A stretch of DNA of 64,000 nucleotides from Saksenaea vasiformis B4078 (lineage: Eukaryota > Mucoromycota > Mucoromycetes > Mucorales > Saksenaeaceae), in NCBI GenBank assembly GCA_000697055.1, contig JNDT01002392.1:124001-188000 (forward strand). The letters are read 5' to 3'. The notes beneath the pieces are model-generated. The model did not search any database and had not been told where the DNA came from. It was given only the letters and a program-made list of their open reading frames with translations. This document shows positions 1 through 64,000 of the stretch, one piece after another. The first letter of the stretch is position 1. Each line of letters starts with the position of its first letter. A program made the translations under genes and the position numbers.

Positions 1-75
1 GCCTGGAGTTGGATGCCGATCGGCCACATCATGGATGTTGAGCCGCGGATCTCCTGAGAAGCTCACCTGTGGAAG
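1..75 (-). CDS. Possible exon edge of an unidentified gene
   Basis: The first 75 bases are clearly more GC-rich than the several kilobases that follow. On the minus strand they read open behind a plausible 3' splice site (a pyrimidine-containing stretch ending CAG near position 65), and the frame runs off the left edge. The short peptide matches no family I recognise. It may be an internal exon of a gene lying to the left, or chance. The plus strand also reads open for 18 codons to a TGA at 52-54, so the strand is not secure. Confidence 0.15.
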
Positions 76-3000
76 CTAGATGATATTATTAGTTCCTAGG
101 GCTTCTTTTATAGTTTAGATGTGCCATGTAGTCAAGAAGTCTAATGCGTAGTTAAAGAGAAAGAGAAGAAGGAAACATAATTCTTTGTAACCGTGGATGA
201 TGCAGTATGATAAGCATTGGAAGACAGCCTTTAGATACTTTTTGCAAAACCGAGCCTATGTCATATCTAGTTTTTATCGTGCTACTTCCATGTTGTTGCA
301 TCTATACACTTGAGTCATGTTGACCACACAGGACATCATCGCTCTATAGTACCAAGGTTCTATCAAGCCAGTTCCATGTTCTCAAATTTTCTAATTTTGC
401 TCGTGCTGGCGATGTCGTATACATCGCATATAGGAACATCGGTCCATACCTTAAAACTGGGATAACGCCCAAAGCTAAGACCATTTATAAAACGTCAAGG
501 AAATCATTCTGCTGCCCTGAGGCAACTCAATGAATAGACCATAATAAGAGCACATGCACGCACAAATACAACACCATCTCTTACTTTCTCAATGAAATAA
601 AGAGAAGACTCAAAGGACTTTCTGCTTATCGCTGACGATGAAACAAACAAAATCCACAAACAAATATTGCATCATCGTCATCTTGCCACCAGGTAATATT
701 CAGTTCGATGGAAAACCGTCCCTTACACACGCCAACTTGATGCTGTGAATACTTAGAACTTAAGGATCTCCGGGTAAGAACAGTGCAAGAATCCCTGGGC
801 ACACAAATAGTTGCTCTAATACCATTGGGTAGTGGCAATAAGCGTTTCAAGTAGTTACATGTAGAACAGCCGTCGGTCCTGATATTCGTTACAGTGTAGC
901 AGTACGAAAAAACTTCAAGGTGCTTTTTTTGGGGGCACTGGATATACGCTGGTTGCAACCCCGATTTTTGCAACTGACAACAGACTCTTCTCATAAATGC
1001 TTAACAACGAATCCGACCTCGTTGCAACCTAATTATCACGGAATCCGGTTCGCAACCTGGGCTTTCTCGAGGCTGATTGGGAAAGCGGAAGCCCATTGCA
1101 CATGTAAATGCTGACCACGAACGTCTGCCAGTACTCTCAGTCCCTGGAGCAAGAAGAAATTGCGATGCCAGCAGTTCTGAGGTTTCGGGAAGTGATACAA
1201 CAGCTTTTTTAAGGAGCAAGTCATTATGGGAAACCATGTTTCTGATTGACTACCTTTCCGTAAGTAAAAAGTTACTGTAATAGCCATACCAACACGGTTT
1301 TGTTACGCGGACTATTTTGGAGCGTTTCGAGATTGGGATGTTCTATTTAAGAGACTTCAGCGTTTTAAAGGTTGACCACTGATAGATGCCGCCAGTTTCC
1401 CTTTCCACCTGAATATTCGCAGTGCGGCGCCTACCTCTGCGGAAGGGGTAAAGTAGATATTCGTCAAACATATCGGAGGCTCTAGTCTGTACAATGCTTA
1501 CGTTACTTGACTAATCTTGCGTCACACAAAGACTACGTTCATACAAAAAGCACGAATCTATGATGGTAGTAAAAATGGGTAGTGGCCTAATAACCGTGAA
1601 ATATTTCGCCCCTCTCTTGAGAGACACAATAGGCAAACCATCAATGATACGGACTTCCAATTCCTTGCGTTGCATGCATTAACTCCAAAGCAAGCGTGCA
1701 AAAATGTTGTTTACAATAAAGAAAAATTTACTATAACGGCTTAGTCGGACGTTTTTTATCGCACATTTGTCAATGTCTGGTATGGAATTCTCAACCTTCT
1801 TTTTTGGTAGATCCTTGGAATCTCTACTGATAAATTATTTTTTTCTCAAGACCATTTTTACATACAATGTAGCTGGTATTCCTGGCCATTTAATAATCGA
1901 ACGCACATAACTGTAATATGGTTTCTTTATCTCACAAATTCTTCTTGAAACATGATCAACTTCCCTGCATTGCTTCATATTAAAGGCAATGAACATTCCC
2001 ACAAGACTGTTTGAGTTATGAAGTTCGTAAAATTGCAGCACGTGGAGTCATTGCCAGCGTAATAAGCAAAATTCTTTAAAATTGCATGCGTTTCTTGATC
2101 GGCATTGATATGCAGTCTCTGGTATCGATGTCAATTAATTATTGGGAAACTTTGAATATTAACATATCATTATACTTTTCCGTTTGAAGATCAAGAGAGG
2201 ATATTGCATCCAAAAAATGGCTGATCTTAATTCTCGAAGGAATGTTACCGTTCTTTAAGGCTAAAATTAGTACCTGCAGATATATGACCTTGTCAGGAAT
2301 AGTACGTATAACGTGAACCTGTTGATAGGAATTTACTGGGACATTATCACATAAAGAATGCTGCTGCATCCGTTATACCCGTTATGAGGAGGTGATCAAA
2401 TGGATATTTCGTATTATTTGTGGTGCGCTCTCTAGCTAAAGGGGCGATTGGCGCGCCCTTCGTTTTTTTTAGAGTCTAGACTGTTAATCCACCCCCATCG
2501 TTCATCTGTTGACGCACAACTAGCATAGTCAGTGCGCCCAAAATAGCCGTGTAACGCGCGCCCCTTGATGCCATTTTCCATAAGCGGCGATCTTCGAGAT
2601 GAGCAGTAGCCCTTGTTTGCACCGACGATTAGCATTATGTACGTCAGGTACGATAAACAGTAGCTTATGAAACTAAGAGTAGACGAAAAACAACAGTCTT
2701 TAATCTGCTCCCTTTATTTTGTCCTAGTGCCTAGCGCCGTAACTAGGATACTAGAGACAAACAGGATCAGACCCTAGATATCCTCGTCTCCGCATTCGTG
2801 AGGCTAATGTATGCGCGGCGGATCGGTACGTCTACTATAATTGGCCGAAGCATCACCTGTCCCTGGACACATGAATCCCTTCATCAGCCTGTAGATTTGA
2901 TCCTTCCAGCACCCCTCAGAACTTTAATCGTCCTCACCCAACGCATAATGTCAGTCGAGAAAGTACCCTTCTTGCTTGTCAAATACACTTGTTTTAGATC

Positions 3001-6000
3001 TGTCGTAATCTTTTTTGGATCTCCAGACGTTCCGCGTTTTCCCATCGAAATCCAGGGCCAAAGAATGTCAACGACAGTGGTTTCCAAATTAAAGAATTAC
3101 TATCTGACCAATAACCGGCCGCTAAATAGCTTTACGTAATTCGAGCTGCAGAAGGCGCATCAAGAAAAGAATAGCGATAGACGCATTTTCTACTGTGGCA
3201 CTAGTTTGAACTCTTGACCTTGAAAGAGAAATCTCAAAAGCTTCACTAAGCATTCCCTATAGTGTACTTCCTAATGTTCGTCATAATGTGTACGTTTCGA
3301 TGGATCTAATGGCTTCAACTGGTGGAGTAACGGGGTACCGCATATGCCTAATTCTTGAAGATCTGCGTTTCACAGCTTTTTGTGTATCCTTGTAACAATC
3401 TACTTACTTCCACTGCCAGCTGCATTGAACGACGTCGATATACGATTTACAAGGACAATAAGGCTTAGCTGCACTAATAGAAACTTAGGCGACTCCACCT
3501 TATAGATGAAGTGCACTCCTTCATCTGAAGATTAACCCAGAAAGTTGATTGTGACATGCAGAAGGATACTATCTCGCAAGGATACTTTTGTGGAGCATCA
3601 TCTGTGAAAGCACGTTTATTTCAACGGTTCTATCCAATACTGTGGCAGCCCATCCTTCTATGAATGGATATCTTCGGTGAAACAGGATCAAACTTTCCCT
3701 TAATGACTCCATAGAATCGTTACGAATTTAAAGTTTCTGTTTGAGAACTGGAACTAATAACAGCAAGATATAACTAACTTCAGGTTCTTACTTAGAGACA
3801 AATTGAAGGAAAAAAGGGAAAGAGCTTAGAGCTTCGCTACGATGTCGTAAATTACCGGAGTCAATACCCGCGCGAACGGAGCTCAAGCCCGCATCTTAAT
3901 CTCGTGATTTATTATCTGATCTTTTATGCATTGCGACTGTTGACTAGATGAACTACAAAAGAATTAAGAGCTACAGCATGCTCTAGACCTGGTGAGTCAC
4001 AAGAAAGTAGGGATCGTTGTACTGAAATCAGAAAGCCGTCGCGCTGCTGAAGTGTGAGCGTGTACAACCGGTATCAGCATGTAATAGAGATTAAGCACGA
4101 TAAGATCTTGTACAAGAATTACGAAGTTTCTGCATAACGTGTTTTCATTACTGACTGTAATTACAAACTCCATGGTCGTCAGATTACGGAGATGCATTGT
4201 TACACTTCATACAACCAAACCTCAACAAGTTATTCTTGACCAACAAGCAAGCTAATGAAAAGTACTGGCGAGATCAACGCAAGCGTCGGGCGATGGCACT
4301 GCCGCCCCATCGACGGCCCATTTCAGGCCAGCTCATAATTTTTCAAGCCGCACAACGCATAGAGATGCAATAAGAGGAACCGTACATGATTACGTGTACG
4401 GTACTTGAATACGCAGGAACGGCGTAGTGGAGCATCTTAGGTCAAAAAGCAAACAATTATAAAGATCTTGGGCTTCTATAGTACGTATCTCAGATAAGAA
4501 GAAAAAACGTTGACGCATCAGTGAGCCAAGGTGGCAATCACACTCATTCATGTCATTGTAAGCCAAAATGTCTATTTTTATCACTGTCTAGTATGTATAC
4601 ATATGTATCTGCGTTTCGACAACGAAGCAAAGTGGATCTATAGGAGCATCAAGCGCGCCACGCTGTGTTACTTGGAAAATCCTCAAGATTTGCTACGGGA
4701 AAAACCAACGAGGAAAACACTGGTTAATACCGATTTCAGACATTTTTTTCCGTGGTTAAAAATCCAGTATTTATCTACATTAATTCGGTATTTCTTAAGA
4801 CTTATCCGTCGTGTATCAGTATTTCCACGTCGTCTCTTGGTGTTCTTGCGTATTTATCTGCATTTCTCTGCAATTCCCTCTTTTAGTGATCAGTGGACGT
4901 ACTATAATCTACGAAGAAACACAATTTCCTAAAACAGGAAATCGTATAAAGTCTCCCACTTGTATGGCTCGCTTGTCAATGACAGCTGTTGAAATGGACC
5001 CGGCATTTGTGCGTATTTCTCCGTATTCCCCGTTGTGATGGCAGATAATTACGGGAAAAGTGTTTGACATCGGTATTTCTCGTAGCTGTCTGCATTTCTC
5101 TGCATTTATCGGTCAACTTTTTCTCATAGTAATTAGACAAAGCGTAGGCACGCTCGCTTATGACAAGTCAGAAACAAGTAAAAGCGTTCTTAGGTGTCTC
5201 ATCACCGAAGTAACATGTTACAGGTACTTTGACTGCTACCAACCAACTTACCCTTGCTCCCACGGTCGCGCGACCGTATAAGCAAAGCCTACGATCTTTT
5301 ACTGGATTGCTTGTCTGTGGCTCAAGCATACCCTTGACCCGGACTTACGGCGCCATTATTGGTACCGTCACGTCGAGGCGACCGCTGTCTTCATTCAATC
5401 GACGAAGGTGACACCTATTATTGGAAAGCTTTTTTTCAGACCGGCACTCTCCCGAAGAGCGACTTGCTCTGCGGTACCAAGGAATCTGTGAGCGTGTACA
5501 AAATCAAAATCATTCAAAAGTCGCAAGTAAGCACGACAAGCCGATTAACCTCGCATCTACTCCTATCAGTAATAGATTATCCTATTGTCTCAACTGATAT
5601 GATAATTGAGGTCTTCGGACAATTTCCAATTTGGGGAGAAAATGTAGCATGATTCTGATTCCGAAACATCAGGGACCTGTAAAGTTCTCCTCCATGGGTC
5701 AATGACCTTCCACGCTTTTTAATGTCATCTTTTTTTAGCGTCTTGCCTCCGCTCCTATCCGTCTTTTCGTCTCAGCCAGTGTCGGAGCTTGTATATTCCC
5801 CAGAAGTTACATTTTGTTATCCCCATCAAGTCTTCTCAATATGGGTAGGATCTACCTCACTCCAACACTATTCGTTAATCTCGCAAAACATTATCACCTG
5901 ATGCCAAGTAGAAAATATGTTGGAAGGAGTTGAGGCATTTTTTTTGCATTAATTAGACTATCCACGGTAAGTTCTTGTTTTATGGTGAATATAATTTAAC

Positions 6001-6460
6001 TCACCAGTAGTTAACAAGCTGAAGACAAGATGGCATGATACGATGACATCTTTTTATTGTCCTTAAGTACAGCAATCCCGAAAATAGAAGGCTTCTCGTG
6101 CAGCACAAGATTCCACGTGGTAGAATATTTAACCGTTTTTAAGTGTTTTTTTTTACCGTTGATCGAACGGTTGGCGCGGGATCTTTGCAGTCAACTGTTC
6201 CGTAATTACACAAAGATTGGTTGTTGACTAATCTCCATAAGTTAGTATGTGTTCGCATCACTCTTGAATATGTTTGTTATTGTACCCAATGAGATCACAA
6301 AGGTCCTAGTCTTGTTCCACCTTCCATTTCTTTATCATCGTGTTGATCTATGACGTTTTGTCGTTACAAGCAATGACGCACCGAAACAACTGTCATCCTT
6401 ATTTTTGTTTTTGACATTATCTTGCGTGTGAAAAAAAGAAACGTGTTTTTACCCCGCCTC
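76..6460. other. Gene-poor AT-rich stretch, no supportable gene
   Basis: About 6.4 kb without a reading frame that looks coding: the open frames are short, overlap on both strands and lack family motifs. There is a loose dispersed repetition of pyrimidine-rich words (variants of GTATTTCT and TCTGCATTTCTCTGCA) between about 4750 and 5110, which could be decayed repeat DNA. I see no tRNA, rRNA, LTR ends or inverted terminal repeats. It most resembles old transposon debris or a long intergenic spacer. Confidence 0.4.
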
Positions 6461-6477
6461 ATTCGATCTCTTTTCTT

Positions 6478-9058
6478 ATGTCTCATGTTTTCCTCGGAAT
6501 CAATGCTTGTTTCGTTTCGCGTGCGTATCGTGTGACTCAAAACTGCGCATTTCAACACGCCACCTCAAATCGACGTGAGGGTCCGATCAGACAACAGTTA
6601 AAGCGACCAACGCACAAGGTAAACCTCTTCCTCCATTCATTCGTTCCTTCTGACTTTATCCCTCTTTTTTGTTTTTCTCCTTCATGTCTGTCCATGCTTC
6701 AGTACCTGACACAGACCGCCGTTCCCTGTTGACCTTGCAGGATGTACTTACCGATCCTAAACTATTGCGGGAATTCGATAAGTACCTTCAGCAAACACAG
6801 TCGCATCGAAACCTACTTTTCGTGGAAGCCATGTCACAGCTACGACACGAAGAAGGCGGTCCAGTGAAGATAGAAACAATCCTTCACAGGTAACTCAGAT
6901 ATTTAGTCGCTTGTTCATCAATTAAAGAAAAATGTAAAAGAATATACAATACCTTTATTGAAGTTGGCGCATCGCTTGAGCTAAAGACAACCACATATGA
7001 GCAGGTTAAACGCGACTTCAATGCCCTCAGATGGGCTATTATTGATCGGCGTACTGCTGTGGGAATACTGAAAGATACAGAGACTGAAATCATGGATGTT
7101 CTTGTAAGTTCTTGGCCTTTTTCATTCTTGATAGCAAACCTGTTTTGATTAGAATAGAAAGCTCTCTGGATTCCTTCAAACTGTCTCAAAGCCCATTGAG
7201 TAAGTCCACGCAGATCATTTCCATAATTTCCTTATTCTGTTTTTGTCAGCTCCAATCCGCCATATTTGCAACGACAGCCAAAGAAAGACCAAAAACGTGT
7301 TGTGATCGTCGGTGGTGGTTTTACCGTATGGAGAAAAAAACACGCTTAAAAAAAAGCAAAAACCGACTGATCTTTCAATATAGGGTTTCACTGTTGCCTC
7401 CATTTTGGATTCAATGCCGCTCTTTCATGTGACACTAATAGATACAAAAGGTTAAGACAGCGACAAGCCGAAAGCTTGGTACTCATCTTCCCCGTGATTT
7501 TTAACAGACTCGTTCGAATACACACCCGGTATCGTTACTATGATTACCAATCCGGAAAAATCGTCTTCTCTCAGAGTACGCCATGAGGAATACGTTCGAA
7601 ACGGCAGAGTCATTATTGGCTATGCAGACAACATCGATGACGATGCTACATGTGTCCAAATTAATAATGAGAAGGTATGTCTCTTCACAAGTGTAACTGT
7701 CTTATGACTAAAATATAAATAAAACGCAGATCTATTTTGACTATTTGGTGATTGCTACCGGGAGCTCATACACATCGCAACTCAAATCAACGGACGTGTC
7801 CTCACTGTACCGGGTCTCTGGCCTCAAGCAAATTTATTCTGAGCTTGTGGAGGCTAAAAGAATATTAATTGTGGGCGCCGGATTGGTTGGGTGTGAGTTG
7901 GCTGCTGAGATCGCACAGCGCAGGTTCCCAGGGCCTTACCCAGAGAAACAAATTACCTTGGTCGAGCTCAGCTCCACTGTTATTCCTCGAAGCAATCCTC
8001 ATCAGCAGCAAAAAGCAGCTCAGTATCTGACAGAGTTAGGCGTTGAGATCATCTGCAATGAAAAAATCATGGACTTCAACGCGGAGCAAGATAACATTTA
8101 CCAAGGCACTAGCGGACGGATTTACAGCGGGCGTGACAGCAAAGTCTTCATGGCCACAGGGACCCGGCCCAACAGCGGATTATTATTGGCTAGCGCTGCC
8201 CTCGAATGCTGCCTCGATGACCGCAACCGGATCCGGGTCAAGCCGACACTTCAACTGGATCACTGGAAATACCGACATATCTTTGCCGGTGGAGACGTGA
8301 CCAACGTTATTGAAGAAAAGACAGGCTACTCTGCTACCATTGCTGGCGTTTGTATTGCCCGCAATATTTGTCGCCTCGAAAAAGGGAAAATGCCAGTAAA
8401 TCAAGGAACGAAAGGTTTGTTGCCTGCACCTATCAAACCTCTCCATGGTATTGCTGCCCAAGGCGGTATTGGAAAAAGTAAGAAACTTTAACTTTATCTT
8501 GCAGTAACATGACCTTTCAAATTTTTAGAGAAATTAAGTTTGTTTATGCGAAAGTTCTCGTTTTTGAACCCTCACTGGACAGCTCTCAAATACTTTGATG
8601 AACAACAATTTGTAAAATTGGTGCAAGACCGTACTAGAGCCTCTGCTGTCGTTGGCCGCCTTCCACGCAAGCTGGCTTTGCGACCCTCTCAGTCCACCGC
8701 TTCTCGGTCAAGCTTACCCTATTCTGTTCGTAGTAACGTAGGGTACGACATGAGTTGTGGAAGCCTAACAAGTCAGAACCCTCCTCTTTTCCAACGACGA
8801 CCATCTTATATCAGTCATCGTGCGGGAGAGTGTCGCTGCTCGACTTCCACAAATGATTATCGCTACATTGATGATGACGATGATGACGACGACGACGACG
8901 ACGCTACATCGGTTGATCAGTTCTCTTTAAGCTTGAAAAACGTTCGGCTCTTCGACGACGATAGTCTTGACAACGTGGCGAAATCGAGACGCTCTTCCTG
9001 TTCTTCCTTATCTAATAACTCGCTGAGCTCTGTTTCGCTTCCTCAGCTCCGTGTTTGA
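6478..9058 (+). CDS. RGS-like domain fused to FSP1/AIF-type NAD(P)H-FAD oxidoreductase
   Basis: Nine exons join in phase: 6478-6618, 6741-6889, 6941-7103, 7153-7199, 7250-7325, 7384-7450, 7508-7674, 7730-8477, 8529-9058, giving about 695 aa. Residues ~48-165 resemble an RGS domain (the LREFDKYL and LLFVEAM helices, then IYNTFIEVGA and a late KLSGFL). Residues ~183 onward form a pyridine-nucleotide disulfide oxidoreductase: FAD-binding GGGFTG (~188-193), NAD(P)H-binding GAGLVG (~319-324), an ATG motif, and a second FAD motif FAGGD. This arrangement is known from AIF/FSP1 (AIFM2) and NDH-2 relatives, which move electrons from NAD(P)H to quinones. The C-terminal ~170 aa are serine-rich with an 11-residue aspartate run and look disordered. 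No transmembrane segment is evident. The start ATG is the least certain part, and the RGS assignment is by eye. Two separate genes are possible, but exon phases support one product. Confidence 0.72.
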
Positions 9059-10192
9059 TCTGAACGACTTAAATGCTTCTTACAATACCTTGCCTATGCG
9101 CCATGGAATCCATTCCTTTTTACATATATAGACCTATGACTTATTTTTATGGTGCATCTTTCGCAGTTAAAATTTTTACATGCTATCTTATAGTCAACTA
9201 GCTTTTTGACATCAATTTAGACATCGTTTAAGAACGTTATGCATGCCCCTTTTTTCTTCTTCTTATAGATTTTTTTTAACAAGCTATAGTTTAGGTCGGG
9301 TCTAGGTGCTTTGTCGTCGAGGACCATTCGACATACAACTAGTGTATGGAAACATATGCTTAAATAAAAGTCTACTTATAGTGGACCTGAAGCTGTATGA
9401 GTTGATCGCTGTACGAATCATGCATTGTAATCTGTTCCATCACTCAGTTACGAATGCTTCGACATCAAATCCCAGTCTACACTAAGAGCAGTGACTGAAA
9501 ATAGTTCTGATTTCTCGAGCAGTTTTGTACATCTTCGACTGTAGTTTTGGCGTCTAGATCGAAGACCTCTACGAAAATTACGAATATTTCTTCGTATCTT
9601 CATCTATGTCCCAGAAAGATTATAGCGGAAGAGCATGAAACCAACCAACAGTTCCTACGAGAGACGCTCCGCCTTGCTGCCTATTATGCGCATACTAACA
9701 GCATCGTCAAACATGACGTTGCCATGTCTTATTTGCATTTCTTGAATCCATGCCGCCCATACTTCAATGACTCACTGTGTTCTGAACATGGACAATAAGA
9801 TAAAATTGCAAGTTTATACAAGCATTATGTGCAAATGCACATGTTATCGTACAGTGCAGATAGATAAATAGCTAACTTATGGCAAGTAGAGAAAATGAGA
9901 TTCAGGACCAGATAACTTGCGAAGCAAAACCAGAAACCTTAACTGCAACCATTGGCATGAGGCTGTTCATCATCTAGCAAGAAAAACGGTGGTTCAATCT
10001 TTAGCAGATCCTTTTGAAATGGCCCTATGATTTCTATCTATCGTTCAAAAAAGTTCTCACGCATTTGCTCTTTTTCCCATCCTTTCTAAATGGCATGTCA
10101 GAATATCTTTTTACAATTTTATCTCAATACCCAAAGCTTAACGTCAATAGGGTTGCTGTAAATAGCAGACTTTTTCTTTTCCATAAAAGCAA
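9059..10192. other. Intergenic spacer between convergent genes
   Basis: This is the 3' spacer shared by the RGS/oxidoreductase gene and U2AF35. It is AT-rich and contains AATAAA-like words (for example near 9363). No coding frame with family features is visible, and no RNA gene was recognised. Confidence 0.5.
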
Positions 10193-11021
10193 TTAGTCGT
10201 ATCTCTCTCGCCCATACTCGGTTTCATGCCCACGGCGACTACTACTTCTTCTATCTTCGTCTTCTCTTTCTCTGCGCCTGGCCTCTTTCCGTTTCTCCCT
10301 AACTGTCAGTCTCTGTGCCTCCATTAGATCAGTCTGAAGTGCTCGAGAAGGATGTTTGAGATGCATAAAGTTACAGAAGCCTCCTCGATTGCATTCGGCC
10401 AACTCGTTCTGCCTACAACATGCTTCTCTAAAATCGGTAACTGGCGATAATTCCGCGTACAGTGGACGACCTTTTAAAACGCAAAGGTCAGTATCTCTCC
10501 TCTTTCCACCTTTCTCTTCAATTATTTTACCTGCATAGAATCGATTATTCAGACTTTCTACAGCTTTTCCAGCATCTTCTTCATAACGGTACTGGCAATA
10601 TACGTTGCCAACCAAATGATCGCCGACATTGTCACAAACACACATTTCCTCTACCTCGCCGTACTTGGCGAGTTCCATAAACACATCTTCGTAAAATAGG
10701 TCAAAATCTTGCTGAAGTTGCTCCTCATTCATGTGGCAGATGGGGTTGTGCGATGGATTCTGGTACATATTGGCGATCAGAATCGTCTGTGAGAAGGTTG
10801 GTTTCACATGCTTTCTCGAACAACGTTCACCGTGGCGGCATGCACCAATCTGGGAATGCACTTGTTAGTTGATGCACAGCTAAATTATGTAACTAATCTA
10901 CCTTGAAATAGAAAGAGCAATTCACTCTGAAAAGTACATCAGTCTGCTGCCATTCATTGATATTTTCCTGTACTTACTTGTCCTTTTCGGTACCATAAAT
11001 ACTAGCAAGATATTCGGCCAT
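10193..11021 (-). CDS. U2AF1: U2AF small subunit (U2AF35), 3' splice-site AG recognition factor
   Basis: Exons in transcription order: 11021-10978, 10926-10902, 10849-10531, 10470-10193; product 221 aa. The start MAEYLASIYGTEKD is the conserved N-terminus of the family. Order: first CCCH zinc finger (CSFYFKIGACRHG then CSRKH), a UHM/RRM-like domain (~43-145) with the acidic FYEDVFMEL helix, a second CCCH finger (CCRQNELAECNRGGFCNFMH), then an Arg/Ser/Glu-rich tail. The protein binds the AG at intron 3' ends with U2AF65 and recruits the U2 snRNP in the nucleus. The 60-nt intron at 10471-10530 has a length divisible by three and no in-frame stop, so retention would add 20 residues inside the UHM domain. 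The gene is transcribed away from the CTR gene. Confidence 0.93.
10471..10530 (-). other. Frame-preserving 60-nt intron in U2AF35
   Basis: On the minus strand it begins GTAAAATAAT and ends TTTTAAAAG. Removing it restores the conserved junction YAG-RPLYAEL; keeping it inserts a Lys/Glu/Arg-rich 20-residue stretch without a stop codon. The junction match makes splicing the default reading. Confidence 0.8.
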
Positions 11022-13448
11022 GGTGTTACGAGAATGAACGAGTGTGAAAAGACAGGTCTGGAGGATGCCTCAAAAAAGCCACACAGCCAATGGCTGACGT
11101 TGACAGTCTGAACGGCCTAACTTTCTACCAGCCAATCACAGAGGAATCATCTAGAGTCTGTCCATGTGCCCATCCACCACCTGTTGAACATCCACTTTTT
11201 GCGAGTATTCGAACTGAATTTAATATTCATCTCACAGTGTAGCTATCTTGCATAAAAAACTAATAAACCTAGCGGTAATATAGACAGATGCGTTCAAATA
11301 AGAATTTAATTTGCAGCTTTATGACAGGTTAAACTGCGCTCTTTAACAAAACTGATATTGCATGCTATTACATTCTATTATTCATCAATGGAAAATATGA
11401 AACGTGACGTTTGCATATGTAATTGTTAGGGTAAAATAGGCGATATTTAATTAGGCATTTTGCAAGATCCCTTGACGTCCACTTTGCCATGGAAGACCGT
11501 AAAGACGATGCCGCTTATGGACAGCTTGACAATGACATTTTAGTGCACTGTTGACCACTAATTGTTAAATCAAGCAAAAAGTGTTACTGACGCATCCATT
11601 GCGTAGAACCAAATATTCACCCTGTTCATACCAATTCCATAAGTTATCTCTATGGATACCAAACTGAGAAGACCCGCGCAATATGCACAAGAAGGTGCTG
11701 GGTGGTTTTCATCGAATTCTCGGGGGTGTCCAAACCTGTGTATTTTGGCGCTTTTCGTAAAGATAATGACTTTATTGGAGACTTTGCAGACGAGCATTCG
11801 ACAGTCTGAACAGGATTGGCACAGGTGCGAAACTCAGTTATCGAAGGCGATTGTAATCTTGTTGCTCATGGTGAAGCACACCAGGACAAATCAGCAGCCA
11901 TGCAACCTTCTATATTTGAATGATGTTTGATCCCACGATGGACCGGCAGGAGCTCATACTTGCAAGAACACCCTGCTTCTTAGTTTGAAACTGTTTTCTA
12001 TGCAACCAATCTATGAAGAAGAGGGATGCTGTCCATAAATGGGACAGAAGCCAACAGACTTGCGAATTCAACAAGGATAGAGAGCGTTCATAAAACACAA
12101 CATCTAATCAAAGTAGATAGAAAATCACATTGAATAAAATGTATGATGTAGAGAAGTTTTCGAAAGGGTCCGGGTGTTGCGGTTGGATATATAAAGACGA
12201 TCAATTGTTGTGTATATCTCACGCAAATCAAAGCTGGAAATTCTCTTGGAAGATAACTGCTAAAGGAATGACACCCAAAACTGGATTTTGGTAGTCAATC
12301 TGCCCACTGTTTGTATGTTAGCGTTGACTGTACTGGTTAAGGGATACAGGTCAGAAAAGACGGAATGCAGTAGAACAGTACGCACAGTTTTATTCTGGAA
12401 GAGAAAAGTTAGGTGTTGGCGCTAAAATCTCTTGTTTGTGGCTATGGTGATTGTCACACACAATACCTCCTCTGGATCAGGTTGGGCGTTGTTGGTTAGG
12501 GTCGAGTGCAGTTTGTGATTCCATTAGTTCCTATCCAACAGGTAATGGTAACTATCATGTAGAACTCATGGTCGGCTCCTGTTTCAAAGCAGCTGTTCTA
12601 TTATATCAGACGGGTTTCGTGTCTTTAAAGTTCTTATCCATTTGATTACGACGATGGCGCCAAGTTCACCCGGTTTGGAAGGTGACCCTTCCAAACCTTA
12701 TCGCGTTCCTTTGAGGCGCCGATGCCGTCTATTGTCCTAAGACCGTTTGCGATAAAATTTCGATTCATGCGTAAAACTGACCAATGATTTCCATACAGCC
12801 TGACAAATATTATGTTCTTATTTTCATGTAACAACAATTTACGCAGTATAGGCGGATCCATCATGCAAAACGCTTAGGTACGTGTTTGTATAGTGTCATG
12901 TCACATGTATCCTCTGTTAAACAAACCAAGTCATCTATTTGTTTCTCAGTGGAAACGGTACCTAGTGCGCTTTTTTTGCTATCCAACAAGGAATATATAT
13001 CCCGACTTCCTTTCTCTTATTCTTCGTCCGATGAAAATGATTACTATAGGTATATACCGTTCATTTCGCATGTCACGTCCGATACATGTTGATCCTTCGA
13101 TGCATTCGTTCCTGCATTTGCTTGAGTCATTACGAAGATAAGAGCACAATGCATGAGAAGTGCGAAAAGTGGCATGATCACGGAACGGTATTGATCTTGT
13201 AACTCCATATGCTTGCTTGTTTCTTTCCGCTAATTCCGTTTCTTTTGCAAGCGGAGCGATTATCGGAGCCGTACCGGGACCTACATCGTGATGACATCTC
13301 TTCTGCGCGATTTTTGCTCCCCATAACCTGCCTGCTAAACGCTTTGATTCCCCGCCAAGGCGCAAACCTACATAAGGAAAAGCATTTGCGCGCAACCCCT
13401 AGCACCGATTCTCTTTTTCTATCCTATTTTATTTTCCTTTTTTTAATC
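11022..13448. other. Intergenic region upstream of U2AF35 and CTR
   Basis: About 2.4 kb between divergent genes. No frame has recognisable family features. The last ~200 bases before the CTR start are rich in pyrimidines, typical of a fungal 5' leader. An open frame continues upstream of the CTR ATG from 13209, but it is low-complexity and unconserved in appearance, so it was not taken as coding. Confidence 0.45.
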
Positions 13449-14170
13449 ATGGCGCATTCCGGACACGATATGAGCGGTATGGACCACAGTGCTATGGGCC
13501 ATGATATGAGCGGTATGGACCACAGTGCTATGGGCCATGACATGAGTGGTATGGATCACAGCGCCATGGGCCATAATATGACCGGTATGAGTGGTATGGG
13601 CCATATGATGATGTCGATGGGCACCTTCCACTGGACTACTCCTGGCAGCGACGCCATTTTCCTTGATGCTTGGTTGCCCAAGTCTGAATCAGCTTACATT
13701 GGTGCATGTTTTGGACTTATGTTTTTCGCTGTGCTCTCGCGTGGTCTGATGGCTGTGGAGACCTACTTTGCAACATGGAGAAGTATGCGAGCTGCAGCTG
13801 CAGCAGCAGAAAAGAATACCCATTCTTCCAACGTGGTGCAGGTAAGAAAAGGAAAAAGAGGATAGTCAAAAAGGCTATGTTTGTGAACGGGATGATTGAC
13901 ATCGGGATATGATAGGATGCTGAGAAAACTGGTAACTACCCCGCTCCACTGTCAAAGTTCCCGACTGTCCCTCCGTTTAACTGGGTAATGGACCCCGCCC
14001 GAAGCTTCTTGACCACGGTGGCATCTTTTATCAGCTACCTGTTGATGATGGTTGTCATGACTGGTAATGGTGGATTCTTCGTTTCTATTTTGGGTGGGAT
14101 TTTCGTTGGCGAACTGCTTTTTGGCCGGTTCCGATCTTTGGGCGGATTCCACGATGATCATCAGCACTAA
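13449..14170 (+). CDS. CTR-family high-affinity copper transporter
   Basis: Two exons (13449-13841, 13916-14170) encode 215 aa. The N-terminus is a Met/His-rich copper-capturing segment with three tandem 12-residue units (DMSGMDHSAMGH, residues 7-42) and further MxxM motifs, ending just before the first membrane helix (~83-105). The second helix holds the MxxxM copper filter (MMVVM) and the third the GxxxG packing motif (GGIFVG). These are the defining CTR features; trimers pass Cu(I) across the plasma or vacuolar membrane. The intracellular loop is charged and alanine-rich, and the tail is His-containing (HDDHQH). I chose the ATG at 13449 because the Met-rich domain starts at once and a pyrimidine-rich leader precedes it. 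The next gene on the same strand encodes a BIM1-like copper protein. Plasma-membrane (Ctr1/4-like) or vacuolar (Ctr2-like) location cannot be settled here. Confidence 0.93.
13467..13574 (+). repeat. Three tandem 36-bp units in the CTR Met-rich domain
   Basis: Three copies of a 36-bp unit encode DMSGMDHSAMGH. Units one and two are identical in sequence, unit three differs at a few third positions, and a degenerate partial copy follows. The near-identity suggests recent in-frame expansion of the copper-binding ectodomain. Confidence 0.85.
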
Positions 14171-15083
14171 ACTGGTTCACAAAATGTATACTCATTTTTG
14201 TTACTGTAATTTGACTGAAAACTGAACAACAACCCCACTTCTTTGTACTTCATGTGATATATACCGTATCAACCATAGCATTTTTTTTCTTCTTGTAATA
14301 TTATAATTATTTTAATACATTCCTATCCAAAAAATGTGGTTCATTTCTTGCCTCTTCCAATCAATTGAACATGGTAATAACGGACCCGCGCACACGTCTT
14401 GTTTTAGGTTTTGTTCCACCTTGTACACAACCCGACAACCAGGACATGGGAGCGATGGTGTTTGTGAACCCCCCCAAAAAAGCAGCACCTGCATAGATTT
14501 TTTGTTACCGTTGTTGCGGCCGAACTTCGGTTTAAGTGGAAGTATATTGAACCGATTACAAAAAGGGCTGCCTGTCTGTTCCTTGCGAAATGAAAGAAAA
14601 GAGACTGACTTCATATGACTATGTGAAGAAGACGTGCTTTTTGTCATTCATTTTAGAGAGAAAGACGACGCAATTTTGAATAATCGTTTGTATCTTACGC
14701 GGTTCTATCTGCCTGTCATGTAATTCTTCTCAATGATGAAGGCAGACAAACAATTCGGTGACTTTCAGCTAGCTGCGATTCACGCCAACAAATAAGCTTA
14801 GATGTCTTTTCAAGCCTCCTGATTTTCATCATGTGGCTAAATATGCACAGGTATCATCAGATGCTTCATAGCAAGTAGTATATCTGCAACGCAGATTGTG
14901 ATCCTTTTTGCCGTGAAAGATAAAAAAGGCTTAAGCCGGTTTATGAAAATGGACTGCGTTTCAGACATCCAATCATGTTTGTTGCTTACAGCAAAAACAC
15001 CGCACCGGAGTGAACGCTTGGGATAAATTAAAAAGGTTAAAAGGGGTTTTTTCATTTTCTTCCTTTTCTTTTATACTTGTACT
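14171..15083. other. Spacer between CTR and the BIM1-like gene
   Basis: About 0.9 kb holding the CTR 3' region and the promoter of the copper protein. Several open frames overlap on both strands without conserved features. A T-rich leader immediately precedes the ATG at 15084. I do not see a convincing copper-response element. Confidence 0.45.
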
Positions 15084-15759
15084 ATGACGCGTCTGGTTTT
15101 TGGATCCTTCTTGGCTCTTTTACTATTCTCAGTTGCTTCTGCACATTTCGTGTTGAATTATCCTGCTAGTCGTGGTTTCAACGAGGATCAAGAACCTACT
15201 GCTCCTTGTGGTGGTTTTGACAACCCACAGCCGCGTACCCAATTCCCATTGAAAAATGGCTTTGTTGAAATTGAGGCTCACCATCCTCAATACTCTTACG
15301 AGGTCAATGTGCTTATCAATAACCAACCTTCCAAGAACGACTTTTCCCAAGCCAACCTCAAGCAAATTGCCAAAGGACAACGAAACTATCCCATGGCTGC
15401 ATGCCTGCCTGTTGACTTTACCAATGTGCCAAATGCTCAAAACGGCGCCAATGCTACTATCCAGGTTCTGTTCAATGGTGGCGACGGTATTCTCTATCAG
15501 GTAACAACAGGAATTTAGTGTGATATCGCGAGAAATACTCAATTTCTTTGCTTTTGAATAGTGTACTGATGTGGTATTGGTTGATCAAGCTGCCAACTTT
15601 GATACCAAGAAATGCGTGAATGCAGACGGATCGTCTCCCTCCTCTGGCAACAACGCGGCGGGCAGTACTACTGGACCTCAGAATGCCGCTACTGCCCTTT
15701 CCGCTACAACAGGCCTCGTCCTGACTGCCCTCTGTGGCCTCGGTTTCTTGTACTTGTAA
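15084..15759 (+). CDS. BIM1/X325-type LPMO-like copper protein, secreted and GPI-anchored
   Basis: Exons 15084-15500 and 15562-15759 encode 204 aa. Residues 1-20 are a signal peptide (hydrophobic LALLLFSVASA), so the mature protein would begin with His21 (HFVLNYPASRG), as in the histidine brace of LPMO-like proteins. The core carries TAPCGGF, a second His candidate (EAHHPQY), and paired cysteines typical of the X325/BIM1 family. A Ser/Gly/Asn/Ala-rich linker leads to a hydrophobic C-terminus, the pattern of a GPI-attachment signal. Family members bind Cu(II) but lack polysaccharide oxidase activity; in Cryptococcus neoformans Bim1 assists Ctr1-dependent copper import. The CTR gene lies 0.9 kb upstream on the same strand, which supports a role in copper capture at the cell surface. 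Family membership is well supported; the function in this organism is inferred. Confidence 0.88.
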
Positions 15760-15941
15760 AGCACTGTATATATCTATTTCGTATAATAACCCAAATCAAA
15801 AAAAGCAAAATATTTTTTGTTTCACCCATTATGTGAACGTTGTTCATTCATTGGACACTGTGCGTTTCGCGCTGTCTTAAAAGTACCGACGAATCTTTTA
15901 ACGTTCTCTTGATTGCCTGTTCCCTTTTCCCTTGTTCCGCC

Positions 15942-17888
15942 ATGAACGAAAATACGAAGGCGATATTTCAGAACATCGTTTCACGTTATAGAGTAGATCC
16001 TCATAGTTATCTCCAACAACCGGACGAATCCCGTTTTCACTACTGGTTTCGGCGATTGGGTCACCTTAAACCCGTTGAGCTTATGTGGGGAGAGTCTGAA
16101 ATAGCCGGCCTACGAAGAGTCTTGACGGCAGCCCAATTAGTCTACGTCGGTATAGGCGGTATTATTGGCACGGGTATTTTCGTTTTGGCAGGACAGGCTG
16201 CCGCAAGAAACGCTGGTCCAGCCATAACTATTTCTTACGCGATAGCAGGTGCAGCTGCTGGTAAGTGGAGAGGACTTCGTAAATAGAAACTGAAGAAGCA
16301 GGCTAGGTTTTGCTGCTCTGAGCTATTCCGAAATGGCATCGATGATTCCGGTCTCCGGTTCTGCATACACGTATAGCTATGCAACGATGGGCGAAGCAAG
16401 TGTTTTATTTTTCTTGTTTCATGGGAGTGATTTACTTATGTCTCATCGCAGTTTGTTGCATGGATCATTGGCTGGGTTTTAATTTTAGAATACATGGTAG
16501 GCGCGGCGACAGGTAAAAGAATTACATGATACGCGATGAATAGCTTATGCGGTTGATGCAAGTGGCGGTCGGCTGGTCCGGCTACTTTGTTCAGATATTT
16601 AAAGAAGCTTTTAATGTCGATCTTGCGGATAGTTGGACACAGCCTACTGTCAACTGGACAGAAGTACCTGCAGCAATCACTTACCAACAAGGTCATTACT
16701 TCAATGTTCCCGGTTTTGTTATCGTGTTGATTGCGACTTTAATATTATACGTTGGGTAACGAACGAAAGAAGGGTAATAGGATTGAGCTATTCAACCAAC
16801 CGCTCTGTAGCATACGAGAGGCTGCGTGGGTGAATGCAGCGGTTGTACTGTTCAAGGTGACCGTTATCATTCTCTTCATCCTTTCATTATGTAGCTTCGT
16901 CGACAGATCCAATTATGAACCTTACATACCACCAAACCAAGGTGATTGGCATTTCTTTGGAGTCCCTGGAATATTCGCAGGCGCGTCCATCGTCTTCTTT
17001 AGTTATATCGGTTTTGATGCTGTCTCAACCGCGGCATTGGAAGCCAAAAATCCAAAACGTGATGTACCCATTGGCATTATTGGCAGCTTGACGATATGTA
17101 CCGTCCTCTACATAGCAGCTTGTACAATCATGACAGGGACTGCACCATACACTGAATTGGGGGTCGCTACACCTATCACCGCTGCAGTTGACGCTGTGCA
17201 AGCTAGGACACGCCGAAGCTGGCGATGGCTTAACATTGTCGTCTCTCTTGGTGCTCTCAGCGGCCTGACGTCCGTTATGCTGATCTTCCTACTAGCCCAA
17301 TCTCGTGTGTTCTATGCCATGGGACAGGATGGTCTGCTTCCAATTTGGCTTGGAAAGGTACATCACAGATTCAAGACGCCTTATCGGTCAACCATTCTCG
17401 TTGGCTCAATCACGGCTGTTCTTGCCGCCGTCATGCCTATCCAACTACTTGGGAATATGTCTTCCGTTGGCACTTTGCTCTGTTACTTTGTCGTTCACGC
17501 TGGCGTTCTCGTCTTACGTTTTACTCGACCCGATGTAGAACGTCGATTCTGCATTCCCGGAGGCAAATATTTCTCGCTTCTAATTCCTGTCTTTGGCATG
17601 TGTATTTCCATCCTTTTGATCGCTGTTGCTGAAATCACAACCATTTGGGTAAATCGGCTGTATGACGTTTCTACATTCTAACATGCGTTAAACCCGCTTG
17701 AAAAGCGCCTCTTTGTTTGGATGGGCATTGGTTCTTTCGTATATTTTGGCTACAGCATTCGCCATTCCAGGTTCCATCGTGATCCCATTGGTCGCTTCCA
17801 AGAGGCCAAAGCATGGAGACGTTCTACCTTTCATGTCAATGAATCTGAGCAAGAATTGCCCCAATGTAGTCAGGACTCTAGAGTCTAG
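15942..17888 (+). CDS. Cationic amino-acid transporter (APC superfamily, CAT type)
   Basis: Six exons (15942-16260, 16307-16395, 16452-16512, 16563-16755, 16811-17648, 17706-17888) encode about 560 aa. The first helix has the APC signature IGGIIGTGIFVLAG; later segments FAALSYSEMASMIPVSGSAYTY, VAVGWSGY, IREAAWVN, FFSYIGFDAVSTAALEAKNP and MGQDGLLP follow the order seen in CAT-type permeases. The last exon restores the conserved RLFVWMGIG...YFGYSIRHS end. It should import basic amino acids across the plasma membrane with about 12-14 helices. Exon 2 appears to use a GC donor (GAA|GCAAGT), because no GT donor keeps the frame. The ATG at 15942 fits the family length; an in-frame upstream ATG at 15840 is less likely. 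It is third in a same-strand row after the two copper genes, but I see no functional tie. Confidence 0.88.
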
Positions 17889-17972
17889 ATAGCAACAAGT
17901 TATGGTTTTTAGACACACGTTGACTGAAGGTTCATTTCTATTCAGTAAGTCTAGATGTCTAATGATAGTAGT

Positions 17973-19487
17973 CTAATAGTTACAATGACCAAACCAGCGA
18001 GGCACTGGTACAACTTCTCTCACATTTTCTAATCCGGTCAACCACAACATGAGGCGTTCAAAACCTATACCGTACCCACCGTGGGGAGCAGTGCCATACT
18101 TGCGGAGGTCCAGATACCATTGATATTCGTCGACTTTCATCGACGCGGCTTCCATTTTTTCCTTTAGGATGTCATAACGCTCTTCACGCATCGAACCGCC
18201 AACAAGTTCGCCTACACCAGGAATCAACAAATCAAAGCAGGAGACGGTTTTGCCATGATCGTCGTTAGCGCGCATATAAAATGGTTTTTGATGGGTAGGG
18301 TAGTCTGTCACAAAGACAGGTCGGCCACAGTATTCTGATGCCAGATATCGTTCATGTTCTGTCTGAAGGCTAGATCCCCAGGTCGTTGGAAATTCAAATT
18401 TCTTTTTGCTCTTCTGCAATACGTCAATAGCCTCGGTGTATGTCATACGCACAAACGGTTGGTCAATGCTTTTGTGTAACCTCTCCAGGAGGGTTGTGTC
18501 TGTCCATCGATTAAACAACTCTAAATCATCTGGACATTGTGATAATACGTGCTGTGTCGTTTGTTGTATGCTTGCTTCTGTTACATCCAATAATTGATCT
18601 AATTTATCGATAAAAGTCATTTCAGCTTCCAGCATCCAGAATTCAGCCAGATGCCGTGAGGTCAAGGATTCTTCTGCACGGAAAACAGGGCCAAAGGTAT
18701 ATACACGAGACATAGCTGACGCCAGCATTTCGGCGTGAAGTTGACCTGATACAGTCAAAAAAGCAGGTTTCTTGAAGAAGTCGGATGGTGCAGAAGCAGG
18801 TGCCACACGGAACACTTCTCCGGCACCTTCGCAATCGTGTGAGGTCAGGATAGGTGTGTGCACTTGGATAAATTCTTGACTCTGTGCTTTTCATTTCACT
18901 CAGTCAAGGTGGATATTATCATCATGATCCTACCGCAAAGAATTGCTGAAGTCCCTGAGTGGCAGCGTCGCGCATGCGGAGAACAGCGCTTCCAACGTTA
19001 CCACGCGCTCTGAGATGATTGATCGTGCGTAGGAATTCGAGAGTGTGACGTTTCTTCTGAAGGGGATATGTCTGCCGTTTCCTGTTAATTCGCTGTGTAC
19101 TGAAAGGGTCCATTTTATGACTCACGCTATCACATTCACCCAGGACACGAAGAGAGCGGACTTGTAATTCTTTACTCTGTTCTTTCCCTGGACTCGCCGT
19201 GACAGACCCTTGTAACTCGACGCATGCGCCAGTTGTTAATCTAAATGGAGGCTTGAGTCTTTATTTCTTAATGAATTCCGTTACTTTTCAGCGTCTTGCT
19301 CACTCAGAACAGCCTGAATGCCTTTCAGCGTTGTCCCGTCATTAACAACGGCAAAACTGACAGACTTCTGTTTGCGCACCGAACGTATCCAACCGCGTAG
19401 AACAACGTCTTTATTTTCTGTGGAAAGTACCGAACGTACAGACTGAGTTGGGAAGAGGGACTTGGTGGCAAGTCCACGCAGAGCCAT
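17973..19487 (-). CDS. Asparaginyl-tRNA synthetase, probably mitochondrial
   Basis: Exons 19487-19285, 19240-18934 and 18881-17973 encode 472 aa. The N-terminus (MALRGLATKSLFPTQSVRSV) is Arg/Ser-rich and acid-free, like a mitochondrial presequence. An OB-fold anticodon-binding domain follows (VVLRGWIRSVRKQK), then a class II catalytic core: IQVHTPILTSHDCEGAGEVF, motif 2 FRAEESLTSRHLAEFWMLEAE and motif 3 GGYGIGFERLMLWL. The HDCEGAGE stretch separates AsnRS from AspRS. It attaches asparagine to tRNA-Asn for organellar translation. The first intron is only 44 nt. The gene converges on the permease, with only 84 bases between stop codons. The frame stays open upstream of the chosen ATG, but that sequence does not look conserved. 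Confidence 0.92.
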
Positions 19488-21063
19488 GATAATTGATGAG
19501 AAAGGGGAAGATCTGTCAAAGCCACTGATACCGACGGCGGTTTTTGAGTTCCGTGTGCGCCGCTTGAAAATGCCCGTTTCAATTGAGAAAAATTGGGCTC
19601 GGGTAGTGTCTGGGGTTGGGAAGAAAAATTGATTCAAGCATTGGCTTCTACTTACGGTTCCGAAGTTTGGACATTGTTTAAAATGGGTTGGATCACATGC
19701 AGCTTCTAGGATGTCTGCGGAAAGTCTCGTTTTCAGTTTATCTGTATTCTTATGTCGATTCCTTCCCACAATGTGCCTTCAAATCCTATAGATACCTTAG
19801 AGACCATATGTTGCAGCTACACACCCGCCATAGCCTGCATGGCGATGGTCCTTCTTACGATGAAAAAATAGGTATTCTCCAAACATTTACAGCTCTTTTT
19901 ATTCGTAGCTAGCTATAATTCAGCCAGAGCTTTTTGCGTCAAGGAGGTTCTGCAATTTCTACAGAGTCAAACAGGATCTACTGACTACATGTTTATGCAA
20001 TGCCAACATTGATATTGATAAATCTTCGAATACATCGCATAGATTATTGTTTATATCGGTCAGAATAGACATGCAGCTTTTTTTTTTCCAATGGAGGATG
20101 GTCGTGTCTCATCGGAACGTCCGAAAGTTTAGTAAATGCTGCGTGTTCGCACATCACACGTCATTTCTTTCAAACGACTCCTTCTAAATAAAATGAATGC
20201 ATCCTTTTAGAAGCGCTTGTGCTATCGTACAGCGGCCATCATTTCAATCAATCATATTTCTTCGAACATCGGCGGCCGCCCAAACGTTGTATATTTATTC
20301 GTCATCTTTTGATTCGGAAAACAATCTCATATCTACAAAACTTCTGAACATTCGCCAATGTAATCAGAAATGAATCAAGTCAATTTACTGTAGCATCGAC
20401 CAGCAGGCTTGGAATCCCAGGTAGTCGTTTTGTTTCACCGTCATTGTACATCTTCTCGTAACGCTTTGCAATTCAAACACTTATGCCAGCAATAAAGGCT
20501 GTCTCCAGCCCTTTCTTAATAATTAGTTTCTCTGTCTACTGTGAAGGGTATAGTCTATGGTCCCCTCGGTTGCTCCTAATCACTTCTTTACATCTTAACG
20601 CAACGACGTAAGGGCTCTCTGCTAAACACTTCCGCTGTCATCTTCCACCAATGGATCTAACTCCACTAATGTAAGTGTTTTACAAAAGTATCTTCCATAT
20701 GTTCATTCTTCGCCGCTCCTCATGAGTAGCAGCATATGAATGGGATGCTTCTGCTCAGTCATCCAGCTGTTCATCTCCGACCATCTCGACGTTGAATAAA
20801 ATAGCATCAACGTATGCATTCGATGAGACCTCTCCGTTTTTCATATAGTGGTCAAGATTGTTGGTCACTTTCAGTGCGAAAGAGGCATTGACTGCATGAA
20901 AAATGTGAACCGGCACATCCACTTTCACAAGCGCGAAGTCACTTTAAACGTCACCGAATATTTATTTTTTTGGGACCTTGTTCCCCCCGAAAAAATTCCA
21001 AGACGCGGGCTGTCATAGAACCTTCCAACTACTTTTTTTGTATAATAGCTCTCTACGTATAGA
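19488..21063. other. Divergent intergenic region, AsnRS to Tom40
   Basis: About 1.6 kb of AT-rich sequence between divergently transcribed mitochondrial-protein genes. No coding frame with recognisable features and no RNA gene is visible. Short T-runs occur near 20080. Confidence 0.45.
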
Positions 21064-22307
21064 ATGTCTGCCCCCGAATCGGTCGCCAATCCGCGTATCT
21101 TCTCGCCTCTTTCGACTGCGTTTCCTATCAAAGAGCAAAAGCCCGCGGGATCACCTTGGAACCCTCTTCACTGGCCCAGTTGGTTTACTTTCCAGAAGAA
21201 CCGCCTGAACCTGCCTAACCCCGGAAAATTTGAGCGTCTCCATTTCGAAGTCAAGGGTAAAAGGGCAAAACAAAAAAAAAACAAGGCAACAGCAAACCAA
21301 CTTACATAATACGCTTAAACAGACACTTTTGTGAACAACTACTTGTTCGATGGCGCACAGGCAAACATTCTGAAAGAGCTGTCCGCCAACTTCCATGTGC
21401 AGCATCAGTTCTCTCTAGGCTCACAGGTCATGCCACCCATGTATAACTTCATGTCGGGATACATGACCGAAAGGGTAAAGTCGATCTGTTGTCTAGGACA
21501 ACGCGTTTATTTATCTACCTATTTCGTAGACAATGGCACAAGGTACTATGGATAACGATACCAACCTCCAAGCTGTTGTTAGACATATGTGGAATCAACA
21601 ATTGGCGATAAAGGTGGTTGCCCAGGTAAGGAAAACGAGAAAAGGAGAAATTGGCGATGGTTTTTTTTTTTCTTTTTTAAAAAAAAAAAAAAAAAAGATG
21701 ACACATATGCCTGGTCATTCAATGATGCAAATTGAGAGCGATTATACCGGTTCGGATTACTCGTTCAACGTCAAGGCAATGAACCCCAACCCAATGGAGT
21801 TCACCGGTATCTACATGGCTAATTACCTTCAATCGGTTACTTCTAAGCTCGCGGTTGGATCCGAAATTGTGTTGCAGCGCCCCACACCCGATATGGAGGA
21901 GACAGCCATGTCGTTGGTTGGAAAGTACACTGGTAATGACTTCATTGCGACCGCACAATTCCAGGGGTTGGGTGCGATCCAAGCCAGTTATTATCAACGC
22001 ATCAATGAAAAGGTCGATTTCGGTGTCGAATTGAATATGATGGTACAAGGTGGACGGAGAGAGGCTGTCGCCACTGTTGGTGGCAAGTTCGATTTCCGAC
22101 AAGCTACTTTCCGTGGTCAGATCGATACAACTGGTAGAGTATCTGCTGTCCTGGAAGAAAAGATGGCACCCGGCTTTGCCTTCTTGATTAGCGGCGATCT
22201 GGATCATATGAAGGTAAGCAGACAACGGTTTTGCAACAGGCAACCTAACTGACGATGATTCATAGGGCCAGAGCAAATTCGGTATTGGTATCACTTTGTC
22301 AGCTTAG
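21064..22307 (+). CDS. TOM40: Mitochondrial outer-membrane import channel Tom40
   Basis: Five exons (21064-21256, 21323-21474, 21530-21625, 21698-22213, 22266-22307) encode 332 aa. The product belongs to the porin_3 family and reads as Tom40 rather than VDAC: NPGKFERLHFEVK, then VNNYLFDGAQANILKELS, FHVQHQFSLGSQ, a long run of alternating beta strands, and the terminal strand GQSKFGIGITLSA. Tom40 is the beta-barrel pore of the TOM complex through which nearly all mitochondrial precursors pass. The protein has a proline-rich N-terminal extension and no cleavable signal, as expected. Intron 3 ends in a T-run followed by a 16-17 base A-run directly before the AG, an unusually purine-rich acceptor, but both the junction and the phase fit. 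Length is normal for fungal Tom40. Confidence 0.92.
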
Positions 22308-22887
22308 AATACAGTCATCTGTTTAAAAAAATGTCATCCTCCTGTTTTTTATTTTCTATTTTTCTATATTTTGTGAATACTGAGAAGGTGTATAATGTTT
22401 GTCATGTACTCGAAATCACTTGCGCCGACTACGATGCGAAATTGGTGTCGCTATCAGAAAGCTCTCACCGATCTGTCGATTTAATCCCCTATATTCCGCG
22501 GCTTGATCTCAAGCAGCATCAAGGGAAAGATGTCAAATATCTAGTTCAAACTGAGTTGTCTTGATTATACAAATCTTATTTAAAACAAATATCCGATACG
22601 TTAACCAGCTTACGGACGATATCGTTATGATACTACTTGTTCGTGGAGCCGGAAAAATGAGGTATCGTAGATGCCACAATATCGACTATTCGAAGAGTTT
22701 GATGAAAATTGACAAAACCGACCATGACATGACGATTAAAGTAATCCATGAAGAAGCATTTAAAGTTGGAGAGTATAGATATGATTGGTTGACTGCACCA
22801 CATCCAACTCTTTCCACAGGAAGCTGCGACTCTTTGCTGTTCTTCCTTCCTCATTTTCACAAACGCCCGAATTAGTTACATCCTGTC

Positions 22888-23319
22888 ATGCCATATGAAT
22901 CATACGGATTAGAAGCGAAGATCCTTGCTATGCAACGCTGGGTAGACTTGCGACTATTTATAATGGTATTAGGCGCTGCTGAAAGTAGAGGCTTCCGTTC
23001 ATACGAGAGTCGTAAAAGGAGCAAAAAAGATTTGGCGGAGGTGTTTGCTCAGTACAGTAAATGTCCTCTCTTTAGTCAACGAGAAAGGTTCCCCGCCGAA
23101 GGTGTTTATCTTAATCTTGGGCAGGATAACTGGATTAACCAAACGATGGGGTTAATGAAGGTCCTGGACAATCAAGAGGCCTTTGATCAACCGGAGCCAA
23201 ATGCTGTCGAGCTGTATTATTCGCTTATACGCGATTGTTTCCTACGCGTTGCTGACTCCACGGGAAAGTATTATCGCGAGACATTTGAATCAAAGTTCAG
23301 GCTCGTTTGGAAGGATTAG
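22888..23319 (+). CDS. 143-aa ORF of unknown function, copy A
   Basis: A single open frame of 143 aa beginning MPYESYGLEAKILAMQRW and ending FESKFRLVWKD. It has an amphipathic N-terminal half, a central FPAEGVYLNLGQDNW motif and no signal peptide or membrane helix. The copy at 26739-27170 has exactly the same length and roughly three quarters identical residues, with no insertion or deletion between them. The gag-like sequence just downstream is broken in both copies, so this ORF has survived better than its neighbour. I do not recognise the family. It could be a transposon accessory protein, a host gene carried along, or a fragment of a larger transposon protein. Confidence 0.5.
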   Translation: MPYESYGLEAKILAMQRWVDLRLFIMVLGAAESRGFRSYESRKRSKKDLAEVFAQYSKCPLFSQRERFPAEGVYLNLGQDNWINQTMGLMKVLDNQEAFDQPEPNAVELYYSLIRDCFLRVADSTGKYYRETFESKFRLVWKD

Positions 23320-23372
23320 ATGCTTTTCCCCTCAATTCCTATATCCCATTCTTTCCCTTGAATACCTTGAAC

Positions 23373-24110
23373 ATGATCCAAAATATTGAAACTACTCAAC
23401 CGCCTATCTTTGGCACTGTTTCCTCTGAAGAGAGTGCAATTTTACATTAAGAAATAGAGTTGGCCGTGATAGACCTCGGGGTACTCAAAGAAAAACTCTA
23501 CTGCAACAGGAAAGCTGCCCTCTGGCTGACTTTTGCAAGTTCTGGCAGATTCCTCTATTGCGGTCAGAAATCAAACTCAGTGGGATAAGGATGCAGCAAA
23601 GACCGCCTGGAAACAGTACATTGAGGCCAGAGCGGCACCGGCCAAGATCTTGACGTTGGCGCCGGAGGAAATGCCAGCTTTCCAGATAAAAGGTGGTCCC
23701 ATCCGTGATGACAAGGACTCAGTCCACTCATTCATATGCGCGTTTGAGGCACATTTACGGGGTTACAACCTAGTTCCTTTGGATAACCATTGGGAACACC
23801 TTTTCTGCCTTACCTGTGACGATACCCAAATACAACGGTTTTCACGAACTCTAGCAGACCGCGGATTAAAATGGCATCAACCATCTGCACGATTGGAAGC
23901 AGAGTATGGCAGCCCATTCTACGTATAGAGGAAAAGGATGAACACCGAGTCCATCTGCCTATTTCTTAAACGTTATCGGGAAGTTTCCTACGAGGCCCAC
24001 CTAGCTAATAACCAGGAATTGGTGTACAGCTTTGTCTGCTCGCTTCTTCCGTCGATTAAAACCAGGCCATGGTTAGCATTGACCAACCACTATAGGAGGA
24101 TTAGACGCTT
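23373..24110 (+). pseudogene. Decayed retrotransposon gag-like sequence, copy A
   Basis: It starts with an ATG 53 bases after the 143-aa ORF but meets a stop after about 25 codons, then continues in shifted frames. The recognisable middle part (IRDDKDSVHSFICAFEAHL, then DNHWEHLFCLTCDDTQIQRF) has the size and Trp/Phe spacing of LTR-retrotransposon Gag capsid regions. A later piece is separated by a further stop (23926-23928). No protease, reverse transcriptase or zinc knuckle follows. The gag assignment is by pattern only. Confidence 0.4.
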
Positions 24111-24155
24111 TCCCCCTTTTCTCGTCTATAATCGTCTGCTATGCAACGTTACACG

Positions 24156-26301
24156 CTAGTATATAATTAAATGAAAACTATGATATTCATTGCAGTCTTT
24201 GCAGTAGGGATTAAATGAAGAATGCGTTGGCAGTATCTCTTCAAAAGTTTTTTTATTTTTCTTTTGCACAATCTCATATAGGCGGCGAGGTGAAATGCTT
24301 CTATTCCGTTTGCTGCTCTTGTGCTTGATTTTTGCAATTCTGGGTGGAACTTTTGGTGAACTTTGAATATCATAAAACGCAATTTCAGGTCTTAACCACC
24401 AATCTAGCCATCGTCCTGCGCTCGGAGAATTTGTACGAATAGCAGACACTGCATCGTCGGAAGTGTTTTGCCCGCTAATAGCGAACATGATACATGTTTA
24501 GATGTGACCTAGAATAATGGGGGGACGTGTTTGTACTAACCATCTCCGAAGGGTTCACGATACGACTCAATGCTGAACGTTTTCACGCTCTCCGTTTCAT
24601 CATCGGGCACTATTATGTCTTTTGTACTTATTTCGCGTATGTAAGGTTGCACTGATTTCTTTTCCAACTCTTCAATGCTACTTTTGTCGATACAATTATC
24701 ATGAACAACTAGATACACATGAACACCGTTGTAGAAGTACAAGCACTTCTCTATCGTAGCACAGGGTTCCAATCTGGTCGCATCGTTTTTATCGTATTCA
24801 TGCCCAAACGCGTGATATACTTACTCGATGTTCACACCCGAATTCCTGTCTTTGATTATGTTCCGACTGATCTTTTCACACTCGTTCTTGAATAGGTCTT
24901 CGTTCAGAGCTCGTCTAAATTGACCATTCTTATAGAAGGTCCATAACATGAAGGCGTTTATGACACACAAGTTAGGCGTTCTGTATAGATCCAACAGCCA
25001 GAACCCATTGCCAAGGCGGATTGGTAATCCCTCTCCGGTGTTCTTTATAAATTCCTCGTGATGCTTTTGGACCGAATATCTTAACGTGATCGCATAAATC
25101 GTTAGAACGTCTTCGTCATACTTTTCGACCATATTGACGAATAAGAAAATGGTCTTCCATTTCTGGTTTGACAATTGCCTTTGTTTGAAACAATTCGCTG
25201 AACTGATTGCTGAAAGTGACAAAAGCAAGCTTTTCATGTACTTTTCTGCATCGTCTTTTCCTGTGCGTTTCTTGTATACTTTTATAAACCCATTGCGTTG
25301 TGCATATGAAAAGTCCACAATTAGACCAGAAAATACGTTTGTAATCTTGATCGTTATCATCGTCAAATTGAACATCGTACGTCTCATATAACGCAAAGAA
25401 ATATGTAGCATAATGCAACGCTCTCAATCCTCCAAGTACTGCTCGAAAGATAATCGGATATCTTCCAAGTCCATGGAAGTACGTCGCAGTGCTGCATAAA
25501 TGGTTCTGCTTGTCGAGGCAATCATAGATTACATCTGTCACCATTGGGTTACTGAAGTCAATGTGCTTTTCAATACCAGGAGCACGGAAAGGAATGCAGA
25601 AGGCTCTGGGGTGAGTATTTCATGTGCCCGCTTAAATATCCTGGGTAGTCCTCTCCTAGCTTTTCGAAATCTTCGAATACGCCTTCGCGATTCTCTTTGA
25701 CCGTTTTAATCATCCCGTTCTTCGTCAATATGGCCCGGCGATAATAACGAACGCGTCCAAGTTGTAGTAGATGAGGATCTATTTCACGAACAGGCTTTGC
25801 TTCTCACGGTCTAGCTGTGCTTGTACCAACAACTAGCCCTAGAGCAATCTCTGATGGATGCGTCAATACTCTTTGCTCCAGCTCATCATATTTCTTCTGA
25901 GGAAGGTGTTGGTCTTCATACTGGTGGTGCGAATAAAACCCTTTATGACTTAATATGCCATAATATCCACCGAACGTGAATGCTACGCGAGCAGGGCAAT
26001 TGATATGCATCAATGGCTTTTTACAATGGTTGCAACCTTTTTCTGCTTGCTCTTCGATTGCTTTTAATTCACTTCGAGGTCTCATATGGACACATTTCTG
26101 GTTGATAATACGTTCATTGTTTATACATGCTAGTGCTCCCAAACAACGCTTGTACATAACTCTCCCACTCTTGGTCTTTCTACTGCTGCGTGTGTAGAGT
26201 TTCCATTCAATATATGTACGATATACAATGCCACCGCCTTCTCCAACCTCTGTGCGTCGTTTCTCTCTTACAAGGCAATCAATCCAGTGCGTCAATGACG
26301 T
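24156..26301 (-). pseudogene. Mutator-like (MULE) transposase relic with GCM1/WRKY-type zinc finger
   Basis: Read right to left, the segments follow one transposase. At 26295-25804 lies a zinc-finger region (KRCLGALAC, then a C..C pair, CNHCKKPLMHINCPA, and a final HKGFYSHHQ) of the WRKY-GCM1 type found in Mutator-like transposases. Around 25560-25110 lies HIDFSNPMVTDVIYDC and GRYPIIFRAVLGG. At 25350-24821 lies GLIVDFSYAQRNGFIKVY, a hallmark of these fungal elements. At 24488-24160 a segment with GRWLDWWLRPE follows, then TRAANGIEAFH in another frame. Several frame changes lack convincing introns (for example near 25340 and 24370), so the gene is probably broken. It sits between the two direct repeats. 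I could not define terminal inverted repeats or a target-site duplication. Confidence 0.6.
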
Positions 26302-26738
26302 TTTTCGGCTGCGTTTGATTATTTGCCAGTGGTCATTTTGTTAAGTCGCGTAATGTATGCAATGAGCATTCCAGGTACGACTTACAGTTCAGTACCTGCA
26401 ATGTTTATGTGTTCAAGGAAGTGACGGTCCTTCACTCCGGGCAACTCACGTCTAACAACGTCCTCAAAGATACCATATTTGGAAAGAGTTGCCTTATATT
26501 ACCTACCTATCGCGGCCTAAACTCGATTTTTCACCAAAAATCTCACACCCCTTTATTCAAGTGAGCCCAGTCAATCATGGCGTGATGTGCAAGGTAGTAC
26601 GTAGAGAGACATTCAAAGTGGAGAGTATAGATATGATTGGTCGGCTGCATCACACCCAAATCTTTCCATAAGAAGCTGCGACACCTGTTTTTGTTGTTTC
26701 CTCATTTTCACAAAGGCTTGAACTAGTTGCATTCTGTC

Positions 26739-27170
26739 ATGCCATATGAATCATACGGATTAGAAATGAAGATCCTTGCTATGCAACGCTGGGTAGACTT
26801 GCGACTGTTTATCCTGGTATTAGCTGCTGCTGAGGGTCGAGGTTTTCGTTCATACATAAATCGTCGAGATTCCAGAAAGGATTTGATAGGGGTGTTGACT
26901 CAGTACCGTAACCATCCTCTCTTCAGTCAAGGAGCAAGGTTCCCAGCCGAAGGTGTTTATCTTAACCTTGGGCAGGATAACTGGGTTAACCAAACGGCGG
27001 GGTTAATGAAACTTTTGGACGATCACGAAGACGCTGACAAAGCGAAACCAGATGTCGCCGAACGGTACTATACGCTTTTACGCAAGTGTTTCCTACACGT
27101 TGCTGACTCCACGGGAAAGTACGATCGAGAGACATTTGAATCGAAGTTCAAGCTCGTTTGGAAGGATTAG
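26739..27170 (+). CDS. 143-aa ORF of unknown function, copy B
   Basis: Intact open frame paralogous to 22888-23319, again 143 aa, starting MPYESYGLEMKILAMQRW and ending FKLVWKD. The PAEGVYLNLGQDNW motif and the last ~20 residues are nearly unchanged, while charged positions in the middle differ. Equal length without frameshift, despite decay of the adjacent gag-like sequence, suggests past selection on the protein. Function and family are unknown. The ATG was chosen because it matches copy A. Confidence 0.5.
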   Translation: MPYESYGLEMKILAMQRWVDLRLFILVLAAAEGRGFRSYINRRDSRKDLIGVLTQYRNHPLFSQGARFPAEGVYLNLGQDNWVNQTAGLMKLLDDHEDADKAKPDVAERYYTLLRKCFLHVADSTGKYDRETFESKFKLVWKD

Positions 27171-27223
27171 ATGCTTTTCCCCTCAATTCCTGTATCCCAT
27201 TCTTTCGCTTGAATACCTTAAAC

Positions 27224-28110
27224 ATGAACCAAAACGTTGAAACTATCCAATCGCCTCTCTTTGGCACTAGTTCCCTCGGAGAGAGTGCACCTTTACATTA
27301 AGAAACCGAAGTTGCTGAAGTTCATGGAAGACACTGTGATGGCTAACCGTGAACAGTAGGAACCGCCGGTGATAGACCTGGAGAAATTCAAAGAAATGCT
27401 CTACCGCAACAAGAAAGCTGCATCTGACCGGTTTCTGCAAACCTTGGCAGATTCCTCCATCAGTTCTGTGACCAGAAACCAAGCTCAGTGAGATTAGGAA
27501 GCAGCAAAGTCCGTCTGAAAACAATACGTTGAAGCCGGAGCGGCACAAGGAGACACGGATGAAGCACTTGTAGCAATGCCGGCCGAGAGCTCGACGTTGG
27601 TGCCGGAGAAAATGTCAGCTTTCGAGATAAAAGGTGACCTCATCCATGATGACGAGAAAAAGATCCACAACTCAGTCCGCTCATTTATTTGCGCGTTTGA
27701 GGCACAATTACGGGTTTACAACCTGGTTCCTCTGGATAACCATTGGGAGCACCTTTTCTGCCTTACCTGTGACGATACTCAAATACAATGGTTTTCACGT
27801 ACTCTGACAGACCGCGGATTAAAATGACATCAAGTATGTGCACGACTAGAAGCAGTGTGGCAGCCAATTCTATATACGGCGAAAAAAGGATGAATACCTG
27901 TACCTGTCACAACAGCCTGATGAGACCATCTGTCTGTTCCTCACTCGATACTGAGAGGTCTCCTATGAGGCCAAACTAGTCAATGATCAGGAATTTGTCT
28001 ATAACTTTGTCTGCTCGCTCCTTCGGTCGGTCGAAATCAGGGAACAGTCAGCATTGACCAACCACTATAGGAGGATTAGATGCTTTTCCTCTTTTCTTAT
28101 CTATAATCGT
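27224..28110 (+). pseudogene. Decayed retrotransposon gag-like sequence, copy B
   Basis: An ATG-initiated frame (MNQNVETIQSPLFGTSS) stops after 25 codons, and several frameshifts and stops follow. The conserved middle piece (VRSFICAFEAQLRVYNLVP, DNHWEHLFCLTCDDTQIQWF) matches copy A. It ends with the same ACCACTATAGGAGGATTAGA tail. No polymerase domain is present, so it is a dead fragment. Confidence 0.4.
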
Positions 28111-28189
28111 CTACTGTGCGCTGCTATAATCTCATATACGTTGAGGTAGAAACTATGGCGTTCGCTGCAATCCTTACAGTGGCGATTAA

Positions 28190-29516
28190 ACGAAATTTTT
28201 TATCTGTTTGTCGATTTCACTGATAAAAATTAAGGAACGTATAAAAGTGCTTCATATAAGCTACCGTTGTTCTACAAATGCTTTTTTGATTAATCGCAAT
28301 ATGGCATCGTGATGTTGTTTACAAAGTATGATCCACCTCCTGAAAATTTTGACCTGGAAACCTTCCTTTCAATCGCAGGTGCTGGATACGAGAGGCGTAA
28401 TCGAATGCTAGCTGAGACCCATGTTGATTCGATAGCGTTCATCATACCAGGATCTTTGATACCCGTGCATGAAGAAAGCGAACGTTATGATCAATGAGCT
28501 TAGTGCAAATTTAGAGTTTGGCAGGGCTACAGCATAAAGCGAAGCCATACAATAGAATATGCTTCTGATTCGCGCCACCTAAAGACAAAGGATGGTAACG
28601 CTGTAAGCGTGGTGGCACATCTAACACACTTACACGTTGGTTCTAAGCTACGGACACCTGCCACGAGGTAATTCTGTCCTTTTCCAGGCACTAAAGTCGG
28701 CCTGGCGGCCAATGATGCCGCGTGTAATCCCAAGCATCTATAAAGGGTGTCGCTGAAGTGTAACGTCACGATGGATGCTCGTTTGGCTGCGTTACTGATT
28801 ATGGCTCGGAAAACACTTGAAAATCCCAGTAAGCCAAAAAAAAAAAAAAAAAAAGTTTAGGAACTACGTATTATCAGCATGAGATTTTTGAAACCTCCTG
28901 AATTGTCATGCTGGGGTTCGATGGAATTGCTTATGGGTAATACAATAGCGATGGAATTGCGAATTTGCACATGAATGTGAGCTTATAATTTCTAGAACAA
29001 GGTGAACCTAGAGTAACGTTCTTTTGTCTCGATGGATGGAGGATGGTTAGGAAGTGGCGAAGTCTAACTTTAGCGTTTAGCCGCGCTAACAGGGTCTGCT
29101 GGATTACATCAGGATAGAAGGTCTACAAAGCTTCCCTACGCAATGGCATGAAGTGTTTCTACAGATGTCCCTTGCGGGTGAGGAAAAGGAATTCCATCAG
29201 ATGCTAAAGAACACTTAGCCCGTTTAAAACACCTTCTCGTCTGACGCCAGATACAGTTGAGATTGCCCAAAGCTGGCATGTGTTCATTGTACCACGTTCG
29301 TCAGGCTTTTAAGGAAAAAGACATTTACCACCTGCGTCTGTAGATCATAAAAATTATGGACGTAAATTTCCACCAATCACAACATGTACAAGGCAGAATG
29401 TCTTATTAGTGGCCATTATTGCGCCATTTGTCGGATTTAAAGAACAACATCCCCCACTTGAACATTGCTCTTTTTATGTTTCTCTTACTTCTTTCTGTAA
29501 TCGGATAGAAAAAACA
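28190..29516. other. Spacer upstream of Met30-like gene, with an A-tract
   Basis: About 1.3 kb. A run of 19-20 A at about 28837-28854 follows a moderately GC-rich 300-base stretch, which might be the tail of a short retroposon, but no A/B boxes or target duplication were identified. A 62-codon frame at 28309 has no recognisable family. The last 100 bases lead into the Met30-like ATG. Confidence 0.4.
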
Positions 29517-31090
29517 ATGACGGATAAAAAACCGTTCTGCCCCCGCCATTTACCTGAACTTGCCAAAACACGAGCCGATGAATTTCATCCGCTTGATACG
29601 TTGGAAAAGGTAAAAACGTCTTTACTCTATGATTGGATGTATATTAAACCCCGACAAAGGAGTTGGATAAGATTCCTCCGGCGGATCGACAGCCCATTGC
29701 TCACATTTGGTCGGTGTTTCGTTCTGCGCCTGCACCACAGCGGATGATGATTCTCCAAGGGTTGTTATCAACTTGTTGTAGTTCTCAGCTTTCATTTTTA
29801 TCCGACGCATTACCACCTTTATTACGAATCGATTTCACCGTGATACTACCGCCTGAATTATGTATCCGAATTTTCACTTATCTCGACGCCCAATCCCTTT
29901 GCGCCGCAGCTCAGGTCAGCCGACGGTGGAAAAGTTTCGCAGATGATGATATATTATGGCACCGAATGTGCGAGCAACATATCGACCGGAAATGTACTAA
30001 ATGTGGCTGGGGACTTCCCTTGCTTAACCGAAAACGCCGTTACGTCCGTGAGGAGACGGAAGTCCCTGAAGGGCCTGCTAAAAAGATCCGCCCGTGGAAA
30101 GATGTTTACAGTGAGCGGCTGGTAATCGAACGTAACTGGCGACGAAATACAGGTGTGCGAAGAGTGATTCTGCCATCACGGAAGGACCGGACAACGGTCC
30201 GATGTCTCCAGTTTTGCGACATCCAGAATATCCTGATTGGTGGCCTCACAGATGGAACCGTGCTCGTGAGTGATCTATGTGGCAAACACCAACGCTTTCT
30301 TCGTCATCAAGAGCACCCTCAACGAGCGATTGAGACGCTCCAGTTTGATGAGACAAAACTTGTGACAGGGTCGGCCGACCATACCTTAAAGATTTGGAAC
30401 TATCACACAGGAGAGTGTATTCGTACCCTCCGTGGTCATACAGCTGCTGTAACGCACTTACACTTTAACTCGAGAACGCTTGTCAGTGCCTCTGCCGATC
30501 GTACGCTCCGTGTCTGGAATTTCCAAGCGGCCGAGTGTTATGCCCTTTATGGTCACACAGATACTGTCAACCATGTCCGCCTACTGGCACCTGATCAAGC
30601 TGTTTCGTGCAGTGCGGATGCTTCTGTGCGTCTGTGGAACCTCACCCAACGTACCTGTGTTCGTGTATTCCAAGGTCATACGGATTCTGTCCAAGTAGCC
30701 GTTCCAAGTATGCCAGGATTTCTTCATCGCTTTGGCCAATCTGTCAGTACCGCCACACCTGTCGTCATTTCCGGGTCGCTTGATAAGACCCTCAGAGTAT
30801 GGGACCTCGACAATAACGAACAACCATGTCTCGAAACCTTGTTTGGCCACACACACGGTATCACTACCTTGGACTACGATAAACTACGACTCGTCTCAGG
30901 CTCTCGCGATGGTATTCTCAAACTATGGGATATCGAAAGAGGTACACCATTGCACACACTCCAAGCGCACAAAGCACCTGTGACAGCGGTTGCACTAAGT
31001 GACACCAAAATCATCAGCACTTCGGAAGATGCAGATATTGTCATTTGGGACTATGCAGCCTCCAGAAACACATCAAGGTTTCATGCCTGA
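29517..31090 (+). CDS. MET30: F-box/WD40 ubiquitin-ligase substrate receptor, Met30/SCON-2 type
   Basis: Two exons (29517-29609, 29660-31090) encode 507 aa. The N-terminus has the Met30/SCON-2 signature: KPFCPRHLPEL, then PPADRQPIAHIWSVF and LQGLLSTCC, which form the dimerisation region. The F-box follows (LPPELCIRIFTYLDAQSLCAAAQVSRRW), then the diagnostic WHRMCEQHIDRKCTKCGWGLPLL linker and about seven WD40 repeats ending with GSADHTLKIW-like blades. In yeast and Neurospora this protein is the receptor of an SCF ligase that switches off the sulfur-assimilation activator (Met4/CYS-3) when sulfur is ample, and it also acts in cadmium response and the cell cycle. Orthology rests on the N-terminal and linker motifs, not only on WD repeats. 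The next gene, Tim9, follows on the same strand and seems unrelated. Confidence 0.92.
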
Positions 31091-31662
31091 CAGTGAGGTT
31101 CGACACCTCGTGTTTTTTGAGTGTAACAATAGAAAAGAGCTATCAGAATAATAATGCTTATGCTGACCTCTTTTGTACCAAAGACTTTTTCTGACGGTAC
31201 CCAACTTAGTGTGAGAGTGATTCACTAACGTTCGCTTGATCGAGCATTTTTAAAAATGTCGTATCTGACATGAACACCTGCCTTCTTGTGGTGCAATTTG
31301 CACAGATCGCTATATAGAAAACAAAACTTCCATATATCCAGATAATAGAACACCTTCCTTAAATGGTATCCTTAGACCTGTCTTCACTTCATGCGTCTTT
31401 CTGCAAGGCATTCGTGATTGACCAGGTCGTAGAACCATTGTGTGTCACCATATGAAGTACAAAGCACCTGTGCATCCAGTGTACGCGCTGATATCCAAGG
31501 TGCAGTACAAGGACGGACAATCGTGACCTCAGAGCTTTTCGTCTCACAAAAATTGCCGACAATTCATTGGCTGGTCCCCCCTCCCGCGAGACGAAGCAGT
31601 CCCATAAACACAAAAAAGCCAACTTCGTGCATGTGTGTTTTTTTCACTTTACGTTTTGCAGC
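31091..31662. other. Spacer between Met30-like gene and TIM9
   Basis: About 570 bases holding the Met30-like 3' region and the TIM9 promoter. The last ~50 bases before the TIM9 ATG are T-rich. Nothing else is recognised. Confidence 0.5.
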
Positions 31663-32129
31663 ATGGACTTTTCGCGCTTTAACCAGGCTGAACAGGCCCA
31701 GATCGCGGCCATGATTGAGCATAAGCAGGTACCAATTCACGTCATACCATGACATGGCGATACGAGACATTCAACGGTGTTTGTGAGTAGATGAAGGACT
31801 TCCTGCGACTTTACAGCAGCCTCGTCCAGCGTTGCTTCGATGACTGTGCCAACGATTTCACCACCAAATCCTTGACTGGAAAGGAGGTAAAAAAAATAAA
31901 TAAATAAGGAAGCGCAATAGAATGCAACAACGGTTTGACATTGTGGTTTATTTTATTTCGCAGGAGGGCTGTGTGAACAAGTGCGCTGATAAGTTCTTGA
32001 AGCATTCTGAACGCGTTGGCGCCCGTTTCGCTGAATTGAGTCAGACCGTAAGTTCTTCATGGTGACAATTTGTTTAAGGCTGCTTGTTGACACCTACTCG
32101 TGTAGATGACACCCCCTGGATCTCAGTAA
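31663..32129 (+). CDS. TIM9: Small mitochondrial intermembrane-space chaperone Tim9
   Basis: Four small exons (31663-31728, 31791-31886, 31964-32047, 32106-32129) encode 89 aa. The twin CX3C motifs CFDDC and CVNKC are placed as in small TIM proteins, and the flanking sequence ([29 protein letters not shown]) is that of Tim9. With Tim10 it forms a hexamer that carries hydrophobic precursors across the intermembrane space; the cysteines form two intramolecular disulfides after Mia40-dependent import. The last exon has only seven coding codons (MTPPGSQ). The gene converges on the gp78-like ligase gene. Confidence 0.93.
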
Positions 32130-32572
32130 AGGAGAAGGATAGGAAAAAAAAACACCAAAGATGCACACTTGAAAAAAAAAACCCATCGCCTAGACGATTA
32201 GAATTTTTCTTTGTTCTGGTTGCAGTTGCCATAAAGTATATATATATATGTATGTAAAACGAGACCAGAGTCGGTTTTGGGGAGGGAAAGAAAAACGGTG
32301 GAAATGGGTTGCGTGTACGTGTATATATGTAGTGTAGTCATGAAGGCATGTTTCTTTGTCGCGACGCAGTTTAGACAAGGGAATAAGTTGAAACGCTCCA
32401 GGCGAAGAGAGAATGGCTAAATGATAAACGGTTGCTACAGAATGATGCTTTATGATCGCAAGGTATTATTCTGTGCACACGGCCTTGAAGGGTCTATCTC
32501 GAGGATTAGTCCATCCATCGCCAGTGTGTAATAACAAACAGAATGTTATCTTTTTTTTTTTTTTTTTTTTAC

Positions 32573-34144
32573 CTAGGGGTGTTTGTTCTTTTGGTGGTGG
32601 TGAAAGAGATCGACGACATGTAGGACACGTCGGTTTTGATACATGGTGTTGAATCCATGAATGAAGACAATGTCTGGATAGGATGAGTTTTGTTTACGTT
32701 TCTTTTTCTTCAAGAATCCACTTACAGATGAAAAAGATGGCCACATGCCAGTTTCTTCGCCGTCTTCATTTTATCTCTACATATTGCACAATCGTCGTTG
32801 TGTATGGATAACTCAGCCGGTGTCGCATCCACATATCTGGATAAAATTCTGGTCAAACAAACCGATCGTTCCACCATGGTAAAGCTTGTATTACCTGTTT
32901 CTGACATAAGACATGGCGCGCCAACGTTCACGGTGAATCAAAATTTTGTTGTGCAAGTTTTTCAATACACTGCGGACGTTAAGAAACAGAACAATGTCGA
33001 CCAAACCAAAGGATATGCCGTGCATCCACTAGACCAAAAATACATTGGTTTCTTTTTCTGGTATATTTGGATTACCATAAGTTGGAGGTACTGTAACAGC
33101 GTACAGCCGAGGATTAACATGTCAGCGCCGAGTTCGGTATAATAGTTGATGATTCGTTTGTTTTCAAATCCGTTTTCGCGCCATTGATCCAGCAGATGGG
33201 CAAAGTACTTCATCATGACTTGCGTTGTATCAAGGGCCACAGGCAGAAACTGTTTTTTTAAAGCATGAGTACAGGTAACTACCAACTTCGCTTTTTCTTT
33301 TTTCTTTAAACTTATTTACCTCGAGCGTGAGAAATGTTAGCGAAGTCGGGAACAAATAGACGCTGCCAATATACCACAGGATATTACATCCAAAAATGAC
33401 ACATAGTAATCCAGAGATCTTGTAATAATTTTTTGGTGATGCAAATGACATTGTCGCCAACTATGATTCCCTTATTAGCTTATCAAATAAAAAGAAATAG
33501 GGAACTTACATTATCAAAACGATCTCTACTAAGCAAACTGAAGATGCGCAGGAATCCCAGCAGACCAATCCATAAAGACAATCGTAAAATATGTCTCCAG
33601 ACGGGATCCATCACTGCACCAATAAATATAACCTTGAACAACAAGAAATTAAGCATTCTGTCATACATATGCTACAAAGGGAGAGAGAGAGAGAAGTTAA
33701 TATTTTCCTGGAAATCTAAAATGGGGTTCGGTCACCTGGCTTTCGATGGGCCATAATTCACCAAAGAAGAGATTGATAATGACTCTGCTGAACAGAACAG
33801 CACAACAAATAGCCATATTGACATGAATCTGCTTTATGCTTAACATGAAGCGCTCATGAGAAAGGAGTAGATCTTACCAACAGACTTAATTTGTGTGATT
33901 CAACATGAGAGAAGAAGGCAGAGACATAGCCGGTGCATGGAAGTTGCTGATCATAGATGCTGGAAGGTGTTTGAATAGGTTCGCGTAAAATCCGTAAAGA
34001 AAGGTCCAGATCAGATGATGTGTCGTAGCATTCGTTCACGTTTTTCAATAGATCCGACTGTAGAAAAGATAAAAGAGACACACTGAATGCCACTGAAAAG
34101 GTGATGATGGAAGCGAAAGCATACGTCGGAATATCGCACCGCAT
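32573..34144 (-). CDS. gp78/AMFR-like ER membrane RING-type E3 ubiquitin ligase
   Basis: Exons in order: 34144-33878, 33828-33736, 33671-33510, 33460-33320, 33249-33076, 33028-32895, 32848-32726, 32673 to at least 32573; all junctions keep phase. The N-terminal ~300 residues are several hydrophobic segments (LLFKVIFIGAVMD, WIGLLGFLRIFSLLSRDRFDN, ISGLLCVIFGCNILWYIG). The RING follows RYVDATPAELSIHNDDCAIC, an arrangement typical of gp78/AMFR and close to Hrd1: CAIC, CGHLFH, CLHSW, CPTC. Such ligases mark misfolded ER proteins for degradation. The 3' end is unsure: after PPPKEQTPL the sequence runs into a 20-base A-tract with a possible GT donor. Reading on gives a Lys-rich tail and a stop at 32466-32468; splicing on would need an exon I cannot identify. 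The CUE and VCP-binding tail of animal gp78 was not found. Confidence 0.85.
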
Positions 34145-34926
34145 TCAAGCAAAAAGGAAACAATAGAATCAAAGAAAAAAAATATATATATACTCGGGCT
34201 TTTTTTTTTCAACACTTATGCCCCAAAAAGGGGTAAGGAGGGGAAAGGAACCTTCAGACAGCCACTGGTCCGTCGCCCGCCTATTTGTGCCCCACGTGAG
34301 GTTATGGGGAACCCTATGGTGCACCACACAGAAAAGGAGCCCAGCACCAATATGGGAAAGCTGCAGAGACGTACCCTTACCTTGGTGATGCATGGTTTCT
34401 GTAAGAAATTGATATAGGAAGTGACAACAAACCTAAATATGTCGATCAGAAAACATGGCTCAAAGTCCGTATTTTGCTCAGCTAAGTGTCGCGCCGTACG
34501 ACTTGCCGTGATACATACGAATGGGCTACGAGACAATAGACTTAGTCAGCGAAAAACCATAAAAATTTGCCTATTGGTCGTAGCTTTCTGAAGATGATAC
34601 GCCATCTTGCAGATGGGATCGCTAAAAGCGCAATGATGAAAAAGATGCTTGTTTGAAAACTGTTGGTCCGCAAGGTATTATTATTATTCCTAGAGTAGAA
34701 AGATGGTTCCAGGGTATATAAAGTTTATTGGTCGCTGCTTAACATCATCGCAATATATTTTGATTAGTTGTAACACTTAAAAAAGATAAAGCCGTCTATG
34801 CGTCCGAAGGAAACCACCACGCACAACGTGCAACGCAGATAAAATTCGGAGAAAACCATCTTCCATGGAAGCAAAAAAAAAAAAAAAAAAAAATTAAGGG
34901 GAGACGTTGTATTGGATTCATTCATT
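34145..34926. other. Spacer between gp78-like gene and formin
   Basis: About 780 bases. The part at 34200-34400 is more GC-rich than its surroundings and has a perfect short hairpin (GCCCC-AAAAA-GGGG near 34219-34232) beside a T-run, but no known RNA family is recognised. A 20-base A-run lies at about 34873-34892. Confidence 0.4.
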
Positions 34927-37900
34927 TCATGTCGCATGATGTCGCCTGGACTTCATACGTAAATGGAAGGACTTGTCAAAGACGCTAGTCCGTTTACTAT
35001 TCCTTCGCGGTCTAGCTTGTTGTTTCGGCGGTGACAAATGCGTAGTGTCTCCATTGTTTTCTTCTTCTTCTTCTTCTTCTTCTCCCTCTTCGTCGTCCTC
35101 AGGAACGCAGTCGTACAAACTGCTCCTGTCATCGCTTTGAATCGAACGTAGCATTTTCTGAGCGCGTATAGAGACGGAATCAGAGTGTGCTGAATGCATA
35201 CTGTGCATACTACGCATACTAGTCGATCGTTGGAGCCGTGTGCCTCGCTCACCACGTCGTCTTGTCTTTGTTTCGATACTGCCACTCCGTAATTTCTCCA
35301 TTAACCTATCCATGATCGCCTTCTCTTCATCTTGACCATTCGTAGTATCTAATAATTGTGTTACTACGTATAGCGAAAAAAAAAGTAACGAGGTAAGCAT
35401 ACATTGGCTTATCTCTACACCCTTGGTCTTGGGCGGCACGCCATTTCGTAACCTGTTACGACGTTCATGCTCGCGTAGGCGTTGCCGCTCCAAGCGTTCT
35501 CGTTTTTGTTTCGATTCTTTCAGATCAGACAAGCATTTCTACAAAACCAAAAAAAAAAAAAAATTAAGCTTTCTCTCTCAATCTCGCACCTTATCAATCA
35601 CTTACGTCCCAACTTGAAGTAAACCGTTTAAAAATACCAAAGAATTCGTCAGGTTCTATCTTGGCGGCATTTTCTCCATAGTAATGAACCACTTGTTGAT
35701 AGGAATTCTCCATTCTTTCTTTAAGTTCACAGATATTTTGGAACTTTTCGGATGCTTCTTCATGGAATGCTTTCATCACTTCCACAAACCGATCGTTTGG
35801 ATTGTCTACTGTTTCAAATGTCTCCAGCACTTGCCCAAGCCTGGTCAATCCTGAACGAAGTTCATGGAACTCGCTGCCCATTTCTGCTTTCGAAGCTAAT
35901 TCAAAACATGAGTTACCTTCTACTTTCTCTTATTCCCTTTACCCCTCGAAGCAGCGCCGCAGGGATCAAGCTCCTCCAAAAACTGGGCTGTCGATGGAAA
36001 ATTCTTTTCGACTGTATCAACCAGAAAATGCAGTAGCGTTGTTGAACTGGTCGCCCCTTTTGTATCAACAAGCTAACATAGTATACCTCATTAATTCTCA
36101 ACAGAACGAGATCAAAGCTCCTTATTTTTTTCTTTTTTCTTTTTTTTTTTTACCTTGTTGATACTATCTATTTTGACGCCAAATGCACCCCCACGGTACG
36201 TTTTGCCATTTAGAAAGTTGCCAATAGCTAAAATAAGCTATTATAAAACATAAACATAAACATGCAGGAGTCAAATGAAGCACTTACCTGAAGTAATTCT
36301 CTAAAATGGACCGCATCCTTCAAAGATATAGATGCTTCCAACACAGATGACATTTGCTGCATGTCCGTATGTGAACCACCGTTCTAACCTGCTTTCCTTT
36401 TTCCTTTTTTTCCCTTACCTTGAACACCTGGTTGTATTTGTCCCAAAAAGTTGCTTTAAACAGCATACATTCTATTCGTTCTTTAAAACGTTCAATCTTC
36501 ATAATCTAAGTAATAAACGCATGTCAACAAATGGTTTTATCCTGCAGGCTAAAGAAGACCAAATTTTACCTGGAGGCAAAACTGTTCGGGTGGTGACAGG
36601 TCCAACATTTCTTCAGGTGCTACAGTGCAGTAAGGTGCTAATTTGCCTGTTTCTTCCGCTGTTGGTAGATATTTTAACATGTTCTGTAACAACTGGTCAT
36701 CTTCAAAGTATGGATCCATACTGACAATCCGTGCACCAATATCATTAAAAGGTATCTTTTTAGTGACGGTCGTAATAAAGATATCTGTTTCATTCAATCA
36801 ACCCCTTCGTTATCTTCCTGTATTTTTGTACTTACGCAAGTTGCATGCTTTTTTTGAATCTAACACATGGATACGTTCTTTCGGTCGCTTCATCTTGAGC
36901 TGTACAGTTGGTTTGGCCGCAAAGGACTTTTCAATATCGTCAAACACACCAACATTAGCAAGCTTATACTCCAAAGAAGGTTCAAGTAGCTGTTCCTTGC
37001 CATCTTGAGTAGGCTTTTCTCCTGCGTGATGACTCCATACGGTCTTTTCAATATTAAGAAAGTTCATTTTCTCCCATTGAACATGCTTTAGCTTCTGTTT
37101 TGGTTGAAAGACAATGGGCTTAAAGCCTACAGCGGGAGCTACAGAAGGAGGCGCAGGCATAGGGCCCGTCAGGATCTGCGGGCCATTCTGCGTAGAAGCG
37201 TGAGGTGCAGCCGCCACGGATGGTGGAGGGGGCGGAGGGGGCGGTGCTGTGTTCATTGATGTCGAAGCACTGGATGGTAGTGGTGTTGGTGGGGCTCCGA
37301 ACGTCGTGGAAATAGGTGGAGGTGGAGGTGGAGGTGGAGGCGGTGGTGGTGGCCCACTTGCTATAGGCACTGATGGTGGAGGTGGCGGCGGCGGTGGTGG
37401 TGGCGGAGGGGGAGGTGGAGGGGGAGGTGGAGGTGGTGGTGGTGACAACTCATTTTCTGCGGGAATAGATGGTGGTGGTGGTGGTGGCGGTGGGGGCGGA
37501 GGAGGAGGAGAAGGAGAAGGAGAAGGAGTGGTAGAAGCAGGATGAGGAGGAGGGGAAGAAGCATCTGTTCCTGATGTTATGTCCTTGAGGGTGTCTTTCG
37601 TGTCATTGTCCTGTGAGGTAGGTAGGAAATCTAGGCCTTCGAAAGAAGTAGCCACTGGCGATTCCACAAGTGTGTCCAACTCTTCTACGTGGTTCGATGT
37701 TTTTGTGTGGCTGTCCTCATTTGATCTATCTTGTTCGTTGGCTGATGACAATGACCGTGCGCTGATATCATTTGTTCCCGTGGTTTTTTTGCTCGATATA
37801 CTACTCGCATCCGTTGTCGTGACAGATCGAGGCACATCATCTGTCGTTGATTGTCGTTCCTTTTTTATCGTAGTACCTGTCCGCTTTACAAAATTCGTCA

Positions 37901-40621
37901 TCTTCGAACCGATTTTATTACGCAAGGACTGGACAGATAAACCCTGCGACTGACTAGCAACGATAGGTTCGACGAGTGAATCGGTCTAAGAATGATATGT
38001 CAGTTTATATCCAACGGTATTTTTTTTTTTACCAACCGAGAAAGTGCGTTTCTGTGGGTCATAGTTGGCATTTTTCACGTTCCACATCTTGATGTCTGCT
38101 TCTGTTTTATGTCGCCGGCTACGAAGACTTCGATCTCTTTTTGGGCCTCCGTATTCCGTCAGTTCCCGAATTGTGTCGTATAAGCGTTTGATCTGTGCAT
38201 CCATCGCTTCGACCGTATTTTGGTGTTCTATTTCAAGATCATCTAGTCTTTGTTGAAGTACACCACGCGTTTGTTCCGCTACTCGTAAGCTACGCTCTAA
38301 AGACTCATTTTTCGCCCTCAGCTGTCCGACAAGTCCATCTATAGAAAATGACTTAGATTTGACTTGAGAACCCGCATGGCTTTACCTGCTTTCCGGTCCA
38401 CTTGTGCTCTCAGCTCAGCTTCACGCTCTTGTGCTCGCGCAGCCAATTCTTTCGCTTCTTCAGCATCTCTCAGCGCCTGTTCTAATTCATCCTCTTCCGC
38501 AAATCGCGAGATCAGATCACCCACAGTAATGCCGTAGATGCTCGAAAAATCGTTTGGTATTCCCTTTCTATCCAAGACGATCTGAGATACAAGTGATTCT
38601 ATTAACTGATAGTATCGGTTCCTAGATGTAAATCTGATCAGTTTTTCCCTCATGGATGGGTTGTTGGGACGAAAACCTTTTCTCGCTATCACATTGAATC
38701 AACAATAGATGTTGAAGAATGCTTTGTAAAAATTCGTATGCTCGCGTGCCATTGATGGATAACAAGATTGTATCGAGAATTTCTATAGGATCTCTGGTAT
38801 CGTTCAGCACTAAGCCTCCATAGAGTGATGCTGTGTCATTCTCCTCGAGTTCCCGAAAGAGATCGATCTTTCGATTAAGTATCTCGTTGTTTAACTGGCC
38901 TATCTTGTCGAGCACCTGCTGCAACCCACTTTGATAAAGTTGATTACGCAGTGCTACACGCACTTCCTGTTCTACAACCGTGTCTGGATCGACAAGGGCG
39001 TTGATTAGCAGCAGGTTGGCAAGCTAATTTTCACTATTGCGTTAGTCTAACAATTCTTTGCCATGTAGAAAAAAAAAACATTTTTTCTTTTTTACCGCGT
39101 ATTCCATTAATTGTGTATCGGGGTTGGATGCCATCCCAAATTGCTTGTAGTCCCTGCTCGCTCCAACAAACGAGCCCATTTTTCCTCTTCCATCTAACAC
39201 CTTTTCTAATGTCTTGAGCCAAGCGTCAAATCTGCCGTACTCTTCCTCGTACTCTTTTAGCAGCTCCATGCCTTGCAAGACCATGGAATGTCCAGACGGC
39301 TGTTCACAATAACACATGAATGTAAGCGCATCACAAGCAAGTCTTCGCGCAGGCACGTAGGGAGAGAGAAGTGATATGGCCATATTGTTGATACAATGCG
39401 ATCCACTCAAAGCTTCTTGGATGCCGTACTAAGAGATCCAAAAAAAAAAAGAAAAGTATTTTTAATCAATGCCACAGATACCCACACACACACGCGCGCG
39501 CTAACGCTAGGCGTATATTTACATACCACATTATTAAACATAGACCTTAGACATTTGATAATCTCTAGCTCTAGCAGACAATCCTGCTGGTTTCTAATAA
39601 GAATAATTTTAATACCACGACAACTTTTAACACATGAATGATATTTTCTAACCTGCCTGACTTTCGGTTGATACGACCAAGCTCGTTAGCAATAACTTGC
39701 ATACCGCGTTCATCTATGAATCGTCGAACCCAACTGCGACCATCCAGATGATATCAATCTTTGAATATCTCGCATTTCTCCCATCCCCCTTTTTTTTTTA
39801 TATTATTTTCTTTTACCTTAATGGCATTGTTCTCAACCGCACCGACAAGTCCGAAATGAGCTTTAATGTAATCGGCTTCTTTTCAGATCTCAGAAATGCA
39901 TTGATATAGTATTCTGGCGATAGTTTGTTGTCTTGTTCCTGTGCTTTCGTTGGGACCGGCTTCTTGTTGGCTGTCGATCCGAGTTTCGTCAGTTGGTTCT
40001 CGTTACACAGAATCCACCATTTTTTGTCGATCGGTAACTCTCGGAGACTTGCATCTCCCAGATTCAGATTAAGACGACCCTGAAACAAATCAGTTCGGGT
40101 CAGTCCATGGAACAAAAGTATAATAAATTATTATCATTCTTATTACTTACCGCAGCTTCAGCAAAGAGGCCTTCAACGTTCTCATCGGACGGCCGTTCGT
40201 TCATGCTATTTCCAAACATACCGGTCCATGGTCCACTGGATTCGCTGGTGCCGGTAAGAACGGAGCTAACCGAGTATAGGCTTTGTGGTGGCGAATTGAC
40301 TTATGTGTGTTTTTGTTCAGTTTACTACCATTTTTGTTTGTTGCTCGTTATTTTACCACTCGATCGCCATTCCTGTAATGAATCGGTTGTGGTGTTGGCT
40401 GAACTGTAGGTATTCGTATGTGTCGGACTGATCGGACTTGAGATCGTGATTCCCACAGGCGATCGTTCGGGGGAGTGTAATGATGGTGGAGGGCGTGGAC
40501 GGATCGCCACATGAAGCGAACCAGCTTTGGAAACCTTGGTCAGAGTACCGCCAGTACGTTTGTGTAGGCGAGACTTTGTCTTCACACGGCGGTCCGCACC
40601 AAGATTGGAGAGCAAACCCAT
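34927..40621 (-). CDS. Formin of the Bni1/SepA type (GBD-FH3, FH1, FH2, DAD)
   Basis: Eighteen exons join in phase to about 1535 aa: 40621-40357, 40299-40151, 40079-39817, 39733-39653, 39593-39527, 39428-39096, 39023-38677, 38621-38386, 38338-38037, 37985-36836, 36784-36570, 36505-36419, 36356-36288, 36237-36154, 36072-35943, 35895-35606, 35538-35421, 35348-34927. Order: Ser-rich N-terminus, GBD/FH3 autoinhibitory and Rho-binding region (DLSVRLRTMPLSWVRRFID, SILQHLLLI), coiled coil (EEDELEQALRDAEEAKE), a Ser/Thr linker, long proline runs of FH1 (~37220-37520), FH2 (LKHVQWEKMN, LQLILAIGNFLNG, TTLLHFLVDTVEKNFP), and a basic tail (LMEKLRSGS region) with a DAD-like segment and acidic stretch. Formins nucleate and elongate unbranched actin filaments with profilin at growing tips and septa, controlled by Rho GTPases. 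The 55-nt intron at 38622-38676 mimics a frameshift if missed. Confidence 0.93.
37218..37516 (-). repeat. Proline-codon repeat of the formin FH1 domain
   Basis: On the plus strand this is nearly pure (GGN)n, mostly GGTGGA and GGCGGT units, in several blocks separated by short linkers. On the coding strand it specifies runs of up to about 22 prolines that bind profilin-actin and SH3/WW partners. The purine strand has many G-tracts, so length variation and assembly error are likely here. Confidence 0.85.
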
Positions 40622-41229
40622 TCGAAAAGAGGGCGATTCTGCAAGTTTGCTATGGAAACAAAAAAGGACACCTGTTGTTTTATTTTCGTTGTCAAAAAGC
40701 CGTGGCTCAATTAGGCAACTGTTTTTGTGCGTCTCTTGGGGCGGGCAAGTTGGATGTGGCGTTTGTACGACTTTTTATAGTATTTTTCCTATGATTTTGG
40801 AGTTAGCTTCTAGATTGAAGCACTGTGCTTTAAAGTTTCTTTTTTTATTTTATTTTTTACTTCATTCAATGTTGTTACTTTGCTGTGTCGTTATTACTCC
40901 TCCTCCATGTTTACGACTGTGAAATTGACACATTCCCCATTATCTGAGACAAAAAAGACGTACCAGAAACGGGGTTTCATCATCTCATGCAGAAGACGTG
41001 TCGGTGATAGGGTTTTCTATCGTCTCATGAATAGGGTGCGTCGGAAACAGGACCCCATTGTCTCATGCAGAAGGTGTGTTGAAGATAGGGTCCTATCATC
41101 TCACACACACACACACACACAAAAAAGACGTTTCGGATAACGGGAAATGATGCGTACTCTAAGGGGAATACTAATCTTTCCTTTTTCTTTTTTCAATACA
41201 TTTTATTCGCCTTTTTCTTTATCAAACCA
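40622..41229. other. Spacer with short tandem repeat, formin promoter side
   Basis: Contains the formin 5' flank and, at about 40975-41100, three and a bit imperfect copies of a 38-40 base unit (core CTCATGCAGAAG..GTGT...GATAGG), followed by a short (CA)n tract. A pyrimidine-rich leader precedes the ATG at 41230. Confidence 0.5.
40975..41120. repeat. Imperfect ~39-bp tandem repeat followed by (CA)n
   Basis: Units begin near 40975, 41013, 41053 and 41091. They share the pattern TCATCTCATGCAGAAG then a GTGT-containing segment and a final GATAGG or ACAGG. A (CA)9-like tract follows at about 41101-41120. No coding function is apparent. Confidence 0.6.
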
Positions 41230-41517
41230 ATGTATGGCAGACTATCTGGAAAACAAAAACACATGGACATGGAAGAGATGCAAAGATTATTATCTAGGCA
41301 TATGACTCCAGCGTGTCCGAGCATGAATTCAGGAGGATTAAGCATGATAGTCCATCGTTTCAATAAATGTAATCTTTACGACAACAAGCATCGACCATTG
41401 AGAAAAAAAGGCATTAGTTCAGGTGCAAGTGGCGGATACTTTCGGGGTAAGTTAGAAGACATCGCCGCATTATTTCCTTTTACTAACGATGAAATAAGTT
41501 ATATGCCGCTCCAATAA
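41230..41517 (+). CDS. Hypothetical small protein, 95 aa
   Basis: Single open frame starting MYGRLSGKQKHMDMEEMQ with a favourable AACCAATG start context and a T/C-rich leader. The composition is balanced and basic, with no signal peptide, membrane helix or known motif. A GT donor-like site near 41445 could extend it into another exon, but no partner exon is convincing. Expression and coding status are unproven. Confidence 0.35.
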   Translation: MYGRLSGKQKHMDMEEMQRLLSRHMTPACPSMNSGGLSMIVHRFNKCNLYDNKHRPLRKKGISSGASGGYFRGKLEDIAALFPFTNDEISYMPLQ

Positions 41518-43603
41518 ATTTTGCGTCCATGGGAGGACCTAGTTCATGTAATGTATGATTACCCTGTCATAGACACTATGCTAAGTAACGTATGTCTGTT
41601 TTTCTTTTTCAGCGCAGAGTTTATTTAGAGTAAACGTAGACGCATATTTCAGTTTTACTAGGCTCACTCCACTGGCTGCTGTTTTTTTTTTTTTTCATTG
41701 GCATTGGCGCCGCTTAAAACTTATCGTATCACCTGAGAATGAAGTTGACATCTCCGCCATTGTTAAAAAAAAAAAGATGAAACGATGACCCCCTTCTAAT
41801 TTGCAGAAATGCTATGAGAACTAAAAAGGACTGCAGCGTATCACGCAAATAGTTATATTCCTTTCTCTATATTAAAAAAAAATTCTTAGATATTTAGAGT
41901 TCCGGTTGGACGATTGGTTGAACCTCGGCCCAGCTACGCCCTGTTAAGGTGCGAGGTTGTAACGGAAATATTCTTCCCTCCCTCCCCTCACCAACGTTGT
42001 AAGGAAGAAAGCTAATAATAAATGCAAATCAATTGCTCACTATCTTCGGGAAGACCTTCTTGCTATGCCAACATAGTACTCTATCCAAGACACACGCTGA
42101 ACGATCCCAACTAGACTTCCTATACGTGAAGGCGCCAAAGAACCAGCGACCATAGCATTGGGTAATTATGAACAGGATTGTCAGATATACAATGGTATTG
42201 TTATCGTCAGTACAAATGACTATTTTTGTGTGTCAGCGGACTCGATGACCGAGGCGATTACGTGCATGACAGGCGATAAATGACATGGTAGACCAAATCA
42301 ACAGTCCGCGACGAAGAATCTCGATCATGCAAAAGTAGCTAGATTGCATGATGGAGAGCATCAAACAGAGTACAGTAATCCGGATAGAATTGGATTTGTG
42401 GAGAGACCGAGAATTGAAACAGTGTCGTAGCAGGGCCACATGTCCGGCTACATAGTTACCTCTAAACAGAAGCTGACACGGTGAAATCTACGGTGGCCAA
42501 ATTGGGATCTCCTTTTCCGAAAACTATGTCCATCAAGAGGGAAAGGCAAGCTTAAGTTGTTCGTAGTTTCCTGTCGACAAAGTCTTCCACCTCTGGGGTA
42601 GGATATGCACGTACATTGTGTCCTATTCGTCATCTTGGAGTAACAGACAATGCGAGATACATATTCCAGGAAATGATGTAGTACGTGGACAACTGCATGT
42701 GGTGGACGAACGTGAAGCCGGTGCCCTTGTCGGCGGCTTGCCTTCTTCTGGATTGATTTCTGGGCACCTCGCTTTGGAAAGCTGAGAGGCAATCTGATTG
42801 TCCAAAAGGAAGTTTTAATAAAGATAGTGTGTGTTTTCAAGAAAAGCACAGTATACAACCTATCTGTGATGAGTGCGGCAAATGTAATGGGGCTAAGATT
42901 ACATACCTCGACTCGATGAGACATTATGCGCCAGAATAGCTTCCATAAGAGGCGAAGTGTCAACGTGCTACGAAACTTTATCACAGTGCTAAAGATCTTC
43001 TTTGTTTCTGCACACGACGTAATTTTTGGTTTGAATATGTTTTTTTTTTTTTCATGGATAGCACCGGTAAGTTTATGTGTTGACCAGTAAATGCATGATG
43101 TTGAGGTGGATGCCGCATGCGTTGGTGTTCAGGATATCACAAGTTACGGACTGTGGTAGTAGTATGACAGAAAGGAAGGGTTTACCATACAGGGAAGTTA
43201 AAGAGAGCACCAAAACCGCTTGTTAACCTTAATCTTATCTCAACAAAGTTGAAAGCTGTCAGAATGTAACCCTGGCATTTGCTTTTATATAGCATGGTTA
43301 CATCAGTGGATATACATTAAGCCATCAAGAAAAATAGTAGGTCTTCAGATCAGCTGTTCTTTTTTTCTGTTATCATGATCGGTTTTTTTATATATATATT
43401 TATTTTTGATGCAAAACTAGTAATACAACAACAATAATAGCGTTCAGTGCGAGAAAAAGAATAGAGATATGATCTTTTTTTTTTTTTCATCTTGCGAATA
43501 TGCCAAACAAAGGAATTAAATCTACAGTACTGGTACAAGCAAAGGAAAAGAAAAAAATGTAAATGTGTGCGTGTGATTAAGAAAGACAGAGAGAGAAAGA
43601 GAA

Positions 43604-43693
<90 letters not shown>

Positions 43694-43709
43694 TGCGTAC
43701 GTGCGTGCT
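41518..43709. other. Spacer with simple repeats, no clear gene
   Basis: About 2.2 kb containing T and A runs (near 41685, 41767, 43040, 43475) and the (GA)n tract at its right end. The portion 42230-42980 has more even base composition and several overlapping open frames, possibly decayed coding or transposon DNA, but no family is recognised. Confidence 0.4.
43585..43691. repeat. (GA)n microsatellite next to the REG1-like stop codon
   Basis: A purine tract of AGAGAA words passing into about 35 uninterrupted GA units, ending some 19 bases beyond the REG1-like stop codon. It therefore lies in that gene's 3' UTR, where the transcript carries (CU)n. Confidence 0.9.
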
Positions 43710-45442
43710 TTATGAATGATTAGGTTGTGATGATGATGTGGATGAAGAGGAGGAGGTGGAGGATGTTGGTTTCGACCAAAGATAGGAAGACGCCATCTGA
43801 GCGATTTGGCCGAAGAGAGACGCTGAATTGTTTCGCTGCTCTTGATCCATGCGTTGAATATCTTCTATTTTTTGATAACTTGATGTTCGTACAACTTGAG
43901 GCATGTTGGCATCAATGGTGGAAGGTTCACTGACTGCAGGCGATTTAGGTGAGATATGAGGTCCTGGAGCAGAGGCGCGAGAAGTAGTCGTAGTAATTGT
44001 AGTAGTAGCCGCGTGTGATGATGATGATGATGATGATGAACCTTCCTTTACTTCACCTTCACCTTCTTCTTCTTCCTCCTGTGTATCCCAATCATCATCA
44101 TCGTCAAAATCATAGGCACCATCGTCCTCCGTTTCGGTTGGTCCTATCACATCGTAGACACACGACTGGCCAACCCATTGTATCGCACTGTTCTGCGCCT
44201 GTTGTCCTGAAGACAAATGATTGGGTCGTCTTCGTACAGGAACGTAATGCATCGATTGCCCATCGCTGTCGTTGTCATCATCCCAGGAAGAAATGGAGTC
44301 CCTACGTAGACCAAAGGCGGCTGGTCCGGAGGAAGAGGAAGACGACAGGGAAGACACGTCTGTTTCATGCTCCGACTGCGAGCTGCTCTTCAGGCGTGCG
44401 GGTGCGATTTTTTTGATAGACGACCTTGGTTGACGCATCAAAATAGGGTCATCGTCATCATCGTCGTCGTCATCGTCATTGTCGTTGTCGTCGTTGTCTT
44501 CGGATGATTCTTCTTCATCACTGCTAATGTGTTGTTGCCTTGACGGCTTGGTTTCGTCGCTACTTGACAGGGCAATACATTGTTCGACGTACTGGTTGAA
44601 TCTCAATTTCGGCTGTCGATGTGTGGCAATCACTGCTGGTGAGAAAGCGCCTAGTTGTTTGTTTGCTTCCGCGATGGACATATTTGGTGCCAGCGATAGA
44701 TTCTCGACATGTAATTCCGAAGCCGACCGTTTCAATCTTTCAGACATGGTTATTTTTTTTAGCGCCGATTTCAATGGTCGACCAGTGGATGCGGTTGGAC
44801 CTTGTGGCACCTTCTCTTGTTGTTGCGAAGAAGACTGTGACGGCGATGGTAGTGGTAGTGAGGAGGAGGACGAAGATGCGAGTTCTGTTTCCTTCTTGTA
44901 GGAGGAGGACGAGGAGGATGTGGTGGCGACAACAGGAGGAGTCGTTTCAGCAGGAGAAGGTGTCGTAGCAGGAGGAAATGAGGGTGTCATCAAGCCAAGG
45001 GTATCTTCCGTGCTGGAAATTTTCGGTTTTGCGTATCGATCTTCTTCGTTGTCAATCACTCTGTGCAGTGGACCATAAAGCCATGTTACATCACTGTCTT
45101 TCAACCTTTTTGACCAAAAAAAAAAAACCCCAAAGTGATATAAGCTTATTTTGCTCTTTTTTCCACAGACCAAGTTTTCTTTTTTTTGTTTTACCAGTTC
45201 AAGGTTTCTGGGCTCACTGTCTTGAGTTTGTTTTTTTGTTTTGCCCAAGTTCGCCATGATGCATTCTCTAATCGGAGACCGTTGACAATATCGTTCTTCT
45301 GTTTTGTCACTCGTTGCCATGACGCAGCCAGATCGAACTCATCAAAGTCATAGGAAAGGTAATCGACACACACTTCCGGTAACTGGACATGACGATTTTG
45401 AGATTCATAATCATCGCGCACGGCGTGCTTCTTAGGAAACAT
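43710..45442 (-). CDS. Reg1-like regulatory subunit of protein phosphatase 1
   Basis: Exons 45442-45195 and 45105-43710 encode 547 aa. The N-terminus carries the conserved block of the fungal Reg1/Psr family: CVDYLSYDFDEFDLAASW, GLRLENASWRTWAK and KLKTVSPETLNWLKDSDVTW, the last formed across the splice junction. An RVxF-type PP1 docking motif (KLRF in RQPKLRFNQYVEQC) follows. The rest is Ser/Asp/Glu-rich and probably disordered, with a 10-residue Asp run and poly-Ser tracts. In yeast Reg1 directs the phosphatase Glc7 to Snf1 and other targets to keep glucose-repressed genes off. The start is the first ATG in frame after a pyrimidine-rich leader. It is divergent from ETR1. Confidence 0.87.
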
Positions 45443-46097
45443 AACGGAAAGAAGAACAGATAAGGAAAAAGGAGGGGGAAGAGAACGGAATCGATAGGAA
45501 ATCGTAAATTGTCGGGACGAACATTTCCGTTCACCACCAACAAAAAAAATAAAAAAAAAGTTCCAAATGGTTTTACCGGACTTTCCCGGACTGTCACATG
45601 AAGTTCGACGACACTGGAGTTATTCAGGGCAGTTGTCCTTAGTCTTTTTCGGGTTATCAGCAAAACCTTGTTGACTCCATGTCATGTTTCAGGGCATGCT
45701 TAATAAAAAAAAAAAGAAAGGTTTTCTTTGCCGGCTACGCTGATAAAGAATGATAGTTGTGGAATTTGTATAAGCAACGTTTTATCAAATATGGACTGAT
45801 AACTAAATTATAAAAATTCAGTAGCGGGGGAGAGAACACCAGCAGTATGCAAGTATATAATAAACATATATACATACAGCTGCATCATGTTTTTTTCTAT
45901 GATTGTTTGGTTGTATATGTTTGTTTTAGTTATTGTTTAGCTGGTATCTACCTGTGCGAGGAGGAGGCAATGAAGAAAAAAGAGTTTTGAGATCGAACAA
46001 ACTTCATGTGACTTTTGATCCGGAAAAAAGAAAGAGGGAGATTCGGCACGCTGGTATTCAAATCTGTCTTTCCTTTTTCTTATTTTATTATTACAGC
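45443..46097. other. Divergent promoter region, REG1-like and ETR1
   Basis: About 650 bases between start codons. Pyrimidine-rich leaders precede each ATG, and a TATA-rich stretch lies at about 45855-45880. No specific binding site is claimed. Confidence 0.45.
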
Positions 46098-47503
46098 ATG
46101 GGACTTTTTATCCGCGCACTGAGACAACAGCCTTGCTTCCTTCGTCGGGCCTACTCGACCGCGGTATCAGATATCAATGCCTCCGCGATGGTGTATTCGT
46201 CCTATGGAAAGCCTTCAGAAGTGTTGAGGTTTGAGAAGTCTTGGACGTTGGTTGGAAAGAGAGTCATAATCTTTTTCCTTTTTTTTTATGTGCTTGCAGA
46301 TGGCATACTTACAAACTGCCGGCATTAACACCTGATACGGTCCAGGTGAAGTTTCTTGCGGCACCTATCAATCCCGCGGACGTGAACCAAATCCAGGGCG
46401 CCTACCCGATCAAGCCTCCGTTTGCCCCACTGGGTGACATCGAGGCCGCCGTGGCTGGTAACGAAGGTGTGGCCGAAGTCGTTGCTGTAGGTGAAAACGT
46501 CCGTTCGCACAAGGTAGGCGATCGCGTCGTTATGTCTAACGCTGGTTATGGCACCTGGCGTACCCATGCGACCGGACGTCCTGAGGACTTCCAGGTCCTA
46601 CCAAACACCGAGGGCGTTTCTCTTGTTCAACAAGCCACCATCGCGGTGAATCCTTGCACTGCTTACCGTATGCTGAAGGATTTTGTACAACTGAAGCCAG
46701 GTTAGCGAAAAAAAAAAGCAGAGGAATTCGTTTACATCATTCATACATACATACTAAATGATATACGTTAGGTGACTACGTTATCCAAAATGGCGGTAAC
46801 AGTGCAGTGGGTCAGGCTGTTATTCAATTGGCCAAGGCATGGGATATCAAAACGATCAATGTGGTGCGCAATCGGCAAGTGGACACAGAAAAAAAAACAC
46901 GTGTGTGGTCGAATGGGGGGACTGATGAATGAATGAATTTAAAGACCTGACCTTGATAAGCTCCGCCGAGAGTTGACCGATTTGGGAGCTACTCATGTTA
47001 TTACGGACGAGGAGCTTGGAACACATGAGATGCGTGCTCAGGTGAAAAGCTGGACAGGCAAGGCCGCACCTTTGCTTGGATTGAACTGTGTGGGTGGCAA
47101 GAGTGCCACGGAGATGGCACGTTATCTTGGGTAAATCATCGGAAACAGAAAAAGAAAAAAACAAAGACGAGTTGCGGTTAATATGTTTTGCATTGATAAT
47201 TTTAGAATGAATGGTAAATTCGTGACTTACGGCGCAATGGCTCGCGCCCCGCTTTCTTTACCAGCATCCATGCTGATCTTTAAAAACATCTCCTTCCATG
47301 GTTTCTGGGTATCCAAATGGGTGGAAACCCATAATATGGAAGAACGCGATGTGATGTTTAAGGACCTTCTTGAACTAATGCAGCAAGGCAAATTAGCCGA
47401 ACCTCGGTGGTCCAAAATTGACTGGAACGAAGACGCGATGAAACAAGCAGCTGAGCAGGGTATTCAAGGTTTTACCAAAGGAAAACAGGTGGTGTTCTTC
47501 TAA
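46098..47503 (+). CDS. ETR1: Mitochondrial 2-enoyl thioester reductase (Etr1/MECR)
   Basis: Five exons (46098-46228, 46300-46700, 46772-46874, 46945-47130, 47206-47503) encode 372 aa. The first ~22 residues are Arg-rich without acids, like a mitochondrial presequence. The MDR fold shows [21 protein letters not shown], whose Tyr matches the catalytic tyrosine of Etr1/MECR, then the NADPH-binding [15 protein letters not shown] and the family end [13 protein letters not shown]. It reduces trans-2-enoyl-ACP in mitochondrial fatty-acid synthesis, needed for lipoic acid and respiration. Exon 3 ends at a GC donor (CG|GCAAGT); a nearby GT would break the frame. The first intron starts GTTTGA and was placed to keep [10 protein letters not shown] in frame. 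Confidence 0.92.
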
Positions 47504-49154
47504 AACCTAAGTTGTTGAATTTAAAAATAAGCAGATGTACAAGTAAAAAAAAAAAAAAAAAGAAAAAAGAAAAAAGAAAAAGAAACAGCCACCAGATAAA
47601 GACAGCCTTGTAAAGTTACTTTACTCGTACCGTCTCTCTTATCCGTCCTTGCGTAGACTTGGGAAAGTGAGTACAAAAGCAACACTGTGATGACGAACTG
47701 TTGGACAAGTTAGGGTAGAATATGCGCGTGCACGGATGGTAGACTTTAAGGGGAGAGACAATGGCTGGTGTCCACTACGCAATACGGATACATTTGTCAT
47801 CACTGTCATGATCCATCGTTCTGCTATGCCGTCTTAAAATTCTTATCCAAGGCTAATACGATATCGGAAGCATGAGAGGGAGGATGGGTCTGGTATAGGA
47901 GTGTACATTCATCTTCAAGGCATGTGCATTACTATCTTTTGGGGTTTACCGTCCCCCAAAGAAATAAGGTTGCAAAAGCGTTCCAGGAGAGGATGATATC
48001 AGACGCGGTCATTGTTTTTTTTACCTGTGTCCAAATATTACATCATCGTGGAAATACACCAGTGGCATCATCAAGACCACACTAACTATTAGAAAACACG
48101 ATGTTCTAATCCCATTACTTGGGCTAATGGAATAGTCAGATCCATCACAGTGGTGCCCGCTATCCGGTTCTTGTGGATCAAACATCTGGCCCTCTTTTAG
48201 CGCAAATCTGAGTTCCTCTTAGCTGTAACCCCCAGAACACACGCTGTCTTTTTTTTTCTCCAAATGTCTGCATTGTTTATATTGAACTATTTTACAAACT
48301 CTCATGGGTCTATTTGTGGGGGGCCAAGGTCTTCATCACGTTTCAGTCATTATCCTATGTAACCTCTATTATGTTACACCACTTTTTTTCCAGTTATCCC
48401 TATTTCGGATAGTTTGTACCTTAAATTCTTTCTCCTGTATCGCCCTAAACATCGATCAGGGTCTTTGTTGTCTCCATATCTCATGCCAATGACAAATCGA
48501 GGTCCATCAAATATACCAGCGTTGGTGCTACTATTCCCCGCTTAAACTACGTACATGAAATGTCTTGTTCGATATAGGGAGGAGAGCGTCACTATTTGAT
48601 TGATTTGTTGAGTTTCAATCTCTACGCAACCCGACAACGCTTCTCTAGCTTCGTAACAAGGCAAAACTTAAAAGACACCAGTACCGTCACATCAGTGCAA
48701 TATTAAATTCTTTCAATCAATGGTTCGCTTGCACCACAACAAAACTCTCTTCTTTTTTTTTGAGGGATGAGAGAGATCTGCCCGAAAATCCAAAGGTAGC
48801 AGGTTGCAGCACTATCCATTCGACGTCTAGATTGTTATCAGATGTATGTGACGTCAAAAACAACCTCATAAGAATGATGGGAATCTTTTACCGTGATGAT
48901 CCTGGAGCTTTATTAAGTTTTCGGAAGAGTCACTCTATTTTACATGCTCGGGGTATCCTAAATACAATACTCAGCATGGCTGTCACGTTTACCTCGCATC
49001 CTTTTTACACCCAATCATGAGATCTAAAAATAGCAACTTGACAACAGAGTAGTGTAAAAAGAAAAAAGTTGCTGGAAGAATATGGTACAGCATTAAGCAA
49101 TTCTATTTAGAAAATGTACAGCTGTCTATTACAGGATAAGCAATTCGTTGTAAG
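47504..49154. other. Intergenic spacer, no recognised gene
   Basis: About 1.6 kb. A-rich tract just after the ETR1 stop (47545-47585). The remaining open frames are short and without conserved features. No RNA gene was recognised. Confidence 0.45.
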
Positions 49155-49421
49155 ATGCAGAGAGGTGTCTTGACAGCTGACATCGTGCCGGAGCAACTGA
49201 AACGTCTTGGGATGCACCTGTTTCGGAGTCAGTCTTCAAACGCCGATAGCATGGAGGAGGAGGAGGAGGAGGAAGAAGAAGTAAGAAATTCCCGACACTA
49301 TCCATCTTCTCTATTCGTAGATCGTCCAGTAGCCGTCGTCGTTGTCATCGTTGTTGTTCCAGCATGCGAATATCAGACAGACAATTTTTTGCATTGGAAC
49401 ATAATCCAAATTCCTGTATGA
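49155..49421 (+). CDS. Doubtful small ORF with an acidic run
   Basis: An open frame MQRGVLTADIVPEQLKRLGM... leads into nine consecutive Glu codons and then a valine-rich stretch. The first 42 residues look coding-like, and a GT donor follows the Glu run. The next open stretch, 49461-49606, is in an incompatible phase with that donor. It may be a small gene with an unrecognised intron, or not a gene. Confidence 0.22.
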   Translation: MQRGVLTADIVPEQLKRLGMHLFRSQSSNADSMEEEEEEEEEVRNSRHYPSSLFVDRPVAVVVVIVVVPACEYQTDNFLHWNIIQIPV

Positions 49422-49628
49422 CTTGTATATATTTATGCAATTGTTTTGAATTGCATAGGATTGAGATCTTTAGGAGATGTAGAAAGTGGACAAGGCATTG
49501 TGAAACGATGTACAGAAAGTGGATATTTTCGGCAAGACGATGAAAAGGCCATCAACGGGAAAGTAGTGGGTAACGTGGTTACCTTAAAAGGGTTTGTCAT
49601 GATGTGATCCATTCGGAATCAACCACAG

Positions 49629-49660
<32 letters not shown>

Positions 49661-49672
49661 ATATATATATAT
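49629..49672. repeat. (GT)n/(TA)n microsatellite
   Basis: About 13 GT units followed by TATGTATATATATATAT. It lies in the leader region of the small gene at 49844. Confidence 0.9.
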
Positions 49673-49843
49673 CTGTTTGTAACACCATATTATTTGCTTT
49701 GTTATTTTATTTTTTTTGCGCAGCCCAGTTTCCATCCCTGTTTTGCTTTTTCTTCTTTCTTTTGGTTTCTTTCCCCCTTTTTCTTTCTCTTTCTCTTTGT
49801 TGTTTTTTTTTCTTAAAAAAAGATCCTTTTTGTACATAAAAAC

Positions 49844-50158
49844 ATGACGACCTCACTGCACCATATCATTGCTCCTTGTCCCAAAAAACCATTACGATCC
49901 TTTTTCATGGATGAGATGGAAATGTCTCATGAAGAAGCATGCCTAGAACTAAGACAAATCTTGGATACACATCCCCTCATGCGTTCCTTCAAACCAGATG
50001 ACCACCATCTTATTGTTCGCACAGGTAATCCTTTACCTTACGACTCCAGCTTTATTCCACTTCATCAAGCTGTATCGCATCTTCAAGTCTCGGAAAAGCC
50101 TAACCGACCCCGATCATTCAGTGTGGGTGATCAAATCCCGTGCAAACTTGTCCATTGA
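49844..50158 (+). CDS. Hypothetical 104-aa protein
   Basis: Single-exon frame MTTSLHHIIAPCPKKPLRSF... ending RSFSVGDQIPCKLVH. It has a short acidic helix (MDEMEMSHEEACLELRQIL), no membrane segment and no known domain. An extremely pyrimidine-rich 150-base leader precedes the ATG, as in other genes here, and the composition differs from surrounding low-complexity DNA. I do not recognise it. Confidence 0.45.
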   Translation: MTTSLHHIIAPCPKKPLRSFFMDEMEMSHEEACLELRQILDTHPLMRSFKPDDHHLIVRTGNPLPYDSSFIPLHQAVSHLQVSEKPNRPRSFSVGDQIPCKLVH

Positions 50159-51681
50159 AAATTGTAAATGTGTTTCCCTCTATCTATTTTTGTGTAAATA
50201 CCTTCCGATTTATGAAACTTTTCTTTTCTCTTCTCTTCTCTTCTCTTTCTTATCCCTGTTTCCCTTCCCCCCAACAAACAAGAATCATTTCCTTCTCCCC
50301 TTTTTTCTTTCTTTCTTTCTTTCTTTCTTTATCTTTTCATGTTTATAGCCTAAGAATTTCTCAGTAAAACGATATTATAAAAAAACAAAAGAGAGAAGGC
50401 ATTGATGTAGTGCAATGACTTATTATGTGTGTATCATCCATCACCTGATGGATATCAATCTCCGAAAAGAAACGATGGATAGGAGAAAACCGATCAAAAG
50501 GGTTTAACCTTGATGATCGACAATTGGCTTGCATACAGTTAAAATCCCCCCCCTTTCTTTTTTTTTTTGGTACTTTTGGTTCTTTGTAGTTAAACAAATA
50601 TTTATAAAATAGAATTGTTACCCTTAATCCTTTTTGACATGCCTTACTCATCTCTTTTTATTGTCCCTGCTGTGAGTTTAGATAGCCAGCATGTTTAAAA
50701 GTGCGTTTCAGTGACACCTTATCATGAGAGTGATACGAAAGAATGGAACAAGATCTCTCATTGATCAACCAACGCTACGTATTATTATTTCCTGTTTCTT
50801 ATTGACTTAAAAAACACAAGTCAACGAGATTGAAATATAGCAGCAACTTCGATTTCGTGCACAGTCCATTCGCTGTCTTTGATGATTGCCCTCATAATCA
50901 TGTTTAATCGCAGCTCGGTTCCGAGGGACCCTGACCCAACGAACACAACTGACACGGTTGCTTTACTCCTAGATAGATAGAAAAAAGAAAAGGGTCCCAA
51001 AACGATAAATGATAGACTTCTCCTTCATGAGCGTCTTTTGCGATTCCAAAATGAAACGGAAGTACAGCCGTCCGTGGCGGATTTGGGAACTATAACCCAT
51101 CCACGTGTTTCACATAAAGTTTTTTTTTTGTGGTTATGTAACTCAGGAACATGGTGAGCACGCTGAGTTACGCGTGAGAAAAAAAAACGAAAAAGAAAAA
51201 AATTGGCCCGCGTGCATCTCGTGTTACCTACTCAAACAGAATTCCTTTGCACATCTAACTTCATCCTGTTCCATCTTTGCTTGGCGATGAAGATATGCAT
51301 CGCAAAGCCACGTAATGAAAACACTGTAAGTAGCTCCATGTATAATGTCACACGCGTACGGTAATCTTTTCTTGCTAGATAAAAGCAAAAAACATAGTCT
51401 GTAGCTATGCTTTATTTACCATTAGGATACAAGCATATCGTACGCTGATGTATGTTCTAAACGCGCCTTTATACCCTTCTAGAGTATATCCGCCCTTCTA
51501 CAGTATATCCGTTGTCAATGGAGCAAAATGGATGCTATTTATCGTAGTTTACAAAAGGTAGTTAGCCTGACATCTCTTGCTTCCCCATCAGCAGAAACCT
51601 TTGGTAAAATAGAATAGGGAGGACTTTACTAAACTGACATGGTTTGAAACGAGCATTTGGAACCCTTCACTAATGTACATC

Positions 51682-51713
<32 letters not shown>

Positions 51714-54342
51714 AACGACGGGACGGTAAGAAAGAGCTCTCCTTCTCACGAAGAGAGAAGAGGGAGACTTTATAGTTGTGCATTCCTAACCAATAGGAGG
51801 TAACCGTGTACGGAGGAAATGGCGCCCATTGCTTTTTCTCAATATTGAATTTTTCCGTGGTATCCATCTTTATACAGATGATGGTGAAGCATTTTTCTGC
51901 ACGGGGCACCATGATCAACGGTAGATGGGAAAAAAGGAAATCCTGGAAAGCAGTAGGGCTGACTCTCTCTCTCTCCATAACATCTGTACCGAGTTCTTTT
52001 TCATACTTACTTTTTAAAGTAATCTTTGTAAAGGGTCTACCATGCTTCCATTGGCTATGGCCGGTTGATCCTATGTTACGCTTTGTCACGTTAAAAATTT
52101 GACTTGGGAGAAGTTATCTAAACTATCTACCTTGTTATTTCGAATAGATGGAAATATAAATAATTTGATCAGACATTAGCAGAAGATCTCAACTCTCGCT
52201 TGATGTAAAGATAGGTCCAACGTCTGTGACACGCACACACACACACACACACTCTCTCTCTCTCTTTTTTTTTTCTTTGTACCACCTTAGGTACAATGCT
52301 CGCCATCCTACGAAGCACCGTTCCTTAGAATCGAGACGTGATACATTCTTCTTTATGCGGAAGGAAAAACAAGAGTGGAGATAATAGGGTTGTTGTTTAC
52401 ATCCGCGCGATATATATTCTAGAAATACATGTGCTTGTACTGATTAGCGTGCTATTTTCATACCTGTTGTATCTATTTCTCATACTAATTGGTGTCTGTC
52501 GGGTCAGAGGTTCTAAGCGAACTAAAGTTTATCACAATAGTAAACGATTTATTTTGTTAGTCTCCGATGGTTGCAGGAAGTCCTATTTTATTTTTAACCC
52601 ATGCGCTCCATCGCCAAATCCAGATAGAATAAACTTGAGCGCAGGCAAGACAAAATAAAACCGCCGTTTTCTTGGGTTTGTTGCCATTCAAAATAAAGAT
52701 CTACACGTCTTACAAGTTTCACAAAATCAGGGTAGTTGTATTTGTTACAAGTTAAGTAGTTTTCCCGGACAATGAAGGAAGAGATGGGTTATTCTTCTTC
52801 TTTGATCGAATCTGCAGAACAACGTGCGAACTTAATCTAAAAGTTACAGCCACATATAATTGTGGTTAATTACAACGAAAAGAACAAAGTTTTATTATTA
52901 GAGTCTAGATAACTGATTCATGACTCTCTCCGTAAATTGTTCTAATTGTTTTGTTTTTCTTTTTCTTAGGAAGTTGTGTAGCCTGTGTGTGTGTCAAGAC
53001 CCATATCCCTTTTAGCTGACGATCCTTGATCTTCCATGCATTTTTCTGGAAAATGATTGGCGGATCAGACCTGTATTCAAACTCCATTTTGTCAAAGTAT
53101 TAAAAGGTTTCAATATTTTCATAAACAGGTTAGTGTAGACTAGCGGGATGAAGGAAAAAAGATAGATATCCATGTGAATATCATAGAATTACCAAGGTCG
53201 GCGTGTAACGTTGTTCAAATAATAATAATAATAAAGAAAAGAAAAGAGAAAAAAAAAGACAACGCAATCCGTTTGACAGAAAAAGTCGGAGGTGGCGTTA
53301 TTTATTTTATCCATAAAGGAGCTAAGTCGTTTAACATAGCAAGTGATCCGCACAACCGTTGGTTTAGTTGACGGGATCGGTTTTTTGGTAAGCAAACTCA
53401 GCCCCATTTCACGGGCCACGTTAACTTTCTTGTCTGTGGAGACCGTGACAAATGAACCCAAGCCCAAAACCTTCGTTTTTAATACATCAACCTTAAAGAA
53501 AGAAAGAACGCAGGACGGTTTGAAGGGAGCAGATGCATGATAATCAGGTTTTTGCCTTGCTTCATGACACGAGGTCAACAAAAGAAACAAGTAATATGAA
53601 AAGAAACTGTTTCTATTCCATCGGTCTTAATAAAAACAAAATGAAAAATGAAAAAATAGCGACAGTTTTTCTTTTGAGGGAGCAACAGGAGAATATGTGC
53701 GTGTTTAAGGGAAGGGGGAAATGCTTTTTTGGATAACAATAAGAAACCGTTGCGCGGTAATGAGATTATTTCGGTAGAAATTGAAAAAGGAAAAAAGGGA
53801 TCGGATAAAAAGCAACCATTGATGACAACGAGAAGATCACTCTCATCTCTGTCTTTCTCTATCTAGGATCCTTGTCTCTTTTTACTGGCTCACCCCTTTT
53901 TTCTTCTTTCTTACAAAAGTTATGAATTAAGGGTTTTTTTTCTTTTCTTTTTTTTTTTTTTTTACAGTACAGTTTATAGGGAGAAGATCAACCTTACCAC
54001 GTGTAGTATCCCCAACTTGCCTTGTACTATCCCTGAATGTCAACATTTTTATTTTTGGTTTGATGGAAGTCTGTGCATAGGGTTTAGAAATAATATAAAT
54101 ATTCCACTCTTTTTTTTTATTCTTTTTTTTTCTTTTTTTCCTTTGGCTGGGCTTTTTCTCTCTTACCTTTTCCTTAATCACTTGTCATCCGTTGTTGTCG
54201 TCCTTTGTTCCCTTAGTTGCCGTCGTCTAGGCAATTTCTTTTTTTGTGTTCCCTAATTTATATTCATCGCCTTTCCTCTCTTTTTACTTGATCGCTTTTA
54301 CTATCTTTCTTTTTCACCTAACTTATTGTCATTATTCAAACG
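50159..54342. other. Long spacer rich in simple sequence
   Basis: About 4.2 kb with (TTTC)n near 50306-50332, a T-run of about 28 at 51682-51709, (CA)n then (CT)n at 52230-52265, and TAA repeats near 53219. No frame looks coding; the longest (51670-52089, minus) starts far from any leader and ends in the poly-Lys of the T-run. No tRNA or rRNA was recognised. Confidence 0.45.
51682..51709. repeat. Long poly(T) run
   Basis: An uninterrupted run of about 28 T. It might mark the A-tail of a retroposed copy on the minus strand, but no body of an element was recognised. Confidence 0.8.
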
Positions 54343-54603
54343 ATGGACGCCTTTCCTTCACCTCCTTCATCACCATTGCAAGATCATCAAGAGGACAAAG
54401 TCATGTGTGGATCATGCGACAAGGCTCTCTCATCGGATTGGTTTTGCTCGGATTGTCACAAAAAATGCCCTACTTGTAACCGATTCCTAAGTCTCCAGGA
54501 ACAATGTTCACGATGCTGGGACTTCGATCCATTACATAATACATATATCCGCAAACAACGATACATTCCACTATCACCAACTTCGCCACATCCCTTTTAC
54601 TGA
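54343..54603 (+). CDS. Small four-CxxC zinc-ribbon-like protein, 86 aa
   Basis: Single exon after a T/C-rich leader. The protein has a proline/serine-rich N-terminus, then four CxxC pairs (CGSC, CSDC, CPTC, CSRC) within about 45 residues, with aromatic residues between them (WFC, RCWDF), and ends with a basic proline-rich tail. The eight cysteines could bind two zinc ions in ribbon or RING-like cross-brace fashion. I do not recognise a named family. The regular cysteine spacing and clean start make it likely a real gene. Nuclear or ubiquitin-related roles would be guesses. Confidence 0.65.
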   Translation: MDAFPSPPSSPLQDHQEDKVMCGSCDKALSSDWFCSDCHKKCPTCNRFLSLQEQCSRCWDFDPLHNTYIRKQRYIPLSPTSPHPFY

Positions 54604-56422
54604 CACCAACACACACACACAAAAAAAAAAAAAAAGAAAGGGGGGGGACAGCCCAATAAAAGAAGAAGAAGATCGAGTTTTGTCATCTCCACTGCATGTT
54701 GTTACGACCTTTTATAGCAACAACGAAAGGCTGTATTTTTTTATATTTATTTTGCCTCTTCATCTGTTTTATAAATTGATCCTTCTACTCCTTACCTTTT
54801 TTTTTCTTTTTCTTTTTCTCTTCCCACCATACACGCACACACTCACTTACTCACTACCTTACACACACACACACACACACACCTCTCTCATCTGCATTAC
54901 CTTTTGCCTATATTTTTTTTTCTCGGTTTACCCTTTCTTTCATTTCAGCTCCTCCTCCTCCTCCTCCTCCTCCTCCTCCTCCTCCTCCTCCCTCCCCCCT
55001 CCTACTCCCATTTCTCCGCAATCATTTGTTGCCGAATTGTACATGACAACGGAAACGTTACTAGCTTTCATGCTTTAAATAAAAACTTCCCATTTTAATT
55101 GATTTACCCATGCATGGATGACACGAGAAAAAAAAAGAAAAAGAGAATAAAAATAAAAAACGAACTGTAGGAGGCATAATCGGCATGATGCATTCTTTAA
55201 CCGAAAAGAAATCATCATCAACAATAATAATAATCCAGTATGTAAAAGGAGCCTATTTCATTTTATCATGCCGATAAATGTCGCATTGAAAGATCATCCC
55301 TCGATTTATGCTACTTAGTAACGGAGTTGAAAACCCTAAAGACATCGTCAAGGAAACCTTTTTCTTTTTTTTTACGTAATGCATAAGCATCACCAGGAAA
55401 AAGAAAAAAACGCGCGCGCCCTTCTAAATGCTTGCTTTTATTATAATATCAGCCGCAGCTGAAATTTTTTTTTTTCCCTCAACTGTCACATGTGGGGCGA
55501 TAACATTTGCGTGGAAAGCGGAACGCTGATCCGCCGGAAACAAAAGATTTCCTCCTTTTAATTTCAACACCCTTGATAACATCAAGGAAAAATGGGAAAT
55601 AGATCATACAATAACACATAGTCTGCTTATTTCTCTTCTCTTTCTCTTACTCAGTCACTTGTGGGCTTTCTGTCTTTTGTTCTACCTATTTCGTTCTTCT
55701 TCTTCTTCTCTGACTTTCTTTTCGTTTTCTAATTGTCGAAGCGTTCTCCGTCTTAAAGATATAGTCCCCTTGTTCCTCCTTTCCTATCTCCTCTTCAATC
55801 GCTTTTCGCTTGCTGTATATTTCTCCTTCCCAAATTGATACCCGTAAAACAAATCATTTCTGCATTAAAAGGCTCAAGTAATCAATGCACATGTTTATGT
55901 TGCAATAACCAGTTTGCAGATGAGGCAGTTTCACTTGTGCCGTTCTCTCTCTTTTTTTCTCTCTCTCGCACTCTCACTCTCTCCTTTGACAGGAAATCAA
56001 TAAGTACTGTCCCTCTTATTGCGGAGAGAAACATCCCTTCCGCATACTTTGGATCTTTTTTTTTTTTTTTTTCCTCTGCGGGACATAATGTGTACTCCAG
56101 ACGGGATTTCCTGGTTGATGATCCTATCCTATTTACCTGCATTGCTTGGTTGAAAATACATGCTCGTTGAAAAAAGATCAACACGGAGAGTTGTAACAAC
56201 CTGTCGCCTTTTACAAGTCCCTTTCCTTCCATGTTCTTTTTTATGTACTCATAGGACTTTTTTTTGTTTTATTTACTCCAGGGCAAAAAAGAAAGAAAGC
56301 GAAAAGGAAAAGAGACAGAGAGAAAGTGAGAGTGAGAGAGTGAGACAGAGAGAGACAAAAGAAAAAAAAAGAAAGAAAATAGGGAAATAATCTTAAACTA
56401 TACGATTTTTTGTTATTTTGGT
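54604..56422. other. Spacer with microsatellites, downstream of the LUFS/WD40 gene
   Basis: About 1.8 kb, mostly pyrimidine-rich on the plus strand: poly(A) and poly(G) at 54620-54650, (CA)n at 54860-54883, (CTC)n at 54950-54995, and a T-run near 56060. No coding frame was supported. Confidence 0.5.
54950..54997. repeat. (CTC)n trinucleotide repeat
   Basis: About 14 CTC units, uninterrupted apart from the ends. It is outside any supported coding frame. Confidence 0.85.
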
Positions 56423-59246
56423 TTATACTTTCCACAGCACCAAATTCTTTTCTTTGTGATTACTGGCTGATGCTATTATCGTTTGTCCTCCTGTCCTGGT
56501 GCATCCAAAACCAATAACCGTCCCCGACGGTGTCCCTGCGCGCGTCGGTTGCGCTCCTGCCACACCGGGCTGCCACATGTATATCGCCTCGTACTCGCCG
56601 TACACCACCCGATGTTTGTCGCCATTGCCGACACTATTCACAAATGCGCATCCACAGATCTTGCTTTGTTGCGCCTGTTGTTCTTCAATCGCCTTCCAAT
56701 GCGATGTATCGTAGAGACGAATCCTGTCTTCTGATGAGGTCACCAACAAGTTGCCGTCTGCAGACCAGTCAATGCATGAGATGTATTTTTGATGTTCCGT
56801 ATTAATGGTTCGTACTGCAACATTATCCGTTGATATGTTGGGTCCGCTGCTCTTGGCCTTGCTAATGTCAACAATATACAGGTGGGTTCCAACAGCACAT
56901 GCAACAATATTGCTTAGTCGAGGATGGAAACGCAAAGGATTGGAAGAAGAGAAATTTCCCTTTGAAGACTATGACAAAATTTACGCATTAGACCTAATTC
57001 TTACCATCACATAGAACACCTCTTTCTTTTTTTTCTTTTCTTTTCCTTACCATTCGAATAGTCATTTCGCAGCTCGAAGAAGAAAGATTCCACATCTTAA
57101 ATTCGCCATCGAGATCCAAAGAACAAATAATATCAGATCGATTTGGCGCAAAATCGGCTCCCGTGACAATATCGGAACAACTAAATTTGGACAGCAAGTT
57201 GATCTTCCTGCCATCAGACATCGCCGACGCAACGTCCCAAATACGCACGCTTTTGTCATGGGAACAGGTAGCTACCAGGTTACGACTGTCTGGACTCCAT
57301 CGTGCGCAAGTGATTTGTGCAGTGTGGCCCTCAATTGTAAACCGTATCTTTTTCTCCTGGACGTTCCAAACAAGCGCCTTCCGGTCATTACCAGCACTGA
57401 CCAACCACTGACCATCGTTCGAGAAGCCAACGGTAGACACCTTGCCGGTATGTCCTTGGAGTTCTCCATAGAGTTGCAAAGATTGTCCGGTCACCGGAAT
57501 GGCTAACGAATTATCCACGCCGAAACCACCGCTCATGCTGGCCAGAAACCCTCCAGTAAAGTGCTCATCCCCCATCAGCATGCTTGGATCGTTATTATCG
57601 TCACCCGAGAGTAAGATTTCTCCATAACCTTCACTGTCGTTCATAAACTTCTCAAGATCAAAGGACATCCCAGGCCCAAACCCTGCGTTAGAAGACACTG
57701 CAACCGCATGGGCTGGCGATTGAGAGTTCTCATTCGTACCCGAAACAAGTCCAGTTGCACCCATATCTAATCCCACATTCCAAGACATACGCTGCTGCTG
57801 CTGTGATACTTGCTGTTGCGTCTGTTGCGTGTTCTGCTGTTGTGATGGCTGCTGTTGTTGCTGGGGTTGGGATTGGGGCTGCGGTACCTGTTTCTGTTGG
57901 TTGGCAGCATTACCACGGTTCATCTGAGGTGATGATTTCTCTGCTTTGACAGCATGGTCAAATTGCTGCTGCAGCTGCTGTGTACGTTGCTGTTGCTGTT
58001 GTTGCTGTTGTTGCTACTGTTGTTGCTGCTGCTGTGCAAAACGCTGTTGCATAGCCATGGTTGCTTCTTGAGGTCCAGACGTTGGAAGATTGTTAGGATT
58101 TAAAGGAGCTTGGCTCGTATTCATAACGTGCGGACTCCCTGCTGCAGGTAACTGGGGCGACTGGTTATTACCTGAAGGCCCATTGGTGCTAGCATCTCCT
58201 TCAGGATTAGGTTTCTGTCGCTTCTGTGGGTGTGTATCTGGTTGTCTAGCAGGGAATTGCTGCTGAGACATCATAACATGCATTGGCCGTCTTTGATACA
58301 TTGCTGCTGCTGCGGCTGCTGCATCTCGAGATTTATCGAGATCTTGTGGTGAGCCGCCAACCACCATTGGCATACCTGCATTAGGGCTAACTACGGGCAT
58401 TTGCCCTGCCTGTAATTGTTGCTGCTGCTGTTGAAATATCCTACGATGTTGAGCTTGGGCCATTCGCTGTTGTTGAGCCATAAGGAACTAGAAACAACGA
58501 CGTCAATGTCTCTCACATACGCCCAATGCTAAGGAAAGAATGTTACCTGTTGCTGACTCTGGGGCGGAAGACCAGAAACCATGGGTGTTTTGCCGAGTCT
58601 CGCAAGCATCATGTTCAGTGCAACTAAGAGGGGTCCAAGTTTCAGTTTTGCGTTATCGATATAAATAAGGATGGCTTACCGTCATTAGGAAATGGTCCAC
58701 CTGCAGCCATGTTGGGCGTATTAGGAGTTTGCATATTCGTAGACACCGGCATTTGCCCTGGTCCCGCCGCTCCTTGTGCACTTGCTACCGGGCCTGGTGT
58801 TCGTGGTTGTCCGTTCCCTTTAGAATAAGGATCAGCCGTATTCCTACGCTTCATCGGGACGCGGGCTGAATCCTCCATGCTACCTGACTGTCCTTGAGCA
58901 CCGGCTCGTGCCGTTGCATCTACTAATGTATTCTGGGCCATTGCCTGCGCAGCTTGCGGATGGGGCTGTTGCGGTTGCTGACGTGGAGTCATCTGGGAAG
59001 GGGTTTGCCCTTGTGGTTGCTGACGTTGTGGTTGCTGCTGCTGCTGCTGTTGTGGCTGCTGCTGTTGTGGCTGCTGCTGCTGTTGTTGCTGTGGTTGCTG
59101 CTGCTGATGTTGCTGTGGCTGCTGCTGTTGCTGCGGCTGTTGCTGTTGTTGCGGCTGCGGCTGTTGTTGCTGTGGTTGTTGCTGTTGTTGCGCTTGCTGC
59201 TGCTGTGCTTGCTGTTGCTGTTGTGCCTGCTGCTGCTGCTGTTGCT

Positions 59247-59277
<31 letters not shown>

Positions 59278-60731
59278 TTGTACCTGCTGCTGTTGTACCT
59301 GCTGCTGTTGTTGTTGCTGGTGCATTAATTGTTGGTTCATCGTAGCTTGCTGCTGCAACTGGATATACGAGGCATTACTGTTACCAACCATGTTGCTGGT
59401 AGACCAGGAACGTAAGAAGCGCTTTTCCCCTAAAAAGACCGACTTACGGATTGCGCATCATTTTGGACTGATTCAATTGCATCGCGTGTAGCCGTACTTG
59501 GTTATTTAAAGCCACCTTCGCATAACCGTAAGCCTACAATCTTGAAGCACAGAATTACCTTTTGTTCATGTGTCAATGTCAGCGGATTCTGACCACCAAG
59601 ACCAATGGCATTCATACAACTACTAACAATGGCGCTAGAAACGTGAACAGTCCCTGGTTGTCGTTGCATGTTAATCATCGGTTGCCCGTGCGCATTTAAT
59701 GGTACGCTCTGGGCTCCTGTCATTGGTGAATTCATCATGCCTTCCGCTGTCGGATGACCAATTGCATCTGTTCCCATTGCATTTGCTCGTTGCATTTGCT
59801 GCGGTGAATAGGATGGAGACGCGTTGTGTCTCCCTGCTATTTGTTGCTGAGGCAATGTAGCGGGCATGCTTTGTGGAGTATGTACAATGGTGTTCGTTGG
59901 CGGCGGCATTGCGCTGTGCGGCAGTGATGCCGTACTACTTGCAGGCGACGGACGATGGTCCCGTGACAACGGAGTTTGCTGTGAAGGCACACTTGGCATA
60001 TGTGGTGTCTGATTAGGATGTTGTGCCTGTGGATGTTGAGGATGATGCGCTGGATCGTGCTGAGCCGTATGGTGAATAGGATGGTTTTGCGGTTGATTTT
60101 GGGCAAGTCTCTGAGCTTCGGAAGCACGACGCTGTTGGAACTGATGTTGTTGTTGTGCCGCTTGCTGCATGGTATACGCTCGTTGCTGTTGCAATGATTC
60201 CTCTCTCCTCATTCGGAGGTATTCATGATACTGTCAGTGCGAGTCAAAACACAATCGGAAACTTTCCATCCTTTTACCTCATCGTGGAGAGCCGCCTCCT
60301 TGCTTACTTGAGCATCTCTTTGTTTTGCATGATACATGTCCCAAAAGACCCCCCACCAATCAGACAGAAAGCCAACGGATACGTCAACAGGAGGGGGTGC
60401 CTCGACTGGCACTCCCGCCTCCATAGCAAAGGAATGAGCTGCCTGGAGAAAATTATGTTTCTTGCAATAGTCGTAAATGTACAAGTGCAACATTTCGGTT
60501 GCCCTGACATCCGCAGGTGACCGTCCGGTGGGTCTAAAGAACCATTGTGTCAGTTGCCGTTCGTTACAGTTCAAAAGTGTTTGCAATTGTCTTCTTCTCT
60601 TAATCTTTTGAAGCCCTTGACGTATTTGCCACGCAAGCAGCCATGGTCAAAAGATGGAGCAATGCCATTGCTGGTAGATTCCGTGTTACATACCCATCCC
60701 AAGCGTTTCTCCTTATTTGCGACTGAGCCAT
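56423..60731 (-). CDS. LEUNIG-like LUFS/Q-rich/WD40 transcriptional corepressor
   Basis: Exons: 60731-60694, 60533-60278, 60230-59559, 59515-59448, 59395-58680, 58623-58547, 58487-57051, 56968-56423; together 1270 codons, all in phase. An N-terminal LUFS domain with LisH (ATEMLHLYIYDYCKKHNFLQAAHSF, then FLSDWWGVFWDMYHAK) is followed by ~700 residues rich in Gln, Pro and His, and by C-terminal WD40 repeats (GHTGKVSTVGFSNDGQWLVSAGND, ATCSHDKSVRIWDV, and ending EKNLVLWKV). This architecture is that of plant LEUNIG/LUH, nuclear corepressors that work with SSDP/LIM-binding partners and Mediator. Yeast Flo8 shares only the LUFS domain. An in-frame TAG at 58014-58016 lies in a Gln run before the WD40 part, and no intron removes it. 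It may be a base error, polymorphism, true truncation or readthrough. Confidence 0.85.
58014..58016 (-). other. In-frame TAG within the Gln tract of the LUFS/WD40 gene
   Basis: The minus strand reads CAA CAG TAG CAA CAA CAG in frame, with the Gln tract and coding frame continuing on both sides. A single C-to-T change in a CAG codon would create it. Other genes here end with TAG as a normal stop, so code reassignment is not supported. Confidence 0.8.
59030..59330 (-). repeat. Poly-Gln (CAG/CAA)n tract
   Basis: About 300 bases of mixed CAG and CAA codons, with scattered Pro (CCA/CCG), encoding a largely Gln-Pro segment of the corepressor. Interruption by mixed synonymous codons suggests a long-maintained Gln-rich region, though length polymorphism is likely. 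Confidence 0.85.
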
Positions 60732-62051
60732 GTCTGAAACAGAAAACACAGGCGTCTTCGGTATTATGTTGCAAACGAACTGTCAGTTAAGAACAATAAA
60801 AAAAAATCGTAAAGAGCAAGGCTCACAGAAAAGAGAAGGGGAAAGGGTGCGGTGCTAGAAGAAGCAGAGAAAACGGAGATTTGTCGACCTCTTATATTGC
60901 GATTTCATTTTGACGACGTCACAGCCGGCAGTTTTTTTTCTTTTTTTTCTTCTTTTTTTTTTGGCTGACCAACCGTGCACGATACTGGTTTCCCATGCTC
61001 TCACGGCGTTATTTGCATTATCGTGAGTCTCTACTTACCAACATTTTCTCTTTTTCACAATGGCTGTGTAAAGTAAAATTGAAAAGAAAAGCTAGGTGAA
61101 CCTTCTTTTTCGTTGCTAGCGTAATGGATTATTTTCGGTGCTTATCGGTGTTGAATTTCATGTGTGTGATAATAGCCTTTTTCGATCCCTATTTCTCTTC
61201 TTTCTCTTCTCCTAGATTATAGCTTGTCTTTTTAACACAATTACAAAGATAGGCCATTGATTTAGTGTGAAAAAGGGAACGATCGACGACCAATTTTCAC
61301 GACTGATCTGGCTTTCACAGTATCGTTTTTTTGTACCAGTGTCGGCAAAGTAAAGTTTCTGGGCGATTTCCGTTAAAATGTTTACCCAAACCTTGATGTT
61401 GTACAACCGCGAACGGATCACATAGGAAATCTGTACATGATTTTTATTCGAATGTCCAACCCCGTCTCGTCATGTTAATTAATTAATAGGCACAGTCTAT
61501 TTGAAATCATGTCATCAATGACATGCCTATTGTCAGCCATCATTAGAATTACGATGTCACCGAAAATAAACAAAAAAACCTCCAATGCGAAGTGCATGGA
61601 TCCCCATTACGTTGGCCCAACCTAGAAAATATTGACTTTTCACCTAACGTAAGATTATTTCAATTCGATAAAATTTAGGTTGGCTAAACCCCTTTTTTCC
61701 TCAAATACGGAGATCTATAGGTCTGTCATCTCATTTTTACATCATGTTCGTCTATCAAAGGAACTAATAGGATGAGCACAATTCCATTACTTCGCTTCAA
61801 ACGTGACACATAACAAATCATGAATATCCTGTTATCCGTATGAGAGAGCAAGTCATCAGACAGACTCTCACCAACTCTTGACAGCGTCGCCAGCTACATC
61901 TTGCTACAAAATGCAGTCACAATGATAGGAAGGTTAAACCGCATAAGCTTTTCGACTGCTGCTCGTCAGTATTAGTTATGTAAAACATGCGGTTTATTAA
62001 TTCTGCTGAAGACCCAAAAAAAAAAGTAGTCCAGTGTATGCTTGAAAGTGA
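60732..62051. other. Spacer upstream of the LUFS/WD40 gene
   Basis: About 1.3 kb. T-runs near 60930-60960 flank the promoter side. The rest is AT-rich with no supported frame or RNA gene. Confidence 0.45.
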
Positions 62052-62551
62052 TTAAGCTAACATGACAACAAAACTGGCCATAAAGAGGGCAACCAGAGCT
62101 GCAGCTTGCACGACCATTGCGGAAGAGAAATCCGATACCAAGGCACTACCGGCATTGCCAGGATTCGTACCACCTAGAGAGGATGCTTGGGATCTCAAAG
62201 AGCCAAGAACTCCTTGAGCAGAGCTCGAAGCTTGACTCATCGAAGACGACGTGCCCGAATAGACAGCAGTAGATATACGGCTTATGGCAGATTCCGCGGA
62301 ATTCACCATAGAAGTTTGTGAAATGCCAGAAAAATTATCAGTAATCGATGAAATCCTTCAGAAAAGGGTGAGCGATTGGAACAGATTTTCTGTAAATCAT
62401 CACTTACTTCGACGTCAGAGAGCTTATAGCCGGAACTAGGACGCCTGTTAGCTGCACTCCTTTAATATAATCTTGAGAAATTACCTTGAGCGTTGGCGAG
62501 TAGCATTAAACAAGCAAGGGAAACCAAGATAGATGCAGTTTTTGGATACAT
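62052..62551 (-). CDS. Small secreted Ser/Ala-rich protein with GPI-type C-terminus
   Basis: Exons 62551-62485, 62459-62408 and 62355-62052 encode 140 aa. Residues 1-21 form a signal peptide (ILVSLACLMLLANA). The middle is rich in Ser, Ala, Gly and Thr and lacks cysteines, a pattern of O-mannosylated wall proteins. The C-terminus is a ~20-residue hydrophobic segment (AAALVALFMASFVVMLA) after small residues, fitting a GPI-attachment signal. No enzymatic domain is seen. Such proteins usually sit on the plasma membrane or in the wall, but the family is not recognised. The second exon is only 52 nt. The gene is divergent from the glutamate 5-kinase gene, with 325 bases between their start codons. 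Confidence 0.7.
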
Positions 62552-62876
62552 TGCGTTGGGAACAAAATGAGCAGGAAAAATCGTACGGGTAGTCGAGCGA
62601 ATGGTCTCCTTTTATTCCTTTTTTTCTTTCCGACACATAGCATCTGACGACTACGAGAAACTGTTTTAGTTCTCAAGTAGGACCCATGGGTTTCACTGTG
62701 GAAAGATGGTCTATTTACGATCCCTATGGGAACCAGGGAAAAGCCGTGCGGACGGGTTGGTGTGGCTTTTTGTGGGAATGACTCATTGTGTGTGATAAAA
62801 AAGAAAACGACAAAATGCTCACTCTTTTTTTTTTCCTTTGGTCTCTTGTCTCACTCACCTCATTCATTATTGAAAC

Positions 62877-64000
62877 ATGATTCATAAAAATCAGCGAAAT
62901 ACCCACCGTCCACAAAAGTCATCACTTACATTGGTACTCAAGGTCGGAACAACGACCATTTGTGATGAACATACCCACTTCCCATTATTATCGAATCTTT
63001 CTCGCATTGTTGAGACCATTCTGAAGCTCAAGTCCCTTGGTCACCATGTTGTTCTTGTTACTAGTGCTGCCGTAGGCACAGGTCTTCGACGTCTTAATAT
63101 GGCACAGAAACCAACAAAGTTGGCGACAAAACAGGTAAAAAGAACGAAGCAAAAGAAGAAGAAATTTCTTAAATTTTTTTTGATGCACTATGCAGGCCGT
63201 GTCTGCGGTTGGACAAGGGCGTTTGATGGCTTTGTACGACGATTTGTTTGGACAATTCAATCAACCCGTTGCGCAAATCCTACTTACCAAAAACGACCTT
63301 GCGGATGTAAGGGAAAACTGAAACTAAACGATTTCATCTAAATTTTTTCCTTTAGCGATCGCAATACTTGAACGCAGTCAATTGTCTCGAAGAATTACTG
63401 ACGATGGGTGTGGTTCCAATTGTGAATGAAAATGATACTATCTCCACACAGGTAAACTTGCGTGCGGGGAACGCGTCTTGTTTCTAAAGTAAAACGGTTA
63501 GGAACTCCGATTTGGCGACAACGACACGTTGTCTGCTATCACAGCTGGCATGGTCAAGGCTGATTATTTGTTTTTATTGACAGATGTCGACTGTCTCTAC
63601 ACGGATAACCCCCGTACCAATCCAAATGCTAAACCTGTGGATGTCTGTGATGATCTGCAGGCTTTGAGAGAGCAGGGTAAAAAAAGAAAAAAAAGAAAAA
63701 AGAACAAAAGAGAATTCCATGATTGGTAAACTCATATTTCCTTTTCCTTAGTATCGGTTGCTTCCGGTGGATCTGCACTTGGCACAGGTGGCATGGCAAC
63801 CAAATTAATTGCAGCGGATCTTGCGACAGCTGCAGGCGTAACAACAATCATCACTCATGGATCAAAAGCTCAAAATATCCTTAAAATCATTCAAGCCGAG
63901 GACAACAATATACCTCTTCATACACGTTTCACGGCGAAAAACAATCCGCTCATGGATCGAAAATGGTGGATTTTGCATGGATTACATACAGCTGGCGTGA
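62877..64000 (+). CDS. PRO1: Glutamate 5-kinase (gamma-glutamyl kinase), 3' end outside the window
   Basis: Exons 62877-63134, 63196-63306, 63356-63451, 63502-63676 and 63752 to beyond 64000. The amino-acid-kinase fold is clear: [98 protein letters not shown], and [20 protein letters not shown] for nucleotide and glutamate binding. It phosphorylates glutamate in the first step of proline synthesis. In most bacteria and fungi a PUA domain may follow the kinase domain; here the sequence ends at ...[11 protein letters not shown], just past the kinase core, so the tail cannot be judged. Usually inhibited by proline, which the sequence does not show. Confidence 0.94.

What the first reader, a model, noticed from the sequence alone, without database searches (positions are those of the whole stretch)
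6478..9058. RGS-like domain spliced onto an FSP1/AIF-type oxidoreductase
Exon phases join an RGS-like N-terminal region to a complete two-dinucleotide oxidoreductase (GGGFTG and GAGLVG). I know of no described protein with this pair. FSP1-type enzymes protect membranes by reducing quinones, and RGS domains bind G-alpha; a fusion would place NAD(P)H-dependent redox chemistry under, or next to, heterotrimeric G-protein signalling.
Basis: partly seen in the sequence, partly recalled or inferred. Interest (0 to 1): 0.75.

Follow-up and report, generated by a model that had tools for sequence, protein, structure and literature searches.

The report
Ancient RGS–quinone-reductase fusion protein
A fungal gene joins a G-protein-binding (RGS) domain to an enzyme resembling the membrane-protecting enzyme FSP1; the same joined protein occurs in many early fungi and their amoeba relatives, which hints at an old and seemingly unstudied link between G-protein signalling and redox chemistry.

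Summary
The fusion is real, one gene, and old rather than a one-off. The coding gene is 6684-9058 (+), 8 exons, 667 aa. The N-terminal ~115 aa are an RGS domain by Pfam, profile and predicted fold (of the orthologue). The rest is an FAD/NAD(P)H oxidoreductase whose closest solved fold is FSP1. The genome holds two more full-length copies with matching introns, and an unfused FSP1-side gene. Proteins with both domains occur in 36 genera: 30 Mucorales, Umbelopsis, Jimgerdemannia, Piptocephalis, Blastocladiella, Fonticula and Nuclearia. A tree puts the fused enzymes in one clade apart from animal FSP1. Most members keep three of four RGS residues that touch G-alpha; this copy keeps one, and its RGS half diverges faster than its enzyme half. 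No family protein listed has FSP1's MG start. Many tails carry a PKA-type site. Best reading (inferred): an NAD(P)H:quinone reductase placed at membranes through RGS-G-alpha docking, weakened in this copy. My searches of open-licence papers found nothing on this pairing. Activity and G-alpha binding are untested.

The parts
6684..9058 (+). RGS-FSP1-like fusion gene, coding extent (ATG 6684, TGA 9056-9058; 667 aa)
   Evidence: spliced model; start matched by eye to orthologue P0001
6684..6889 (+). exon 1 (RGS)
6941..7103 (+). exon 2 (RGS)
7153..7199 (+). exon 3 (end of RGS)
7250..7325 (+). exon 4 (linker, start of FAD motif)
7384..7450 (+). exon 5 (oxidoreductase)
7508..7674 (+). exon 6 (oxidoreductase)
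7730..8477 (+). exon 7 (oxidoreductase; NAD(P)H motif)
8529..9058 (+). exon 8 (C-terminal part and disordered tail)
   Evidence: the tail of orthologue P0001 has pLDDT under 50
6735..7158 (+). RGS domain (residues 18-125, spans two introns)
   Evidence: PF00615 31.0 bits; family profile matches solved RGS domains; fold of the orthologue's domain
7296..8314 (+). two-dinucleotide oxidoreductase (Pyr_redox_2, residues 155-437, spans introns)
   Evidence: FSP1 closest
7311..7386 (+). FAD-binding motif GGGFTG, interrupted by intron 7326-7383
7874..7891 (+). NAD(P)H-binding motif GAGLVG
8987..9001 (+). PKA-type motif RRSSC, 23 residues from the C-terminus
   Evidence: function inferred
   Evidence: no match; conserved RGS start lies downstream at 6684-6740

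Best explanation
One gene encodes a three-part protein: an N-terminal RGS domain, an FSP1/NDH-2-fold FAD-NAD(P)H oxidoreductase, and a disordered tail. Shown here: the fusion, both folds (the orthologue's, by prediction), conservation across early fungi and nucleariids, and three paralogues in this genome. Inferred: the enzyme moves electrons from NAD(P)H to a membrane quinone, as FSP1 and NDH-2 do. The family lacks FSP1's N-myristoyl start, so the RGS domain may supply membrane placement by docking on lipid-anchored G-alpha. In this copy the docking face has lost two of the three contacts that most relatives keep, so G-alpha binding is probably weak or altered, and the paralogue on contig C530 is the likelier G-alpha-linked copy. 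A PKA-type tail site could return cAMP signals to the enzyme.
Against: No activity, binding or localisation data. D163 of RGS4 is kept in only 5 of 86. The window copy reads R, N, K, R at the four contact positions. Its RGS half is 74.8% identical to the orthologue against 91.2% for the enzyme half. Group-C pairs also diverge faster in RGS. Quinone as acceptor is taken from FSP1/NDH-2, not shown. The two archaeal relatives checked (P0130, P0132) have no MG start either, so the RGS domain need not have replaced one.
Confidence: 0.5

Rival explanations
1. The RGS domain is only a scaffold, as in axin or SNX RGS-homology domains: it dimerises the enzyme or binds another partner, and G-alpha is not involved.
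Against: E87, N88 and N128 are kept in most members, and the positions I take as their equivalents (E66, N67, N103) are invariant in six proteins of Nuclearia, Fonticula, Blastocladiella and Piptocephalis (the profile alignment left N128 and D163 of Blastocladiella unaligned). In four of six group-B pairs RGS is about as conserved as the enzyme.
Confidence: 0.3
2. The flow of control runs the other way: the flavoenzyme senses NAD(P)H or quinone state and adjusts the RGS domain's GTPase-accelerating activity, so redox state tunes G-protein signalling.
For: RGS contacts typical of GAP activity are kept in most members. The two domains are joined by a short linker (residues about 132-153).
Against: No evidence of allosteric contact; the structure model was not tested for inter-domain contacts. 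The window copy looks poor as a GAP.
Confidence: 0.15
3. Two neighbouring genes were wrongly joined by splicing in silico.
For: No RNA-seq for this locus.
Against: The same joined protein in 36 genera, a Nuclearia transcriptome unigene, and introns shared by three paralogues.
Confidence: 0.02

Closest known systems
FSP1 / AIFM2 (ferroptosis suppressor protein 1)
   Same: Closest solved structure by sequence and fold over the whole enzyme part; two dinucleotide motifs.
   Different: Extra RGS domain and long tail; no MG start; separate clade from the animal FSP1 side, on which this genome also has an unfused protein (C85).
Type II NADH dehydrogenase (NDH-2 / Ndi1)
   Different: Lower match than FSP1; NDH-2 has no RGS domain (recalled).
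Canonical RGS proteins (RGS4, RGS8, RGS16; fungal RGS)
   Same: RGS fold and profile; E87, N88 and N128 kept in most of the family.
   Different: D163 position not kept; fused to a flavoenzyme instead of DEP, 7TM or PX partners (partners recalled).
Unfused archaeal FAD-dependent oxidoreductases ('apoptosis-inducing factor 2' in metagenomes; Pacearchaeota, Nanoarchaeota)
   Same: Nearest unfused kin by identity, about 34-40% over about half the query.
   Different: No RGS domain, about 345 aa.

Membership tests
RGS domain (PF00615) | Profile match over curated cut-off | tested here: met
   31.0 bits, cut-off 23.9
RGS domain (PF00615) | Helical RGS fold | tested here: met
RGS domain (PF00615) | G-alpha contact residues (RGS4 E87, N88, N128, D163; recalled numbering) | tested here: not met
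   Window copy R, N, K, R; family mostly E, N, N, not D
RGS domain (PF00615) | GTPase-accelerating activity | not testable with these tools
   needs biochemistry
FSP1/AIFM2 | FAD- and NAD(P)H-binding two-dinucleotide fold | tested here: met
FSP1/AIFM2 | Lies in the FSP1 clade | tested here: not met
   Own clade 100/97, apart from the FSP1 side, 100/99 (human FSP1 itself was not a row)
FSP1/AIFM2 | N-terminal MG for myristoylation | tested here: not met
   window protein begins MSV; 0 of 88 M-starting family proteins begin MG
FSP1/AIFM2 | NAD(P)H:CoQ reductase activity | not testable with these tools
   needs biochemistry
NDH-2 | NDH-2 as best fold match | tested here: inconclusive

The most novel reading that the evidence does not exclude
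The family is a direct redox effector of heterotrimeric G proteins, older than the split of fungi from nucleariids. The RGS domain docks an NAD(P)H:quinone reductase onto active G-alpha at the membrane, taking the role of the myristoyl anchor of FSP1, and a PKA site in the tail closes a G-alpha/cAMP loop. Mucorales kept three versions that differ in RGS strength, one of them (the window copy) released from tight G-alpha control.
Probability: 0.25. Interest if true: 0.85.

Novelty: new variant of a known kind. Interest (0 to 1): 0.6.

Why it matters
If it works as inferred, it is an old route from G-protein signalling straight to membrane redox chemistry and perhaps protection from lipid peroxidation. 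It is present in three copies in a genome that also holds 11 G-alpha loci by my grouping; Mucor circinelloides has twelve (PMC6936849, passages read). It makes a testable bridge between quinone pools and G-alpha/cAMP signalling in early fungi, and gives a functional handle on a family that databases mostly call hypothetical.

Tried and rejected
Rejected: chance or mis-joined genes. Rejected: simple FSP1 orthology. The rooting between the FSP1 side, the archaeal-type group and the fused clade is not resolved, as the root was set on the FSP1 side, so 'sister to archaea' is not claimed. The archaeal-type group also holds unnamed metagenomic rows and one EukProt protein (P0104). One member of the fused clade, P0097 (444 aa, metagenomic), has no RGS part. 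P0100 looked unfused in the first tree but its start holds part of an RGS domain (weak, 18.7 bits). Blastocladiella P0102 has an RGS part by the family profile (26.1 bits), but no PF00615 in its precomputed domains. The first tree trimmed several unfused rows at the wrong motif; the second (50 rows, some rows dropped) corrects this. Counts of the residue after the second Rossmann strand and of the GxE position mix the two motifs and are not used. The comparison of C530 uses Apophysomyces sp. BC1021 (P0018), another species than P0001 and truncated, so it is no strict control for the window copy. Two of six group-B pairs have a less conserved RGS (P0013/P0032: 61.9 against 74.9%; P0004/P0007: 84.7 against 89.1%). 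Group labels of rows not in the trees are mine by resemblance. Absence in Dikarya, chytrids, Mortierella and Glomeromycotina is only 'no fused protein listed', whose candidates were capped and of whose matches the best 120 were shown. NCBIfam: none over its cut-off among the 25 families shown of 41. Foldseek with the RGS model gave no match under E 0.001 (best 1.4e-3). I could not map FSP1's C-terminal residues onto the family.

Paper searches: searches returned nothing; one search gave PMC12716839 (passages read; no such fusion in them); one search gave PMC6936849 (passages read) and PMC9861637 (listing only); one search listed 15 of 16 papers, ferroptosis and related topics (listing only); one search gave PMC7907439 (passages read; unrelated). 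Only open-licence papers are held.

Full report
What is there. The region holds a spliced gene on the + strand. The annotated orthologue from Apophysomyces ossiformis (P0001, 79% identical over the whole query) begins MSVAPDTQSTEQLTLQD. The window offers MSVHASVPDTDRRSLLTLQD from ATG 6684, the first ATG after an in-frame stop, so exon 1 is 6684-6889. The protein is 667 aa.

It is a family, not a chimera. Searches listed 175 distinct proteins (the best 120 of 204, 270 and 711 matches). With the window and its two paralogues, 90 of 178 carry the family RGS profile at E up to 1e-3. By my reading of the listings these come from 36 genera: 30 of Mucorales (order recalled for most), plus Umbelopsis, Jimgerdemannia (Endogonales), Piptocephalis (Zoopagomycota), Blastocladiella (Blastocladiomycota), Fonticula (Rotosphaerida) and Nuclearia. 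The Nuclearia entry is, by its name, a transcriptome unigene, with both domains in one frame. This genome has two more full-length copies, on contigs C530 and C67 (706 aa each). Six of the window's seven introns lie at the same alignment column and phase in both; the seventh is shared with C530 and lies one residue off in C67.

History. A tree of 50 enzyme domains puts the fused proteins in one clade (bootstrap/SH-aLRT 100/97), apart from an archaeal-type group (98/97, which also holds unnamed metagenomic rows and one EukProt protein) and from the side holding animal FSP1-type proteins, an oomycete protein and this genome's own unfused C85 gene (100/99). One protein in the fused clade, P0097, has no RGS part. 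Within the clade, nucleariids, Blastocladiella, Piptocephalis and Mucoromycotina separate as expected for vertical descent from before the split of fungi and nucleariids, though the deepest forks are open. Mucorales carry three groups: A (the window), B (C530) and C (C67). The root was set on the FSP1 side, so the closeness to archaeal proteins is one of identity (about 34-40%), not a proven sisterhood.

The RGS face. With RGS4 numbering recalled from memory, one search gives E87 in 70 of 81 sequences, N88 in 65 of 81, N128 in 66 of 88 and D163 in 5 of 86 (gaps left out). In an alignment of six proteins of Nuclearia, Fonticula, Blastocladiella and Piptocephalis the equivalents of E87, N88 and N128 are invariant; the profile alignment left N128 and D163 of Blastocladiella unaligned. 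Read by eye, three conventional RGS domains of this genome (L001-L003) have all four residues; three others (L005, L006, L008) have E, N, N but not D, L004 lacks them and L007 is partial. The window copy has R, N, K and R; its orthologue P0001 has Q, N and K. Between the two the RGS half is 74.8% identical (86 of 115) and the enzyme half 91.2% (280 of 307). In one search the two halves are close in the three group-A pairs of other genera (for example 89.0 and 91.6% in Mucor) and in four of six group-B pairs; in two group-B pairs and in group C the RGS half is lower. So the family RGS looks fit for G-alpha in most members, and this copy looks weakened.

Other signs. Of 88 family proteins that begin with M, none begins MG, while the three animal FSP1-type proteins checked do; annotated starts may be wrong in some. 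Of 62 tails of 60 aa or more, 30 hold RRx[ST] against 9.5 expected from shuffling each tail. Of the rows placed in the trees and scored, 10 of 12 in groups A and B have the site 23-36 residues from the end (RRASL in Mucor and Rhizopus, RRSSC here), and 0 of 8 in group C have one. Related sequences count together, so this is no probability. The genome has 11 G-alpha loci by my grouping (one weak fragment left out); Mucor circinelloides has twelve (PMC6936849, passages read).

How it probably works. Shown: one gene, two folded domains, old conservation, paralogues. Inferred from FSP1 and NDH-2: electrons pass from NAD(P)H through FAD to a membrane quinone. Inferred from the kept contacts: RGS docks the enzyme on G-alpha at a membrane. 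Inferred from the tail: PKA may regulate it. In this copy G-alpha docking is probably weak. The rivals are a pure scaffold role and redox control of GAP activity.

Novelty. None of the searches brought up a paper on this pair; these cover open-licence papers only, and of the papers listed I read passages of three. Databases hold the proteins, mostly as hypothetical, a few named for one domain. I rate it a new variant of a known kind, with interest 0.6.

Noticed in passing
window 8870-8902: Run of 11 Asp codons (GAT/GAC) in the disordered tail, shorter in the A. ossiformis orthologue; likely length-variable.
   Followed up: partly
L024, L025 (contigs C530, C67): Two full-length paralogues of the fusion; C530 keeps E87, N88 and N128 and has a RRSSV PKA-type site.
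   Followed up: yes
L026 (contig C85): Unfused FSP1-side oxidoreductase in the same genome.
   Followed up: partly
G000 C651:274148-275454: A G-alpha gene on the same contig, about 140 kb from the fusion gene.
   Followed up: no
P0140 (Fonticula alba): Fusion with a several-hundred-residue low-complexity insert within the RGS domain.
   Followed up: no
window 10193-10864 (-): CCCH zinc finger plus RRM protein, read as U2AF35-like (name recalled).
   Followed up: partly
window 16743-22252: Exons of an amino-acid permease, a class II (D/K/N) tRNA synthetase and a eukaryotic porin.
   Followed up: partly
window 29648-31090 (+): F-box plus WD40 protein.
   Followed up: partly
window 36810-37985 (-): Polyproline stretch followed by a weak FH2 match (26.0 bits, cut-off 34.8), formin-like.
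   Followed up: partly
window 56994-60233 (-): Long polyglutamine exons and WD40 repeats, reminiscent of LUFS/LEUNIG-type co-repressors (recalled).
   Followed up: no
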